The notes beneath the pieces are model-generated. The model was not told the origin of the DNA and ran no database searches. It saw only the letters and a program-made list of their open reading frames with translations. Positions 1 to 64,000 of a stretch of DNA of 64,000 bases are shown here, in pieces (position 1 is the first letter of the stretch; each line of letters begins with the position of its first letter). The DNA is from Jannaschia seosinensis (GTDB taxonomy: Bacteria; Pseudomonadota; Alphaproteobacteria; Rhodobacterales; Rhodobacteraceae). The position numbers and the translations under genes are program-made. The stretch is taken from assembly GCF_001408515.1 (NCBI RefSeq), contig NZ_CYPR01000043.1, positions 1-64,000 on the forward strand. Reading direction: 5' to 3'.

Positions 1-167
1 TCAGAGCCAAGAGCTCGTTTTGGAGATTTGGCCCCGCTCCGCAGATCACCATATCGGCCCGCGGCTTCTGGAAGTGCCGCACATCGAGGCCTTAAAGAAG
101 TTCGCACTCGATCACACGTCAAAAGGGTCAAAAGCTACTTGCATCACGGGCGGCAACCAAAGAAGCC

Positions 168-554
168 GTCTGCCCGGCCCGCGCGACCGGCGCCGCGCTC
201 GTCATGCCCTACGCCAACACAGGTGCGATGAGCGACCACCTCGCCGAGATCGCCCGGCACGTTTCGCCCGGCGCGCACGCCATCCTCGTCGTTGACGGCG
301 CCGGCTGGCACAGCTCTAGGGAGCTCGTCGTGCCGGCGAACATCACCCTACTGACGCTTCCGCCCTACAGCCCCGAGCTGAACCCGGTTGAAAACATCTG
401 GCAATTTCTCCGCCAGAACCACCTCGCGAACCGCGTCTTCGAGAGCTACGACGCCATCGTCGGCGCCTGCTGCGAGGCGTGGAACGCGCTCATCGCAATC
501 CCGGAGCGGGTCGCCTCGATAACCTCCCGAGATTGGGCGAAGGTCAGCGGATGA
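168..554 (+). pseudogene. IS630-family transposase, C-terminal fragment
   Basis: This is the C-terminal part of an IS630/Tc1-mariner type DDE transposase. The frame reads coherently from VCPARATGAALVMPYANT through the second catalytic Asp region (ILVVDGAGWH) to the DDE-typical YSPELNPVENIWQFLR, which carries the final catalytic Glu, and ends at a TGA. The first in-frame ATG is at 204, but similarity to the family already starts near 168, upstream of any start. The N-terminal helix-turn-helix half and first catalytic Asp are absent; bases 1-165 do not read as transposase in any frame. The copy is therefore truncated and presumably inactive. Recognition is from family knowledge of motif spacing, and I am fairly sure of the family. 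Confidence 0.8.
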
Positions 555-557
555 TGC

Positions 558-860
558 CGTCGGTATAAGCCATCCAAAAGTTTGATCCATCGCTCTCGCG
601 TTGCCGGTGCGGCAGGCCTTAAATTGAGTCGCTTATAATCTGTCAGGAGCGGAGGCAAATATGCGTCGTCGGCTTGGATGTTCCGCAACGGGAACGCTCG
701 GTGCTCGTCGAAATTGAGATTGTGATACCAGCGGAGAAGCGAGTTAGTGCCGAGACGAGATTCGACTCCGGAAGACGCTTTGGCCGGAATGATTGACGGC
801 CGATCCTTTGGGGACCGGCCGTCAATGCTGCTTGGAGCTCCATCACCCGCAATATGTAAA
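558..860 (-). other. Eroded open frame of unknown origin, truncated next to the IS630 remnant
   Basis: On the minus strand one frame stays open for about 100 codons through this stretch. Its amino-acid makeup looks protein-like (for example LLRWYHNLNFDEH and DDAYLPPLLTDYKRL). It has no convincing start, and its 3' end runs into the antisense of the IS630 fragment. I do not recognise the family. It may be the tail of a gene interrupted by the insertion sequence, or chance. No ribosome binding site was found. The remainder of 555-897 holds only the stem-loop listed separately. Confidence 0.25.
792..826. repeat. Perfect 11-bp inverted repeat (stem-loop)
   Basis: The arms attgacggccg (792-802) and cggccgtcaat (816-826) are exact reverse complements around a 13-base loop, whose inner tcc/gga can pair further. 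No T-run follows on either side, so a classical Rho-independent terminator is not supported. It could be a terminator-like structure downstream of the leftward 898-1212 gene, or the remnant of an insertion-sequence end. Confidence 0.5.
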
Positions 861-897
861 CAGCGAGGTGAAACTGCGCTGACGCCGGGCGACCGCC

Positions 898-1212
898 TTA
901 CTCGTCCGGCAGCGCGTCGATGATGTCGCCGTCGCGTCCGCCGCCGCGGGTCGTGGCGGGGCCTTCCGATTCGGGGGCGACGGTAATCGGGGCCTGAGGG
1001 TCGATCTCGTCCGTCTCAACGCCTTCGGGCAGGACTTGGTTGATGTCGGGGCTCGGCACGCGGTCCGGCTCGGACACCTCCTCCGGCGTGGCCACGTAGA
1101 AGATCATGGACACCAGCAGGACAAGCGCGAGAAGCACGCCGGCGGCAATACCGATGAGCGGCCCGTAATGGCGCTTTTCCTGCTTCTCAAGGTCGGTCTG
1201 GGGGGCGCTCAT
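898..1212 (-). CDS. Small single-span membrane protein, hypothetical
   Basis: A 104-residue protein with a polar N-terminus, one hydrophobic helix at about residues 19-41 (IGIAAGVLLALVLLVSMIF) and a long acidic, Pro/Asp/Glu-rich tail probably facing the periplasm. The start is well supported: a strong Shine-Dalgarno (aggaggt on the minus strand, near 1219-1225) sits just upstream of the ATG. The gene lies downstream of tyrS in the same direction with a gap of about 70 bp, so it may be co-transcribed. I recognise no domain. Similar short anchored proteins of unknown function are common in Rhodobacteraceae, and no role can be assigned. Confidence 0.65.
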   Translation of the reverse strand: MSAPQTDLEKQEKRHYGPLIGIAAGVLLALVLLVSMIFYVATPEEVSEPDRVPSPDINQVLPEGVETDEIDPQAPITVAPESEGPATTRGGGRDGDIIDALPDE

Positions 1213-1285
1213 GGCGGAACCTCCTAATGATGATTTCGGTTGTGCTTAACATGAAAACGCAAGGCGGGACGGCGATGTTCCGGTC

Positions 1286-2557
1286 CTAGTCCTGCGACAG
1301 CTTGACCAAGGCATGCCGCTTGCGCCCGGCCGAAAGCTTGAGCGGCACGGCCAGCGCGCCGGCGTCGAGAACCTGACCCGGATCCTCCAGCGGCTGGTCG
1401 TTCAGGCGTGCGCCACCTTCCGCGATGAGGCGCTTGGCCTCCTTGCCGGATTTGGCGAGGCCGGTGCGGACCAGAAGCTGGACTACGGAAATGCCGCCGA
1501 CGATCTCCTCGTCGGTGAGCGTCACCGTCGGCAGGTCGGCTCCCGCGCCGCCACGCTCGAACGTCTCGCGGGCGGTGGCCTCGGCGGCTGCGGCGGCGTC
1601 GGAACCGTGCAGAAGCGTCGTGACCTCGTTGGCGAGCCGGACCTTCGCATCGTTGATCTCGGCCCCTTGCAGCGCGCCGAGCCGGTCGCATTCCTCCACG
1701 GGAAGCTCGGTGTAGAGCTTCAGGAACCGGCCGACATCGGCATCGTTCGTGTTCCGCCAGAACTGCCAGAACTCGTAGGGCGACAGCAGGTCCACGCTGA
1801 GCCAGATGGCGCCTTGCTGCGACTTGCCCATCTTGCGGCCGTCCGACGTCGTCAGAAGCGGCGAGGTCAGGCCGAAGACCTGATCGTCGAGGATGCGGCG
1901 CGTCAGGTCGATGCCGTTGACGATGTTGCCCCATTGATCCGACCCGCCCATCTGCAGAAGGCAGCCGTGCCGGCGGTGCAGCTCCAGAAAATCGTAGGCC
2001 TGCAGGATCATGTAGTTGAATTCGAGGAAGGACAGCGACTGCTCCCGGTCGAGCCGGGACTTCACGCTCTCGAAGGCGAGCATCCGGTTGACGGAGAAGT
2101 GCCGGCCCACATCGCGCAGGAATTCGAGGTAATTGAGCCCATCGAGCCATTCGGCGTTGTTGACCAGAATCGCGTCGGAGGCGCCGTCGCCGAAGGTCAC
2201 GTAGCTGGTGAACACCTCCCGGATCCCGGCGATGTTGGCGTCGATCTGACTGGACGTCAGAAGCGGGCGTTCCTCGGCGCGAAAGGACGGATCGCCCACC
2301 TTCGTCGTGCCGCCGCCCATCAGGACGATCGGCTTGCCGCCTGTCTTCTGCAGCCAGCGCAGCATCATGATCTGGATGAGCGATCCGACATGCAGCGACG
2401 CGGCCGTGGCGTCGAATCCGATATAGCCCGGAACGTTTCCCGCCATCAGCGCCTCGTCGAGACCCTGATAATCGGTGCAGTCGGCGAGAAAGCCGCGCTC
2501 CATCATCACGGTGAGGAAATCCGATTTGGGGTGGTAGGTCATGGCGTGCCGGTCCAT
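1286..2557 (-). CDS. tyrS: Tyrosyl-tRNA synthetase
   Basis: Class I aminoacyl-tRNA synthetase that activates tyrosine and charges tRNA-Tyr in the cytoplasm. The 423 residues match the usual bacterial TyrS length. The HIGH signature appears as HVGS (about residues 56-59) and the KMSKS loop as KMGKS (about 242-246). The tyrosine-pocket segment [13 protein letters not shown] (203-215) is present, and the C-terminal part has the S4-like RNA-binding segment ([20 protein letters not shown]). The start may instead be the second Met (2542); neither has a strong Shine-Dalgarno. It is transcribed divergently from anmK across a gap of about 48 bp, which must hold both promoters. Confidence 0.96.
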
Positions 2558-2605
2558 TTCTGACGGTGCCCTGCCTTAGCGCGTGGGCGCGGGAAGGGGA
2601 AGCCG

Positions 2606-3754
2606 ATGGAGCAGATACGTGCGCTCGGGGCGATGTCGGGCACGTCGATGGACGGTGTGGACGCCGCCGAGATCCTGACGGACGGCGAAACCATCGGCGG
2701 CTTCGGCGAGACCGGCTATCTGGAATATTCCGCTGAGGAGCGGGCGGCGATCCGGGCGGCGCTTGGGCGGTGGCCCGGTGAGGATGGCGTGGATCGTGCG
2801 GCGCAGGCCGTCGCGGACGTGCATGCGCGCCTGCTGAGCCGGTTCGAAAGTGCGCAGGTGGTGGGATTTCACGGGCAGACGCTGGCCCATGATCCACGCG
2901 GGCGCGGCACCCATCAGGCCGGCGACGGCGCCGCGCTGGCGGAGCGTCTGGGCGTTCCGGTCGTGTGGGATTTTCGCACCGCCGATGTGCGGCTCGGCGG
3001 GGAGGGGGCGCCCTTGGCTCCGGCCTTTCACCATGCCTGCGCGCGCCATGCCGGCCTGACGGCGCCGGTCGCGTTCCTCAATCTCGGCGGTGTGGGCAAT
3101 TTGACATGGCTCGACCCGATGCGGCCGATGGAGGCCGAGGGCGCGCTTCTCGCGTTCGATACCGGCCCCGCCAACGCGCCGATCGACGACCTGTGCATGG
3201 ATTGGCTGGGCACGCCCTTCGACCGGGACGGCGCCTTGGCGCGGGAGGGAACGGCGCAAACGGACCTCGTCGAGACGTTCCTGCGCCATCCGTTCTTTGC
3301 GCGGATGCCGCCCAAATCGCTCGACCGGGATGCGTTCCGGCAGGCGGGGGCCCAGATCGACGCCCTGATGCCCAGCCATGCCGCCGCGACCTGGGTCGCC
3401 GTGATCGCGGAGACGGTCCGCGTGGCCCTGACGCTGTGCCCCGCGGCGCCGGCGCGCCTGCTGGTCACCGGGGGCGGTCGGCGCAATCCGGCGATTATGG
3501 CGGCCTTGGCCGCGCTGCCGGTGGCGGTGGATCCGGTGGAGGAGATCGGCCTCGACGGCGACATGCTCGAGGCGCAGGCCTTCGCCTTTCTCGCGGTGCG
3601 CGTGTTGCGCGGGCTGCCGACATCCTTCCCCGGCACCACGGGCGTCGCGGCCGCCGTCGGTGGAGGGCGCGTTTCGCGGCCCGATGGCGTGGTGGACTCG
3701 CTGCCGTCGAGTGCTAGACACACCCACACAAGGCGACTGACCAGAAGCCGATAG
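2606..3754 (+). CDS. anmK: Anhydro-N-acetylmuramic acid kinase
   Basis: AnmK phosphorylates and opens 1,6-anhydro-MurNAc to MurNAc-6-phosphate, a step in cell-wall muropeptide recycling in the cytoplasm. The N-terminal [12 protein letters not shown] (about 8-19) is the family signature. The actin-like ATPase fold continues with [22 protein letters not shown] and VTGGGRRNP, and the C-terminus has the typical SFPGTTGV segment. The length of 382 is normal. A short Arg/His-rich tail after the conserved GGG is probably not functional. It is divergent from tyrS, and zwf begins 20 bp downstream. No etherase (murQ) is in the window. Divergent tyrS-anmK pairs recur in alphaproteobacteria, from family knowledge. 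Confidence 0.93.
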
Positions 3755-3774
3755 CAACAACGACCGGAGCCTCC

Positions 3775-5229
3775 ATGGTCTCGCGCACGATCCCCGTCGA
3801 CCCCTTCGACCTCGTCCTGTTCGGCGCCACCGGCGATCTGGCGCGACGCAAGATCCTCCCCTCGCTCTACCGCCGGTTCCTTGCGGGACAGATGCCGGAG
3901 GAGGCGCGCGTCATCGGCGCGGCCCGCTCGGAACTGTCGGATGACGATTTCCGCGATCTGGTGCGTGAGGCGCTCAAGGAATTCGTCTCCGAAAAGGCCT
4001 TCGACGCCGACACGGTGGAGACGTTCGTCGAGCGGTGCAGCTATATCGCCGTGGATGCCAAGGATGACGCCTGCTGGCAGCAGCTGAAGTCGATGATTCG
4101 CGACGACGTCATCAAGGCATTCTACTTCTCCGTCGCGCCCTCGATCTTCGGCCCGCTGGCGGAGAGGCTGCGCGATCACGGGATCGCCTGCGAGAACAGC
4201 AGACTGATCGTCGAGAAGCCCTTCGGCACGGATCTCGAAACGGCGCGCAAGCTCAACGACAAGCTCGCCACCTCCTTCGGGGAGAGCCAGATTTACCGGA
4301 TCGACCATTTCCTCGGAAAGGAGACGGTGCAGAACCTGATGGCGGTGCGGTTCGCCAACGTCCTGTTCGAGCCGCTGTGGAACGAGCGCTTCATCGACCA
4401 CGTGCAGATCACTGTGGCCGAAACGGTCGGCGTCGGCGGCCGCGGCAGCTATTACGACACATCCGGCGCGATGCGGGACATGGTGCAGAACCACCTCATG
4501 CAGCTTTTGTGCCTGATCGCCATGGAGCCGCCCAACCAGTTCGAGGCCGACCGTCTTCGCGACGAAAAGCTCAAGGTGATCCGCGCGCTCGACCCCATTC
4601 CGCCCGAGGACATCGTGCGCGGGCAGTACAAGGCGAGCAAGGAGAATCCCTCCTATGCCGAGGATGCCGAAAACCCCGACAGCCTCACCGAGAGTTTCAT
4701 CGCGCTGAAGGTCGGCATCTCGAACTGGCGGTGGAAGCACACGCCGTTCTACCTGCGCACCGGCAAGCGGATGGCGCGGCGGATGAGCGAGATCGTCGTG
4801 CAGTTCAAGGAGACGCCGCACTCCATCTTCGACCGCGACGGCGCCAGCCGGGCCAACAGCCTTACGATCCGGTTGCAGCCCGACGAGGGGATGGACCTGT
4901 CCCTGACCATCAAGGAGCCGGGGCCGGGGGGGATGCGGCTGGTGAACATGCCGCTCGACATGTCCTTTGCCGACGCGCTGGGGCCGCGGGGCGGCGAGAT
5001 TCCGGATGCGTATGAGCGGCTCATCATGGACGTGATTCGCGGCGACCAGACGCTGTTCATGCGTGGCGACGAGGTCGAGGCAGCGTGGTCCTGGACCGAT
5101 CCGGTCATCGCCGGGTGGGAGGAGCGGGGCGACAAGCCGCATCCCTATTCCCAAGGCACCAGCGGGCCGGAGGCGGCGCTGATGCTGATGCATCGCGACG
5201 GACGCCGCTGGCGGGATCTGGAAACGTAG
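3775..5229 (+). CDS. zwf: Glucose-6-phosphate 1-dehydrogenase
   Basis: Oxidises glucose-6-phosphate to 6-phosphogluconolactone with NAD(P)+, feeding the Entner-Doudoroff and oxidative pentose phosphate routes. The dinucleotide-binding GATGDLARRK lies at about 17-26, the EKPFG loop at 147-151, and the active-site RIDHFLGKE at 175-183 with the catalytic His/Lys. The 484-residue length is standard. It begins 20 bp after anmK and is followed by pgl and pgi, the conserved upper-ED gene order of Rhodobacterales. A run of about 170 bp with no gene separates it from pgl, so an internal promoter there is possible. Confidence 0.97.
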   Translation: MVSRTIPVDPFDLVLFGATGDLARRKILPSLYRRFLAGQMPEEARVIGAARSELSDDDFRDLVREALKEFVSEKAFDADTVETFVERCSYIAVDAKDDACWQQLKSMIRDDVIKAFYFSVAPSIFGPLAERLRDHGIACENSRLIVEKPFGTDLETARKLNDKLATSFGESQIYRIDHFLGKETVQNLMAVRFANVLFEPLWNERFIDHVQITVAETVGVGGRGSYYDTSGAMRDMVQNHLMQLLCLIAMEPPNQFEADRLRDEKLKVIRALDPIPPEDIVRGQYKASKENPSYAEDAENPDSLTESFIALKVGISNWRWKHTPFYLRTGKRMARRMSEIVVQFKETPHSIFDRDGASRANSLTIRLQPDEGMDLSLTIKEPGPGGMRLVNMPLDMSFADALGPRGGEIPDAYERLIMDVIRGDQTLFMRGDEVEAAWSWTDPVIAGWEERGDKPHPYSQGTSGPEAALMLMHRDGRRWRDLET

Positions 5230-5398
5230 GCCTGCCCGTGCCCGCCGCGACGGATCGGAAGGATACGCGCGGCCGGGGAACCCAAGGCCGAACTCGCGGG
5301 TCTCGCTTCTGGAGCCCCGCCCGCGCGACGGTTGGGGCGGCGCAACAGACGGACACCGCCGCACCGTTTCGGCGGGGCATGGAGGATGAGGGAAAGTT

Positions 5399-6070
5399 AT
5401 GAACCTGATCGAATATTCTGACCGCGAGATGCTGGCGATGGGGCTGGCCGACCGGCTGGCGACGGTGCTCAAACTCGCCCTCGACGGTCATGACCGGGTC
5501 AGCTTCTGCGTCCCCGGCGGGACATCTCCGGGCGAGACGTTTTCGAACCTGTCGGGCGTCGATCTGGATTGGGATCGCGTGCACGTGTTCCTGAACGACG
5601 AGCGGTGGGTTCCCGAAGGCCATGAGCGGTCGAACACGACGCTGCTGAAGGACACGCTGCTGACCGACCGCGCGAGGCGCGCGATCTACGTGCCGATGGC
5701 CAACGATGCGGAGACGCCGGAGGCGGGAATTCCCGCGCTCGAGGCGGGGCTGAAGGAACAGCTTCCGATCAGCGTTCTGCTTCTGGGCATGGGCACCGAC
5801 GGGCACACGGCAAGTCTGTTTCCCGGCGGCGACAACCTTGCCGAAGCCATGGCCGAGGATGCGCCGATCCTGTTGCCAATGCGGACCGAGAGCCAGCTTG
5901 AGCCCCGGATCACGCTGACCCGCCGCGTTCTGGCCGATGCGATGGAGACGCATGTCCTCATCATGGGCGAGGAGAAGCGCGAAGTTCTGGAACGGGCGCG
6001 ACGCGCCGATCCGATGGATATGCCGATTGCGGCATTCCTGCGGGACGCGGACGTGCATTGGGCGCCTTGA
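5399..6070 (+). CDS. pgl: 6-phosphogluconolactonase
   Basis: Hydrolyses 6-phosphogluconolactone to 6-phosphogluconate, the step after Zwf. The 223-residue protein has the NagB/RpiA/Pgl fold signatures: the phosphate-binding CVPGGTSPG (about 37-45), the [16 protein letters not shown] segment (64-79) and [14 protein letters not shown] (130-143). A purine-rich gaggatgaggg lies upstream of the ATG. pgi starts 10 bp after its stop, so pgl and pgi are almost certainly co-transcribed. Confidence 0.95.
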
Positions 6071-6080
6071 GGAGAGAGAT

Positions 6081-7670
6081 ATGAATGACGTCTGGACCCG
6101 TATCAAGGCCCTGAAGGCACACAAGGGACAGCGCATCGCGGACCTGTTGAACGACGAGGATCGCAATGCGCGGCTGGTGGTGGAGACGGGGCCGTTCCTG
6201 TTCGATGCGTCGAAGACCGCGATTGACGGGGCGGCTCTGGACGGGCTGCTGGATCTGGCCGCCGACGTCGCCGCCCGCCGCGATGCCATGTTCGAGGGCG
6301 GGCGGATCAACGAGACCGAGGGCCGCGCCGTTCTCCATACGGCATTACGCGCGCGCGGCACGTTGATGCTCGACGGCGAAGACATCATGACGGGCCTGAG
6401 CGAGACGCGCGACCGGATGCGCGCCTTTGCCGACGATGTCCGCTCGGGGGCCTTCAAGGGGCAGGGCGGGGCGATCACCGACGTCGTCAACATCGGCATC
6501 GGCGGCTCCGACCTCGGTCCCGCCATGGCCACGCGCGCGCTCGGCCCCTATCACGACGGCCCGCGCTGCCACTTCGTATCGAACGTGGACGGGGCGGATT
6601 GGGCCGATACCGCCAAGGGCCTGAACCCGGAAACGACGCTGGTGATCGTCGCCTCGAAGACCTTCACCACGATCGAGACGATGACCAACGCGCGCACCGC
6701 GTGGGACTGGATGGCGGGAACCGTCGACGATCCCGGCACGCAATTCGCCGCCGTCAGCTCCGCGCAGGAAAAGACCGCCGAATGGGGCATCGACGCGTCC
6801 CGCGTATTCGGATTCGAGGATTGGGTCGGCGGGCGCTACTCCATGTGGGGGCCGATAGGCCTGCCGATCATGCTGGCCATCGGGCCGGACGGGTTCGACG
6901 AATTTCTCGGCGGCGCGCGGGACATGGACGCGCATTTCTGCGACGCCCCGCTCGAGGGGAACATGCCGGTCCTGCTGGCGCTGGTGGGCATGTGGCATCA
7001 TCAGGTGCTGGGCTATCCGACGCGCGCCGTCCTGCCTTACGACGATCGCCTCGCGCGGTTGCCGGCCTACCTCCAGCAGCTGGAGATGGAGTCGAACGGC
7101 AAGGGCGTGTCGATGGCGGGCGAGCCGCTGGAAGGCCCCGCCGGTCCGGTCGTCTGGGGCGAGCCGGGCACGAACGGGCAGCATGCATTCTATCAGCTCA
7201 TCCACCAGGGCCGCACGCCGGTTCCGTGCGAGTTCATGGTGGCCGCCGAGGGTCATGAGCCGGAGCTGGATCACCATCACAAGCTGCTCATCGCCAATTG
7301 CCTCGCCCAGTCGGAGGCGCTTCTGAAGGGGCGCAGCCATGCCGAGGCGCGTGCGAACATCGCCAATCGTTTCAGCGGCGCGGAGCTGGAGCGTCAGGCG
7401 GCGCATCGGGTGTTCGAGGGCAACCGGCCATCGACGACCTTGATTTATCCCAAGCTGACGCCCGCCGCGCTCGGGGGCATGGTGGCCCTCTACGAGCATC
7501 GCGTCTTCGTCGAGGGCGCGATTCTCGGGATCAACAGCTTCGACCAATGGGGCGTCGAGTTGGGCAAGGAACTCGCCACCTCGCTTGGCCCGCTGGTGGA
7601 GGGGGGCGACGCATTTGCCAAGGACACGTCGACCCGTCGTCTGCTGGAGCGGCTTGCATCGTGGCGGTGA
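6081..7670 (+). CDS. pgi: Glucose-6-phosphate isomerase
   Basis: Interconverts glucose-6-phosphate and fructose-6-phosphate; with zwf/pgl it lets fructose-phosphate cycle back into the ED route. The chosen start (MNDVWTRIK) has a good Shine-Dalgarno, ggagagag at 6071-6078, and begins 10 bp after pgl. The same frame is open further upstream, but that part is antisense-like composition inside pgl. The roughly 529-residue protein carries [21 protein letters not shown], the Pgi signature [14 protein letters not shown], and the C-terminal GVELGKELA helix. Length and motifs are canonical. Confidence 0.96.
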
Positions 7671-7783
7671 CGTCCGGCCGCCGACCTGACGGCGGTTCGG
7701 CGTGGCCCGTGTTCAGGCTCTCCTGACACATTCCGGGGCGTCGATGCGCCCGGGGATGCGCGCATGTCGCGACCGCGGGACGT

Positions 7784-8272
7784 TCATCCCGCGCGGGTCG
7801 CGCCGTCGCGTTCGGTGAAGCTTGTCTGCCAAGTCTCTGGTAAGGCACGCTTTGTTTTGTAATCCGGCTCCATCAGCACAAGCACGGCCTCCGACGTGGC
7901 GCAGAGGAGGCCGTCGCGCCAGACGGTATATTCCATCGTGAAGGACGTGTTGCGATAGGCCTTGGTCCGCCCGGCGACAACATAAACGTCCTCGAGGTGG
8001 AGAGGCCGATGGTAATCGACCGACACCCCCTTGAGCACGAGGCCGGGGCGCGCCGTCTCGGAGGCGTAATCGCCCAGCCCGTAGGCGCGCAGATAGGAAA
8101 GGCGAAACGTCTCGAACCACGACAGGTAGCGGGTGTTGTTGACGTGATCGAGCACGTCGATCTCCTGAAACCGGACCCGGTCGGCATAACCGAAGGAGAA
8201 CGGCTCCGGCACGCCCGCTCCACGCAACGCATCAAGGTCGAGCGGAACGAGAAACGGCAGACCGGAATTCAT
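7784..8272 (-). CDS. Acyl-CoA thioesterase, 4HBT hotdog fold
   Basis: A 162-residue hotdog-fold protein of the 4-hydroxybenzoyl-CoA thioesterase/YbgC class, expected to hydrolyse an acyl-CoA or acyl-ACP thioester in the cytoplasm. The diagnostic motif is FQEIDVLDHVNNTRYLSWFE (about 35-54), with the catalytic Asp followed by H-V-N-N. The substrate cannot be told from sequence. Its start overlaps the stop of the short upstream ORF by 4 bp (ATGA), suggesting translational coupling. It converges with pgi across about 110 bp that contain no convincing terminator. Confidence 0.85.
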   Translation of the reverse strand: MNSGLPFLVPLDLDALRGAGVPEPFSFGYADRVRFQEIDVLDHVNNTRYLSWFETFRLSYLRAYGLGDYASETARPGLVLKGVSVDYHRPLHLEDVYVVAGRTKAYRNTSFTMEYTVWRDGLLCATSEAVLVLMEPDYKTKRALPETWQTSFTERDGATRAG

Positions 8273-8412
8273 TGGATATCCTTGTTCTTCAGGTGCTTGC
8301 CGATCGTGCTAAGACCGGTTCGCTGCGTGATGATGTCGGTTAAGGGCGGGACGATCCGATTGCCCGCGACGCCGAATGCTGCGCGTGGAAACGTAACAGG
8401 GCGGAGAAACAT
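8269..8412 (-). CDS. Possible 47-residue protein upstream of the thioesterase
   Basis: A short frame reading MFLRPVTFPRAAFGVAG and ending KHLKNKDIQ, with its TGA overlapping the ATG of the thioesterase by 4 bp. An aggt lies about 9 bases before the selected ATG; alternative starts are at 8418 and 8451. The frame lies between the 3' end of tRNA-Gly (8452) and the thioesterase. The coupling overlap and protein-like composition (PPLTDIITQRTGLSTIGKHL) are the only support. I do not recognise a family. Confidence 0.4.
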   Translation of the reverse strand: MFLRPVTFPRAAFGVAGNRIVPPLTDIITQRTGLSTIGKHLKNKDIQ

Positions 8413-8451
8413 CAGCATCGACCTGTCGAGTTTGCCGGATCGGAGAAGCAC

Positions 8452-8525
8452 TGGAGCGGGTAACGGGAATCGAACCCGTAACTTAAGCTTGGGAAGCTCG
8501 CGTGATACCTTTTCACCATACCCGC
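8452..8525 (-). tRNA. tRNA-Gly (anticodon CCC)
   Basis: Read on the minus strand, the 74-nt gene folds as a full cloverleaf. The acceptor GCGGGTA pairs perfectly with TACCCGC; the D stem is GTGA/TCAC, the anticodon loop TTCCCAA gives CCC, the T stem is ACGGG/CCCGT with loop TTCGATT, and CCA is encoded. The anticodon stem has one C-A mismatch at its outer pair. The 267 bp upstream of it (8526-8792) hold no gene. Confidence 0.95.
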
Positions 8526-8792
8526 ATCAGTTCGGGCGAGATGCCACAGGCTTGCGGCGATCTCAAGGCCGAACCGGCGGCCGGAGGCGAACCGATCCTG
8601 CGGACAGGATTTCCGTCCGGGGCGCGAGGTACTTCTGGACCTTAAACCAATAGTCGATCCGCACGTCGCTGCGTGAGCCATTCGGCGAGAGTTTCCGTGA
8701 GGCCAGCCTCTTCGCCCAAAAGTTGAGGAAACGCATCCGCGGCTGAATTTCAGCGACAAGAGGTCAGGAGGCGAAGGAAGCCTGTCCTTGTA

Positions 8793-9686
8793 TCAATCAG
8801 CTTCGCTTGAGAAACGGTCGGCAAAGAAGTCCACCATCTCGGGGACCATCGCGTCGCCTCGCCCGGCCTCGACAGCCGTGGACAGCGCCATCAGCGCACA
8901 GATCGACATGATCGAGTCCGCCTCAAGTTCATCCGCCATCATCTTGTAATAGCTTACATCCTTGCGGGCATTGGCGACGGAGAAGGCGAGATCGACCTGA
9001 CCCTCCTTCGCGTAGTTGGCGATGAAATCCATCATCCCCGAATGCAGCGGCCCCGCAGCCATCACCGCATGCAGCTTGTCGCGCGCCACGCCCGCCCGGT
9101 CGGCCATGGCGAACGCCTCCGCCATCGCATTGGCGGTCGTCATCGCGAAGAAGTTGTTGATGAGCTTGATCGTGTGCCCGCTGCCCAGCTCGCCGAGGTG
9201 AAACACGTTCTCCCCCAGATCGTCCAGAAGCGGACGCACCCGGTCAAACGCCGCGCGGTCGCCTGCCGCCATGATATTCAGCTTCCCCTCGCGTGCGTGG
9301 CTGGGCGTGCGGCCGAGCGGCGCGTCGAGATAGGTGCCGCCCGCGGCCTCGACATCCGCGCCTAACGCCTTGGTCGAGCCGGGCAGAGAGGTGCCGAAAT
9401 CGATGACCACCGCATCGGGGCGCAGGCCTTCGATCACGCCACCATCGCCCCGCATGCGCGCCTCGACGTGATCCGACGTGCCCATGCAGAGCATCACCAC
9501 GTCACAGGCTTCGGCGACCTCCCTCGCCGAGCCGGCCTCCGTCGCACCCCGCGCGATGGAGGCGTCGAGGCCCGTCCGGTTGCGATTGCCCAGAACCATC
9601 AGCGTGTGCCCGCAATCGAGAAGCCGCTGTGCCATGGCGGAGCCCATGAGGCCCAGGCCGATGAAGCCGATCTTCGCGTCGGGCAT
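8793..9686 (-). CDS. Beta-hydroxyacid dehydrogenase family, NAD(P)-dependent
   Basis: A 297-residue member of the 6-phosphogluconate/3-hydroxyisobutyrate dehydrogenase superfamily. The N-terminal Rossmann motif GFIGLGLMGSAMAQ and the catalytic-lysine segment GSGHTIKLINNF are present, followed by the all-helical C-terminal domain (DVSYYKMMADEL). Members reduce tartronate semialdehyde or oxidise 3-hydroxyisobutyrate or similar acids; this one probably handles a C3-C4 product of the neighbouring sugar-acid genes, which is inference. It is followed 11 bp downstream in transcription order by nothing coding, and preceded 11 bp upstream by the AroE-like gene, so the two form an operon. Confidence 0.85.
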   Translation of the reverse strand: MPDAKIGFIGLGLMGSAMAQRLLDCGHTLMVLGNRNRTGLDASIARGATEAGSAREVAEACDVVMLCMGTSDHVEARMRGDGGVIEGLRPDAVVIDFGTSLPGSTKALGADVEAAGGTYLDAPLGRTPSHAREGKLNIMAAGDRAAFDRVRPLLDDLGENVFHLGELGSGHTIKLINNFFAMTTANAMAEAFAMADRAGVARDKLHAVMAAGPLHSGMMDFIANYAKEGQVDLAFSVANARKDVSYYKMMADELEADSIMSICALMALSTAVEAGRGDAMVPEMVDFFADRFSSEAD

Positions 9687-9697
9687 GATGTGTCCTC

Positions 9698-10522
9698 TCA
9701 GATTGGCGGACGCAGTGCGTCCAGAAGCGGCAAGTTTCGGTCCGGGTCGGGCGGGTGGCCGGTATAGGCTGCGAAGCTCGCCAGCGCCATGAAGCGGAAC
9801 AGGTCGAACCCGGTCAGGCAGTTCAGGCCCGCGGCGCGTGCGGCTCGCAGGAACGGCGTCTCGACGGGCGTGTAGACCGCATCGAACGCCCAGACCTGGG
9901 TACCGAGCCAGCCCGCATTGAAGGCGGAGCGCGTGTCGGGCGCCATGCCGAGCGGGGTGCAGTTGACGACCCCTTCGGCGCTCCGCACGGCCTCGGGGGC
10001 CTCCGCCTCCGAAACTGCGCGCGCACCCGTCGCGGCGGCGAGGGACCGGGCGCGGGCGGGATCACGGTCCCAGACGGTGACCGGGCCGGCCCCGAGCGAG
10101 AAGAGCGCGGGCACGACCGCACGGGCCACACCGCCCGCGCCCGCCACCGCGACAGAGCCGGGAGACCGGTCCATCACCGCCCGCCACGCCCCGAGAAACC
10201 CGGAATAATCGGTATTGTAGCCGGCGACGGGCCGGAAGGTCAGCAGGTTGGCCGCGCCCAGTTCCGCCGCGCGGGCGGTCATGTCACCGTCGGCCCATCG
10301 CGCGGCGGCGGGCTTCCACGGATGCGTGACGCTGATCCCGTCCCAGCCATTGGCGCGAAGCGCGTCGATCTCGTCGTTGAAGCGAAACCCGGTCGCCCCG
10401 GACGTCTCGATTGGCGTGAAATCCAGCGCGATGTCACGCGCCGCGCACATCGCAGCCATTGCCGCCGGAAACCGCGACTGGCTGATATTGTCGCCGATCA
10501 GACCGATGCGCAGCGTCCTCAT
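9698..10522 (-). CDS. Shikimate dehydrogenase-like protein (AroE family)
   Basis: A 274-residue protein starting at MRTLRIGLIGDNIS; an upstream extension of the frame to 10582 lacks conserved sequence. It has the substrate-binding SQSRFP, the catalytic lysine in SVTHPWKP (K70), the catalytic Asp in NTDYSGF (D105) and the nucleotide-binding AGAGGVARAV. It can therefore be an active 3-dehydroshikimate/quinate-type reductase. Its position inside a sugar-acid catabolic cluster, and not beside other aro genes, suggests a catabolic paralogue (quinate/shikimate or related hydroxy-acid) and not the biosynthetic AroE, but the sequence does not settle this. Confidence 0.8.
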   Translation of the reverse strand: MRTLRIGLIGDNISQSRFPAAMAAMCAARDIALDFTPIETSGATGFRFNDEIDALRANGWDGISVTHPWKPAAARWADGDMTARAAELGAANLLTFRPVAGYNTDYSGFLGAWRAVMDRSPGSVAVAGAGGVARAVVPALFSLGAGPVTVWDRDPARARSLAAATGARAVSEAEAPEAVRSAEGVVNCTPLGMAPDTRSAFNAGWLGTQVWAFDAVYTPVETPFLRAARAAGLNCLTGFDLFRFMALASFAAYTGHPPDPDRNLPLLDALRPPI

Positions 10523-10598
10523 GCGCGCGCCCCCACCATGCGGCTTCGGGCGAGGCGCCGCAAACTTCCCGGGCGCGTCCATGCCACCGATATTTGGC

Positions 10599-12101
10599 TC
10601 ACATCACCGCTCCAATCTGCCAAGGTACGAATTCATGATCGCCGAGCCCCTGCGCCTCGGACTTGCTGACTTCTCCCGACGCGACCCGCAGGAACATGTC
10701 GTAGATCTCGCGGCCCTTTTCTTCGACGCTCGCCGCGCCGGTCAGGATGCCGCCCGCGTCGATATCCATGTCCTCGGGCATCCGCGCGAACAACTGAGAA
10801 TTGGTCGCCACCTTGATCGTCGGCGCGGGCTTGGAGCCGAACGCGGATCCTCGGCCGGTCGTGAAGCAGACCAGGTTGCAGCCTCCTGCAATCTGCCCCG
10901 TGACCGAGGCCGGATCGTAGCCCGGCGAATCCATGAACGCGAAGCCGGATTTCGTCACCCGTTCCGCGTATTTATACACGCCCGTCAGCGGGGTCGTTCC
11001 GCCCTTGGCCGCCGCGCCGAGGGACTTCTCCAAGATCGTCGTCAGCCCACCCTTCTTGTTGCCGGGCGACGGGTTGTTGTCCATCGAGCCGCGGTTGCGG
11101 GCGGTGTAATCCTCCCACCACGCGATCAGGTCGAGCAGCTTCTCGCCCGTGGCGCGATCGACGGCACGACGGGTCAGAAGGTGTTCGGCGCCATAAATTT
11201 CCGGCGTCTCGGCCAGCACGCCAGAGCCGCCCTGCGCCACCAGCAGATCCGTTGCATAGCCAAGCGCGGGGTTCGCCGTGATGCCCGACCACGCATCCGA
11301 GCCGCCGCATTGCAGCGCAACCCGCAGGTCGGAGGCGGGGCAATGCTTGCGCACCGCCTCGTTGGCGACGGGCAGCATGGCGCGCACCTTCTCGACGCCC
11401 ATCTCGACCGTTCGGCGCAGGCCCGCGACGTCCTGGATGTTCATCGCCTGAAAAGTCGGCCCCTGCTTCAGCCCCCACGCATCGAGCAGCCAGTCGATCT
11501 GGTTCATCTCGCAGCCGAGCCCGACCATCAGTACGGCGGCATGATTGGGATGGCGCGCATAGCCCCACATGACGCGCTGCAACGCCTCGAACCCGTCGCC
11601 GTCGCCGGCCATGCCGCAGCCCGTTCCGTGAACGAAGGCGCAGACGCCGTCCACATTCGGATAGGCGGCCAGTTCCTCTGGGCCGAACGCGTCGGCGATG
11701 CGCCGCGCCGCGGTGGCCGAACAGTTGACCGAGGTGACGATGGCCACGTAGTTCCGCGTGCCCACCTCGCCATTGGCGCGCCGGAAGCCCATGAACGTGT
11801 CACCCGTCGCATTCGTGGCGGGGCGCAGGTCCGTCGCGAAGTCATAGGCATGATCGGTCGCCGCGAAGGCGCAATTTTGGGTATGGACTTGATCTCCGGG
11901 CGCGATGTCCTCGGAGGCATAGCCGATGACCTGCCCGTATTTGCGGATCGGCGCCCCCTGCGCCACCGCACGCACGGCGATCTTGTGGCCAGATGGGATC
12001 AGCGTGCGCGTGACGGTGCCCGCGACGGCCTGACCCGCCTGCAGGGCGCGGGTGGCGGTGACCACGTCATCGATTTCGTGCAGGCGGATGGTGTCGGACA
12101 T
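10599..12101 (-). CDS. Altronate/galactarate-type dehydratase (UxaA family)
   Basis: About 500 residues, starting at MSDTIRLHEIDDVV; the open frame continues upstream but without recognisable sequence. The N-terminal 90 or so residues are a SAF-like domain (PSGHKIAVRAVAQG). The rest is the UxaA/GarD dehydratase core, with FMGFRRANGEVGTRNY, VHGTGCGMAGDGD, LQCGGSDAWSGITANP and a C-terminal TGRGSAFGSKPAP. Family members dehydrate altronate, galactarate or related aldonates/aldarates to 2-keto-3-deoxy acids using Fe2+. A single-polypeptide form of this length is typical of altronate dehydratase. The substrate here is not certain. It lies upstream of the AroE-like gene in the same direction, with a gap of 76 bp. 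Confidence 0.82.
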   Translation of the reverse strand: MSDTIRLHEIDDVVTATRALQAGQAVAGTVTRTLIPSGHKIAVRAVAQGAPIRKYGQVIGYASEDIAPGDQVHTQNCAFAATDHAYDFATDLRPATNATGDTFMGFRRANGEVGTRNYVAIVTSVNCSATAARRIADAFGPEELAAYPNVDGVCAFVHGTGCGMAGDGDGFEALQRVMWGYARHPNHAAVLMVGLGCEMNQIDWLLDAWGLKQGPTFQAMNIQDVAGLRRTVEMGVEKVRAMLPVANEAVRKHCPASDLRVALQCGGSDAWSGITANPALGYATDLLVAQGGSGVLAETPEIYGAEHLLTRRAVDRATGEKLLDLIAWWEDYTARNRGSMDNNPSPGNKKGGLTTILEKSLGAAAKGGTTPLTGVYKYAERVTKSGFAFMDSPGYDPASVTGQIAGGCNLVCFTTGRGSAFGSKPAPTIKVATNSQLFARMPEDMDIDAGGILTGAASVEEKGREIYDMFLRVASGEVSKSEAQGLGDHEFVPWQIGAVM

Positions 12102-12782
12102 GGGGGCACGCGCTCTGAGGGCTCCGGAGGCTCGCGGCGACGGATCGGGAAAAGGCCGCGCGCCGCGTAACCTTCCGGCACCTTGGCACATCCGCTGCCC
12201 GCTCCGCCAGTCGCGCGGCCGGGACGGCTCTTTGCGCAGGAGGCGAGGGCCTTTTGCAGGGTGAGAACGAACGAAGGTCGGCAGACGGATATCATCCGGA
12301 AAATAAGAGTTTGTGAGAGGAGCCTGCATGATCGACATGTCTCGCGGATGGCCGCATTTGTCCTCCGAGACGCTTCGCCTTGGCCTCTCGAGACCGAGCC
12401 GCATCTGCAACGCCGGCTCCTGTACGAAGAATTCGCGCCGCGTGCGCGGCTGACGCCATGCTCGCTGCTCGGGTCCTGCGGTTGTTCCGCCCACACGGTG
12501 CGCAAAATGCTGCTGCAGCTCTCGAAGGTCAGTCTCGTGGGCCCCAAGATCCAGCGCGCCTTTGGCGCACGTGCCGTCAGCCGTGAGTGCAGCGAGAAGA
12601 GTGCGCGGATTCACGTCGTCCCAAGCCGGTCGGTCCATGCGAAACGGCGGCTTGAAATGGAAGGCGGCGCTTTACCGTCTGTTAATTCGCGGCTTGGGAT
12701 TGTGCCTGCGGCCTGCGGCCTGCGGCCTGCGGCCTGCGACCCACGGCCACCAAGCGCCACGTCTTCCGGGAGGATCTACCTA
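12102..12782. other. 680-bp gene-poor gap
   Basis: No gene is supported here. Frames on both strands stay open for long stretches, as expected for high GC, but none shows conserved motifs. The stretch holds the leader of the UxaA-family gene (leftward), a short heptamer tandem repeat, and the space after the 3' end of the GarR-like gene. It is a candidate place for a regulatory region or an eroded gene. Confidence 0.5.
12704..12738. repeat. Tandem heptamer, five perfect copies of gcctgcg
   Basis: Five exact, head-to-tail copies of the 7-mer gcctgcg run from 12704 to 12738. The array lies about 45 bp past the stop of the leftward GarR-like gene (12783). Arrays of this size are prone to slippage; copy-number variation among strains would not alter any called gene. 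Confidence 0.9.
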
Positions 12783-13640
12783 CTACCCGTTGATGTCCTT
12801 GAGCTCGAGGTAGAGCGCGGAGTGGTCCAGTCCGGCCCCGTCGAGTTCGGTCATCAGTCGCCGGAAACGCGCCGTCACCGCCTCGACCGCAGGCAGAGTC
12901 AGGCCAAGACCCGCGGCCACCTCCGCGACGTTGTCGAGGTCCTTCAACTGCGACTTTACCAGGCCGCCCGGTTCGAAATCGCCTGTGGTCATCCGGGCGC
13001 CATGCTCCTGCAGGATGATCGAATCCGCGAACCCTCCCGCAAGGGCCCGCCGCACCGCCGCCGGATCGGCGCCACCCTTTTCCACGAGCAGCATCGCCTC
13101 CGCCACCGCGCCGATCGTGCAGCCGACAATCGCCTGATTGGCGAGTTTGGCAAGCTGCCCGGTGCCGACGGGGCCGACATGGACCGGATGGCCCATCGCC
13201 TCCAGCACCGGGGCGACGCGTGCGAAATCGGTCTCCGACCCGCCCGCCATGATGGCGAGGGTTCCGGCCTGCGCGGCTTTGGTGCCGCCGGAGACCGGGG
13301 CGTCCACGTAACCGACGCCGTCCGCCGCGAATCGCTCGGCATGGGCGCGGGCCTCGGCGGGGCTGATGGATCCCATCTCGACGAAGACCGCACCATCCGC
13401 GAAGGCGCCCAGCGCGTCCTGCTGCACCGCGTCCGAAGTGGGACCGTCCGACAGCATGGAGATCACGATGCCGCTGCCGGCGACGGCCTCGGCGGGCGTT
13501 TCGGCGAAGGTCGCACCCTCGACCGCGCGCGCCTTGTCGGCCGAGCGGTTCCAGACGATGACGTCGTGGCCCGCCGCGACGAGGTTGCGAGCCATGGGCC
13601 CGCCCATCAGGCCCGTGCCGAGAAGCGTAATCTTGATCAT
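12783..13640 (-). CDS. 2-hydroxy-3-oxopropionate reductase / 3-hydroxyisobutyrate dehydrogenase-like
   Basis: A 285-residue beta-hydroxyacid dehydrogenase. It has the Rossmann motif LLGTGLMGGPMARN, the substrate-binding DAPVSGGTKAAQAGTL and the catalytic lysine in GQLAKLANQAIVG, all typical of GarR (tartronate semialdehyde reductase) and MmsB. GarR reduces tartronate semialdehyde to glycerate in glucarate/galactarate and glyoxylate metabolism, which fits the surrounding sugar-acid genes; MmsB-type activity cannot be excluded. It is transcribed divergently from the SDR at 13706 across about 65 bp, which should contain a shared control region. Confidence 0.82.
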   Translation of the reverse strand: MIKITLLGTGLMGGPMARNLVAAGHDVIVWNRSADKARAVEGATFAETPAEAVAGSGIVISMLSDGPTSDAVQQDALGAFADGAVFVEMGSISPAEARAHAERFAADGVGYVDAPVSGGTKAAQAGTLAIMAGGSETDFARVAPVLEAMGHPVHVGPVGTGQLAKLANQAIVGCTIGAVAEAMLLVEKGGADPAAVRRALAGGFADSIILQEHGARMTTGDFEPGGLVKSQLKDLDNVAEVAAGLGLTLPAVEAVTARFRRLMTELDGAGLDHSALYLELKDING

Positions 13641-13705
13641 CGTCGTCTCCCTGTTTGCGAAGACGATAGAAACACCCTAGCCAGACTGACAACCGGGAGA
13701 ACGAG

Positions 13706-14446
13706 ATGACCAACCGCCTCGAGGGCAAGCGCGCGCTGATCACGGCGGCCGGGCAGGGGATCGGCCGCGCCACGGCCGAGATGTTCATCGCCGAGGGCGC
13801 CGAGGTGCTGGCAACCGACCGCGACACGGGCCTGCTGGAGGGGCTCGACTGCGAGACGATGAGGCTTGACGTGCGCGACGATACCGCCGTGCGCGAGGGC
13901 GTCGCGCGTGCGCGGCCCGACATCCTGTTCAACTGCGCGGGCTTCGTGCATCACGGAACGGTTCTGGACGCGACCGACGACGAGTGGGATTTCGCCTTCG
14001 AACTTAACGTCGCCTCGATGTTTCGCACCATTCGCGCTGCGCTGCCGGGAATGCTGGAGCGTGGCGGCGGATCGATCATCAACATGTCGTCGGCCGCATC
14101 GAGCATCATCGGCGCGCCCGACCGCTTCGTCTACGGCACGACCAAGGCCGCGGTTATCGGGCTGACCAAATCCGTGGCGCGGGACTACATCGCCCGTGGC
14201 ATCCGCTGCAACGCGATCTGCCCGGGCACGGTCGAGAGCCCGTCATGGCACGACCGCGTCGCGGCCCTCGGCGAGAAGCTGGGCAGCCACGAGGAAGCCC
14301 TGCAAGCCTTCGTGTCGCGCCAGCCGATGGGCCGTGTCGCACGGGCCGAGGAGATCGCGGCGCTGGCGACCTATCTGGCCTCCGACGAAAGTGCCTTCAC
14401 CACCGGCCATGCGCACGTCGTCGACGGCGGCTGGTCGGGCCAGTAA
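13706..14446 (+). CDS. Short-chain dehydrogenase/reductase, 2-keto-3-deoxy-sugar-acid dehydrogenase-like
   Basis: A 246-residue classical SDR with the cofactor motif TAAGQGIGRA (about 12-21), an Asp at the end of beta-2 (TDRDTG) favouring NAD+, NCAG, the catalytic YGTTK and the C-terminal TGHAHVVDGGWSGQ. Its sequence and neighbours (an IlvD/Edd dehydratase and an FAH hydrolase) match the 2-keto-3-deoxy-L-fuconate/pentonate 4-dehydrogenases of the non-phosphorylative diketo-hydrolase pathways. There it would oxidise C4 of a 2-keto-3-deoxy acid. The assignment rests on context; substrate chain length and stereochemistry are open. Confidence 0.82.
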   Translation: MTNRLEGKRALITAAGQGIGRATAEMFIAEGAEVLATDRDTGLLEGLDCETMRLDVRDDTAVREGVARARPDILFNCAGFVHHGTVLDATDDEWDFAFELNVASMFRTIRAALPGMLERGGGSIINMSSAASSIIGAPDRFVYGTTKAAVIGLTKSVARDYIARGIRCNAICPGTVESPSWHDRVAALGEKLGSHEEALQAFVSRQPMGRVARAEEIAALATYLASDESAFTTGHAHVVDGGWSGQ

Positions 14447-14450
14447 TCCG

Positions 14451-14466
14451 ATTACCCATGGGTAAT
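14451..14466. promoter_or_regulatory. Perfect 16-bp palindrome, candidate operator
   Basis: The sequence attacccatgggtaat is an exact 16-bp palindrome between the stop of the SDR (14446) and the start of the IlvD/Edd dehydratase (14498). A second copy with one mismatch lies at 57867-57882. Length and symmetry suit a dimeric helix-turn-helix repressor, and the position suits control of the dehydratase-FAH-dehydrogenase genes. The cognate regulator is not in the window. Confidence 0.5.
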
Positions 14467-14497
14467 TGACGCAGCATATTGAAAACACGGATCTTTC

Positions 14498-16273
14498 ATG
14501 ACGAGTCTCCGCTCCCGCCTGTGGTTCGATAATCCCGACAACCGTGAGATGACGGCGCTCTATCTGGAGCGGTATCTGAATTACGGCCTGACGCGGGAGG
14601 AGTTGCAGGGCAACAAACCGATCATCGCCATCGCCCAGACCGGCAGCGATCTGAGCCCGTGCAACCGCCATCACCTGGAGCTGGAGAAGCGGGTTCGTGA
14701 CGGGATCCGCGCCGCCGGCGGCGTGCCGATGCAGGTGCCGGTCCATCCGATCCAGGAGACGGGCAAGCGGCCGACCGCGGCGCTCGACCGCAACCTCGCC
14801 TATCTGTCGCTGGTCGAGACGCTCAACGGCTACCCGCTCGATGGCGTGGTCCTGATGATCGGCTGCGACAAGACCACGCCCGCGCTGCTGATGGCCGCCG
14901 CGACGGTGGACATTCCGGCGATCGCGCTGTCGGTCGGGCCGATGCTGAACGGCTGGTTCAAGGGCAAGCGCACCGGCTCGGGCACGATCGTCTGGAAGGC
15001 GCGCGAGATGCACGCGGCGGGCGAGATCGACGATGCCGGCTTCATGGAGATCGTGGCGTCGAGCACGCCGTCGGTCGGGTATTGCAACACGATGGGCACG
15101 GCCACGACGATGAACTCGCTGGCGGAGGCGCTGGGCATGCAGCTTCCCGGCGCCGCCGCGATTCCTGCGCCTTACCGTCAGCGCGGCCATGTCAGCTACC
15201 AGACGGGCGAGCGGATCGTTCAGATGGTGCACGACGATCTTCGCCCTTCCGCCATCATGACGCGAGAGGCGTTCGAGAACGCGATCGTCGTCAATTCCGC
15301 CATCGGCGGCTCGACCAACGCGCCGATCCACCTCAACGCCATCGCACGGCATCTGGGCGTGCCGCTCGACAACGACGATTGGCAGCGGCTGGGCCACCGG
15401 ATCCCGCTTCTGGTGAACCTGCAACCGGCGGGCGAGTATCTGGGCGAGGATTACTACCATGCCGGTGGCGTTCCGGCAGTGGTGGGCCAGCTCGCCGAAG
15501 CCGGGATGCTGCCGCATCCGGACGCGCCGACGGTGAACGGGCGCAGCATCGGAGAGAACTGCGCAGGCCGCGCGAGCGAGTTGCCCGAGGTCATCCTGCC
15601 GGTGGCGGCGCCGATGCTGAAGGATGCGGGCTTCGTGAACCTGCGTGGCAATCTGTTCGACTCCGCCATCATGAAGACCTCGGTGATCTCCAGGGCGTTC
15701 CGCGACCGCTACCTGTCGAACCCCGACGACCCCGAAGCGTTCGAGGGCCGCGCCATCGTGTTCGACGGCCCCGAGGATTTCCACGACCGGATCGACGACG
15801 AGAGCCTCGGGATCGACGAGACCTGCATCCTCATCATGCGCGGCGCGGGGCCGATCGGTTATCCCGGCGCGGCGGAGGTTGTGAACATGCGGCCGCCGGC
15901 CTACCTGATCAAGCGCGACATCCACGAATTGCCCTGTATCGGCGACGGCCGGCAATCGGGCACGTCGGGGTCGCCCTCGATCCTGAACGCGTCGCCGGAG
16001 GCGGCGGCGGGCGGGGGGCTGGCGCTTGTGCGCACGGGCGATCGGCTGCGGATCGACCTTGCCAAGGGAACCGCCGACATGCTGGTCGACGAGGCTGAAC
16101 TGGCGGCCCGCCGGGCCGCGCTCCCCGCGCAGCCGTTCACGCCGGGGAACCAGACGCCTTGGCAGGAGATCTTTCGCGAGCGGGTCGGTCCGCTGTCGGA
16201 GGGGATGACGTTGCGCGGTGCGGAGGTTTACCGCGGGACGGCCGCAAAGGGTGTGCCCCGCGACAACCACTGA
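14498..16273 (+). CDS. IlvD/Edd-family sugar-acid dehydratase (arabonate/fuconate-type)
   Basis: A 591-residue [Fe-S] dehydratase converting an aldonate to a 2-keto-3-deoxy acid. Three cysteines fit the [2Fe-2S] ligands of L-arabonate dehydratase: C55 in SPCNRH, C123 in IGCDKTTP and C196 in [13 protein letters not shown]. The sequence [19 protein letters not shown] at the N-terminus is typical of the arabonate/xylonate/fuconate group and unlike biosynthetic IlvD or phosphogluconate dehydratase. Together with the SDR upstream and the FAH hydrolase 41 bp downstream, it would start a route ending in pyruvate plus glycolate or lactate. The exact sugar acid is not determinable. Confidence 0.88.
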
Positions 16274-16314
16274 CCGGCGCAGACGACGAATGTGACCATA
16301 CAAGGAGTTGAGAC

Positions 16315-17163
16315 GTGAAGTTATGCCGTTTCGGAGAGCCGGGCCAGGAAAAGCCGGGCATGATCGACCATAATGGCGACCTGCGCGACCTGTCGGAGGA
16401 GATTGCCGACATCGCGCGCGAGGCGCTGACCGATCAATCCATCGAGATCCTGTCCAAGCTCGACCCGATGAAGCTGCCGATGGTGGACATGCCGGTCCGC
16501 TTTGGCCCCTGCGTCGCGGGGACGGGCAAGTTCCTGTGCATCGGGCTGAACTATTCCGACCACGCCGCCGAGACCGGCGCTGACATTCCGGAGCATCCGA
16601 TCGTCTTCCACAAGGCGACCAGCGCGATCGTCGGGGCGAATGACGACGTGGTTCTGCCGCGCGGGTCCGAGCGGTCCGACTGGGAGGTGGAGCTGGGCGT
16701 GGTGATCGGCAAGCCCTGCAAATACGTCACCGAGGCCGAGGCGCTGGATCACGTTGCGGGCTACTGTGTCGTCAACGACGTGTCGGAGCGGCACTTCCAG
16801 ACCCAGCTGAGCGGCCAGTGGACCAAGGGCAAGTCCTGCGACACGTTCGGGCCGATCGGGCCGTGGCTGGTCACCCGCAACGAGGTGCCGGACCCGCAGG
16901 CCCTTTCAATGACGCTCGACCTCAACGGCAAGCGGATGCAGACGGGGAACACGTCGACGATGATCTTCACCGTCGCGCAATGCATCGCCCATCTGAGCGA
17001 GTTGATGACCCTGCATCCCGGCGACATCATCACCACCGGCACGCCGCCGGGTGTCGGCATGGGGATCAAGCCCGAGCCCGTCTACCTCAAGGCCGGCGAC
17101 GTGATGGAGCTGGAGATCGAGGGCCTCGGCCGCCAGCGGCAGGAAGTTCGCGCCGATGGTTAA
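16315..17163 (+). CDS. Fumarylacetoacetate hydrolase-family protein, diketo-deoxy-acid hydrolase-like
   Basis: A 282-residue FAH-superfamily protein. The N-terminal domain (1-60) is followed by the metal-dependent core. This begins at GKFLCIGLNYSDHAAETG, has the acidic metal ligands in DWEVELGVVIG and NDVSERHFQ, and ends with DIITTGTPPGVGMG. The close match to ureidoglycolate lyase-like and 2,4-diketo-3-deoxy-L-fuconate hydrolases, and its place after an SDR and an aldonate dehydratase, suggest C-C bond hydrolysis of a 2,4-diketo-3-deoxy acid to pyruvate plus a hydroxy acid. Its stop overlaps the start of the next gene by 8 bp, indicating one operon. Confidence 0.86.
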   Translation: MKLCRFGEPGQEKPGMIDHNGDLRDLSEEIADIAREALTDQSIEILSKLDPMKLPMVDMPVRFGPCVAGTGKFLCIGLNYSDHAAETGADIPEHPIVFHKATSAIVGANDDVVLPRGSERSDWEVELGVVIGKPCKYVTEAEALDHVAGYCVVNDVSERHFQTQLSGQWTKGKSCDTFGPIGPWLVTRNEVPDPQALSMTLDLNGKRMQTGNTSTMIFTVAQCIAHLSELMTLHPGDIITTGTPPGVGMGIKPEPVYLKAGDVMELEIEGLGRQRQEVRADG

Positions 17164-18112
17164 GCCCCGGCTGCTCCAGATCGGGCGGATCACCGACCGG
17201 ATGCACGACGCGCTGGCGCCGCATTTCGACATCGATCCGCTGCCCGATCGGGAGGCGCGGGAGCCGTTCCTTCGCGAGAACGGGCCGGAATATGTCGCCA
17301 TCCTGACCAACGGCCACCTCGGTGTGCCCGAGGACGTGGCGGTGGCGACGCCGAACCTGAAGGTCGTGTCGAGCTATGGTGTCGGCTACGATGCGATCGA
17401 CGTCGAGGCCTTCGCCGCGCGCGGCATCGTGGTCGCGCATACGCCCGACGTGCTGAGCGATGAGGTGGCCAACACCTTCGTGATGCTCTGGCTCGCCGTC
17501 AGCCGTGAGCTGATCCCGTCGGACCGCCACGTCCGGTCCGGCGAATGGGTGCGGGCGGGGAGCTATCGGCTCACCCGGTCGGTCCAGAACCGGCGCGTGG
17601 GAATATTGGGGCTGGGCCGGATCGGCCGGGCGATTGCGGATCGCTGCGCCGTCTTCGGCGCCGACATCCACTACCATTCCCGCAGCCGCAAGGACGCGCC
17701 CTATACCTACCACGCCAGTGCCGTCGAATTGGCCCGCGCGGTCGAGGTGCTGGTCGCCATCACGCCGGGCGGGCCCGGGACGCGGCATCTGGTGAATGCA
17801 GATGTTCTCGACGCGCTTGGCCCCGACGGGTTGTTCTTCAACCTCGCGCGCGGGTCGGTGGTGGACGAGGCGGCGCTGGTGCGTGCGCTGGAGGCGGGGC
17901 GGATCGCGGGGGCCGGCCTCGATGTGTTCGAGGCGGAGCCGAAGGTTCCCGATGCGCTCAAGGCGATGGACAACGTCGCTTTGACCCCGCACGTCGCCTC
18001 GGGCACGCACGAGACACGGCAGGCGATGGGCGATCTGGTGGTCGAGAACCTCCGGCAATGGCTCGAGGACGGGACGGTGCGCACGCCGGTCCCGGAATGC
18101 GCGCACCTGTGA
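17156..18112 (+). CDS. D-2-hydroxyacid dehydrogenase, glyoxylate/hydroxypyruvate reductase-like
   Basis: A 318-residue D-isomer-specific 2-hydroxyacid dehydrogenase. The nucleotide-binding GILGLGRIGRAI is preceded by the conserved VVSSYGVGYDAID. The catalytic Arg lies in NLARGSVVDE, the Glu in GLDVFEAEP and the His in LTPHVASGT. Glyoxylate/hydroxypyruvate reductases have this architecture. It overlaps the FAH gene by 8 bp and ends the rightward catabolic operon. If the pathway yields glycolate/glyoxylate or hydroxypyruvate, this enzyme would process it. It converges with the HDAC-family gene 16 bp away. Confidence 0.88.
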   Translation: MVKPRLLQIGRITDRMHDALAPHFDIDPLPDREAREPFLRENGPEYVAILTNGHLGVPEDVAVATPNLKVVSSYGVGYDAIDVEAFAARGIVVAHTPDVLSDEVANTFVMLWLAVSRELIPSDRHVRSGEWVRAGSYRLTRSVQNRRVGILGLGRIGRAIADRCAVFGADIHYHSRSRKDAPYTYHASAVELARAVEVLVAITPGGPGTRHLVNADVLDALGPDGLFFNLARGSVVDEAALVRALEAGRIAGAGLDVFEAEPKVPDALKAMDNVALTPHVASGTHETRQAMGDLVVENLRQWLEDGTVRTPVPECAHL

Positions 18113-18128
18113 GACGACGGGGCGATCC

Positions 18129-19274
18129 CTAGAGGACGCGCCCCGGCATCGCCCCGACCCGCGCGGCAAGCGCCGAAACCCTGTCCGACACCTCCGCACG
18201 CAGCGGGCCGGGGCGGGCCGGATCGCGCAAGGTGGTGAACCAGTGTTCCGGCGGATTGCGGCCCCGGGAGTTCCCCTCGAAGCGCAGGTTGCGAAGGACG
18301 GCTTCGGCCCCCGGCGGCAGGCGGTCGGGGATCTCCTGGTCCGACAGCACCGCCCAGTTCCCGGTCCAGAGCCGTCCCACCGACCACGGGTTGTAGCCGC
18401 CCCCGCCCAGAAGCAGAAAGCGCGGCGACAGGGGCATCAGCGCAGACAAAATGCCCCAATGCGCGTTGTTCGACAGGGTCAGGCGCGACAGCGGGTCCTC
18501 CTCCACCGCATCGGCGCCGCATTGCATCACGATCGCATCGGGTGCGAAGGCTTCTACCGTAGGCAGGATCAGGCGGTCGCGGGTATGCGCCATCTCGGTG
18601 TCGTTGAGCGCACGCGGGACGGGCAGGTTGAAGACCTGTCCCACGCCGCGATCCTCCAGCGCGCCAGTGAAGGGCCAGCGGCGCTCCTCGTGCGTCGAGA
18701 TCAGGAGCGTGTCCGGATCCTCCGCAAAGGCATGTTCCACGCCGTCCATGTGATGCGCGTCGATATCGATATAGGCGATGCGGGCGGCACCGTTTCGGCG
18801 CAGCGACAGGATCCCCAGAACCGCGTCGTTGAGGTAGCAGAAGCCGGAGGCGCGATCCGGCATCCCGTGATGCGTGCCGCCGCCCGGATTGTGGATGCGG
18901 CCGCCATGGCGCAGGAGTTCCCCGGCCAGAAGTGATGCACCCGCGCCGGTGGCCGGGCGGCGGAACATCTCCGGGAAGATCGGATTCGACACGGTGCCGA
19001 GGCCGTGGCGCATCTTGGTGGCCTCGTCCGCGGCGCCCTCCTCCTCGACCCGGCGCAGGGCCTCGACGTAATCCGGCGTGTGCCAGATCGTCAGGGCCGC
19101 GGGCTTGGCGCGGGGCGACGCGCGGAACCGCTCCGGCGGCAGCCAGCCCATTGAACGCGCGAGATCGAGTACCGTCGACACACGCGGCACACGCAGCGGA
19201 TGCCAAGCCCCGTAGGACGACCCGCGATAGATTTCCGACCCCATCAGGAGCGGGCCAACTGGACTTGTATTCAT
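18129..19274 (-). CDS. Histone deacetylase-family (AcuC-like) deacetylase
   Basis: A 381-residue class I HDAC-fold, zinc-dependent amidohydrolase. The paired histidines of the charge relay are in GGGTHHGM (H135, H136). Zinc ligands are D172 and H174 in YIDIDAHHMDG, with the third Asp in the QCGADAVEEDPLS segment. The transition-state tyrosine is in LLGGGGYNPW. Bacterial relatives deacetylate lysines (AcuC acting on acetyl-CoA synthetase), polyamines or acetylated small molecules; the target here is unknown, as no acuAB or acs gene is adjacent. It is divergent from the DUF1178 gene across about 100 bp. Confidence 0.88.
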   Translation of the reverse strand: MNTSPVGPLLMGSEIYRGSSYGAWHPLRVPRVSTVLDLARSMGWLPPERFRASPRAKPAALTIWHTPDYVEALRRVEEEGAADEATKMRHGLGTVSNPIFPEMFRRPATGAGASLLAGELLRHGGRIHNPGGGTHHGMPDRASGFCYLNDAVLGILSLRRNGAARIAYIDIDAHHMDGVEHAFAEDPDTLLISTHEERRWPFTGALEDRGVGQVFNLPVPRALNDTEMAHTRDRLILPTVEAFAPDAIVMQCGADAVEEDPLSRLTLSNNAHWGILSALMPLSPRFLLLGGGGYNPWSVGRLWTGNWAVLSDQEIPDRLPPGAEAVLRNLRFEGNSRGRNPPEHWFTTLRDPARPGPLRAEVSDRVSALAARVGAMPGRVL

Positions 19275-19377
19275 CGGGTGCAGGCTAGCAGTGCGGCGAT
19301 CGGCATCAAGGTGTGACGCTTGCGCGCAGCGCGAGAATGCCTAGATTGCAAGAACTTGCAGGGGACGCAGCACAGTC

Positions 19378-19803
19378 ATGATCCGCTATTCGCTCAAATG
19401 CGCCAAGGGCCACGCGTTCGACAGCTGGTTCCAGTCCGCCGATGCCTTCGACACGCTCGCCGCGCGCGGGATGGTAGCCTGCGTGGAATGTGGATCGACC
19501 GAGGTCGAGAAGGCGTTGATGGCACCGAAAGTCGTCCCGAAGGGCGAGGTTATCTCTCGGGGCGACCTGCAGCATCCGCAAACCGAGATGGAGGCGAAGC
19601 TGGCCGCGTTCCGCCGCAAGATCGAGGCCGAGGCCACCTATGTCGGCGGTCGGTTCGCGACGGAAGCGCGCGCGATTCATGCCAGTGAGACGCCCGACCG
19701 CCCCATCTACGGCGAGGCCAATGCGGCGGAGGTGAAGGGGCTTCTTGAGGACGGCATCCCGATCGCGCCGCTGCCGTTTCTGCCGAAGTCGAAGGCCAAT
19801 TGA
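19378..19803 (+). CDS. DUF1178 family protein
   Basis: A 141-residue cytoplasmic protein with the conserved N-terminus IRYSLKCAKGHAFDSWFQS (2-20) and a second Cys pair, ACVECGS, together resembling a small zinc ribbon. The middle is charged (EAKLAAFRRKIEAE), and the end has the conserved YGEANAAEVKGLLEDGI segment. This is the DUF1178 architecture, frequent in alphaproteobacteria and of unknown function. Its TGA overlaps the ATG of the following SDR by one base (TGATG), so the two are translationally coupled. Confidence 0.88.
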   Translation: MIRYSLKCAKGHAFDSWFQSADAFDTLAARGMVACVECGSTEVEKALMAPKVVPKGEVISRGDLQHPQTEMEAKLAAFRRKIEAEATYVGGRFATEARAIHASETPDRPIYGEANAAEVKGLLEDGIPIAPLPFLPKSKAN

Positions 19804-20435
19804 TGCGCGCCCTCGTGACGGGCGCCAATCGCGGCATCGGCGCCGCGCTCCGGTCGGAGGGGCTTTCGCGGGGGCATGATGTCGTGGGAACATCGCGTGA
19901 CGGGGCGGACGGGCTGCTGCGGCTCGACGTGACGGATGGGTGTCTCCAGACGGCCTGCGCCTCGGCGGCGGGCGCGCTCGATGCGGTGATCTGCAATGCC
20001 GGCGTATATCTCGACAAGGGGCAGGGGCTCGATGAGCTGGATGGTGCGACCCTCGCCGCAACGTTTGCCGCCAACGTGACCGGCGTATTCCTGACGGTGC
20101 AGGCCCAGCTTCGCAACCTGTCCGAGGGTGGGCGCGTGGCGATCATCGCCTCGAAGATGGGGGCGTCGGAGGCGGCTTCGGGCAACGCCTTCGCCTACCG
20201 CGCATCCAAGGCAGCGGCGGTCAATCTGGGCCTCAATCTTGCGGAGGCGCTGCGCCCCCGAGGCATTGCCGTCGGCATCTACCATCCCGGCTGGGTCCGA
20301 ACGGATATGGGTGGCGCATCGGCGAGCGTCGGTGTTGAGGACAGCGCGCGCGGCCTGTGGAACCGGATCGAGGCGCTCGATCTCGACCGCACCGGCACCT
20401 TCGAAAGCTTCGACGGGACGCCGATCCGGCCGTGA
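19803..20435 (+). CDS. Short-chain dehydrogenase/reductase, C-factor-like
   Basis: A 210-residue SDR starting at the ATG that shares a base with the preceding stop; a TTG one codon earlier is a weaker choice. It has the cofactor motif TGANRGIGAAL, the CNAGVY turn (NNAG-type) and the catalytic YRASK. The length and the lack of a C-terminal extension resemble the CsgA/C-factor branch of SDRs. The substrate is unknown. The coupling with DUF1178 is the only functional hint. Confidence 0.82.
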   Translation: MRALVTGANRGIGAALRSEGLSRGHDVVGTSRDGADGLLRLDVTDGCLQTACASAAGALDAVICNAGVYLDKGQGLDELDGATLAATFAANVTGVFLTVQAQLRNLSEGGRVAIIASKMGASEAASGNAFAYRASKAAAVNLGLNLAEALRPRGIAVGIYHPGWVRTDMGGASASVGVEDSARGLWNRIEALDLDRTGTFESFDGTPIRP

Positions 20436-20865
20436 CCTGGCACGGCGCGTGGTCGCGGTGGACCCGCGACAGGTTCCGTGTTCGCGCGGCCGCTGACGAC
20501 CTACGTATGATACGTTGCAGTGGCGGGCGGAGCGAATTGTTGCGGGACATGTTCCGGCGCAGATTGTTGCAGATAAGCTGGTCGTGACTGTTCGGCCGGC
20601 AATTCAATTGCACCGAAGGCAACGACTGGGTGGCTCGATCAGGCACGGTCAGCCGTGGGTGCGCTCCCTTGGATGACGCTTGCGCGGTGCCGGCTCATGT
20701 CGCGGAGCGCACACAGCGGAAGCTCGTTTTTGAAGGTGCTCGATACTGCCTCGGGTCACATGGCGGCCAAGAGTCGATCGCGAACCTCAGCGGTCTTTTT
20801 GCGACTGAGCTGTGAGGATCGATGAACTCGCGCAGGATAATTCCCGCGCCTGTTCTGTCCCTCTG
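20436..20865. other. 430-bp gene-free stretch, lower GC
   Basis: No gene was recognised between the SDR and the DUF2244 gene, which converge here. The sequence includes A/T-richer segments (gaattgttgcgggacatg, ggcaattcaattgcaccg) unlike the flanking coding DNA. A 61-codon rightward frame at 20630-20815 has no ribosome binding site or known motif. Nothing further can be supported. Confidence 0.4.
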
Positions 20866-21375
20866 CTAACGCAATCGTGCCAAGGCTCCAGCGAGCCGAT
20901 CTTCCAGACCGCGGCGTTCGGCGGGGGTCAGGAAGGCGCCGATCTCGACGCGGCGCGGTCCGCCGTCGAGCGTGAGGTAATCCTCCACCTGCCCGACCTT
21001 GTCGTGCCGCGAAACGCGAATCCAGTATGGATTGGCCTCCCAGTCGCGGCGGGATCCGTCGGGGTCGATGCGGATGAGTTCGACACGGTCATGCGTCAAG
21101 CGGAACGTCTCGACGATGTCACGGTCGCGCCAGTTCCGCTTGAGCGACCACGTCAGCGCCAGAACCGAAATCATCGCGAAGGGCAGGATGCCGAGGAACA
21201 CGACCGTCCCCAGAAGTCCCAGAAGCGGGATGCAGGCCATCACGAAGGTGCCGCCGATGATCCAGACGAAGCCCGTGCCGGTCAGTGACTGATGCGGCCA
21301 AAGCCTGACCTCATACAGAAAGGCCCCGGTGCTTGCCGGGGCCTCCTGTCGGTCCGTCAGAACCTGGTAGGGCAT
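20866..21375 (-). CDS. DUF2244 membrane protein linked to cytochrome oxidase
   Basis: A 169-residue protein with two closely spaced transmembrane helices (about 33-76; FVWIIGGTFVMACIPLLGL and then LGILPFAMISVLALTWSL) and a soluble C-terminal part rich in charged residues. This matches DUF2244, an integral membrane family regularly found beside cox genes in alphaproteobacteria. It starts one base after the ctaD stop, so it is certainly in the same transcript. A role in oxidase assembly or stability is inferred only from this conserved linkage. Confidence 0.85.
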   Translation of the reverse strand: MPYQVLTDRQEAPASTGAFLYEVRLWPHQSLTGTGFVWIIGGTFVMACIPLLGLLGTVVFLGILPFAMISVLALTWSLKRNWRDRDIVETFRLTHDRVELIRIDPDGSRRDWEANPYWIRVSRHDKVGQVEDYLTLDGGPRRVEIGAFLTPAERRGLEDRLAGALARLR

Positions 21376-21376
21376 G

Positions 21377-23050
21377 TCAGTGGCCCGGCTGGCGGTCCCA
21401 CATCTCGCGCGTGGGAAGCTGCTCGAACGTGTGCTCGGGCGGCGGGTTGGTGAGGGTCCATTCCAGCGTATCCGCGTGCTCGCCCCAGTAGGCCGGGTCG
21501 GTCACCTTGCGACCGGCGAAGATCGTGTAGAACACCACGCCGATGAAGAAGACGAACGATGCAAAGCTCAGGAACGCGCCCCAGGAGGAGACGTAGTTCC
21601 ACATGGCGAAGGCGTCCGGGTAGTCGATGTACCGGCGGGGCATGCCCTGACGGCCCAGAAAGTGCTGCGGGAAGAACGTCAGGTTGGCACCGATGAAGAA
21701 CGCCCAGAAGTGTAGCTTACCGGCCCATTCGGGATATTGGCGGCCCGACATCTTGCCGATCCAGTAGTAGATCCCGGCGAAGATTCCGAACACCGCACCC
21801 AGTGACATCACGTAGTGGAAGTGTGCCACGACGTAGTACGTGTCGTGGTAGACGCGGTCGATGGCCGCCTGGCTGAGCACGATGCCGGTGACGCCGCCGA
21901 CGGTGAACAGGAAGATGAAGCCGATCGCGAAGAGCATGGGTGTCTTGAAGGTCAGCGACCCGCCCCACATCGTCGCGATCCACGAGAAGATCTTCACCCC
22001 GGTCGGGACCGCGATGATCATCGTGGCGACCATGAAGTAGGCCTGCTGCGTCAGGGACATGCCCACGGTGTACATGTGGTGCGCCCAGACGACGAAGCCG
22101 AGGCCGCCGATCGCGATCATGGCGTAGACCATCGGCAGATAGCCGAAGATCGGCTTTCTGGAGAAGGTGCTGACCACGTGGCTGACGATGCCGAAGGCAG
22201 GCAGGACGACGATGTAGACCTCGGGATGGCCGAAGAACCACAGGATGTGTTGATAAAGCACCGGATCGCCACCGCCCGCGGGATCGAAGAACGTCGTGCC
22301 GAAGTTACGGTCCGTCAGGAGCATGGTGATCGCGCCGGCTAGCACGGGCAGCGCCAGAAGGATCAGCCAAGCCGTCACGAAGATCGACCACGCAAAGAGC
22401 GGCACCTTGTGCAGCGTCATGCCCGGCGCCCGCATGTTGAGGAACGTCGTGATGATGTTGATCGCGCCGAGGATGGAGGACGCGCCCGAGACGTGCACCG
22501 CGAAGATCGCCACGTCGGTCGAGAAGCCGGCCTCGTTGGTCGAAAGCGGCGGGTAGAGCACCCAGCCGATGCCCGATCCGGCCTGTCCGTTGCCGCCTGG
22601 CAGGAAGACCGACAGGACGGCCAGCGACACGCCCGCCACGAACAGCCAGAAGGACAGGTTGTTCAGGCGCGGAAACGCCATGTCCGGCGCGCCGATATGC
22701 AGCGGCATGAAGTAGTTGCCGAAGCCGCCGAACAGCGCCGGAATCACGACGAAGAACATCATCAGGATGCCATGCGCGGTGATCAGCACGTTCCACAGAT
22801 GGCCGTTCGGCGTACAGGTCCCGGGCTCACCGGCGAAAAGGCGCGCCCCTTCGAGGCACATGTACTGCACGCCGGGATCCATCAGCTCCAGCCGCATGTA
22901 GACGGTGAAGGCCACCGAGACGAAACCGGCAAATCCCGAGACCAGCAGGTACAGGATGCCGATATCCTTGTGGTTCGTGGACATGAACCAGCGTGTGAAG
23001 AAGCCCGGCTTGGCGTGCTCCTCGTGTCCTGTGATCGCGGCGTCTGCCAT
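21377..23050 (-). CDS. ctaD: Cytochrome c oxidase subunit I, aa3 type
   Basis: The catalytic subunit of the proton-pumping aa3 oxidase, 557 residues with twelve membrane helices. The low-spin heme a ligand lies in [13 protein letters not shown]. The CuB His-Tyr cross-link motif is [16 protein letters not shown], the other CuB histidines are in WAHHMYT, and the heme a3/a pair is in [11 protein letters not shown]. The D-channel entrance residues are present in [16 protein letters not shown], and the K-channel lysine lies in [14 protein letters not shown]. Subunits II and III and the assembly genes are not in this window, so ctaD stands apart from ctaC, as in other Rhodobacteraceae. DUF2244 follows immediately. 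Confidence 0.98.
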
Positions 23051-23160
23051 GCGGTCGCTCCTTGAGACGTGTCGTTCGAATCTCTGCGCGGGACATAGGT
23101 GTCCCGTTGGGAGGGTTCTATCCCTCGTGACGCGTCACGGCAACGCCAACGGAGGGCGCA

Positions 23161-23658
23161 TCATGTCGCATCTTTGCGGTTCAGGGCGCGGGATTCGGCC
23201 GGAATGCGGATTCCGAAGAGCAATGCGGCATTCAGGATCGAGAAGATCAGCGCCACCCAGGGCAGCCCGAGGACCAGTGGGGCGACCGCGATCTCGGCGA
23301 TGACGACGGCGTAGTTCGGATGGGGGATGAGGCGGAACGGGCCATGGACGACGCGCGGCTCGTCCAGCACGATGATGCGCGTCGTCCATCGCGGCCCGAG
23401 TGTCAGGAGAACCCAGATGCGAGCGATTTGCAGGACCACGAAGACGGCGAGCCAGAAGAGATTGATGGGTTCGTCCCAGCCGAAGGCGATCAAGGCCGCG
23501 ATCCAGGCGGTGTGCAGCGCGACGATCAGGGGGTAATGCCCCGCCCCGTGCTCCACCGCGCCGCGCGCCATCAGGCGGGTCGTGTTGCGCCGTGCGATCA
23601 CGAGCTCCGCAAGCCGCTGCGCGACGATGAAGGCCAGGAACAGGATCGCGCCGGTCAT
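23161..23658 (-). CDS. Isoprenylcysteine carboxyl methyltransferase (ICMT)-like membrane protein
   Basis: A 165-residue membrane protein with about four hydrophobic spans and the C-terminal ICMT/PEMT-type signature HGPFRLIPHPNYAVVIAEI. The start is the ATG overlapping the stop of the type III polyketide synthase gene by 4 bp; a longer frame upstream is just that gene in another frame. Such ICMT-like proteins are repeatedly paired with type III PKS genes (as in the Bacillus bpsA-bpsB pair), where they O-methylate alkylpyrone or alkylresorcinol products. That role is inferred from the pairing. Confidence 0.85.
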   Translation of the reverse strand: MTGAILFLAFIVAQRLAELVIARRNTTRLMARGAVEHGAGHYPLIVALHTAWIAALIAFGWDEPINLFWLAVFVVLQIARIWVLLTLGPRWTTRIIVLDEPRVVHGPFRLIPHPNYAVVIAEIAVAPLVLGLPWVALIFSILNAALLFGIRIPAESRALNRKDAT

Positions 23659-24704
23659 GCCGCGATTTCGAGCGGCACGAAGGAGGCGGTGAAGCCGGGG
23701 CCGAGCGCGCTGAGGAGGAAGCGGCCGGTATGGCCGCCGCGCCGGGCCGCATCGAGGACGAAGAGGACGGTCGGCGCGCTCATGTTCCCGTGCTCGCGCA
23801 GGACGTCGCGCTCCAGATCGAGCGCACCCTGACCCAGTTCGAGGCTCGCCTCCAGCGCCGTCAGGACCTTGGCGCCGCCGGGATGGCAAAGCAGGCGGTC
23901 GAAATCGTCGCGCTCCCGCCGCATGGCGGTGAGGGCGGCGTCGACGGCCTCGGGCATGTGCGCGGTGACGAAGGCCGGAATGGCCCGGTCGAACACGACG
24001 CCCAGCCCCTCGTCATCCACGTCCCAGCCCATGATGCCGAGCGTGTCGGGCCACATATGCTGCACGCCGGGCGAGAGCGTGACCGCGCCGTCGCCGTCGG
24101 TGGAGAGGCACGCCGCCGCCGCACCGTCGCCGAACAGGACCGTGGCGATGATGTCGGACTTTTGAAGCCGATCGGTGCGGAAGGAGGGCGTGCAGGCCTC
24201 CACCACGACAAGCAGCACCTTCGATCCCGGACGGCCCTGCGCAAGTTGCGCCGCGATGGAGAGGCCCGAGGCCCCGCCGGCGCAGCCCAGCCCGAAGACC
24301 GGCACGCGCATCACGTCGGGCCGGAACCCGAGCGCCTCGTGGCACACGGCTTCCAGCGTCGGGGTGGCGAGGCCCGAGGTCGAGACTGTGATGACGACAT
24401 CCACCTCGTCCCCGCGCCAGCCCGCATCCGAGAGCGCCCCTTCGGCCGCCTCGCGCCACATCGCCGCGCAGCCGTCGTGCCAGATGCGGTTGCGTTCCGC
24501 CCAGCCATGCGCGCCGTCGTCGAACCATTCGAGCGGGGCGACCGACCGCCGCCGCTCGATCCCCGATTGCACGAATGTCGACAGAAGACGCTCGAATTGC
24601 GGGTATTTCGGCCCGAGAACCGTCTTGGCCCGTTCCTGCACGAGGTCCTGCGGCAACTCATACGGGGCCAGCGCCGTGGCGAGGCCTTGGAGGGTGACGT
24701 TCAT
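23655..24704 (-). CDS. Type III polyketide synthase (chalcone synthase-like)
   Basis: About 349 residues of the thiolase fold, homodimeric in the family. It uses an acyl-CoA starter and malonyl-CoA to build alkylpyrones, resorcinols or related aromatics. The catalytic triad is in place: C141 in VFGLGCAGGASGL, H274 in LLCHPGGAKV and N307 in EHGNMSAPTV. The C-terminal GPGFTASF loop is conserved. The start MNVTLQGLAT is preferred over an upstream Met. It is coupled to the ICMT-like methyltransferase by a 4-bp overlap, a two-gene lipid-tailoring unit. The product cannot be predicted. Confidence 0.92.
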   Translation of the reverse strand: MNVTLQGLATALAPYELPQDLVQERAKTVLGPKYPQFERLLSTFVQSGIERRRSVAPLEWFDDGAHGWAERNRIWHDGCAAMWREAAEGALSDAGWRGDEVDVVITVSTSGLATPTLEAVCHEALGFRPDVMRVPVFGLGCAGGASGLSIAAQLAQGRPGSKVLLVVVEACTPSFRTDRLQKSDIIATVLFGDGAAAACLSTDGDGAVTLSPGVQHMWPDTLGIMGWDVDDEGLGVVFDRAIPAFVTAHMPEAVDAALTAMRRERDDFDRLLCHPGGAKVLTALEASLELGQGALDLERDVLREHGNMSAPTVLFVLDAARRGGHTGRFLLSALGPGFTASFVPLEIAA

Positions 24705-24780
24705 GCGGTGCCTCGCGGTAGGTCCTGCCCCTTGGGCTGACGAGGAGGATGGCGCGCCCTCCCGCGCCGTCAAGCCGGCA

Positions 24781-25425
24781 TCACGTCCAGGGCGAGGTCC
24801 GACGCAGCGCATCGTCGAGATCGCCCATCGTCACCGGCAGGCCGAGATCCACCAGCGACGTGACCCCGTGGCCGGTGATGCCGCAGGGCACGATCCCGTT
24901 GAAATGCGCCAGATCGGGCTCCACGTTGATTGACAGGCCGTGAAAGCTGACCCATTTGGACAGGCGTATGCCGATGGCGGCAATCTTGTCCTCGCGCGGG
25001 GTGCCGTCGGGCAGGGGGGGCAGGTCAGGGCGGGCGACCCAGACACCCACGCGGCCGGGGCGGATTTCGCCCCGCAGGCCGAACTCCGCCAGCGCATCGA
25101 TGACCCAAGCCTCCAACGTGGTGACGAAGGCGCGCACATCGCGGCCGCGCGCCGCGACGTCGAGCATGGTATAGGCGACCCGCTGACCCGGCCCGTGATA
25201 GGTATATTGCCCGCCGCGCCGCGCCTGATGGACCGGGAACCGGCCGGGATCGCGCAGGTCCGACATCCTGGCGGATGTGCCGGCGGTATAGAGGGGCGGA
25301 TGCTCCAGCAGCCAGATCGCCTCGTTCGCACCGCCGGCGCGAATGGCAGCAACGCGCGCCTCCATCTCGGTCAGCGCGGTCTCGTAGGCCACGGGGGCGT
25401 CGGAGGTGATCCATTCGGGCTGCAT
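24781..25425 (-). CDS. lipB: Octanoyl-[acyl-carrier protein]:protein N-octanoyltransferase
   Basis: Transfers octanoate from ACP to lipoyl domains, the first step of lipoate synthesis. The 214-residue protein has the signature [20 protein letters not shown] (70-89). The catalytic lysine is in DKIAAIG (K147) and the nucleophile Cys in [15 protein letters not shown] (C181). The start MQPEWITSD is chosen because the longer frame upstream has no conserved sequence. lipA is not in the window. It is transcribed toward the type III PKS with a gap of about 75 bp. Confidence 0.95.
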
Positions 25426-25564
25426 GTTACCGCGCGGCCATGCCCGAACGGGCCGCCGGGGTCCAGAGTGCGGGCGGTGAGAATTTCCGCGACGCTGGTG
25501 GCGAAAGCCCCTTTTCATTCCGCGACGGCTTGGCTATTCCCCCGCCATCCGAAGGCATGGCCGT

Positions 25565-25651
25565 GCGGTCGTGGCGGAATTGGTAGACGCGCAGCGTTGA
25601 GGTCGCTGTGGGGTAACACCCGTGGAAGTTCGAGTCTTCTCGACCGCACCA
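25565..25651 (+). tRNA. tRNA-Leu (anticodon GAG)
   Basis: A class II tRNA of 87 nt. The acceptor GCGGTCG pairs with CGACCGC; the anticodon stem-loop is CAGCG-TTGAGGT-CGCTG with anticodon GAG. A long variable arm (tggggtaacaccc) follows, then the T loop TTCGAGT, and CCA is encoded. A hairpin terminator follows about 20 bp later. Confidence 0.96.
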
Positions 25652-25670
25652 TGCCATTCGGATCGTTGCG

Positions 25671-25693
25671 ACGCCGCCCTTCGGGGCGGCGTT
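25671..25693 (+). terminator. Rho-independent-like terminator after tRNA-Leu
   Basis: The stem acgccgcc/ggcggcgt with loop cttcgg is followed by a short ttt-containing stretch. It is placed 20 bp past the CCA end of tRNA-Leu. The U-run is weak, as often in high-GC genomes. Confidence 0.7.
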
Positions 25694-25731
25694 TCGCGTT
25701 TCGGCCGTGGGTTGGGGAGCTGGGACGACGT

Positions 25732-25780
25732 CTTGCGGAGCAGACCGGCGCCTTGCGGAGCAGACCGGCGCCTGCTCCGC
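25732..25780. repeat. 20-bp tandem duplication ending in a 9-bp hairpin
   Basis: Two exact copies of cttgcggagcagaccggcgc lie head to tail (25732-25751 and 25752-25771). The second copy's gcggagcag pairs perfectly with ctgctccgc at 25772-25780 around an 8-base loop. The structure lies just past the 3' end of the leftward acyltransferase gene (stop at 25824) and after the tRNA-Leu terminator. It may act as a terminator for the acyltransferase or be a short repetitive extragenic element. Confidence 0.75.
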
Positions 25781-25823
25781 CAAATTCGGTCGTGTCGAAG
25801 CCTGGGCCTTGGCCCCGCGGAGG

Positions 25824-26702
25824 TTATCCGATGCGGGGGGTGCTCGGGCGCCAGCGCCAGCCGGGGCGATTCTGCGTCAGGCGGATGGCGCCGCCACGCT
25901 CATCCGCGAGGCGCAGCGTGGCATCGCGCAGGACCGCGATTCCCTCTTCGCCCGATTTCGGCAAGGTGGCGCCGTCGAGCGGGCGCCCGATGGTGATGTG
26001 ATAGGGCTGCACGTCCTTGTTCAGCGTCTCGTGGAACAGGGTGATATCGCGCAGCGTCGGGTGGATCGCGTCGAAGGCGTAGAACATCGCCGAGTTGCGC
26101 GCCCGGATGTGCACGGGAATCACGGGCAACTCGAATTTGCGCGCGATCATCGCGGCCGAAGCCATCCAAGGCCGCTCGTGCAGGTGCAGGCCCCGGCGTT
26201 TGGCCAGGCGTCCGGCCGGAAAGATCACGCCCAAGCGGTTCTTTTCCAATGCGGCACGAGTCAACTGCATCGTTTCGCGGGTTTTCGTGACGGTCCGCTT
26301 GTCGGTGCGCCATTCCACCGGGACGATTATGTCCGAGAATTGCGGAAGGATACGAAGAATGTCGCAGTTTGCGTAGTAAAACGCATCATCGCGGCGTTTT
26401 CGCAGCAAATCGTGCAGGATGATCCCGTCCGCGATGCCGGTCGGATGGTTGGCCACGATCAGGGCCGGGCCGCTTGCGGGGACGTTCTCAAGCCCCGTTG
26501 CAGTCACACGACGAGCGATGCGGCGGGCGAGGTCGCCCATGATCTCAGGCACCGTCAGATCGACGTAATGCGCACCGATCTCGACGCTGCGTTCATAGGC
26601 CAGAAGCCGGTCGAGGACGGCACGCGCCGCCCTATGATGGATCGCCTCGTCGAAGAGCCATGGGGCCCGTTCGGCAATCAAGGGGTCAAGACGATCGCGC
26701 AT
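25824..26702 (-). CDS. Lysophospholipid acyltransferase-family protein
   Basis: A 292-residue protein of the PlsC/hemolysin-like acyltransferase superfamily. The catalytic HX4D motif is NHPTGIADG (H at about 85), followed by the acceptor-binding IFPAGRLAKR block and IPVHIRARNSAMFY. Family members acylate lysophosphatidate or, in the OlsA/OlsB-type branch, lyso-ornithine lipids. No strong membrane span was seen; the family is peripheral. The gene is alone between tRNA-Leu and a long gap, so its substrate is not indicated by neighbours. Confidence 0.8.
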   Translation of the reverse strand: MRDRLDPLIAERAPWLFDEAIHHRAARAVLDRLLAYERSVEIGAHYVDLTVPEIMGDLARRIARRVTATGLENVPASGPALIVANHPTGIADGIILHDLLRKRRDDAFYYANCDILRILPQFSDIIVPVEWRTDKRTVTKTRETMQLTRAALEKNRLGVIFPAGRLAKRRGLHLHERPWMASAAMIARKFELPVIPVHIRARNSAMFYAFDAIHPTLRDITLFHETLNKDVQPYHITIGRPLDGATLPKSGEEGIAVLRDATLRLADERGGAIRLTQNRPGWRWRPSTPRIG

Positions 26703-27267
26703 GACGCTTCCTTAATCAGTTCCATGTGACGTTCCTGCGAATTGTCGTCACAGGTGGCGCAAATATAGGCGGCCGGCGAACTTTACCACGTCAATTCTTA
26801 ACGCTGCCGGAGGCAATGCGGTTCAACGGCCACAGGAGAGATCGAGAATCGTGCCGGTAAGATGTGGGGCATGATTGTTCAGCAGCCGCAGACTCGCTCG
26901 CGCGTCCGCTCCTCCGGGACTGCCGTTCGGAACCATCGCCAGATCGTGATCCGACGGATCGAGGTCGCACTTATCCCGGAGGAGACGCCCGCAGGGAACA
27001 TCACCTTGCGCACCACGCGGTTTCTCCCCCCAAGGGCGGAACCTCATCGGCAACCCGTGCGATTCCCTACTGCCGTACCATCCGGGGCGGGGGGCGTCGT
27101 CTTGTCCCGCTGCGATATTTGAAACCGCGCCCACACGGCGCTGTCCATGGGCGTCGGGAGGCGCCCGCGCGAACCCGCGCAGCGCCCGAAGCAGAGGAAA
27201 GCCGGTGGGGCACGGACAATTTGAGGAACCCGCGCCGCATGAAGGCCGCCTGCACAGGGGAAGCACG
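26703..27267. other. 565-bp gene-free intergenic region
   Basis: This lies between the leftward acyltransferase and the rightward AI-2E-family gene, so it should hold both promoters. Frames on both strands are short or Arg-rich with no conserved motif. An aggggaag at 27256-27263 is the ribosome binding site for the AI-2E-family gene. Nothing else can be supported. Confidence 0.45.
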
Positions 27268-28548
27268 ATGAGCGATCAGAACCGCAGACCGAAGTTCCTC
27301 TGGTATGACGGGGAGGCCGATTGGCGCTGGTTCCTGGGATTCATGCTCTTGATCCTCACACTCTGGGCGTTTCATGCGGCCGCGTCGGTCGCGCTTCTGG
27401 TGACCGGCGGCTTTTTCGCCGCGCTGCTGGTTCTGCCGCTGGACCGTGCCGTGGCGGACCGCCTGCCGGATGGCTGGACGTGGATCGCGCATGTCATCGC
27501 GGCCTTTGCGTTGGTCCTCGGCCTTGCGGTGCTGGCCGGCGCGCTTGCCTATTGCGCCGTGCGGGTCGCATCCGAGTTCCAGAACATGTCGGACGGAAGC
27601 CTGTCATCCATGTTCGACACGTTCGGGTCGGGCGATGCGGGCGACGGCCAGAACGCCGGCGCGGGAGCGGACACGGAGGGTTCGACCGAGCCTGCCGGAG
27701 CGGCGGCAGGTGTTGCCGACAACGAAAGCCTGTTCCGGCGCTTCGGGCTGGATCTGGAGAACCTCGTCTCGCAGGCGGCGCAGTGGACCTCCCAGTTCAT
27801 CACCGGCGCGATGAGCAGCGCGCTGGCGGTCGTGACGGGGCTGATCCTGATCGTGTTCCTTGCGCTGATGATGCTGATCGTCGCGCCGCATTGGGGCGCG
27901 CGTATCCGCGTGGCGACCGACCGTCATGTCTCCTGGATCAATGCGGTCGAGGTGCTGGGACGGGCGGTTCGCCGCTTCGCCTTGGTGCGCCTCGCGATGG
28001 GGGTGCTGACGGCGGTGCTCTACTCGATCTGGATCTGGATCATGGGGATCGACCTGATCTGGACCTGGGCGATCCTGACGGTGGTCTTCACCTTCGTGCC
28101 GACGCTGGGATCGATCATTTCCGGCGTGCTGCCCGTGATCTATGCCGTATTCATGCGCGACATCGGGACGGCGCTACTGCTCGGGGCGGGGTTGTTCGTC
28201 ATCGAGCAGGTCATCGGCAACTTCGTCGATCCAAAGGTCGCGGGCGATCAGGTCGATGTCTCGCCGCTGGTTGTGCTCATCTCGCTTCTGGTCTGGGGGT
28301 GGATCCTAGGGCCGGCGGGCACGTTGCTGGCCACGCCGCTGACGCTCGCCATCGTTGTGTTCGCCGCCCGGATCGAGCCGTTGCGACCCTTATCGCTGAT
28401 GCTGTCAAACCGGCCGGATTATGAAAGTCTGGACAATGCCCTGTCCTGCGAGGGGGAACGGCGCGACGTGGCGAAGGATGGAAGGCCGCACCGCCGCGCC
28501 GCGATCAACCGCGAATCCGGCCGATCATCTCCGACAAATCCCGACTGA
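27268..28548 (+). CDS. AI-2E family transporter (PerM/YdiK-like permease)
   Basis: A 426-residue integral membrane protein of the AI-2 exporter superfamily. It has two to three helices near the N-terminus, a long soluble stretch (about 105-175, Gly/Ala/Asp-rich and probably flexible) and a C-terminal helical bundle with the family block FVPTLGSIISGVLPVIYA and the end motif GPAGTLLATPLTLA. The ATG at 27268 has a good Shine-Dalgarno 5 bases upstream; the frame is open earlier without one. The last 44 bp overlap the 3' end of pepN on the other strand. Transport substrates vary in this family, so AI-2 export should not be assumed. Confidence 0.88.
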   Translation: MSDQNRRPKFLWYDGEADWRWFLGFMLLILTLWAFHAAASVALLVTGGFFAALLVLPLDRAVADRLPDGWTWIAHVIAAFALVLGLAVLAGALAYCAVRVASEFQNMSDGSLSSMFDTFGSGDAGDGQNAGAGADTEGSTEPAGAAAGVADNESLFRRFGLDLENLVSQAAQWTSQFITGAMSSALAVVTGLILIVFLALMMLIVAPHWGARIRVATDRHVSWINAVEVLGRAVRRFALVRLAMGVLTAVLYSIWIWIMGIDLIWTWAILTVVFTFVPTLGSIISGVLPVIYAVFMRDIGTALLLGAGLFVIEQVIGNFVDPKVAGDQVDVSPLVVLISLLVWGWILGPAGTLLATPLTLAIVVFAARIEPLRPLSLMLSNRPDYESLDNALSCEGERRDVAKDGRPHRRAAINRESGRSSPTNPD

Positions 28549-31042
28549 GCCCGTCGGTCGCGGCGATCCGGTCGAGTTGCGCGGAGATGAGGGCCTGCCT
28601 GTCGGCGTCGTAACGCCGCCAAGTCTCGAACGCGGTCGACAGGCGCGCCGAAAGCTGCGGGTTCATGCCGTCGAGGCGGAGCAGCCAATCGGCGTAGAAC
28701 CGGTAGCCCCGCCCGTCTGGCGCGTGGAAGCCGGCGGGATTGGCGGCCGTCAGCGCGCCGAGGACGGACCGCACCCGGTTCGGGTTTGCCGGATCGAAGA
28801 GAGAATGCGCGGTCAGGCGTTTGGCCACGTCAACCGCATCGCGCGGCGCGGCATGCGAAACCTGCGCGGCGAACCACTTGTCCATCACCAGCCGGTCGTG
28901 ACGCCAATCGCTCTCGAACCGGGCGGCAACGCTTTCGTCGCCCGCTTCGAGCAGGCAGGCGAAAGCCGCCATCCGGTCGGTCATGTTGTCGGCGGCGTCA
29001 TAGGCCGCGCGCGCGGCCGCCCCGCCGTCGAGGAAGGTCTGCAATCGCAAAAGCGTCGCGGAAAGCGCCCGCTTTCCCGCATCCTCGGCCCGCGGATCGT
29101 ATTGTCCCGCCGTGGCGCAGGCATCGCGGAGCGCGGGAATGGCGGACGAAAGGCGTTCGGCCATCGCCATCTGCGCATGACGGCGGGCGGCATAGATCGC
29201 ATCGGGGTCGGGCACCACGCCCGCCTCGTGCAGCGATCCGGCCAGATCGTCCTCGGACGGCAGCGCCAGCGCGAGCGCGCGAAAGGCGGGATCGGCGGTC
29301 GCATCGGTTGCCAGCGCCGCCACGGCGTCGAGCCAGTCCGCATCGAGCGCGACATCTTCGCCGATCGCAGCGATCAGACGCTCTTTCGCCAGCCGCCGTC
29401 CCGCCTCCCACCGGCAGAAGGGATCCGTGTCCTGCGCAAGGAGGCGGAGCCGGTCGACATCCTCCATCGGGTGGTCGAGCATGACCGGCCCGGAGAAGCC
29501 CCGGAGCATCGACAGGACCGGACGCTCCGCCATCTCGAAGGTCAGATGCTCTTCGGCCTGCGTCATCACATGCACTTCGGTTTCGCGGATTTCGTTGCCC
29601 GCGGTGTCGAGCAGGCCGAAGGCGAGGGGGATCGCCATCGGCGCCTTGTCGGGCTGCCCTGGGGTCGGCGGCACGACCTGTTTCATGTCAATGCGGTAGA
29701 GGCCGTCGTTGAAGCTGTCCCTGACCTCCACATGCGGCGTTCCGGCCTGCGAATACCACAGCTTGAACTGCGCCAGATCGACGTCGCAGGCCTCCTCGAA
29801 GCAGGCGAGCCAATCCTCGACGGTGCAGGCTTCGCCGTCATGCCGCGCGAAGTAGAGGGCGACGGCCCGGTCGTACCCTTCCGCCCCGACGATCCGGCGC
29901 AGCATCCCGATCACCTCGGCGCCCTTTTCGTAGACGGTCGCGGTATAGAAGTTGTTGATCTCCACGAAGCTCTCGGGCCGGACGGGATGGGCCAGCGGGC
30001 CGGCATCCTCGCGGAACTGCCGGGCGCGCAGGGTCATCACGTCGCCGATCCGCTGCACCGCCTGCGACCGCATGTCCTGCATGAATTGCTGGTCGCGGAA
30101 CACGGTCAGCCCCTCCTTCAGGCAGAGCTGGAACCAGTCGCGGCAGGTGATGCGGTTGCCGGTCCAGTTGTGAAAGTATTCATGCGCCACGATCCGCTCG
30201 ATATTGGCGTAATCGGCATCGGTCGCCGTCTCTGGCGAGGCCAGCACGTAGCGGGAGTTGAAGATGTTGAGGCCCTTGTTCTCCATCGCGCCCATGTTGA
30301 AGTCGTCGACCGCCACGATGTTGAACACCGACAGGTCGTAGGCCCGGCCATAGACCCGTTCGTCCCACGCCATCGACCGCTTGAGCGCATCCATCGCGTA
30401 GCTCGTCCGCCCCTCGTCGCCCGGCCGGACCCAGACGTTGAGCGCGACCTCGCGGCCCTCCGACGTGGTAAAGGTGTCGGCCTCCGCAACGAGATCCCCG
30501 GCCACCAGCGCGAACAGGTAGGTCGGCTTGGGCCACGGATCGCGCCAGACCCCCTGCGCCACCTCGTCGCCGTTCGACAGCAGGACCGGCAAGTCGGACT
30601 CGATGCGCACGTCATAGGTCGCCATCACGTCCGGCCGGTCGAGCATCCATGTGATGCGGCGGAACCCTTCGGCTTCGCATTGGGTGCAGTACATGCCGCC
30701 CGAAATGTAGAGCCCCGACAGTTCGGTGTTCCGCTCCGGCGCGATCTCGACCTCGGTCTCGAGCACGAAGGCGTCGGGCGCGTCGCGCAAGATCATCCGG
30801 TCGCCCTCGATCTCGGGCGCGATCTCCGCTCCGTCGAGGGCCACGCGGATCGTGCGCAGTGCCTCGCCGTCGAGCACCATGTCCCCCGGCCCCCGCCGTT
30901 CACAGGTCAGCCGCGCCAGCACCCGCGTCGCCTGCGGGTCGAGGCGGAACGTCAGGTCGACATGCGTCACCGTCACCGGGACGGGGGCATAATCCTTCAG
31001 GTGGACGGCCTGATTGTTCTGGGCGGGGTTCGCGTCGCGCAT
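28505..31042 (-). CDS. pepN: Aminopeptidase N (M1 metallopeptidase)
   Basis: A zinc aminopeptidase that trims N-terminal residues from peptides in the cytoplasm. The 845-residue length is as expected for bacterial PepN. The exopeptidase motif is GAMEN (251-255). The zinc site HEYFHNWTGNRITCRDW starts at H287, with the distal Glu (E310) in LKEGLTVFRDQQF. The N-terminal beta domain and the C-terminal helical domain are both complete. No signal peptide is seen. It is divergent from the small DUF2256 gene, and its 3' end overlaps the AI-2E-type gene by 44 bp in convergent orientation. Confidence 0.97.
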   Translation of the reverse strand: MRDANPAQNNQAVHLKDYAPVPVTVTHVDLTFRLDPQATRVLARLTCERRGPGDMVLDGEALRTIRVALDGAEIAPEIEGDRMILRDAPDAFVLETEVEIAPERNTELSGLYISGGMYCTQCEAEGFRRITWMLDRPDVMATYDVRIESDLPVLLSNGDEVAQGVWRDPWPKPTYLFALVAGDLVAEADTFTTSEGREVALNVWVRPGDEGRTSYAMDALKRSMAWDERVYGRAYDLSVFNIVAVDDFNMGAMENKGLNIFNSRYVLASPETATDADYANIERIVAHEYFHNWTGNRITCRDWFQLCLKEGLTVFRDQQFMQDMRSQAVQRIGDVMTLRARQFREDAGPLAHPVRPESFVEINNFYTATVYEKGAEVIGMLRRIVGAEGYDRAVALYFARHDGEACTVEDWLACFEEACDVDLAQFKLWYSQAGTPHVEVRDSFNDGLYRIDMKQVVPPTPGQPDKAPMAIPLAFGLLDTAGNEIRETEVHVMTQAEEHLTFEMAERPVLSMLRGFSGPVMLDHPMEDVDRLRLLAQDTDPFCRWEAGRRLAKERLIAAIGEDVALDADWLDAVAALATDATADPAFRALALALPSEDDLAGSLHEAGVVPDPDAIYAARRHAQMAMAERLSSAIPALRDACATAGQYDPRAEDAGKRALSATLLRLQTFLDGGAAARAAYDAADNMTDRMAAFACLLEAGDESVAARFESDWRHDRLVMDKWFAAQVSHAAPRDAVDVAKRLTAHSLFDPANPNRVRSVLGALTAANPAGFHAPDGRGYRFYADWLLRLDGMNPQLSARLSTAFETWRRYDADRQALISAQLDRIAATDGLSRDLSEMIGRIRG

Positions 31043-31161
31043 GGGGCATCTCCTTCGGGGCGCGACGCTACGCGCGGTGCGAAGGTGCCGCCACCCCCTT
31101 CTTTGCTTCCCGTGCGGGCATCCGCACTTGACGTTCGCGACCGTCGCCCGACCATCGGTCT

Positions 31162-31332
31162 ATGGCGAAGATGACGCGAAAGGGCGATCTGCCCGTAAAG
31201 ACCTGCGCGACCTGTGGGCGGCCCTTCGTGTGGCGGCGCAAATGGGCGCGGGTTTGGGACGAGGTGCGCCACTGCTCCGACAGGTGCCGGTCGCGAAAGA
31301 CGGGATTGAAGCCGTCCGGAGGCAAGACTTGA
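31162..31332 (+). CDS. DUF2256 small zinc-ribbon-like protein
   Basis: A 56-codon gene, MAKMTRKGDLPVKTC at the N-terminus, with Cys pairs in KTCATCGRPF and HCSDRCRSRK flanking the conserved WRRKWARVWDEV. This is the DUF2256 arrangement, in which four cysteines presumably bind zinc. Such proteins are often near cryptochrome/photolyase genes or scattered alone; none is nearby here. The function is unknown. It lies between pepN (divergent, about 120 bp away) and malate synthase G (67 bp downstream). The basic, Cys-rich composition and full family motif make it a real gene despite its size. Confidence 0.85.
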   Translation: MAKMTRKGDLPVKTCATCGRPFVWRRKWARVWDEVRHCSDRCRSRKTGLKPSGGKT

Positions 31333-31398
31333 GCGCGCCATGTTGTCGCTTCGCCGCCCGCAGGCTAAACCCGTCACGACACAATAAGGAGAGGCGCC

Positions 31399-33549
31399 AT
31401 GAGCGACGCGAAGCTGATCGACAAGTCGGACCTGAAGGTGGCGGCGGAACTCGTGCGCTTTGTCGAGGACGAGGCGCTGCCGGGCACGGGAATTGCGGCC
31501 GACGACTTCTGGACCGGCTTCTCCGCGCTCGCCCATGACCTCGCGTTGAAGAACGCGGCGCTGCTTGCGCACCGCGAACGCCTGCAGGAGCGGATCGACG
31601 CGTGGCATCTGGAGCGCGCGGGCCAGCCGCATGACGCCACCGCCTACCGCGCCTTCCTCGACGAGATCGGTTATCTCGTGCCCGAAGGCGAGGCCTTCAC
31701 CATCGACACGGGCAACGTCGATCCCGAGATCGCCGAGATCCCGGGGCCGCAGCTCGTCGTGCCGATCACCAATGCCCGCTACGCCCTGAATGCCGCGAAT
31801 GCGCGATGGGGGAACCTGTACGACGCGCTTTACGGCACCGATGCGCTGGGCGACCTGCCGCCGGCGGGGGGCTATGACGCCGAACGCGGATCGCGGGTGA
31901 TTGCGCGGGGCAAGGCCTTCCTCGACGAGGCCGTGCCGCTCGTCTCCGGCAAGTGGGCCGATGTCACTGGCATCGATATCGACGGCAACGACCTTGTCCT
32001 CGAGGCCAGCGGCAAGGCCGCGCTTGCCGATCCGTCCGTCTATCGTGGCTGGGTGCGCAAGGACGGGGTGCTGCGGGTGCTGCTGCGCCATAACGGGCTC
32101 GGCATCGTGCTCGTCATCGCGCCCGAGGGCGCCATCGGCGCCGACGACCCGATGGGCCTCGACGCGATCCATCTGGAGAGCGCGGTCAGCGCGATCATGG
32201 ATTGCGAGGATTCCGTCGCCTGCGTCGATGCGGAGGATAAGGTTCACGCCTATCGCAACTGGCTCGGCCTGATGCGCGGCGATCTGACCGAAGAGGTCGC
32301 CAAGGGGGGCGAGACGTTCACCCGCCGCCTGAACCCCGACATGGAGTTCAATGCGCCCGACGGGTCGCTGATCACCGTCAAGGGCCGGGCGCTGATGCTG
32401 GTGCGCAATGTGGGCCATCTGATGTCCAACCCGGCGATCCGCCTGCGCGACGGCGACGAGATCCCCGAGGGCCTGATGGATGCGGCGATCACCGTGCTGA
32501 TCGCGATGCACGACCTCGGGACGCCGGGCGGAAATTCCGACCACGGATCGGTCTACGTCGTGAAGCCCAAGATGCACGGCCCCGACGAGGTCGCGTTTGC
32601 CGACGAGATCTTCACGCGCGTCGAGACGCTGCTGGGCCTGCCGGCCAATACCGTCAAGCTCGGCATCATGGATGAGGAGCGTCGCACCTCGGTCAATCTA
32701 GCCGAATGCATTCGTGCCGCGAAATCCCGCGTGGCCTTCATCAATACGGGCTTCCTCGACCGGACCGGTGACGAGATCCATACCTCGATGGAAGCGGGGC
32801 CCATGCTGCCCAAGGGCGAGATGAAATCGACCCCCTGGATCTCGGCCTATGAGGATCGCAACGTCGATATCGGCCTGGCCTGCGGGCTCAAGGGGCGTGC
32901 GCAGATCGGCAAGGGGATGTGGGCCATGCCCGACCGCATGGCCGACATGATCGAGCAGAAGATCGGCCATCCGAAATCCGGCGCGACCTGTGCCTGGGTG
33001 CCGTCGCCCACGGCGGCGACGCTGCATGCGATGCACTATCACAAGGTCGACGTACTGGCGCGTCAGGACGAATTGGCGGCCGGCGGCGCGCGCGGCACGC
33101 TGGATGACCTGCTGACGATTCCGGTGATGGAGGGGCGCAACCTCTCCGATGCCGAGGTCACGGCCGAGATCGAAAACAACGCGCAGGGCATCCTAGGCTA
33201 CGTCGTCCGCTGGATCGATGCGGGGGTCGGATGCTCGAAAGTGCCCGACATCAACGATGTGGGCCTGATGGAGGACCGCGCCACCTGTCGGATCTCCTCG
33301 CAGGCGCTGGCCAACTGGCTGCATCACGGGATCGTCCGCCCCGAGCAGGTCGAGGACGCGATGCGCCGGATGGCCGTCAAGGTCGATGCGCAGAACGCGG
33401 GCACGCCCGGCTATGAGCCCTTGGCGCCCGGCTTCGACGGGCCTGCCTGGAACGCGGCGCGCGACCTCGTCTTCGAGGGGCGGGTGCAGCCGTCGGGCTA
33501 CACCGAGCCGGTCCTTCACCGCCGCCGGCTGGAGCGGAAGGCCGGCTAG
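31399..33549 (+). CDS. glcB: Malate synthase G
   Basis: Condenses glyoxylate and acetyl-CoA to malate. The 716-residue monomeric G isoform is clearly distinct from the roughly 530-residue A isoform. Conserved segments include [19 protein letters not shown], the active-site [26 protein letters not shown], and the C-terminal catalytic-Asp region with [16 protein letters not shown]. An aaggag Shine-Dalgarno lies upstream of the ATG. The next gene starts 2 bp after its stop. It would take glyoxylate or glycolate carbon, which links plausibly to the GlcG-like gene downstream and to the sugar-acid island. Confidence 0.97.
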
Positions 33550-33551
33550 CG

Positions 33552-33998
33552 ATGTCAGTCCGCCGGGACTTTCCGGACCTGCCACCGGTCTGGGCCGCGA
33601 GTATCCTGATCATTCAGATCCTCGCGGCCTGGATCGTCCCGGTCGTGCAGTTTGAGGCGGACGTTCTTGGCTGGGTGGTGGTTGCGGCGGGCTTCGCGCT
33701 GATCCTGTGGTCTGCCCTGTGGTTCCTGCGCAGACGCACGACGATCGAGCCGCGCCAGACGCCGACCACCCTGATCGTCGAGGGGCCGTTCCGGCTGAAC
33801 CGCAATCCGATCTATTCCGGCATGGCCCTCATCCTGATCGGCGCGGGTCTGCTCCTCGGTGCGCTGTCGGCGGTGCTCCTCGCGCTGGTCTTTCCACCGG
33901 TCGTCACGCGCCGATTCATTGTCGGAGAGGAGCGCGACCTTCGCGCGGCCTTCGGCGATGAGGCCGAACGCTACATCTCCACCACACGCCGCTGGTAG
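33552..33998 (+). CDS. ICMT/PEMT-like small membrane methyltransferase
   Basis: A 148-residue protein with about three hydrophobic segments and the signature IVEGPFRLNRNPIYSGMALI followed by GEERDLRAAFGDEAERY, typical of the isoprenylcysteine carboxyl methyltransferase/phospholipid methyltransferase fold. The methyl acceptor is unknown. It begins 2 bp after malate synthase G and so is co-transcribed, though no biochemical connection is obvious. This is the second such protein in the window (the other is at 23161-23658) and is only distantly similar. Confidence 0.82.
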   Translation: MSVRRDFPDLPPVWAASILIIQILAAWIVPVVQFEADVLGWVVVAAGFALILWSALWFLRRRTTIEPRQTPTTLIVEGPFRLNRNPIYSGMALILIGAGLLLGALSAVLLALVFPPVVTRRFIVGEERDLRAAFGDEAERYISTTRRW

Positions 33999-34025
33999 CG
34001 CGCGTCCACCCGAAAGGATTCCGAC

Positions 34026-34454
34026 ATGCCCGATCTCAACATTGCCAAGGCCCGCAAGATCATCAAGGCGACGCTCGCGCGCGGACGCGAGATGGAGCTA
34101 AAGCCGCTTTCCGTCGTCGTCCTCGATGCGGGCGGACACGTGAAGGCGTTTGAGCGCGAGGATGGCGCCGCGCCCGGGCGGTTCGCGCTCGCGCATGGCA
34201 AGGCCTACGGCTCGGTCATGCTGGGCATGGCAGGGCGCGCGCAGATGGCGCGGGCCGAGGAGCAGGCCTATTTCATGACGGCGATGAACGGCGTCTATGG
34301 CGGACAGGTCGTGCCGGTGCCGGGCGGCATTCTGGTACGCGACAGCAAGGGCGAGATCCTCGGCGCGATCGGCGTGACCGGCGACACATCCGACAACGAT
34401 GTCGAGGCGGGCCTTGCCGGGATCGAGGCGGCGAAACTCGTGGCGGAGCCCTGA
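34026..34454 (+). CDS. GlcG/HbpS family protein
   Basis: A 142-residue protein of the GlcG/HbpS (DUF336) family, with the conserved VVVLDAGGHVKAFERED and the C-terminal VPVPGGILVRDSKGEILGAI and GVTGDTSDNDVEAG blocks. It has no signal peptide. GlcG proteins accompany glycolate oxidase and malate synthase genes, and HbpS binds heme; the biochemical role is not established. Its location 27 bp after the ICMT-like gene in the glcB operon repeats that association. Confidence 0.88.
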   Translation: MPDLNIAKARKIIKATLARGREMELKPLSVVVLDAGGHVKAFEREDGAAPGRFALAHGKAYGSVMLGMAGRAQMARAEEQAYFMTAMNGVYGGQVVPVPGGILVRDSKGEILGAIGVTGDTSDNDVEAGLAGIEAAKLVAEP

Positions 34455-34549
34455 GCGTCACTGTGCGGTTGCGCACGTCCTTCCCTGCCGCCGTCGGTCT
34501 GGTCCGGCCATTCCGAAAACGGTAGGGTCGCCCGAACCGGAGGATATAC

Positions 34550-35332
34550 ATGCGCCCGATCGTCGGCATCATCTCGAACAGCTACCTCATCAACGACGAA
34601 TATCCCGCCCATGCCAATGGGTCGATGAACACCGACGCAGTGGCCCGCGTCGCGGATGCCATTCCGCTGGCCTTTCCCGCCTGTCCGCAAAGCAGCCGGA
34701 TCGACGAGTTGCTGGAGGTGTTCGACGGCTTTCTCTTCACCGGGGGGCGTCCGAACGTGCACCCGGAGGAATACGGGCATGATGCGACGGATGCGCATGG
34801 TGTCTTCGACCGCGCGCGTGATCTCGTGGCGCTGCCGCTGATCCGGGCGGCCGTCGAGCGGGGGCAGCCGGTTTTGGGCATCTGCCGCGGGTTTCAGGAG
34901 GTGGCGGTGGCCTTCGGCTCCACGCTCCACCCCGAGATCCGAGACCTGCCGGGGCGCGACAACCACCGCATGCCGCCGGATGGCACGCTGGAGGAGAAGT
35001 TCGCCCTGCGCCACGACGTGACCTTCACGGCGGGTGGGCCTTTTGCGCAGCTCATGGGCGCGGAGGTTGTGCGAACCAACACGCTGCACGGGCAGGGGAT
35101 CGACGTGGCCGGTACGCGGGTGATGATCGACGGTCGCGCGCCCGATGGCACCGCAGAGGCGATCTGGATCGACGGTGCGCCGGGCTTCGCGCTGGCGGTG
35201 CAGTGGCATCCGGAATGGAACGCGGAACGGGACCCGGTGTCGCAGCGTCTGTTCCGCGCGTTCGGGGCCGCCTGCCGAGATTGGCGCGAGGGACGGATGG
35301 TCCAGACGGCCCCGCTGGCGCAGGCCGGTTAA
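34550..35332 (+). CDS. Class I glutamine amidotransferase-like hydrolase (PuuD family)
   Basis: A 260-residue peptidase C26 protein related to gamma-glutamyl-GABA hydrolase. The nucleophile is C112 in GICRGFQE, and the His-Glu pair is H220 and E222 in VQWHPEWN. The oxyanion-region sequence is FLFTGGRPNVHPEEY. PuuD-type enzymes free GABA or other amines from gamma-glutamyl conjugates. No gamma-glutamyl ligase or polyamine gene is adjacent, so the substrate is unassigned. It follows the GlcG-like gene after about 95 bp in the same direction. Confidence 0.88.
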   Translation: MRPIVGIISNSYLINDEYPAHANGSMNTDAVARVADAIPLAFPACPQSSRIDELLEVFDGFLFTGGRPNVHPEEYGHDATDAHGVFDRARDLVALPLIRAAVERGQPVLGICRGFQEVAVAFGSTLHPEIRDLPGRDNHRMPPDGTLEEKFALRHDVTFTAGGPFAQLMGAEVVRTNTLHGQGIDVAGTRVMIDGRAPDGTAEAIWIDGAPGFALAVQWHPEWNAERDPVSQRLFRAFGAACRDWREGRMVQTAPLAQAG

Positions 35333-36110
35333 GGTCGCCGCTGCGTCGGCGTTGGCGTCGGTCTCGAACGATGCGCCGGGACTGTCACCGCTCCGTTGTG
35401 GCGGCAACCGTGATACGGCAGGCGTGAACTGATTTTGCAAGGGATGGCGAGTCAGAAGCCGCGGAGTCGCGCAGAGTAGTTGACCGGAGCAACCTGCTGC
35501 ACCTCGTCCTTGAAAAAAATCGATCGAATGCGTTGAGGAGCGCGTCGAGATGCATGAACAGTGCTGGAACCTGCCGGTTAGGGGCAAAAACTTGAGCCAG
35601 ATGCGACCCGGACCAGTGAGTTGCGTAGCGCGAGAAGGCCCAGCGCGACCCCTCCGCCTCCGCTTCCGCCTCCGCATTGGTCAAAACGCCGATCCCGCCC
35701 GCTTGCATTGTTGTCGCCGAACGCAGCATCGGCCCACGCAGTTGGTGCGACATCGGTGCCTTGGAAGATTGGTTGGAAGACAATTGTGCGTGTGACGCTG
35801 TGCGTGTCCTTCCGCGGGCGGTAAGAGTCGAGACAGACATTGGAGCTCATGCCGGAGTCCTCGGAGCTTGGTTTCGGTGGAGCACATCGTCGGCGAGGAT
35901 GCGAACCTCACAGTCGCACATTCCCTCCGGCACGCGATGACGAATGAAGTGGTGTGAGCGGTGAGGTAGAGCGGGAAAGAGCCATGCCGTGCTCTTTGGT
36001 CGCTGTGGGGCCTGCCTAGACATGATCTGGTCTCGGAACCCGGCGAAACGGCATCGCGACCCACATCACCCTTGAACCATGCCAAGCCCGACCGATCCGC
36101 TCGCAATCCC
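35333..36110. other. 780-bp gene-free stretch with atypical composition
   Basis: No recognisable gene. The stretch is noticeably more A/T-rich in places (tgaaaaaaatcgatcgaatg, gacaattgtgcgtgtgacg) than its coding neighbours and includes a cctccgcctccg-type simple repeat around 35652-35675. A leftward 90-codon frame (35578-35850), starting MSSNVCLDSYRPRKDTH with a Gly-rich middle, is the best candidate but has no known motif or good ribosome binding site. It may be remnant or recently acquired DNA. Confidence 0.4.
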
Positions 36111-37712
36111 TCAGCCGTAGGTTTCCAGCATCTCCATCAGGTCGTCGTGATTGTTGGCCTCCTGCACCGGCTTGTCCTGCCGCCAGCGCAGCATCCGGGG
36201 AAAGCGTAACGCCACGCCGGATTTGTGGCGGGTGCTACGCTGGATTCCCTCGAAGCCGATCTCGAAGACGTGCTCCGGCGGAACCTGACGCACGGGGCCG
36301 AACCGCGCCAATGTGTTGCGCCGGACCCAGTGGGTGATCTTGCGAAACTCCGCATCGGTGAGGCCGGAATAGGCCTTGGTGAAGGGCACGAGTTCGTTGC
36401 CCTTCCACACGGCAAAGGTGAAGTCGGTGTAAAGGTTTGCGCGCCGCCCGTGCCCCGCCTGCGCATAGACCATGACGGCATCGATCGAGAGGGGGGCGAG
36501 CTTCCATTTCCACCAATCCCCCTTCTTGCGGCCGACGTGATAGGGGCTGTCGGCGCGCTTGAGCATCAGGCCCTCGGCCTGCGCATCGCGCGCTCCGGCG
36601 CGGATTTCGGCCAGCTTGTCCCAATCGTCGAACGGCACCAGCGGAGATATCGCCACCGGCGCCTCGCGCGGCAGGTCCGCAAGCATCGCTTCGAGCCGGG
36701 CGCGACGCTCAACGAAGGGACGCGCGCGCAGGTCGGCGCCGTCCTGTTCCAGCAGATCATAGGCGCGCAGGATCGCGGGCGCTTCGGACAGCACCTTTTT
36801 CGGCACAGTCTTTCGGCCGATCCTGCGTTGCAGCGCGGCGAAGCCCATCGGTGTTTCGGTCGCAGAATCCCACGCAAGGATTTCTCCGTCGAGAACAGTC
36901 CCATCCGGCAGGAAGTCGGCGGCACGGGCGAATTCCGGAAACCGGTCGGTCATCAACTCCTCCCCGCGGCTCCACAGGAAATGCTGCCCACCGCGCAGGA
37001 TGAGTTGGCCGCGAATGCCGTCCCACTTCCACTCGGCCCGCCAGTCCTCCGGCGGGCCGAGCGACGCGGGCCCCGCATCTTCCACTCCGTAGGCGAGGCA
37101 GAAGGGATAGGGCCGGCTCAGCGCCGCCTCCGGATCCGGAGCGGTGACGAGGGTCGCGAAGCTCGTCGTCTCAGGGGTCCAGCCGCCCATCAGGCGATGG
37201 GCCAACTCGGCCTCGTCGATGCCCGTCGCGCGCGACAGGGCGCGGGTCATCAGCTTCTGGCTGACACCCACGCGAAAGCCGCCGGTGATGAGCTTGTTGA
37301 ACACGAACCGTTCCATCCCCTCGAGCCTGTCCCACGCCTGAAGGATCCACCGCTTGCGCTCGGACTCCTCCAGGCGGGCAAGGCCGCGGATGTCGTTGAT
37401 CCAGGACGAAAGGCTTCGATCCGGCGCGGCTTCCGGCTCCGGCAAGACGAGGTGGATCGTCTCCGCCAGATCGCCGACCACGTCGTAGCTTGCCTTGAAG
37501 AGCCACATCGGCAGGTCCGCCCGCTCCGCCGCCCATTCGGACAGACGGGTCGCGTTGACGGAGCGCTTGGGCCGGCGACCGGAAAGGAGCGCGATCGTCC
37601 AGATCTTGTCGTCATCCGGCGCCTCCTCGAAATACGCCGTCAGCGCCGCGGTCTTGGCCAGCGTTTTGGTTGTCTGGTCGAGCGTGGTGAAAAGCCGGGC
37701 GAAGCGCCTCAT
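36111..37712 (-). CDS. ATP-dependent DNA ligase (LigC-type, DNA-damage associated)
   Basis: A 533-residue ATP-dependent DNA ligase. The adenylated lysine is K229 in EWKWDGIRGQ. Downstream nucleotidyltransferase motifs are DGEILAWD (III), the EGLMLKR block (IV) and WWKWKLAP (V). An N-terminal DNA-binding domain (1-200) and a C-terminal OB-fold complete the standard form of the bacterial 'cisplatin damage response' ligases. These work with an MBL-fold exonuclease, encoded two genes upstream in the same operon. Its start overlaps the esterase stop by 4 bp. The Lhr-type helicase and phosphoesterase that usually accompany this ligase are not adjacent. Confidence 0.93.
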   Translation of the reverse strand: MRRFARLFTTLDQTTKTLAKTAALTAYFEEAPDDDKIWTIALLSGRRPKRSVNATRLSEWAAERADLPMWLFKASYDVVGDLAETIHLVLPEPEAAPDRSLSSWINDIRGLARLEESERKRWILQAWDRLEGMERFVFNKLITGGFRVGVSQKLMTRALSRATGIDEAELAHRLMGGWTPETTSFATLVTAPDPEAALSRPYPFCLAYGVEDAGPASLGPPEDWRAEWKWDGIRGQLILRGGQHFLWSRGEELMTDRFPEFARAADFLPDGTVLDGEILAWDSATETPMGFAALQRRIGRKTVPKKVLSEAPAILRAYDLLEQDGADLRARPFVERRARLEAMLADLPREAPVAISPLVPFDDWDKLAEIRAGARDAQAEGLMLKRADSPYHVGRKKGDWWKWKLAPLSIDAVMVYAQAGHGRRANLYTDFTFAVWKGNELVPFTKAYSGLTDAEFRKITHWVRRNTLARFGPVRQVPPEHVFEIGFEGIQRSTRHKSGVALRFPRMLRWRQDKPVQEANNHDDLMEMLETYG

Positions 37713-38566
37713 CGCAGGAAATCCGCAAGCCGCGCCACCGCACGATCGGCCTTCGGACTCAGCCCCACGAAGAGATGCCAAGTGTGCGGCACGCCGCGTT
37801 CCTTCTCGATCGTGACCTCTGCGCCGCCCGCGCGCAGGTGTTCGGCAATGGCGTCGGCATCGCCTTCCAGCAATTCGCCCACGGCGCACTGGATCAGCGT
37901 GGGCGGTGCGCCGGCGAAATCGGCGTGGATCGGCGACAGGGCCGGGTTCCTCGGGTCGGCGCGTGCAACATATTCGCGCTGCACCCGCCGAAGCATCCGC
38001 AGCGGCAGCAGCGCCTCATGCGGAGCGGGCGGCATCGGACGGTCCGGGTCAAGATCGACAGCCGGCGAGACGAGAATCAACCGTTCCGGCGGCGTCCCGT
38101 CGCGTAAAAGCGCGGCCAGAGTCACGAGCGCCAGCGTTCCCCCGGCGCTGTCGCCCGCCAGTGCAAACGACCCCTCCGCACGAAGCGCGCGTGCGACGGT
38201 GACGCAATCGTCCGGCGCGGCGGGGAAGGGATGTTCGGGGGCCAACCGATAATCGGGAACGACGACGCGCCGGCCGCTCAGATGCGCCAGCGTCTTGGCC
38301 AGATGCGCGTACGTAAGTGAGGAGCCCAGCACGAAGCCGCCGCCATGCAACCACAGCAGCGTACCGCGCGCCTGCGGGGACGCAAAGATGCGCGCCGGCA
38401 CGCCACCGATGCGCGTCTGGATGACCTTTATATCGGGCAAGCTACGCCGGTGTGATACGACGGCCTGCATCACGCGGCGATGCCACCTCCAGGGCACGGG
38501 CAGCGCCAATGCGGGGCGCGCGCCCCAGCGGCAAAGCGCGAGGACGAGGGCATCGCGCCAGCTCAT
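37709..38566 (-). CDS. Alpha/beta hydrolase, HSL-type carboxylesterase
   Basis: A 285-residue hormone-sensitive-lipase family esterase. The oxyanion motif is LLWLHGGGFVLGS, the nucleophile elbow is GDSAGGTLA, the acid lies in the region following SPIHADFAG, and the catalytic His is in VPHTWHLF. An RLAPEHPFPAAPDD block confirms the HSL group. The N-terminal 30 residues are basic and moderately hydrophobic. It sits between the MBL exonuclease and the DNA ligase, with 4-bp ATGA overlaps on both sides, so it must be expressed with them. An esterase has no known part in this repair pair, so the arrangement is unusual or incidental. Confidence 0.87.
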   Translation of the reverse strand: MSWRDALVLALCRWGARPALALPVPWRWHRRVMQAVVSHRRSLPDIKVIQTRIGGVPARIFASPQARGTLLWLHGGGFVLGSSLTYAHLAKTLAHLSGRRVVVPDYRLAPEHPFPAAPDDCVTVARALRAEGSFALAGDSAGGTLALVTLAALLRDGTPPERLILVSPAVDLDPDRPMPPAPHEALLPLRMLRRVQREYVARADPRNPALSPIHADFAGAPPTLIQCAVGELLEGDADAIAEHLRAGGAEVTIEKERGVPHTWHLFVGLSPKADRAVARLADFLR

Positions 38567-39567
38567 GCCGCGCCCTCGTCGGCTTCGAGCAATTCGTCGC
38601 CATATTCCGTCTCGACGATCCGTGCGTCGTAACCCTGCTCCTCCAGCCACTGGCGAAAGGTCGACGTGTAGCCATGCGTGGTGAATATTCGCGTCGCACC
38701 GGTCTCCGCGATGGCGGCGTTCAGCCCCTTCCAATCGGCATGGTCGGACACGACGAAGCCTCTGTCGGCCGCCCGCCTGCGGCGCACCCCGCGCAAAGCC
38801 GCCCAACCCGATGCAATGGCTTGGCTCGCCGCCCCGAAACGCCGCGCCCAAGGTTGTGCAAGCGCGCCCGGCGGGGCAACGATCAATGCGCCGGCATGGG
38901 ACTTCAGGTCGATCTCCGGCGTGACCAGGATCGTGGCGGGCAGCGTTATTCCCTGCGCGCGCAGCACCGCATTCGTGTTCTCGACGGCGCCATGCGTCAG
39001 GATCGAGCCGATGGACGGGTCGATCATCGTGAGCACGCGCTGCGCCTTGCCCAAACTGTAGGCCCCGATCAGCGAGAAGCGACCGGCCTCGCGATTGGTC
39101 CGCCACCAGGCGTTGATCTCTGCCGCCAATTCCGCCTCGGGTCGCCAATCGAAGACAGGCAGGCCGAAGGTACACTCGGTGATGAAGGTGTGGCAGCGGA
39201 CCGGCTCGAACGGCTCCGAAAGACCGTCGGGCGTGGTCTTGTAGTCGCCGGAGACGACCCAGACTTCGCCGCGATGCTCGACCCGGATCTGCGCACTGCC
39301 GGGGACGTGACCGGCGGGGTGAAAACTGACGCGAACTCCGTTTATGTCGCGCGTCTCGCCGAACTCGATACCTTCGAGGTCAACCTCGCCGAGCCGGTGG
39401 CGAATGACCGGACCGGCGGCCTTGCTCGTCAGGTAGCGACGATGGCCGGGATAGGAATGATCGGCATGCCCATGGGTAACGAGAGCCCTTTCCACGGGGC
39501 GCCACGGGTCGATGTGAAAGCGGCCGGCGGGGCAGTAGATGCCTTCATCGCGAAATTCGAGTACCAT
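38563..39567 (-). CDS. Ligase-associated DNA exonuclease, metallo-beta-lactamase fold
   Basis: A 334-residue MBL/beta-CASP-like nuclease. Motif II is VTHGHADHSYPGH (metal site, H32-H37), and further metal ligands lie in HPAGHVPGSAQI, VSGDYKT and the C-terminal VVSDHADW and TTHGY segments. This is the SNM1-like 'ligase-associated DNA exonuclease' normally encoded with the LigC-type ATP ligase. The start is the Met at 39567; the frame extends upstream without conserved sequence. It heads the leftward operon exonuclease-esterase-ligase. Confidence 0.92.
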   Translation of the reverse strand: MVLEFRDEGIYCPAGRFHIDPWRPVERALVTHGHADHSYPGHRRYLTSKAAGPVIRHRLGEVDLEGIEFGETRDINGVRVSFHPAGHVPGSAQIRVEHRGEVWVVSGDYKTTPDGLSEPFEPVRCHTFITECTFGLPVFDWRPEAELAAEINAWWRTNREAGRFSLIGAYSLGKAQRVLTMIDPSIGSILTHGAVENTNAVLRAQGITLPATILVTPEIDLKSHAGALIVAPPGALAQPWARRFGAASQAIASGWAALRGVRRRRAADRGFVVSDHADWKGLNAAIAETGATRIFTTHGYTSTFRQWLEEQGYDARIVETEYGDELLEADEGAA

Positions 39568-39808
39568 GGGATGGGATGGTAGGGGACGTGGCGGTGCGGG
39601 AAAGGGCCCCTGTTCTGCAGCGGCCGATTCGTCATGAGTTCGGAGTGGCACTCAGGCGACGGAACCGACCTGCGGTCAGAAAATTTCGCGCTTCCCATAC
39701 CATTGCCCACTTTGCTCTGGTGCAGAGACAATTGGGCGAACATGTGCCGCCACTGCCCTATCCTGTGCGCCATACGCGCTGACGCCTTACGACGGGCGCC
39801 AGTGGCAC

Positions 39809-40906
39809 TCAGTCCGCAGCCTTTTCCGGCTCCATGTTGAGGCTCAACTCGCCGCTCTCCTCAAGTTCACGGACGGCGGCAACAATGGCGGACATCGCTT
39901 CCTCCGCCTCTTCGTCGGCCACGTCGGCGCGATCCGTTATCTCCTCGCGAAGCTGTTCGGCCATACGTTTTGAAATCGACCCAAGGATGAATTCGCCGAT
40001 CTTGTGCTGCTCCGCTGGCAGGGCCTTGATGGCGGCGACGATGAAATCGTTGCCAGCGGCACGCAGGACCTTCGGTATGTCGCGCGGATCGATCCGCTTC
40101 GGGATGTCTTCAAAGCTGAACACAGCGGCGCGGACGCGTGCTGCGAAGTCGGCGTCGCGTGCGTCGAGCGCATCCAGCAGCGTCCTGCGCACGCCAGAGG
40201 TGGCGGCGTTGAGGATTGCGGCGACCCGTGCCACAGGCGCAGATGCGAAGGCGAGCGGGGGACGGGCGGCGGCCTGGCGGCCGATTGCCGTACCGATCCG
40301 CGCCACGGCGTCGGGCGTCACGTATTCGGTGGCCGCGAAGGCCGCCGCCACCGCATCGGCCCGCTGGGACGGCAAGGCGGCGATGATCTCAGCCGACCGC
40401 TCCGCGGGCAGTTTCGAGAGCATGATCGCGCAGACTTCATCGGATTCCGCGTTGACCATCTCGAGGATGTCTTCGAGCGGCATCTCCGCGGCTTCGCGCC
40501 AGACGTTGTCGCCGGATGTCCCGCTGAGCCCGAGTTCGGCCGAGAGCATCTCCACCACATCCATTGAAAGCTGCCCGTCGAGGCCGGCAAGAAGCTTGGC
40601 GGGATCGCGGGGGATGTGGAGGCCGATCGCGTCGAGCTCCCCCGCGAATTCCGCAACGACGGCGGCCAAGGTCGGCTTGTCGATGAAGCGCAGCTCGGTC
40701 ATGACACGCACGAGCATGCGCTGCTGTTCCTGGGGCAGGTCGCGGATACCCGGATCGACCCCGCCGGTCACCAGAAGATGCACAACGACCGCCGCCTTTT
40801 GACGGCGGGTCAGGGTATCGGCAGCCGGATCGCCATCGAAATCGGGCAGGGCCGTCCGCATGGCAAGCGATGCAGTCTCGGCCTTCTTGGGCAAGGCTTG
40901 GGGCAC
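39809..40906 (-). CDS. fliG: Flagellar motor switch protein FliG, stand-alone copy
   Basis: A 365-residue FliG homologue. It has the N-terminal ring-interaction domain (about 35-120, TRRQKAAVVVHLLVTGG), a middle domain with the EMPLEDI (EHPQ-like) segment around 140, and a C-terminal domain with the charged motor helix (FEDIPKRIDPRDIPKVLRAA). FliG couples stator force to the rotor at the flagellar C-ring. A ggagg Shine-Dalgarno precedes the ATG. No other flagellar gene is in the window, so this copy is detached from its operon. It lies upstream of the DNA exonuclease operon with about 240 bp between. Confidence 0.85.
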   Translation of the reverse strand: MPQALPKKAETASLAMRTALPDFDGDPAADTLTRRQKAAVVVHLLVTGGVDPGIRDLPQEQQRMLVRVMTELRFIDKPTLAAVVAEFAGELDAIGLHIPRDPAKLLAGLDGQLSMDVVEMLSAELGLSGTSGDNVWREAAEMPLEDILEMVNAESDEVCAIMLSKLPAERSAEIIAALPSQRADAVAAAFAATEYVTPDAVARIGTAIGRQAAARPPLAFASAPVARVAAILNAATSGVRRTLLDALDARDADFAARVRAAVFSFEDIPKRIDPRDIPKVLRAAGNDFIVAAIKALPAEQHKIGEFILGSISKRMAEQLREEITDRADVADEEAEEAMSAIVAAVRELEESGELSLNMEPEKAAD

Positions 40907-41034
40907 GGAACCTCCACCGGATCAGAACGTCTCCGGTCTCGCACGTGCTTTCCTAACGCTTCCCTAACTTGCCGGACGGCACCGCCTTCCTTTCCATGAA
41001 AATCCGATACATCGCGCCGGATACACAGCGTGGT

Positions 41035-41946
41035 TCAGGTCAGCCCCGCCGTCTCCTCCGCCCCGATCATCAGGTTGAGGTTCTGCACCGCCGTCCCCGA
41101 CGCGCCCTTGCCGAGGTTGTCGAGCGTGGCCGTCAAAGTGACGCGACCACGGCCGTCGCCATGAACGCCGATCTCCATCCGGTTGGTGCCGTTGAGCGCC
41201 TGCGGGTCGAGCCGATCGCCCCCGAGCACGACGGACACGAACGGATCCTTCGCATAGAAGTCGCGTAGCGCCGCCTCGATCCGGGCATGGCCCGGCACCC
41301 CGCCGGTGAGGAGGTCGGCATGGAGGTGCAACTGCACAACCATTCCCTGCGCGAAATTGCCGACCGCGGGCTGGAACAGGGGGCGCCGCGTGAGGCCGCC
41401 ATAGGTCATGATCTCGGGGACGTGCTTGTGATCCTGCCCGAGCGCATAGAGCGAGAAATCGGGCGCCTCCCCGGCCTCATGCGCGGCGATCGAAGCCTTG
41501 CCGCCGCCGCTATAGCCCGACACCCCGGTCAGGACGGTGGCGTGGTCGCTGCGCATGATTTCGGCGTCGATCAGCGGGCGCAGAAGCGCGATTGCCCCGG
41601 TCGCGTAGCAGCCGACATTCGCCACCCTGAGCGCATTGGAGATGCGGCCGCGCTGGCCCGGAAGCTCGGGCATGCCATAGGTCCAGTCCGGCGCGATCCG
41701 GTGTGCGGTCGAGGCGTCGATCAGCCGAGTTTCTCCAGCCATCGGAATGGCCATGCGCGCCGCATCGTCGGGCAGGCACAGGATCGCCACATCCGCTTCG
41801 GCAAAGGCGGCGCGGCGTGCGCCGTCATCCTTGCGATGCGCCTCGTCGAGCTGGACGAGTTCAATGTCGTCCCGGGCGGAGAGGCGATCGCGGATCCGCA
41901 AGCCCGTCGTGCCGGCTTCGCCGTCGATGAAGATCTTGTAAGTCAT
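41035..41946 (-). CDS. argC: N-acetyl-gamma-glutamyl-phosphate reductase, short (type 2) form
   Basis: NADPH-dependent reduction of N-acetylglutamyl phosphate in arginine synthesis. At 303 residues it is the short AGPR type found in alphaproteobacteria. The N-terminal IFIDGEAGTTGLRIRDRL is diagnostic. The catalytic Cys is C113 in ANVGCYATGAI, and the catalytic His region is GTNRMEIGVHG with PVGNFAQGM before it. The start MTYKIF is chosen over upstream Met codons with no conserved sequence. It is upstream of fliG with about 128 bp between them and could share its transcript. Confidence 0.95.
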   Translation of the reverse strand: MTYKIFIDGEAGTTGLRIRDRLSARDDIELVQLDEAHRKDDGARRAAFAEADVAILCLPDDAARMAIPMAGETRLIDASTAHRIAPDWTYGMPELPGQRGRISNALRVANVGCYATGAIALLRPLIDAEIMRSDHATVLTGVSGYSGGGKASIAAHEAGEAPDFSLYALGQDHKHVPEIMTYGGLTRRPLFQPAVGNFAQGMVVQLHLHADLLTGGVPGHARIEAALRDFYAKDPFVSVVLGGDRLDPQALNGTNRMEIGVHGDGRGRVTLTATLDNLGKGASGTAVQNLNLMIGAEETAGLT

Positions 41947-42145
41947 GGCCGTACCTCCCGCTGCGCGTCGTCTTGAGATACGCGCGGCGGCGGGGCCGTG
42001 CAACCGATGGGCGTGCCGTCGGCGCACAGACGCATCTGGCTGTACCGGTGGCTGCGTCAGAACCGGCTCGCGACGGGCGCGATGCTACACGAAATCAAGA
42101 AGAGCAGGGCGCATAAACGTCCTCGCCGGCACCGCAATCAAGCGA

Positions 42146-43091
42146 TCACTGCGTCGCGTCGGGCAAAGCGGCGCGGATGGTGCACACCACCCCTTCGGGA
42201 TCGAAGACAAGCGCTGCCGAACCGCCCAGATCCGGCGCGAGCGCCCGTTCGATGAGGCGGGAGCCGAACTCCTGCCGCTGTGGCGGAGAGACCTGCGGGC
42301 TGCCTTCCTCTCGCCATTCCACGACGAGGGTGGCGTCCTCCGATCCCGCCTCCGCCCACCAGCGGATGCCAACGCAGCCCTCGGGCGTGGAAAGCGCGCC
42401 GTATTTCGCGGCGTTAATCGCAAGCTGATGGAACGCCATCGAAAACGCAGTGGCCTTCTCGGTCGAGACGCTGATCTGTGGGCCATCGCGGCCAGCCGAC
42501 CGAGAAACGCGCGCCGGCCCTCCTCGAGCATGTCCGCCTCGCGGAAGGTCTGCGACGCGAGGCTGCTTGCAAGCGCGAAGGCGTTCTTGACACCCGGTGC
42601 GCCATTTCCCCCGCAAGCGTCTGGGCCCGGCTCTCCGCCCGCCTGCGCGCCTCCAGTTCGTCGCGAAGCTGGAACGGCCGCTGTCGCGCGTCAAAAGCCG
42701 CGCGGGCGATCGAAATGAAGACCGCCGTACGCATCGGGCGCTCCAGCATGACGACCCCCGGACGCGTGCTGAAGGAGGTCATGTGGTCCTTGGTGCCGCT
42801 CACGGTGCGCCGCCGCTCCGGATCAACCAGGAGGATGACCGGAAGGCTCGACCAGTACGGTTGCGCATCGAGTAGGTCCGTCAGGCGCCGGACCACCTCA
42901 CATGTCAGGAACTCCTCGCTCAGGACCAGCGCGCTCAGGTCCTCCAGCGGGATCTTGAGCAGGTCCGCGAGGTCCGTCGCGGGCAGACAGGGGAGGCCCG
43001 CATTGTCCAGCAATCCACACGCGATTTCCGCATCCCGGCCGATGGGGGCGAGTGTCAGGACGGCTCTGGTACCGCTTGTGTCTTCGGTCAA
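42146..43091 (-). pseudogene. HWE histidine kinase, disrupted by one frameshift and one frameshifting deletion
   Basis: Leftward gene starting 13 bp after the KaiC-like stop. The first frame (MTEDTSGTRAVLTLAP) covers a receiver-like domain and a helix leading to the H-box LAGEMAHRV. There, near 42588-42594, the frame is lost and the expected continuation KNAFALASSLASQTFREAD moves to another frame. That frame runs through LGRLAAMAH and breaks again near 42474-42486, where about 40 family residues are also missing. The ATP-binding half (FSMAFHQLAINAAKYGALS, then GSRLIERALAPDLGG) continues in a third frame to the TGA at 42146. Kinase activity is not expected unless these are sequence errors. Confidence 0.8.
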
Positions 43092-43104
43092 TTTCGCCCC
43101 AGCC

Positions 43105-44580
43105 TCACTCCGGCAGTCCCTTGTTCTGCGTCTGCAATTCCGGCTCGCCGGACAGAACGCCGGAGAAGTTCTCGACCGGCTCGCTCACCTCGATCCGGCC
43201 GGGGGCGAAGCGCAACGCCCGGATGGTCGCCTCGTGGGGACCGTCGCGCTTTTTCAGGACGGAAATCACCCTGTGCACGCTTCCCGCCGCTTTGAAATGC
43301 CAAAGCACGATCACCGTATCCGCCATGTCGCTGACATCCACCGGGCTCTGCACGTTTTCCCCCAGAAGGCCGTGCTGTCCCACGACGACCAGCGACAGCA
43401 CGCCCCTCTCGCTCAAGAACGCGAGCAGGTCGTGCATCTGCGTCACGAGGGCCTGCTCCTGCGGCATCGCGTGGGAATAGCCGGTGAGGGTGTCGATCAT
43501 GACCACCTTGGCCTTGTCCCGCTCGACCGCCTCGCGGACCAGCTGCGAAAACTCGCCGGGTGACAATCCGGAGGTGTTCACGGACCGGAAGGTCACACGC
43601 CCGTCATCGATCAACGGGCCAAGCTCCATCCCGAGGCTCTTGGGAGCGGTTGAAGAACGTCGCCGGGCGCTCGTCGAAGCTGAAGATCGCGGCGCGGTCG
43701 CCGCGTTGCGCCGCGGCATAGGCGTAGAGCGCGAGGTCTTGCCCGTCCCCGTCGGCCCGACCACCACGCAGGCCGTGCCGAAGGACATGCCGCCGCCAAG
43801 CAGCTTGTCGAGTCCCTCGATGCCGCTTCCGACGGCTTCGCCGGGCGGCGGCCTGCCGCCCGTGTCGGCCTCGAGCCGCGGGAAGACCTGGATCCCGCCG
43901 CTTTGGATGCGGAAATTGTGGTTGCCGCCGTGGAAATCCATGCTCCGCATCTTCGAGACGTGCAGCCGCCGCCGCACGTCGTCGTAATCGGGCACGTTGC
44001 GGTCCAGCGCCACAACGCCGTCGGCAAGGTCGCCCACGACTTCGTTCATGCACTTGGCGCTGTCGAGAATGAGGGAGGTCGTCGACATCCGCGACAGCAG
44101 GGCCCGCAGCAGCAGGACCTGCCGCTGGAAGCGCACCTGCGTATCCGCAAGGTGCCGTATCTGTGCGATGGAATCGAAGACCAGCCGGTCGGGTCTGAAA
44201 TGCTCGATCTCCTTCAGGAGCGCCGACATCATCTCCGTCAGTTCGACCTCGGCGGTGTGAAACAGCGTCTGCTCGCTGCTGTTCTCGGCCCCGTCCATCA
44301 TCCGCTCGTTGCGAATTTCGACACCATCGAGCGACCAGCCATGCGCCGCGGCGGTGCGCTTCAGGGCCGCCTCGGTCTGCGACAGCGTGATGAAAAGGAC
44401 CTTCTCGCCCTTCGCGAGACCGTCGAGCAGGAACTGTCGCCCCATCGTCGTCTTTCCGACGCCGGCATCGCCATAGACCACGTTCATTTCGCCGCGCGGA
44501 AACCCGCCGCCGAGAATTTCGTTGAGGCCCTTGATCCCGGTTCCGGCTCTCAACGGTTCATCGGGATTTCTGTCGAGCAT
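43105..44580 (-). CDS. KaiC-like RecA-superfamily ATPase with an internal frame-shifted block
   Basis: A 491-codon double-domain KaiC/RadA-like ATPase. Domain 1 has Walker A YGDAGVGKTT (37-46) and Walker B-like DRLVFDSIAQ. Domain 2 has Walker A GPTGTGKTS (275-283) and VVMIDTLTGYS. Between the domain 2 Walker A and SLGMELG, about 38 codons (SRSTPMPRRN onward) are nonsense-like. The same DNA in another frame gives LALYAYAAAQRGDRAAIFSFDE, the expected catalytic-Glu region. A one-base loss near 43736 and a one-base gain near 43643 compensate each other. Bacterial KaiC homologues without KaiA act in stress and light/dark signalling with HWE kinases, as the neighbours suggest. No kaiB was found. 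Confidence 0.8.
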   Translation of the reverse strand: MLDRNPDEPLRAGTGIKGLNEILGGGFPRGEMNVVYGDAGVGKTTMGRQFLLDGLAKGEKVLFITLSQTEAALKRTAAAHGWSLDGVEIRNERMMDGAENSSEQTLFHTAEVELTEMMSALLKEIEHFRPDRLVFDSIAQIRHLADTQVRFQRQVLLLRALLSRMSTTSLILDSAKCMNEVVGDLADGVVALDRNVPDYDDVRRRLHVSKMRSMDFHGGNHNFRIQSGGIQVFPRLEADTGGRPPPGEAVGSGIEGLDKLLGGGMSFGTACVVVGPTGTGKTSRSTPMPRRNAATAPRSSASTSARRRSSTAPKSLGMELGPLIDDGRVTFRSVNTSGLSPGEFSQLVREAVERDKAKVVMIDTLTGYSHAMPQEQALVTQMHDLLAFLSERGVLSLVVVGQHGLLGENVQSPVDVSDMADTVIVLWHFKAAGSVHRVISVLKKRDGPHEATIRALRFAPGRIEVSEPVENFSGVLSGEPELQTQNKGLPE

Positions 44581-44662
44581 GCGAGGTCCAGTTCACGATA
44601 GGGGGCACCGCCCGAATTCCGTCCGGTCACCAGAATCTTAACGAACTCGCGGAAGTAGCGTG

Positions 44663-44673
44663 CCCCCCCCCCC
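44663..44673. repeat. Homopolymeric run of 11 C
   Basis: An uninterrupted C11 run (G11 on the transcribed strand) lies about 80 bp upstream of the KaiC-like start and about 120 bp past the stop of the response regulator. Runs of this length are hypermutable by slippage and could alter promoter spacing for the leftward KaiC-like gene. They are also a common site of sequencing error. Confidence 0.9.
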
Positions 44674-44791
44674 GCGGGTACGCAACGACTCCAATATCCG
44701 GGAGGCGCCATCGCCCTTGAGATCCGAAGCCCCTTCGCTGAGCCGGAAAGCCGCGTGGGACGGCAGGGACGCGCCGCAACCCCCGGACGTG

Positions 44792-45172
44792 TCAGGGATA
44801 CGACGCATTCTTCAGCGCTTCGAGCGCGTCGTTGACGTCATGCGCGGTGTAGGGCTTGCGCATGATCGGATCGGTGAAGCCGAGCCTCCGCAACTCCGCC
44901 ACCTCATAGCCGGACGCCAAAACCAGCGGAATCCCCGTGACGCGCAGGGCATCGACCACGGGCCGGGCGGACTGCCCGCCCAGATTGGCATCCACGAGCG
45001 CCGCATCCGGCCTGAGCGACAGCTTCTCGATCAAGTCGAGGGCCTGCGTAACCGTCGCGACGGGCCCGATCACTGAGTGACCGAGCTCCTCGAGCATGTC
45101 CTCGATTTCCAGCGCGATCAGTGTTTCGTCTTCGATGACCAGAACGCAAAGCGGTTCAACAGCACGCATCAC
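44792..45172 (-). CDS. Single-domain response regulator (CheY-like receiver)
   Basis: A 126-residue stand-alone receiver. The acidic pocket is VIEDET (E14, D15), the phosphoacceptor is D61 in ALVDANLGG, the conserved Ser/Thr-type position lies in LVLASGYE, and the lysine is in MRKPY (K106). No output domain is present. It starts 16 bp inside the 3' end of the upstream kinase pseudogene, so it was made as its coupled partner. It is intact even though that kinase and the other HWE kinase in the locus are broken. Such small receivers next to HWE kinases act as phosphate sinks or relay to general stress components; that is inference. Confidence 0.9.
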   Translation of the reverse strand: MMRAVEPLCVLVIEDETLIALEIEDMLEELGHSVIGPVATVTQALDLIEKLSLRPDAALVDANLGGQSARPVVDALRVTGIPLVLASGYEVAELRRLGFTDPIMRKPYTAHDVNDALEALKNASYP

Positions 45173-48100
45173 TGACCATCTCGCCCTCGGGAAAGATCAT
45201 CTCGCACACCAGACCGTCGGGCCGGTCGTCGAGCCGAACCTCCCCATCGAGTTCGCGGGCTATTCCTCGTTCCAGCATACGTTTTCCAAATGCCTGATGA
45301 CTCGGCGGCTCAACCCGCGGGCCGCCGCTCTCGTTCCAGGTCAGGCGAAAGACCTTGCCGGCGTCGTCCCCGGGCGCCGCCTCGAACCGCCAGGAGACGT
45401 CCACGAGCCCGTCCGCATTCGACAGGGCGCCTTATTTCATGCCGTTCGTCGCAAGCTCGTTCAACGCCATCGCGAACGAGATCGTCGCGTTGGGCGACAG
45501 CCGGACCGGAGGCCCGCCGACGCGGAACTGGTCGCCGGCGCCGATGAAGCTGGCGAGGGCGGTCCGCGCAAGCTCCTCCAAGTCCGCGCCGCGCCAATGC
45601 CGCTGCGTCAGGAGGCCATGCGCGCGCGATGGCCTGCACCCGCTGCTGGAACGTCTCGATGAAGACGTTCATGTCGTCCGTCGTCCGCAGCGTCTGGCTG
45701 GCGATCGGCTGGACCACGGCGAGCATGTTTTTCACGCGGTGGTTCAGCTCCCCCATCATCAATTCGCGCTCTTCCTCGTGGCGCTTCCTGTCGGTGATGT
45801 CCTGGAACACGATGGCGACGCGGCTGTCGTCGATTTTGGTGGTGCCGATCTCGAATCAGCGCCGGACGGGTTCGACCCAAAGCTCGGCCTGTCCCGGCTC
45901 TCCGGTCTCCAGAACGCGCGCCGGCAGGTTTCACCATTCCGGCGCGAACCCTCGGCGATCTCGTGCAGGCAGCGGCCGCCGATATCGGACCCACCAGCCG
46001 CATCGCCGCCGGGTTGGCCTCGAGGTAGCCGCCTCGTCGCGGATCACCTCGGCCAACAGACAACCCTCATCCATCGTGTCGAACAGACGGCGATACCGCG
46101 CCTCGCTTTCGCGCAATTGATCGGCGGCCTGCCGCAATTCGGTGATGTCGACGAAACTCACGACGACGCCCTCGATCCGGTCCTCGACCGTCCGGTAGGG
46201 GCGAAGGCGCATCATCAGCCAGTGGCCGTCCTGGGTCTGGACCTCGGTCTCGACCGACGACAGGTCGCGCAGGACCTTGGCCGCATCCCGCTCGATCCCG
46301 TCACAGGCAAGTTTGTGGGTAAAGTCGGTGATCGGCCGGCCGACATCGCTGTCGGTCACGCTGAAAAGCTGCTCGACCACGGGCGTCAGCATGTTGATCC
46401 GCAACTCCCCGTCGAGGAGCAACATCCCGGGACCGGTCCCGGTCGCGTTAACGAGGTTGCGCAGGTCGCTATGGGCCGATGCGACGGCGTTGAGCTTGCT
46501 CTGAAGCTCGCCATTCACCGTCGAAAGCTCCTCTTTGATCGACTGAAGCTTCTCGTTGGCCATGCGCAGCTCCTGGATCGAGACCTCGTGCTCGCGCCGG
46601 CTCGCGCTGAGGCGGTCCTGCGTCGCCCGCAACTCCTCCTCGAGCCGAAGCACCTGGGCCGGCTCCGACAGGGCGGACGCATCCTCGCCACCGCCGTGAC
46701 GGCTCGACGGTCCCGCATCCAGAAACAGGACCAGCGCCTTGCGGCCCACGGTCTCGTCGCCGGGAACCGGCATCACATGCATCAGGACGCGGCGCTGCTC
46801 CGCCTCCAGCTTGACCGATGCGGGCAGGGTGATCGTCGCGTGGTTCCGGTCGATGGCGCTGTGCAGCGCGCGGCGAAGCTCCGCCCGAAGCTCGGGATGC
46901 ACGATGTCGGGCAGTTCCCGGCTCAGCGGCCCCTCGGACGGCCGGATGAACTGCCCGGCATTCGTCGAGAGGTTCAGGGTCCGATGCTCCTTGTCCACCA
47001 ACGCGCTCGGCGGGGCCAGCGTCTCGAGGGCCGTGGCATGCGTGATCGGCGGGGCCTTCTCCCGATCGCGGCACCGCTCCCCCCGCTCATCGGGCAGGTT
47101 GAGGCGATGCTCCCGCGGCAACTGCGTTAGAGTCTCCGGATCGCGCGAACTGCGGGGCTTGGCTGCGTAACCCCACGTTTCCCGGTCGCACGGCGCGAAC
47201 AGTTCCGGTCGCGTATCCACGCTTTCGGCGGAGCCGAGGAACAAAACCCGGCCCGGTTTGAGCGCGTAACGGAACAGCGCCAGCAATTGCCGCTGCAACT
47301 CGCGCTCCAGATAGATCATCAGGTTCCGGCAAGTGATGATATCCATCCGCATGAACGGCGGATCCTTCAGCGCGCTGTGATGGGCGAACGGCGCGATGTC
47401 GCGCACCTCCTTGCGGATGCAATAATGCGAGCCCTCGTCGATGAAGAAGCGGCGCAGGCGGTTCTCGGACACGTCCGCCTCGATCGCCTTCGGATAACGT
47501 CCCTCGCGCGCGGTCGCGAGGGACGTTGTCCAGATCGGTCGCGAAGATCTGGATCATCGGCCGCACCTGCTGACGCTCCGCCTCCTCCAGCATCAGCATG
47601 GCAAGGCGATAGTCTTCCTCGCCCGTGGCGCAGCCCACCGACCAGTTACGGAGCTTCTCCTCGCCATCAAGGTCCCGCAGGATCGGCGTCGACGCCTCCT
47701 CCACCAGCGACTCGATCGCGCCGGGATCGCGAAAGAACGCCGTGACCGAGATCAGCAGATCGGAGAAGAGATCCTGCGCCTCCTCGGGGTTGGTACGCAG
47801 ATATTCGGCATAGGCCGTCAGGTCGTTCGTCCGCGTCACCTGCATGCGCCGCGAGACCCGGCGCATCACCGTCGCGCGCTTGTAGTTGGAGAAGTCGTGC
47901 CCGGTGCGGACGTGAAGGAACGACATGATCTTTCGGAGGTCGCTTCCGCATCGTCATCGCGCATGCGGCGCAGGCCTTCCCTGCTCTGGGCGACCTCCGC
48001 GATGCGGATGGCGATGCCTTCGATGGGCTCGACGAAATCGGCGACGCCGGTGGCCATGGCGCTGCGCGGCATCATCCCGTATTCCGCCTCGCCCGGATCC

Positions 48101-48579
48101 TGCACGAAGATGACGCCGTCGGCCTCCTTGACCTTCGTGATGCCGACCGCGCCATCCGAGGCCGCCCCGCTGAGCACGACGGCGAACCCGTCGCCCCGAC
48201 CGGCCGCAATCGAGCGAAAGAACATGTCGATGGGCGTCCGCCGCCCGCGCTGCTCGGTGAACGGGCAGGAACGGACCCCGTTGCCCTCGATCATCAGTTT
48301 CGTATCGGGCGCAATGACATAGACGCAGTTCGGCTCCAGCTTGGGCGTATTGCTGACCTGATACACCGGCATCCGCGTCCTGCCGCCGAGGACCTCGCTC
48401 AGCTGGCTTTCGTGATCCGGCGACAGATGCATGGTCACGACATAGGCGAGACCCAGATCGTCGTCGATCGCCTCGAAGAACTGCTGGAGCGCCTTCACAC
48501 CGCCGGCCGACGCTCCCATCGCTCAGATCGGCGTCAGCTTATCCTCCCGGCGCCGCGACTCTTTGTCCACTTCGACCAT
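45156..48579 (-). pseudogene. CheB-CheR-PAS-HWE hybrid sensor kinase, heavily decayed
   Basis: Leftward remains of a roughly 1,100-residue fusion. The order is: CheB methylesterase (AMGASAGGVKALQQF, VVLSGAASDGAVG), CheR methyltransferase (FLHVRTGHDFSNYKRATVMR, NWSVGCATGEE, DIITCRNLMIYLE), coiled-coil linker, PAS domains, and HWE kinase (GELNHRVKNMLAVVQ, ALNELATNGMK, then GALSNAD). In-frame stops lie at 48523-48525 (before the CheB core), 45931-45933, 45856-45858 (each replacing an expected Trp) and 45432-45434 (TAA for the Tyr of the N-box). Frame breaks lie near 47940, 47522, 46032, 45990, 45940 and 45620. The coding sequence is otherwise conserved. Translation could restart at 48519, giving a CheB domain alone. 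The intact ancestor would have controlled the receiver downstream. Confidence 0.85.
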
Positions 48580-48981
48580 CGTGTTCCCGCCTCTCGTTGA
48601 GAGCCACTTACGCGAGACGCGAGTGTGATTACAGGCAGATACGACGATGCCCGCTGGATTTCGGGCGGGCCAGCCGAAAGTTGCGGGACCTGCGGCAAGC
48701 GGGAAATGGCGCTCCTGCACGCTCGACCACCCGCGCCGCGGTCCGGCCTGTCACCCTGCGGCCACACCCCCTGCTTCGCACCACCGGCGGCGCGCATTCC
48801 AGCGGGCGGAGGACGAGAATTGTCGAAACGTTCGCGGCAGCGAGGAATCCGGAAACGGTTGCGGTGGCACGGAATGAAGACGCCGCAACGGAGGTCGAAG
48901 CACCCGGAGTCCGGCGTTTTTCCCGCCACACGAACAAGAGCGGCGTTGCACGCCCCCTCCGGCGCGGCGTAACTCCGTCGG
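48580..48981. other. 400-bp divergent intergenic region
   Basis: This lies between the decayed CheB-CheR kinase (leftward) and the YmdB-like gene (rightward). Open frames on both strands are Arg/Pro-rich and show no family motifs. It should contain the former promoter of the kinase locus and that of the YmdB-like gene. No specific site is recognised. Confidence 0.4.
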
Positions 48982-49794
48982 ATGCGGATTCTGTTTCTAG
49001 GCGATGTAATGGGGCGGAGCGGCCGGACGGCCGTCACGGAACGGCTGCCGGGCCTGCGGGCTGAATGGCGGCTCGATGCCGTGATCGTCAACGGCGAGAA
49101 CGCCTCCTCGGGGCGCGGCCTCAACGCGGCACAGGCGCGGGGGCTTCTCGACGCCGGGGCCGACGTCATCACGCTGGGCGATCACGCCTTAGACCAGAAG
49201 GACATGATGCAGGCGGTGGAAAAGGAGCCCCGGATCCTGCGCCCCATCAACTATGCCAAGCAGGCGCCGGGCCGCGGCTGGCGGGTGTTCGAGATCGGCG
49301 GCAAGCGCCTCCTCGTGGCGCAGGTGCTGGGCCAGGTGTTCATGTCGCGCACCTATGACGACCCGTTTTCGGCGATCGAGCCGGTCCTCACGGCGCATCC
49401 GCTGGGCCGGGCGGTGGATGCGATCCTCGTCGACATGCATTGCGAGGCGACGTCGGAGAAGATGGCGATGGGGCATTTCTGCGACCGTCGGGCCTCCGTG
49501 GTGGTCGGCACGCATACGCACGTGCCGACGGCGGATGCGATGATCCTGCCTGGCGGCACGGCGTATCAGACGGATGCCGGCATGTGCGGCGACTACGATT
49601 CCGTGATCGGCATGGAGAAGGCGGAGCCGCTGCGCCGCTTCGTGACCGGCATGACGCGGGAGCGGTTCACCCCGGCGGGCGGTGCGGCGACCCTGTGCGG
49701 GCTGTTCGTCGAGACCGACGACGCGACGGGCCTCGCCCAAACCGTCGCGCAGGTCCGCATCGGCGGGCGGCTGAGCCAGTCGGCACCGGCATGA
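48982..49794 (+). CDS. YmdB-like metallophosphoesterase
   Basis: A 270-residue calcineurin-like phosphodiesterase of the YmdB family; the B. subtilis homologue cleaves 2',3'-cAMP. The dinuclear metal motifs are FLGDVMGRSGR at the N-terminus, VNGENASSGRG, LGDHALDQKD, VDMHCEATSEK and VVGTHTHVPTAD. The third motif has Asp where many homologues have Asn (G-N-H). A DAGMCGDYDSVIGM block is conserved in the family. The start is near a purine-poor leader, so translation initiation is uncertain. It precedes the transporter by about 46 bp in the same direction. Confidence 0.92.
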   Translation: MRILFLGDVMGRSGRTAVTERLPGLRAEWRLDAVIVNGENASSGRGLNAAQARGLLDAGADVITLGDHALDQKDMMQAVEKEPRILRPINYAKQAPGRGWRVFEIGGKRLLVAQVLGQVFMSRTYDDPFSAIEPVLTAHPLGRAVDAILVDMHCEATSEKMAMGHFCDRRASVVVGTHTHVPTADAMILPGGTAYQTDAGMCGDYDSVIGMEKAEPLRRFVTGMTRERFTPAGGAATLCGLFVETDDATGLAQTVAQVRIGGRLSQSAPA

Positions 49795-49840
49795 CCGGCG
49801 CACCCGCGGCTCCGCTCCGCCACCGCGACGGTTCGGCCGG

Positions 49841-51622
49841 ATGATACCCGTCGAACTTTCGCAGCCAGTTCAGGCGTGGATCACGCTCGCCACGCTGGGC
49901 GTGATGCTGGTCCTCTTCGTGCGCGAAACCTACCCGACCGAGGTCGTCGCCATGTCGGGCGCGGCCTTCCTTCTGGTGGCCGGCGTCCTGCCCTACGATC
50001 TCGGCATCGCGGTCCTGTCGAACCCGGCGCCCTGGACCATCGCGGCGATGTTCCTGCTGATGGGCGCGCTCGTGCGGACGGGGGCGCTCGACTGGTTCAC
50101 GCGCTTCGCGGAGGGGCAGGTCGGCTCCCGCCCGCGGCTCGCGATCGCGATCCTGCTGATCTTCGTCCTGGTCGCCTCGGCCTTCGTCGCCAACACGCCG
50201 GTCGTCGTGGTGATGATCCCCGTCTTCGTGCAACTCGCCCGCGCAATGGGCGTGGCACCCTCCAAGCTGTTGATCCCGTTGTCCTACGCCGCGATCCTCG
50301 GCGGGACGATCACGCTGATCGGCACCTCGACCAACCTTCTGGTCGACGGCGTCGCGCGGGCGCGCGGGCTGGCCCCGTTCTCGATCTTCGAAGTCGCGCC
50401 GCTGGCGATCCCGGTGGCGCTGGCGGGGCTGCTCTATCTGTGGCTTGTGGGGCGGCATCTGCTGCCGGAGCGGACGTCGATGGCAGCGATGCTGGGCGGG
50501 CCGCGCAAGGGCGCCAAATTCTTCGCCGAGGCCGTCATTCCGCCCGAATCGAACCTGATCGGCCGGGACGTGACCGACGTGAAGCTGTTTCAGCGCGAGG
50601 GCGTGCGCCTGATCGACGTCGTGCGTGGCGACGCCTCGCTGCGCCGCAACCTCGAAGGGGTGACGCTCCGGATCGGCGACCGGGTGATCGTGCGGACCGA
50701 GATCGCAGAGCTTCTGACCCTGCAGCGCAACCCCGACCTCAAGCGCATCGACCAGGTCGGCGCCGTCGAGACGACGACGGTGGAGGTCCTGATCACGCCT
50801 GACGCCAAACTCGTCGGCCGGCGTCTTGGCGCGCTGCGCCTGCGGCGGCGCTACGGGGTCTATCCACTCGCGCTGCATCGGCGGGACCGCAACATTTCGG
50901 GACAGCTCGACGACGTCGTGATCCGCGTCGGCGACACGCTTCTGATCGAGGGTTCGGCCGCGGATATCCAGCGTCTGTCCGCCGACCAGAACCTCGTGGA
51001 TGTCAGTGCGCCGCGCGAACAGGCCTTCCGGCGCGAACGGTCCTGGATCCCCGTGGCTGTCGTCGCGGGGATCGTGGCGCTCTCGGCTCTGGACTTCGCG
51101 CCGATCCTGCCCCTGGCCGTGGTGGGGGCGGTGATCGTGATGCTGACCCGCGCGGTCGATGCCGACGAGGCGTTCGGCTTCATCGAGGGGCGGCTGCTGG
51201 CGATGATCTTTGCCATGCTCGCGGTCGGTGCCGCGCTTGAGACGTCGGGGGCCGTCAACATGATCGTCGATGCGATTGCGCCGGGCCTGTCGCTGCTGCC
51301 CGCATCGCTTCTGGTGCTGGCGGTCTTCGTGCTGACGTCCTTCCTGACCGAAATCGTGACGAACAACGCCGTGGCGGTGGTGCTGACCCCGATCGCCATT
51401 GCCCTGGGCGAGACGCTCGGCGTCGATCCGCGCGGGCTGGTCGTGGCGGTGATGGTCGGGGCCAGTTGCGCCTTCTCGACGCCGATCGGCTATCAGACGA
51501 ACATGCTGGTCTACGGTCCCGGCGGCTACAAGTTCACCGACTTCGCGCGCGTCGGGCTGGGGATGAACATTCTGGTCGCGATCGTGTCTTCGATCTTGAT
51601 CCCCTTCATCTGGCCGTTGTAG
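49841..51622 (+). CDS. SLC13/DASS-type transporter with two RCK_C domains
   Basis: A 593-residue permease with an N-terminal helical half (about 10-205), two cytoplasmic TrkA-C (RCK_C) domains (about 210-290 and 300-380) and a C-terminal helical half (about 405-590). Carrier signature loops occur in both halves (FVANTPVVVVMIP and TNNAVAVVLTPIA), as in the DASS/ArsB-like fold. Relatives with this RCK insertion carry sulfate or other anions with Na+; the substrate is not set by sequence. Ribosome binding is weak. The following lipoprotein gene begins 29 bp later and may be co-transcribed. Confidence 0.9.
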   Translation: MIPVELSQPVQAWITLATLGVMLVLFVRETYPTEVVAMSGAAFLLVAGVLPYDLGIAVLSNPAPWTIAAMFLLMGALVRTGALDWFTRFAEGQVGSRPRLAIAILLIFVLVASAFVANTPVVVVMIPVFVQLARAMGVAPSKLLIPLSYAAILGGTITLIGTSTNLLVDGVARARGLAPFSIFEVAPLAIPVALAGLLYLWLVGRHLLPERTSMAAMLGGPRKGAKFFAEAVIPPESNLIGRDVTDVKLFQREGVRLIDVVRGDASLRRNLEGVTLRIGDRVIVRTEIAELLTLQRNPDLKRIDQVGAVETTTVEVLITPDAKLVGRRLGALRLRRRYGVYPLALHRRDRNISGQLDDVVIRVGDTLLIEGSAADIQRLSADQNLVDVSAPREQAFRRERSWIPVAVVAGIVALSALDFAPILPLAVVGAVIVMLTRAVDADEAFGFIEGRLLAMIFAMLAVGAALETSGAVNMIVDAIAPGLSLLPASLLVLAVFVLTSFLTEIVTNNAVAVVLTPIAIALGETLGVDPRGLVVAVMVGASCAFSTPIGYQTNMLVYGPGGYKFTDFARVGLGMNILVAIVSSILIPFIWPL

Positions 51623-51651
51623 CGCCCAAGGGTCCGCCCAAGGAGATCCCC

Positions 51652-52101
51652 ATGCGTCCGCTGCTTTGCCTCATTCCCCTCGCGCTGGTTGCCTGTATCC
51701 CGGTCGGCACCCCCGAACCCGCGCCCGGCGCCCGTGCGATCCCCGAAGGCGAGGTCGGCGTCGTTTCGGTCCGCGCCACCCCGTCCAAGCTGACGGTCCG
51801 CCTGTCGGACGGCGCCGTCTGCGAAGGGTTCCGCCCCGAGGAAGAGCCCGGCGGCTGGTCCGGCGTGACCGGCGGCTGCCCCTACGCGCTGCCCTACACG
51901 GTGACGTTCAAGCAGGGCGGCGTGGCGCAGCGCTACGTGATCGAGGCGCCGCAGCTGCCCCTGGGCGAGGACGGCGTGCCCGGGCCGCGCGCCGAGGTCT
52001 TCGTCACCGATGTGGATGGCGTGCGCCGGCTGTTCATGTCACCGCTCGACGCGAATGTCCGCTTCGGGCCGCCGCCGGGCGAGGCCGACCCGACCGGCTG
52101 A
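51652..52101 (+). CDS. Small lipoprotein, hypothetical
   Basis: A 149-residue protein with a lipoprotein signal peptide: a hydrophobic MRPLLCLIPLALVAC with a lipobox ending at Cys15. The mature part has no known domain and a likely disulfide pair (VCEGFR and GGCPYALPY). A strong aaggagat lies upstream of the ATG; the longer frame upstream is inside the transporter gene and is rejected. The protein is probably anchored in the outer membrane or exported to the periplasm. Its role is unknown. It converges with the following gene across 40 bp. Confidence 0.8.
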   Translation: MRPLLCLIPLALVACIPVGTPEPAPGARAIPEGEVGVVSVRATPSKLTVRLSDGAVCEGFRPEEEPGGWSGVTGGCPYALPYTVTFKQGGVAQRYVIEAPQLPLGEDGVPGPRAEVFVTDVDGVRRLFMSPLDANVRFGPPPGEADPTG

Positions 52102-52141
52102 AGGCGGTCACCGTCTGCCATGCGTGCCGCATCGCGGGCGT

Positions 52142-53125
52142 CTATGCCCCGGCGAGGCGCGCGCTGACCGGTTGTGGCTCCAGTCCGGCGGGCGCGTCCC
52201 TGTCCTCTTCGTCGAGCCGCGCCAGCGCCGCATTCAGGCGGCGGCGCGCGACGGCGGAGCCGGTCCTGTCGGTGATGTACCCCGCGGCAATCGCCTGAAG
52301 CCAAGGCCGGTCGAGCTTTTCGACGTGGCGCAGCAGGCCCGCCAGCCATTCCGGATCGTCGCGCCGCGCCCGCCACAAGGCGGCGAACCGGGCGGGGGTG
52401 AGATCTCCACGCCCCGCCGCGGCCAGCAACGTGTCGAGGATGTCGATCGCTTCCAGGCGCCCCTGAATGTCGTGGCCGGCATGATGCGCGCGCAGGTGGG
52501 TCACATGCGCCCCCGAGAACAATGCCGCATGCATTGCATCGGCCGACTGCGTCGGGTCGGTCACGACAAAGACCCGCCGCGCCGCATCGGCCATCCGCGC
52601 CGCGTTGCCGTAGCGCGGACCGAAGGGCAGGGACCACGACGACCGGAACCGCCGCTCCCATGAGGTCAGGTCCCGGTCCAGCGTGGCGTAGGGCTGCACT
52701 AGGAACAGGGTCGCGCCCGGCGCGGCGACGGAATGGGCGGCGGCACCATAGGCCCCCATGCCGCCGCCCGCAAAGACGACCTGATCGTAGTCGTCAAACA
52801 CACCTTCGTCGGTCAGCCCGTCAAAGAAATCGTGCACGTAATCGTCGCGGAACCACGTGCGCCCGTCGGCCATCACGTCGATCGTGGCCCAGCCCTCGCG
52901 CTGCGCCAACCCGGTCGAGAGGGGCAGGCCTCCCGGCCGCGCGCGCACCGCGTCGAGTGTGTCGAACGTGACGATCAACGTTCCGCCCGTCTCGCGCGCA
53001 CCGGGTCGGCAGAGGATGATGTGACTATCGCCGCGTGAACAGAGTTCTCCGCCCCGCCCGGCGGCTGCCATCAGGACATGGCGATGCGCTTCGCGGCTCA
53101 TCGGCGGGCTAGGGGCGTCGGACAT
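52142..53125 (-). CDS. Conserved hypothetical protein, possible alpha/beta-hydrolase-like fold
   Basis: A 327-residue cytoplasmic protein starting at MSDAPSPPMSREAH; the upstream extension of the frame has no conserved sequence. A nucleophile-elbow-like VVFAGGGMGAYGAAAHSV with a Gly at the usual Ser place, followed by LFLVQPYATLD, suggests a degenerate alpha/beta-hydrolase. The C-terminal third is helical and Arg-rich. Homologues in Rhodobacteraceae have sometimes been labelled PAPS reductase, but no PAPS-reductase motif is visible here, and I would not use that name. Function unknown. Confidence 0.7.
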   Translation of the reverse strand: MSDAPSPPMSREAHRHVLMAAAGRGGELCSRGDSHIILCRPGARETGGTLIVTFDTLDAVRARPGGLPLSTGLAQREGWATIDVMADGRTWFRDDYVHDFFDGLTDEGVFDDYDQVVFAGGGMGAYGAAAHSVAAPGATLFLVQPYATLDRDLTSWERRFRSSWSLPFGPRYGNAARMADAARRVFVVTDPTQSADAMHAALFSGAHVTHLRAHHAGHDIQGRLEAIDILDTLLAAAGRGDLTPARFAALWRARRDDPEWLAGLLRHVEKLDRPWLQAIAAGYITDRTGSAVARRRLNAALARLDEEDRDAPAGLEPQPVSARLAGA

Positions 53126-53426
53126 CGGCGGTCTCACGGCTGCGGAATCGACGGCGCGGCCAAGCCGCGCCTGTGCGCACCATAGCCATCCGTGCAAAGC
53201 CTTCTGTCGGAAAAACGTCGCAATCCTTCGACGCGCCCCCGAAATTGTCGCCGTTTCGCAACGTTTGCCCGCTCAGGCCGCGAATGTGCCGCGATTCAAG
53301 ACGGTCTTCCCGGTCTTTGACGGACCATGGCAGGTCTATCCGAGACAGATGCCGTCGATGGATCAGCTAGGCGCGTTCTCCTCACCGATCCGGAGGCTCC
53401 GCGCCACGACCGGTAGCCCGCGCGCC
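53126..53426. other. 300-bp gap with no gene seen
   Basis: This lies between two leftward genes. It should contain the promoter of the 52142-53125 gene. No terminator hairpin or coding frame with recognised motifs was found. Confidence 0.4.
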
Positions 53427-54413
53427 CTACGTCTCGCAGATCTCGCGCAGGGCAAGCCACGCCGTGTCGTCCAGCGCGGCCGGCATATCCGAGGGCGGGG
53501 CTTCACCTATCGGCAGCGACCGCACGGCGGCATAGGGTGCCCAGGCGAGGCCGCGTCCGGCAAAGCCGCTTTGCAGGCGCGCCGCATCGAGCGGGGGCGG
53601 GGGCGCGGAGAGCAGGGTCTCGACATGCGCGGCGACGGCCCGATCGGTCAGGGTGCCCGTGAACAGGAGGGTCGCCAGATCGCGCGCGCCAATCCCGCTC
53701 AGGAACCGCGCGAGCGGCGGGTCGCTCTCCGCCATGAGCGCGGCGGCGAGCACGTGGCCCGCCACGACCAGCGGATCGTCCTGCGCGATGAGCGTCGCCC
53801 CCGACACCGCAATCAGACCGCCGGGCAGGGCGAGCGCCGGTTCCGGCAGTCCGCGCACCACCATGAGCCGGACCGGCGTCGTCGGAAACAGCCGGTCGCG
53901 CAGCCGGCCCAAAGCCTCGTCGCCCAGCGGCGATGCGCAGACCGGGCCCGTCACGCGCGCGATCTCCTCGAGGAGCCGCTCGCCCGTCTCGACGCGTTGC
54001 GCAGGCGGCATGACGTTGCCCGCATGACCGCGCATCGCCCCCGGCAGCCAGAGCAGCAGCAGACCAACCGCGAAGCCCCCCGCGATGCCGACCGCCACAC
54101 GGCGCAGCGCGCCGGGCTTCTGCCGCCCGCGTTCCACAGCGGCGACGACGCGTTCCAGCGCATCGGCGAGCAGCGTGTCCTCGACCTCCAGCACCTCGTC
54201 GGACCCTTCGACCGGAGAGAAACGGGCGGGCATCTCCCCCGGATTGCGCCGCGACAGGGCCGGCAGCGACCAATGCGCCAGCGCGGTCCCCTCGCGGTCC
54301 TGAAGCACCAGCTCCGCCTCGCCGATCACGGCATAGACGTCGCGTGCGGGGCCGTCGCCGGGGTGCCATATGGCCGGCGCCTCAAGACGCTCGATGCCGC
54401 GCAGGACGGTCAT
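53427..54413 (-). CDS. Membrane protein with a degenerate M48-like peptidase domain
   Basis: A 328-residue protein. It has a soluble N-terminal part (1-105), a single hydrophobic span at about 106-125 (VAVGIAGGFAVGLLLLWLPG) and a C-terminal domain resembling M48 metallopeptidases. The resemblance is in LALPGGLIAVSGATLIAQDD, which matches the beta-strand before the M48 active site, and the following helix. Where the family has HExxH the sequence reads GHVLAAALM, so zinc-binding residues are missing and catalysis is not expected. It is most likely a pseudo-peptidase in the periplasm or membrane interface. It is divergent from the EamA gene across about 106 bp. Confidence 0.65.
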   Translation of the reverse strand: MTVLRGIERLEAPAIWHPGDGPARDVYAVIGEAELVLQDREGTALAHWSLPALSRRNPGEMPARFSPVEGSDEVLEVEDTLLADALERVVAAVERGRQKPGALRRVAVGIAGGFAVGLLLLWLPGAMRGHAGNVMPPAQRVETGERLLEEIARVTGPVCASPLGDEALGRLRDRLFPTTPVRLMVVRGLPEPALALPGGLIAVSGATLIAQDDPLVVAGHVLAAALMAESDPPLARFLSGIGARDLATLLFTGTLTDRAVAAHVETLLSAPPPPLDAARLQSGFAGRGLAWAPYAAVRSLPIGEAPPSDMPAALDDTAWLALREICET

Positions 54414-54519
54414 GCCGCCCTCCGATCTGCCCTTGCCCCAGCCATTCGCACTCCTCGTTGCACCGCCTTCGCGGCGGGGGGATACTGAACAGGACACGCG
54501 CGAGAGGACAAGGCCGCCG

Positions 54520-55437
54520 ATGCAGAACCGACCCCTCCTCGCAGCGGCCTTCATTCTCGCGGGAACAGCCATCGTGTCCTTCGTCGACCAGTTCATCCGC
54601 GTCATCGCCGAACAATCGAGCCTGTGGACGTTCCACGCGCTGCGCAGCGCGATGATCCTCGCCGTCGCGGGCGCATGGCTTGCAGTGACTGGCGATCGGG
54701 TCGCGGTGCATCGGTGGCGGGCAGTGATCGCCCGCTCGATCATCCTGTCGACGGCGCTGATCATCTATTTCGGTGCGCTCGGGTTCCTTTCGGTCGCGGA
54801 GGCGGCGGCAGGCCTGTTCACCGCGCCGATCTGGGTGCTGATCCTGTCGGTCGGATTGTTTCGCCTGCGAATCGGACCGGTCCGGGTGGCGGCGGTGCTG
54901 ATGGGGTTCGCGGGCGTTCTCCTGGTGCTGTCGCCGGATGCGGACGGCTTGAACCTGTGGGTCTTCGCGCCCGTCCTCGGCGGCGCGTTCTATGCCTTGG
55001 GCGCGATTGCCACGCGCGAATGGTGCGGGCCGGAGACGGCGCTCGCGCTGGTCCTCGGCTCCTTCGCGGCTTTGGGTCTCTGGGGGCTGGGCGGGATCGC
55101 CGTCCTGTCCTTGTTCGACGGTGGGGCGGGGTTTCTCGGCCAAGGCTGGATTACTCCGACGGCCGAGGTGCTCTTCTGGTGCGTTGTGCAGGCAATCGGC
55201 AGTCTGGTGGCCGTCTTCTTCCTTACCCGCGGGTATCAAAGCGCGGATGCCTCCATCGTGTCGGTCTTCGAATACGCCGTCCTCGCGTTTTCGGCCTTGT
55301 TCGGCTGGCTGGTTTGGGGCGACCTGTTGCCGCCGCTCGGCTTGCTGGGGCTGGCGCTGATCGCCGCGGCGGGCAGCCTGATCGTGCTGCGGGGCCGGAA
55401 TGGGGCGCCCGATCCCGACGCCACGACGAGGCGATAA
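54520..55437 (+). CDS. DMT superfamily transporter, EamA family
   Basis: A 305-residue membrane protein with ten predicted helices in two EamA repeats (about 5-140 and 150-295), typical of drug/metabolite exporters. The second repeat contains SIVSVFEYAVLAFSALFGWL, the usual EamA helix 9 region. The start MQNRPLLAAAF is chosen because the preceding frame is not hydrophobic or conserved. The substrate is unknown. The next rightward gene is a Hint-domain protein about 300 bp away, probably a separate unit. Confidence 0.88.
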   Translation: MQNRPLLAAAFILAGTAIVSFVDQFIRVIAEQSSLWTFHALRSAMILAVAGAWLAVTGDRVAVHRWRAVIARSIILSTALIIYFGALGFLSVAEAAAGLFTAPIWVLILSVGLFRLRIGPVRVAAVLMGFAGVLLVLSPDADGLNLWVFAPVLGGAFYALGAIATREWCGPETALALVLGSFAALGLWGLGGIAVLSLFDGGAGFLGQGWITPTAEVLFWCVVQAIGSLVAVFFLTRGYQSADASIVSVFEYAVLAFSALFGWLVWGDLLPPLGLLGLALIAAAGSLIVLRGRNGAPDPDATTRR

Positions 55438-55739
55438 GGCGCAGGCAAACCGGCGTTCTCCGGCCCATTCGCACCGCCGCCGGGGTTCAAACCCGCGCCG
55501 ACTCGTGGCAGGAACAAAAAGTCGGACCGGAACAGGTGCGGCAACGACGTGGCCTCCGCCCGTGATCGTGTGGCAGCGATCCGCCGGGCGGGCACCGCGA
55601 CTTGAAGACCGGTCCGACGGGGGCTCGAGGCGCCCCCCGGCGTAATACCGCCGGTCGCCGCCCTCGCGCGACGACACGTCTCACAATCCGGGCGCGACAG
55701 GTCCATCCTGCCGCCCGTGTCTGCCGCAGGTCAGTCAAG
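55438..55739. other. 300-bp gap with no gene seen
   Basis: This lies between the EamA gene and the first Hint-domain gene. It has a rightward open frame continuous with the Hint gene (from 55602) that is Arg-rich and lacks conserved features, so it is treated as a leader. No clear terminator was found. Confidence 0.4.
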
Positions 55740-56351
55740 ATGGGACACGAACCCCGAATGTCGCAGCCCCCGCTCTTCAGCAAACCCGGTTTTCCGGAAA
55801 CCGACCTCACCGCGCCCCCGCGGCGGGAGCCGCCGGCGCGGTTCCCGTCCGGAACGCTTCTGGCGACACCGAACGGCCCCCGCCCGGTCGAGGGGATCAT
55901 CGTCGGCGACGCGGTCGTCACGGCTGACGGTCCGCGGCGGGTGGCGCAGGTGTCGCGCCGCGTGACGGCGCGGGCCGACTGGGCCTTCGCGCGCCGCATC
56001 TGGCCGGTCCGCGTGCCGGTCGGCAGTCTGGGCAATCCGCGGCCGCTGCGGCTGGCGCCCGATCAGCGGGTGATCCTTTCGGGCGACGCGGTGCAGCGCA
56101 GTTCCGGCGAGGCGGAGCTTTCGGTCCCGGTGGGCGCCCTGATCGGGCTCCGTGGCCTGATCATCGAGCGTCCGCTTGCGGCGCTGCGCTGCTTCGGGTT
56201 CGGGTTCGGGCGTCCGGCGCGGATCGAGGCGGAGTCGGTGATCTGCGTGCTCGACAAGGACGAGCCGTTCGACGCCGAGGCACGCGAGAGAGCCCGTGCG
56301 GCCTTCCTCGCGATGCAGGTCGCCGGGGAGCCGCGATTGCGCGTGCGCTGA
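55740..56351 (+). CDS. Hint-domain (hedgehog/intein-like) protein
   Basis: A roughly 203-residue protein consisting mostly of a Hint_2-type domain: FPSGTLLATPNGPRPVEGII, then GDAVVTADGPRRVAQVSRR, PLRLAPDQRVILSG and ESVICVLDKDEPFDAEA. Such proteins are abundant in Rhodobacteraceae. The N-terminal nucleophile position is Gly/Thr and not the usual Cys/Ser of self-splicing domains, so autoprocessing is doubtful. Starts at 55740 or 55758 are both possible. A second Hint gene lies 410 bp downstream, beyond a small inverted-repeat element. Confidence 0.8.
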   Translation: MGHEPRMSQPPLFSKPGFPETDLTAPPRREPPARFPSGTLLATPNGPRPVEGIIVGDAVVTADGPRRVAQVSRRVTARADWAFARRIWPVRVPVGSLGNPRPLRLAPDQRVILSGDAVQRSSGEAELSVPVGALIGLRGLIIERPLAALRCFGFGFGRPARIEAESVICVLDKDEPFDAEARERARAAFLAMQVAGEPRLRVR

Positions 56352-56472
56352 GGCGGCCGCGACGGGTGAGGTTCCGGATTGTTCCGCGTCGTGACCGGGA
56401 TTGTTGTCACGATGCGACAGGTGTGGCCAAAAAGTGGCGGATTATCGGGGGATACGCCACGGAAGGCTGCCC

Positions 56473-56628
56473 TAACAGGCTGCTGAAAAAGGAAATGGAC
56501 CTCGACGAACTGCATCAGCCGTCTCGAAGGGATGACAAGATATTGTGCGCAGGCGCTTCCAAAACCGATATGATGTGTCGTCGTAGGAGTCGAAGATGGG
56601 CACTCAAGACTTTTTCAGCAGCCTGCTA
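56473..56628. mobile_element. 156-bp MITE-like element with insertion-sequence-type inverted ends
   Basis: The ends taacaggctgctgaaaaag (56473-56491) and ctttttcagcagcctgcta (56610-56628) are inverted repeats matching at 18 of 19 positions. They closely resemble the termini of IS1182/IS5-type elements (AGCAGGCTGCTGAAAAAG). The 118 bp between them are A/T-richer and have no complete gene, so the element could only move if a transposase acts in trans, or it is the leftover of a larger insertion sequence. It lies in the gap between the two Hint genes (56352-56764), which otherwise holds nothing recognised. No clear target duplication is visible. Confidence 0.7.
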
Positions 56629-56764
56629 AAACTGCTTGGAATATTACAGGAAATCGTGCCGTCTTTTCGGTAAGATTTACCGACCTGACCTGACGCCGAA
56701 CGCGATCGGCCAAAGGTCAGGGCGCGGGCGGGCCTGAACAAGCAGATTTTCGGAAAGGCCCGCC

Positions 56765-57800
56765 ATGGCCGACATCTACAGAATCAACATCTTCAGCGCG
56801 CAGGACCTGCTGAACAACGGCAAGAAGCAGCCTTTTGACGCCGACACGACGTCCATCAACGCGTGCAAGCTTCCCAGCGGCAAATACACGCTCGGCGACA
56901 CGCCGCCGCAATTCGTCGATATCGTTGACGCCTATAACGACGTCACGCCCGGTCAGAGGGGCGATGCCGTCGACACCTTCGATGACGGCACGGGCGCGCG
57001 ACAGTATCTGGGCAAGGACGTGACGCTGACGCTGGACGTGAACGGCACCGTGACGACGCGGACCTTTCCCGCCGGCAGTCAGGTGCAGGCCGAATTCCAG
57101 CTCGATTTCGCCAGCGGCCGGTCGATCGTCGGGCTCCGGATCGAGAACCCGGTCTCCGTCTGCGGTCCCAACAGCGAGCCGCCCTTCCTGACGGCCGGCT
57201 TTTCCTTCGTCGACGAGATCCCCGCGCCGGGCACGCCGCTCGGGAAGGTCGTGTCCCAGTCCGACAACGTCTCGATCCGCTACGCCGAGATCCCGTGCTT
57301 CCTGCCCGGTACGCTGATCCTGACGCCGGAAGGGCCGCGCGCGGTCGAGACGCTGCGCGTCGGGGACGGGGTGCTGACGGCCGATAACGGGGTGAAACGG
57401 ATCCGCTGGACGGGGCGGCGCGATGTCGGCGTGGCGGACCTGACGATGCATTCCGATTGGCGCCCGATCCGCGTGTCCGCGGACCTCGTCCTGTCGCCGC
57501 TGCACCGGGTGTTGCGCCGGGATGCGGTGCTCGATCTAACGACGGGGGAGAGCGAGATGCTGGTCGAGGCGCGCCACCTCGGTCTGCCCCCCGGTGACGG
57601 GCCCGGTCAGCTACCTGCATTTCGCCTGTGACGACCATGAGATCGTGTGCGCCAACGGTCATTGGGTCGAGACGCTGCTGCGCGGGGATGCCACCTGTCC
57701 GTTGATGGCCGAAATCGCGGGGAGGAACCGTTTGCCCGCCCGCGCCCTGTTGCGCGGCTACGAGGCGCGTGCACTGGCGGCGGAGTTGCAGGCGGTCTGA
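56765..57800 (+). pseudogene. Hint-domain secreted-type protein, frame-shifted at a C6 run
   Basis: The first frame (MADIYRINIFSAQDL, 288 codons) has an N-terminal domain of about 175 residues, then a Hint domain with a Cys nucleophile in IPCFLPGTLILTPEGPRAVE and the conserved HSDWRPIRVSADLVLSPLHR. It runs out of frame at RHLGLPP. The expected C-terminal Hint end (VTGPVSYLHFACDDHEIV, then NGHWVETLL and the RALLRGYEA tail) lies in the next frame to 57800. One extra C in the run 57587-57592 explains this. It is either a true frameshift, a phase-variable tract, or an error. Intact relatives are large exported proteins of unknown function. A gene for a Shine-Dalgarno-led start at 56765 is plausible (ggaaag). 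Confidence 0.8.
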
Positions 57801-57822
57801 TCCGGCACAGACCGAAGACGAC

Positions 57823-57857
57823 AAGGCCCGGAGGCTGCGACGCCTCCGGGCCTTTCG
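57823..57857 (+). terminator. Strong hairpin terminator, probably bidirectional
   Basis: A perfect 13-bp stem (aaggcccggaggc / gcctccgggcctt) around the loop tgcgac. T residues follow on the right, and the a-rich left arm gives a short T-run on the opposite strand too. It sits between the Hint gene (stop 57800) and the end of the leftward FadJ gene (57901), so it can terminate both. Confidence 0.88.
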
Positions 57858-57863
57858 GTGAGA

Positions 57864-57885
57864 GCAATTACCAATGGGTAATTGC
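57864..57885. promoter_or_regulatory. Near-perfect palindrome, second copy of the 14451 motif
   Basis: The sequence gcaattaccaatgggtaattgc has 9-bp inverted arms. Its core attaccaatgggtaat matches the perfect palindrome at 14451-14466 at 15 of 16 positions. It is 16 bp past the stop of the leftward FadJ gene and just after the bidirectional terminator. The site is at a 3' end, so promoter control of the adjacent genes is not obvious; it could be a shared repeat or an operator for a distant or internal promoter. Confidence 0.45.
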
Positions 57886-57900
57886 ACCCCAAGCCATTGA

Positions 57901-60090
57901 TCAGGCTGCGTTCCGGCTCCGAGCACCGTAAAACGTCCGGCCCTCTGTTGCCATGTCCGACAACAGCTTCGGCGTGGCGAAGCGGGGGCCATGCGTCTCG
58001 GCCAGTGCGGCGGTCGTCTCCGCCGCCCAAGCCGCGCCCACGATGTCAAGCCACGAGAACGGGCCGCCCGACCACGGCGCGAAGCCCCAGCCGAGGATCG
58101 CGCCGACATCGCCCTCGCGGATGTCCTCGAGCACGCCTTCCTCCAGCGCCCGCACCGCCTCCAGCACCTGCGCGAACATCAGACGGTTCTGGACGTGGTG
58201 CAGGTCCGGCTGCTCCTCCGCCAAGGGGTAGCGCGCGCCGAGTTCGGCCCAGAGGCCCTGCCGCTTGCCCTTTTCGTCGTAGTCGTAGAAGCCCGCGCTG
58301 GCCTTCCGGCCCAATCGGCCGGCATCGGCGAAGGCGAACAGGACCTCATCCACCGCCGCGTCCGGATAGGCGTCGCCCATGGCGGCCTTCGTGGCCTTGG
58401 CGATCTTGACGCCCAGATCGATCGACGTCTCGTCCACGAGTTGCAGCGGGCCCAGCGGGAAGCCGAGCTGCTTGGCCGCATTCTCGATCAAGGCGGGCGA
58501 CACGCCCTCGGCGACCATCCGGATCCCCTCGTTGATGTAGGGGATGATGCAGCGGTTGGCGTAGAAGAACCGCGCGTCGTTCACCACGATCGGCGTCTTG
58601 CGGATCTGGCGCACGTAATCGAGCGCCTTGGCCACCGCGCGGTCACCCGTGTCGCGGCCCTTGATTATCTCCACCAGCAGCATCTTGTCGACCGGCGAGA
58701 AGAAGTGGATGCCGATGAACTGCTCCGGCCGGGCGCTCGCCTTGGCCAGCTCGGTGATCGGCAGGGTGGAGGTGTTGGTGGCGAAGATGGCCTCCTCGCC
58801 GACGACGGCCTCGACCTTCTGCGTCATCTCGGCCTTCACGCCCACATCCTCGAACACGGCCTCGACGATGAGGTCGCAACCCTTCAGCGCGTCGAGATCG
58901 GTCGTGGCGTGGATGCGGCTCAGAACCTCGTCCTTCTTCTCTCCGGTCACCTTCTTGCGCGCGATGCCCTTGTCGAGAAGCTCCGCGGAGTAATCCTTGC
59001 CCTTCTCGGCCGCGGCCTGTTCGCGATCGACAAGCACCACCTCGATGCCCGCATTGGCCGAGACATAGGCGATGCCCGCACCCATCATGCCCGCGCCGAG
59101 GACGCCGACCTTGCGCACCTTCTGGTCCGGCGCATCGGGGCGGTTCGCGCCCTTTTCCAGCGCCTCCTTGTTGATGAAGAGCGACCGGATCATCGCCTCG
59201 GAGGACGGGTTCATCAGGACATGCGTGAACCAGCGGGCCTCGATCTTCAGCGCGGTGTCGAACGGCACGAGCGCACCTTCGTAGACCGCCGAAAGGAGCG
59301 CCTTGGCCGCCGGGAAGGCGCCCTGCGTCTTGCCGTTCACCATCGCGCTCGCGCCCACGAAGGTCATGAAGCCGGCGGGATGGTAGGGCGCGCCGCCGGG
59401 CATCTTGTAGCCCTTCGCATCCCACGGCTTGACGATGTCGCTATCCTTGGCCTGCAGGACCCATTCGCGCGCCGCCGCCATGGGGTCGTCGGTCACCTCG
59501 TCGATCAGGCCCGCGGCCTTCGCCTTCTTCGGATCGCTCAGCTTGCCTTCGAGGAGGAAGGGCGAGGCCGCCATCGCGCCCAGCTTGCGGGCCAGCCGTG
59601 TCGTGCCGCCCATGCCGGGAAAGATGCCGACCATGATCTCGGGCAGGCCGATCTTGGCCTTCGGGTTGTCGGCGGCGAAGATCCGGTGGCAGGCCAGCGG
59701 GATCTCGAAGCCGATCCCCAGCGCCGTGCCCGGCAGGACGCAGGCAACCGGCTTGCCGCCCTTGAGGGTCTTTGGGTCCATGCCCGCGCGCTCCAGCTTG
59801 CGCAGGATGGCATGCGACCGCATGAGCCCGTCGAACAGGCCGCGCGCCGGGTCGTCGCCCGCCTCGGCCTTCATGCGGGCGATGACGTTGAGGTCCATGC
59901 CACCGGCAAAGCTGTCCTTGCCCGACGTGATGACGATACCCTTGACGGCATCGTCGGCCAGCGCGTCGTCGATGCAGGTCTCCAGATGCTCCCACCCTTC
60001 GAGGCTGAGCACGTTCATCGACTTGCCCGCGACGTCCCAGGTGATCGTGGCGACGCCGTCGGCATCCTTCGAGAGGGTGAAGTCGGTCAT
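57901..60090 (-). CDS. fadJ: Multifunctional enoyl-CoA hydratase / 3-hydroxyacyl-CoA dehydrogenase
   Basis: A 729-residue alpha subunit of the beta-oxidation trifunctional complex. The N-terminal crotonase domain (1-190) has the oxyanion segment SFAGGMDL and the IGLPEIMVGIFPGMGGTTRL block. A linker follows, then the NAD-binding dehydrogenase domain with GVLGAGMMGAGIAY (about 308-321), the catalytic GIHFFSPVDKM and the C-terminal domain (ASAGFYDYDEKGK). The start MTDFTLSKD overlaps the upstream gene's stop by 4 bp. It is the last gene of the leftward fad operon, followed by a strong terminator. FadJ/FadB subgroup naming is approximate. Confidence 0.93.
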   Translation of the reverse strand: MTDFTLSKDADGVATITWDVAGKSMNVLSLEGWEHLETCIDDALADDAVKGIVITSGKDSFAGGMDLNVIARMKAEAGDDPARGLFDGLMRSHAILRKLERAGMDPKTLKGGKPVACVLPGTALGIGFEIPLACHRIFAADNPKAKIGLPEIMVGIFPGMGGTTRLARKLGAMAASPFLLEGKLSDPKKAKAAGLIDEVTDDPMAAAREWVLQAKDSDIVKPWDAKGYKMPGGAPYHPAGFMTFVGASAMVNGKTQGAFPAAKALLSAVYEGALVPFDTALKIEARWFTHVLMNPSSEAMIRSLFINKEALEKGANRPDAPDQKVRKVGVLGAGMMGAGIAYVSANAGIEVVLVDREQAAAEKGKDYSAELLDKGIARKKVTGEKKDEVLSRIHATTDLDALKGCDLIVEAVFEDVGVKAEMTQKVEAVVGEEAIFATNTSTLPITELAKASARPEQFIGIHFFSPVDKMLLVEIIKGRDTGDRAVAKALDYVRQIRKTPIVVNDARFFYANRCIIPYINEGIRMVAEGVSPALIENAAKQLGFPLGPLQLVDETSIDLGVKIAKATKAAMGDAYPDAAVDEVLFAFADAGRLGRKASAGFYDYDEKGKRQGLWAELGARYPLAEEQPDLHHVQNRLMFAQVLEAVRALEEGVLEDIREGDVGAILGWGFAPWSGGPFSWLDIVGAAWAAETTAALAETHGPRFATPKLLSDMATEGRTFYGARSRNAA

Positions 60091-60560
60091 GTCGGGTCTC
60101 CATTCCGGGCATCCGCCGCGTCGGGGGCGGAGAGTTTGATGAGGGGGGTTCCGTAGTGCAGGCCGCGCGGTGTCTCGTGGATCCGGCTTCTCCGGCAGAG
60201 CCAGCGCCCGTCGATGCGATCGAGAATGTTCGAGGTGCGGTACGGTGTGATCGCGTATGTGGCTCCGCGCAGCACGTAGACCTCGTGCTCGCCCAGGATC
60301 GTGTCGGGATTGTCGGGCGCGAAGTCCACCTGCTTGGCGAGCCGGTGATAGGCCGTCGCCGCCAGGTTCTCCAGGCTTTCGCGCAGGGCGCGCAGACGCT
60401 CGATCATCTTTGCGGGATCCTCGCTGCGCGCGAGACTGTCGCCGATCACGACCTCGTGGGGATACTGCACCAGCTCGGCCGCGGTGCCGTAATCCCGCGC
60501 CCACAGGGCGCGGGACGTGACGTCCAGATGGTCCTGGTAGATGTCCCAGGCCGTCTGCAT
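60087..60560 (-). CDS. NTF2-like (SnoaL-type) small protein
   Basis: A 157-residue protein with the alpha+beta cone pattern of NTF2-like/SnoaL proteins (MQTAWDIYQDHLDVTSRALW, then EVYVLRGATYAITPYRTSNI). The active-site residues are not identifiable, and the role is unknown. It sits between the thiolase (1-bp overlap, TGATG) and fadJ (4-bp overlap), so it is co-translated in the beta-oxidation operon. That constant coupling suggests an accessory role in acyl-CoA metabolism, by inference only. Confidence 0.72.
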   Translation of the reverse strand: MQTAWDIYQDHLDVTSRALWARDYGTAAELVQYPHEVVIGDSLARSEDPAKMIERLRALRESLENLAATAYHRLAKQVDFAPDNPDTILGEHEVYVLRGATYAITPYRTSNILDRIDGRWLCRRSRIHETPRGLHYGTPLIKLSAPDAADARNGDPT

Positions 60561-61771
60561 CACACGCGCTCGATGATCGTGGCCGCGCCCATGCCCGAGG
60601 CGACGCAGAGGGTGGCGAGGCCGGTCTCCCGGTCCGCGCGCTCCATCTCGTCGAGCAGGGTGCCGATGATGATCGCCCCCGACGCGCCCAGCGGATGCCC
60701 CATGGCGATGGCGCCGCCGTTGACGTTCAGCTTGCCGTGATCGATGTCGAAGGCTTGCATGAAGCGCAGCACGACGGAGGAGAACGCCTCGTTCACTTCG
60801 AACAGGTCGATGTCGCCGACCGCCATGCCGGCCTCGGTCAGGATCTTGTCGGTCACGGGGACGGGACCGGTCAGCATGATCGTCGGATCGGTGCCGATCT
60901 TGGCGGTCGCGCGGATCCGGGCCCGCGGCTTGAGGCCCCATTTCTCGCCGAACTCCTTCGACCCGATCAACACGCCCGCCGCGCCGTCGACGATGCCCGA
61001 GGAATTGCCGGCGGTGTGGATATGATTGATCCGCTCCAGATGCGGGTACTTCATCAGCGCGACCTTGTCGAAGCCGGGCATGACCTCGCCCATCGCCTTG
61101 AAGGCGGCGTCGAGGGCGCCGAGGCTCTGCATGTCGGTGCCGGGGCGGATGTATTCGTCGTGGTCGAGCACGGTCAGGCCGTTCACGTCGCGGACCGGCA
61201 GGATCGATTTCGCGAAACGTCCGTTCTCCCACGCGGCGGCGGCGCGCTTCTGGCTCTCGACGGCATAGGCGTCGGCATCGTCGCGGCTGAAGCCATACTC
61301 CGTGGCGATGATGTCGGCGGAGATGCCCTGCGGCACGAAGTAGGTCTCCATCGCGATGGAGGGATCGACCGCGATCGCCGCGCCGTCCGATCCCATCGGC
61401 ACGCGGCTCATGCACTCGACGCCGCCGGCGATGTAGCCGTCGCCCGCGCCGCCGCGGATCTGGTTGGCGGCGAGGTTGACCGCCTCCATGCCCGACGCGC
61501 AGAAGCGGTTGATCGACAGGCCGGGGATCGTCTCGTGCAGCTTGGAGGCGAGCACGGCCGTCCGCGCGAGGCAGCCGCCTTGTTCGGCGACCTGGGTGGC
61601 ATTGCCCCAGATCACGTCCTCGACCGCGTGGCCTTCGAGCCCGTTGCGGTCCGCCAGCCCGTCGAGCACCTGCGCCGAAAGCCGGGCAGCCGTGACCTCG
61701 TGCAGCGAGCCGTCCTTGCGGCCCTTGCCACGGGGCGTGCGGATCGCGTCGTAGATATAGGCGTCGGTCAT
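60560..61771 (-). CDS. fadI: Acetyl-CoA C-acyltransferase (thiolase) of the fad operon
   Basis: Thiolase that cleaves 3-ketoacyl-CoA, the last step of beta-oxidation and partner of FadJ. The 403 residues have the acyl-accepting Cys C91 in NRFCASGMEAV, the His in AIAMGHPLGASGA and the second Cys in LCVASGMGAA. The N-terminal YDAIRTPRGKG is typical. The start overlaps the GST stop by 4 bp. Its substrate chain-length range is not determinable; fadA is an equally valid name. Confidence 0.92.
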   Translation of the reverse strand: MTDAYIYDAIRTPRGKGRKDGSLHEVTAARLSAQVLDGLADRNGLEGHAVEDVIWGNATQVAEQGGCLARTAVLASKLHETIPGLSINRFCASGMEAVNLAANQIRGGAGDGYIAGGVECMSRVPMGSDGAAIAVDPSIAMETYFVPQGISADIIATEYGFSRDDADAYAVESQKRAAAAWENGRFAKSILPVRDVNGLTVLDHDEYIRPGTDMQSLGALDAAFKAMGEVMPGFDKVALMKYPHLERINHIHTAGNSSGIVDGAAGVLIGSKEFGEKWGLKPRARIRATAKIGTDPTIMLTGPVPVTDKILTEAGMAVGDIDLFEVNEAFSSVVLRFMQAFDIDHGKLNVNGGAIAMGHPLGASGAIIIGTLLDEMERADRETGLATLCVASGMGAATIIERV

Positions 61772-62418
61772 TGGGGGCCTCCTTGTTGGCGATCCGAAGG
61801 ATTGCCGGGCATCAGGTCGTAAGGATGTTTCCAGCCGGGCAGGGCGGAGATGCGCCCCAGCCAGGCATCGATTGCCGGATATTGAACACGCTCGAACGCA
61901 AACGGTTCGGGATAGAAAAGATAGCCGCACATGCCGAGGTCTGCGATCGTCGGGCGGCCGAGGGCGAGCCACTCCGCCTCCTCCAGATGCGCGTCGAGCA
62001 CCTTGAGCGCGGCGCGCAGCCGCATGGCGAGGAAGACATTCGCCCCCTCCGAGCGCTTTTCCGGCGGCAGGAAGTTCATGTTGAAGCGCAGCGGACCGGC
62101 CACGCCGCTGACCTTGTGGTTGTCGAACATCTGCCAGCGCAGGATTTCGCGCCGCTCGTCGTTATCGTGGAACCCGAAACGGCCGCTTTGTTGCGCGACC
62201 CAGTCCTGGATCACCGCCGATTGCGTCAGGACGCCCTCGGGCGTCTCCAGCGCGGGAACCTCGCCCATCGGATTGATCGCGCGGAATTCGGGCGTCCGCG
62301 TTGCGCCGTGGAAGAAGTCCACGAAGACCGGCGTCCAGTCGAGCCCGCCGAGTTCAAGCGTCAGCGCCGCCTTGTAGGCATTCCCGCTTTCACCGAAGCA
62401 GTGCAGTTTCAACGTCAT
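61768..62418 (-). CDS. Glutathione S-transferase family protein
   Basis: A 216-residue GST. The N-terminal thioredoxin-like domain (1-80) has the GSH-binding PMGEVPALETPEGVLTQSAV (cis-Pro and Ser). An all-helical C-terminal domain follows, with WLALGRPTIADLGMCGYLF. The likely catalytic residue is the Ser near the N-terminus (ESGNAYKA). It is translationally coupled to the thiolase (4-bp overlap). GSTs in fad operons could remove reactive alkenals or peroxides from fatty-acid breakdown; this is inference. Confidence 0.88.
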   Translation of the reverse strand: MTLKLHCFGESGNAYKAALTLELGGLDWTPVFVDFFHGATRTPEFRAINPMGEVPALETPEGVLTQSAVIQDWVAQQSGRFGFHDNDERREILRWQMFDNHKVSGVAGPLRFNMNFLPPEKRSEGANVFLAMRLRAALKVLDAHLEEAEWLALGRPTIADLGMCGYLFYPEPFAFERVQYPAIDAWLGRISALPGWKHPYDLMPGNPSDRQQGGPQ

Positions 62419-62524
62419 CTCGCGCGCCTCCTCTCCGAAGCTGCGGTTCTTCTGAACCGGGGCATCGCAAGGGACCAGCCCTTCGCGCGCCCCGGAATGT
62501 TCGCGCCAGAGGAAGAGGCGGAAT

Positions 62525-62740
62525 CTAGCCGGTCTCCCGTTCCGCTCTGGTCAGTTTGGCACCATATTGCCGGAGCCGGTGATCGAGGCCAGCCGCATCG
62601 GTGCCGTCGAGATGCTCGAACAGGAAGGAAAGCGCATCGCCCTCCTCTAGTCCGGTATCCTCGGCGAAACGGCGAAGCCGGCGGTAGCCGGCCTCGCTCA
62701 TCCGGACGGGGAATTGGCGGGTGAGGCGACGGCCGGCCAT
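62525..62740 (-). CDS. 71-residue ribbon-helix-helix-like protein of the fad operon
   Basis: The N-terminal FPVRMSEAGYRRLRRFAEDT has the strand-helix pattern of MetJ/Arc (CopG-type) DNA-binding proteins (basic beta strand, then a charged helix and DALSFLFEHLD). The identification is by pattern only. The start shares a base with the acyl-CoA dehydrogenase stop, so it is translated with it. It could be an autoregulator of the operon. The GST gene starts 106 bp downstream. Confidence 0.6.
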   Translation of the reverse strand: MAGRRLTRQFPVRMSEAGYRRLRRFAEDTGLEEGDALSFLFEHLDGTDAAGLDHRLRQYGAKLTRAERETG

Positions 62741-64000
62741 CAGAACGCCGTCGGCTCCAGCCCCATGATCGTGTCCGGACCCGTCTTGATCCGCGCCAGG
62801 TGCATCGCCGTCGCCGGAAGCTGCCGCTGCATGTAATAGCGGCCCGTGGCGATCTTGGCTTCGAGGAAGTCGCGGTCGGCGCCGTCCTGCTGCAGCCCGT
62901 CCTGCGCGGCCTTCGCCATGCGCCCCCACATCAGGCCGAGGCAGACATGGCCCATCATGTGCATGAAGTCGTAGGACCCCGACAGCGCGGCGTTCGGGTT
63001 CTTCATACCTTCCTGCATGAAGTACATCCCCGCCTCCTGCAGGTCCTTGGACGCGGCCTTGAGCGGCTCGACGAAGCCCTTCATCTCCTCGTCCTCGCCA
63101 TGCTCCTTGCAGAAGGTCTTCACCATCTCGAAGAAGGCAATGACGTGCTTGCCGCCATCCTGCGCCAGCTTGCGCCCCACGAGGTCGAGGGCCTGCACTC
63201 CGTTCGCGCCCTCGTAGATCATCGCGATCCGGGCATCGCGCGCGAATTGCGACATGCCCCATTCCTCGATGTAGCCGTGCCCGCCATAGATCTGCTGCGC
63301 GGCGGTGGCGTATTCGAACCCCTTGTCCGTCAGGAAACCCTTGATGACCGGCGTGAGCAGCGAGATCAGGCCGTCCGCATCCTTGTCTTCGGTGCGGTGC
63401 GCCCGGTCGATCATGTTGGCGCCCCAGAACGTGAAGGCGCGGGCGCCCTCGACGAAGGATTTCTGGTCCATCAGGTTGCGGCGAATGTCGGGGTGCACGA
63501 TGAGCGGGTCGGCCGGGCCGTCGGCGTTCTTGGCGCCGGTGACGTCGCGCCCCTGCAGCCGGTCGAGCGCGTAGGCCAGCGCGTTCTGGTAGGCGACCTC
63601 CGCCTGGGCATAGCCCTGCAGGCCGACGCCGAGCCGGGCCTCGTTCATCATCGTGAACATGGCGCGCATGCCCTTGTGCTCCTGCCCCAGCAGGTAGCCC
63701 GTCGCGCCGTCGTAATTCATCACGCAGGTGGAGTTGCCGTGGATGCCCATCTTCTCCTCGATCTTGCCGACCGAGACGCCGTTGCGCGCGCCGAGATTGC
63801 CGTCGTCATCCACAAGGATCTTTGGCACGATGAAGAGCGACACGCCCTTGATGCCCTCGGGCCCGCCCGCGATCTTGGCGAGGACGAGGTGGACGATGTT
63901 GTCCGACATGTCGTGATCGCCGGCCGAGATGAAGATCTTCTGGCCGGTGATCTTGTAGGTCCCGTCCTCCTGCGGCTCGGCCTTGGTGCGCATCATGCCC
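62740..64000 (-). CDS. Acyl-CoA dehydrogenase with C-terminal extension (partial)
   Basis: The leftward gene enters from the right edge; the visible 420 residues are the middle and C-terminal parts, and the N-terminus is outside. The FAD-binding beta domain ([19 protein letters not shown]) and the C-terminal helical domain are seen, with the catalytic region [13 protein letters not shown] preceded by [20 protein letters not shown]. An Acyl-CoA_dh_C-type extension follows ([15 protein letters not shown] to GLEPTAF). This long form includes DmdC (3-methylmercaptopropionyl-CoA dehydrogenase) and FadE-like enzymes. In this operon a fatty-acyl-CoA role is likelier. It reduces acyl-CoA dehydrogenation onto ETF. 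Confidence 0.92.

Follow-up and report, generated by a model that had tools for sequence, protein, structure and literature searches.

Probable decay of an accessory signalling cluster between argC- and ymdB-like genes in Jannaschia seosinensis

The region between the argC- and ymdB-like genes of Jannaschia seosinensis very probably holds a decaying accessory signalling cluster, that is, an ordinary cluster of pseudogenes. The window analysed, a stretch of 64,000 nucleotides, begins with the first base of a contig that is 79,014 bases long (bases 1-64000); the genome is a draft of 3.83 Mb in 253 contigs and is 98.66% complete. Four genes lie consecutively on the minus strand between 42.1 and 48.6 kb. 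The first encodes a fusion of CheB, CheR and PAS domains with an HWE histidine kinase, and the second a response regulator made up of a receiver alone; a KaiC-like tandem ATPase gene comes next, and the gene for another HWE kinase is the last. Besides the fusion kinase gene, those for KaiC and the second HWE kinase are disrupted. The left boundary of this patch is an intact gene (41035..42027, minus strand) that aligns in relatives and is presumably argC, a name based on the type of protein sequence as opposed to being assigned via a family scan; the right boundary is an intact YmdB-like gene (48982..49794, plus strand; PF13277). ArgC (71-76%) and YmdB (81-86%) aligned over nearly their full length in all ten relatives' loci that were searched, bearing out the statement in a preliminary description of this DNA that the genes flanking the patch are intact.

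Interruptions in the fusion kinase gene

Pfam matches on successive fragments of the fusion gene (45156..48579, minus strand) occur in the order CheB_methylest, CheR_N, CheR, PAS_10 and HWE_HK, as expected for a protein of the form CheB-CheR-(coil)-PAS-PAS-HWE, but a single continuous reading frame is absent; the window copy is a broken relative of the CheB-CheR-PAS-HWE kinase fusions and not a working member. An intact 1164-amino-acid protein encoded in genome G260 (locus L057) served as reference for a frameshift-aware alignment, in which 732 of 1128 aligned codons between 48579 and 45166 (minus strand) were identical (65%). All four stops and six frame breaks that had been ascribed to the gene beforehand were recovered in this alignment, at no more than 13 nt from the positions first given. 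The alignment was repeated against four other intact homologues, of which only those from G108 and Sphingopyxis extend past 46050, and only that from G108 covers the end of the gene.

Proceeding along the minus strand, the first interruption is an in-frame TGA (48523..48525), which was found again with all four further references. It is followed by a frame break at 47943 (47940-47946 in the four further references), where the alignment shows one base fewer than the reference, and by another within CheR at 47524 (also in 4/4), where it shows two fewer. At the site of this second break, positions 47496-47527 form a perfect inverted repeat (arms of 13 bases, loop of 6 bases), which may have favoured the deletion there. 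A further 63 nt have been lost in frame from the coiled coil, at approximately 46490..46560, removing 21 residues that are kept in 8/8 intact homologues; this loss, together with the breaks in the KaiC and second HWE kinase genes considered below, was absent from the preliminary description. Three frame breaks then fall within the second PAS domain (45953..46032), at 46032, where 19 nt are lost as two adjacent gaps of 1 and 18, at 45991 and at 45953. The placement of breaks between 45.93 and 46.05 kb varies with the reference: both references that extend past 46050 show a break at 46038-46047, one of two covering references shows that at 45991 (at 45994), and G108, which at 50% identity is the most distant of the four, indicates that one base was gained at 45943, in place of the loss at 45953 seen with G260. 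Downstream of these are in-frame TGA codons at 45931..45933 (seen with one of two covering further references, the other having a break at 45932 instead) and 45856..45858 (seen with both), a frame break at 45621 within the HWE domain, located in a CG dinucleotide run and splitting the HWE_HK match, and an in-frame TAA in the kinase ATP-binding region at 45432..45434, which was also detected in the coding-frame scan. Alignment with G108 supports the last two, placing the former at 45627 and the latter at 45434. G108 also adds breaks at 48584, 47115 and 47072, which are shown by none of the other references. Every one of the six frame breaks was placed as a net loss relative to G260. Since the frame is cut in the CheR, PAS, dimerisation and ATP-binding regions, synthesis of a full-length kinase is impossible.

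Recognisable domains are kept in the fragments between the breaks, which could be taken to mean that the whole protein is still made by reading through the stops or by programmed frameshifting. However, six breaks at unrelated sequences would need to be decoded too, and conserved positions have been eroded, such that recoding appears extremely improbable. Reassignment of a stop codon was considered and rejected, since both TGA and TAA are used and face different residues (Cys, Tyr, Trp and Tyr in G260), and no single reassignment therefore fits. The residues facing three of the stops had earlier been given as Trp, Trp and Tyr; both kinds do occur, but with one Trp as opposed to two, and their identity changes with the reference, being Tyr or Phe at 45933 and Trp or Tyr at 45858.

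Other genes of the cluster and the density of breaks

The receiver-only response regulator is encoded by a 126-amino-acid open frame (44792..45172, minus strand) that overlaps the 3' end of the fusion gene, and is the only open gene among the cluster's four. Its match to PF00072, at 26.1 bits, is under the cut-off of 30.2, and 60 of 111 residues are identical to the receiver adjoining the intact G260 kinase. The KaiC-like gene (43105..44580, minus strand) can be read from end to end as a 491-amino-acid frame, but has frame breaks at 43731 and 43639, as a result of which approximately 30 residues directly following the second P-loop are read out of frame. Of its two KaiC stretches, part of the second is consequently garbled, and two intact KaiC ATPase domains were not found; 288 of 490 residues (59%) are nevertheless identical to the intact KaiC of the same-genus genome G017. 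The broken second HWE kinase gene (42146..43100, minus strand) retains an HWE_HK match at 42478-42591 and, relative to its intact G017 counterpart, has a frame break at 42593 and has lost approximately 121 nt near 42489.

Eight of the ten frame-breaking changes were placed as losses and two as gains, or nine losses among eleven length changes if the 63-nt deletion is included, with smaller in-frame differences (one to three codons, mostly gains) excluded from the count and the polarity taken from one homologue for most events and from eight for the 63-nt loss. The losses include those of 19, 63 and approximately 121 nt, sizes that speak against a local assembly or sequencing error having made an intact cluster look broken. 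The draft state of the genome, in 253 contigs, and the predominance of single-base breaks could both be cited in favour of such an error. Conversely, the patch is interior to its contig, and no homopolymer of more than three bases was found within 12 nt of any of the ten break sites; because only about 1.8 would be expected by chance, this denotes a lack of enrichment and not avoidance. Moreover, every break found sits in the signalling cluster, with argC and ymdB being spared.

The local nature of the damage is apparent also from a six-frame coding scan of 44 pieces of the genome (552,714 bases, ∼14%), in which the patch was defined as 42000-48981. Three scan settings each gave 7 events in the patch, whose coding DNA amounts to 5.9 kb. 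Elsewhere, the first of these settings gave 30 events in 456.6 kb (p = 4e-7), the second 32 in 459.7 kb and the third 88 in 462.0 kb, these outside counts including gene junctions missed by the filter. At the fourth and strictest setting, under which five short contigs were without coding calls, there were 3 events in the patch and 12 elsewhere. The contrast in break density accordingly ranges from 18-fold down to 6-fold, the latter at the loosest setting. With far fewer breaks in the flanking genes and in the 457 kb of sampled coding DNA, error seems improbable. The preliminary description had left the choice between a decaying sensor and poor sequence undecided; decay is now well supported and poor sequence unlikely.

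Divergence and protein constraint

Across 786 columns and seven sequences, the fusion gene in the window departs 40 times from a state on which the six intact homologues agree, compared with 11, 15, 18, 9, 14 and 14 unique states for the homologues themselves; one of the 40 is the stop at 48525, and the more distant G039 and G050 were omitted from this count. When G039 and G050 were added (760 columns), the window had 13 unique states versus 2-5 in the six, with 17 in G039 and 69 in G050. Non-conservative changes account for 14 of the 40 unique states in the window (stop included) and for 13 of 81 in the homologues (p = 0.02). The excess over the range of 9-18 indicates relaxed protein constraint on the fusion gene, the window copy of which is also 4-5 percentage points less similar than its nearest relative, G260, to each of seven other homologues. 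For KaiC, the window has 42 unique states versus 13-23 when four sequences are compared, and 15 versus 5-14 with six sequences, the latter contrast being weak in that the intact G131 copy has 14. Substitution errors would raise the number of unique changes too, so the test reacts equally to error and decay and cannot by itself separate the two.

The extent of divergence can be approximated in two ways. From the four stops, at kappa 2, some 160 substitutions (range 44-410) are estimated for the aligned codons, which amounts to 0.047 per site; the surplus of unique changes gives 0.039 per site, in agreement with the first figure. Unconstrained divergence therefore amounts to about 4% per site. 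A dN/dS analysis, suggested at the outset as a check on decay, did not go the same way: a branch codon model (821 columns, seven sequences) revealed no elevation on the window branch, with an omega of 0.075 versus 0.068 (p = 0.65). This test has little power for recent loss because the window branch, which is near synonymous saturation, extends to approximately 5 neutral-scaled units per codon. The unraised omega nonetheless represents a positive test that failed, and weighs against decay. The unique changes likewise revealed no clear A/T bias, with 18 G/C-to-A/T versus 9 reverse changes in the window and a higher ratio, 32 versus 9, for the six intact homologues summed.

The distribution of unique changes has a bearing also on whether individual pieces, such as the CheB domain on its own or the receiver, continue to function as genes in their own right. 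The CheB piece is a 217-amino-acid open frame that spans CheB model positions 3 to 173 of 174, and the receiver frame is open. However, 12 of the 40 unique changes fall in the CheB stretch (reference positions 20-199), and at approximately 2.4 breaks per kb, the density over the other three genes, chance alone is predicted to leave the receiver free of breaks approximately 40% of the time, so that its survival carries little information. Continued function of individual fragments is thus very improbable.

Genomic setting and comparison with known systems

The region between argC and ymdB varies among genomes of the genus, in which the signalling cluster is accessory. The spacing of the two genes was read from match coordinates in 19 other same-genus genomes. 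They are 106-338 bp apart in four (G004, G011, G016 and G017), 4.2-8.2 kb apart in the same orientation in eight (G001, G003, G007, G010, G012, G014, G018 and G019), 1.7 kb apart with one gene inverted in G009, and more than 100 kb apart in G002 and G008; in the remaining four (G005, G006, G013 and G015) they are on separate contigs, where linkage is not assessable. Ten of the 12 linked intervals (loci L060-L069; G003 and G014 were left out) were compared, and the fusion, KaiC and receiver proteins had zero matches in them at E <= 1e-5, whereas YmdB and ArgC matched in 10/10. Three of the ten were sampled, and hold ABC-type transport genes (L065 and L063) or a BCCT transporter gene (L064). No exact repeats of at least 11 bases common to 41901-42200 and 48451-49000 were found, and no insertion mechanism is therefore named.

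The fusion fragment matched none of the 19 other same-genus genomes at E <= 1e-60; weaker matches (E <= 1e-3) were present in 11, the best being 31-32% identical. Matches at E <= 1e-80 were found in 3 of 393 other genomes of the family (three candidates scored per genome), and KaiC matched 4 of 197 at E <= 1e-60. Plasmid records matching the fusion fragment (270) or KaiC (289) were all below 60% identity. A close relative with an intact copy of the cluster between argC and ymdB was not found, and the loss is for that reason not directly datable. Elsewhere in the J. seosinensis genome, contig C157 (L075:16517-19471) has an open 984-amino-acid frame with CheB, PAS and HWE matches and no CheR match. 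The encoded kinase is a distant paralogue of the broken fusion gene, and its presence could have lowered the cost of losing the fusion kinase.

Judged by homology, the ancestral cluster would have encoded two HWE kinases and a KaiC-like ATPase; one of the kinases, a soluble histidine kinase that sensed through PAS and also had CheB and CheR domains, would have been accompanied by its partner receiver. From the domain content, and from the general properties of these families, the fusion kinase presumably sensed a signal via PAS, autophosphorylated on the HWE histidine and passed the phosphate to the receiver. Selection on the cluster, which was probably no longer useful, would then have lapsed, with random substitutions (∼4% per site) and mostly small deletions accumulating neutrally. 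A more elaborate scheme, in which KaiC-HWE and CheB-CheR-HWE modules are repeatedly gained and lost at accessory sites in the genus, and in which the receiver outlives its kinase, possibly being kept for cross-talk with another HWE kinase of the cell, is improbable. Simple decay in place remains the favoured reading, and points to no new system. As such, the patch, with its numerous separate breaks between undamaged neighbouring genes, offers an example of the in situ loss of an accessory sensory cluster that should be usable for dating gene loss, and it serves as a warning that the fragments are not to be annotated as working chemotaxis or circadian genes.

Literature searches found no paper joining a CheB-CheR fusion with PAS and histidine kinase, none joining pseudogene, histidine kinase, frameshift and KaiC, and none joining KaiC, KaiB and Rhodobacteraceae. 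Intact homologues with the domain order proposed for the window gene do exist, in both of the full-length kinases scanned (G260, 65% identity; G108, 50%). In both genomes a receiver gene lies directly downstream, as in the window, with that of G108 being a Pfam receiver; no KaiC match at E <= 1e-4 was present in 15 kb around either intact gene. Compared with these fusions, the window copy is interrupted and lacks 21 coil residues. CheB-CheR-PAS proteins of Sphingopyxis sp. MSC1_008, Actirhodobacter atriluteus and Aurantiacibacter sp. are 59-60% identical over the CheB-CheR-PAS part but, unlike the window gene, have no HWE domain (3/3 scanned).

The KaiC-HWE part of the cluster has its counterpart in G017, where a pair at L071 has the same gene order (KaiC, 59%; HWE kinase, 53%) and is intact, whereas the window pair is disrupted. 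A second copy in the same genome, on contig 16 (L070:3429-4880), is a truncated remnant of KaiC and HWE kinase that is itself interrupted by a stop and frame breaks. With regard to the type of damage, a survey of Salmonella pseudogenes reports that small deletions and premature stops predominate and that insertions are few, at 17% (PMC2916853), and the window cluster, with mostly small deletions and premature stops, is similar. Conversely, 346 of 378 of those Salmonella pseudogenes have one inactivating mutation (PMC2916853), compared with ten in the window fusion gene, which is therefore probably an older or a tolerated relic.
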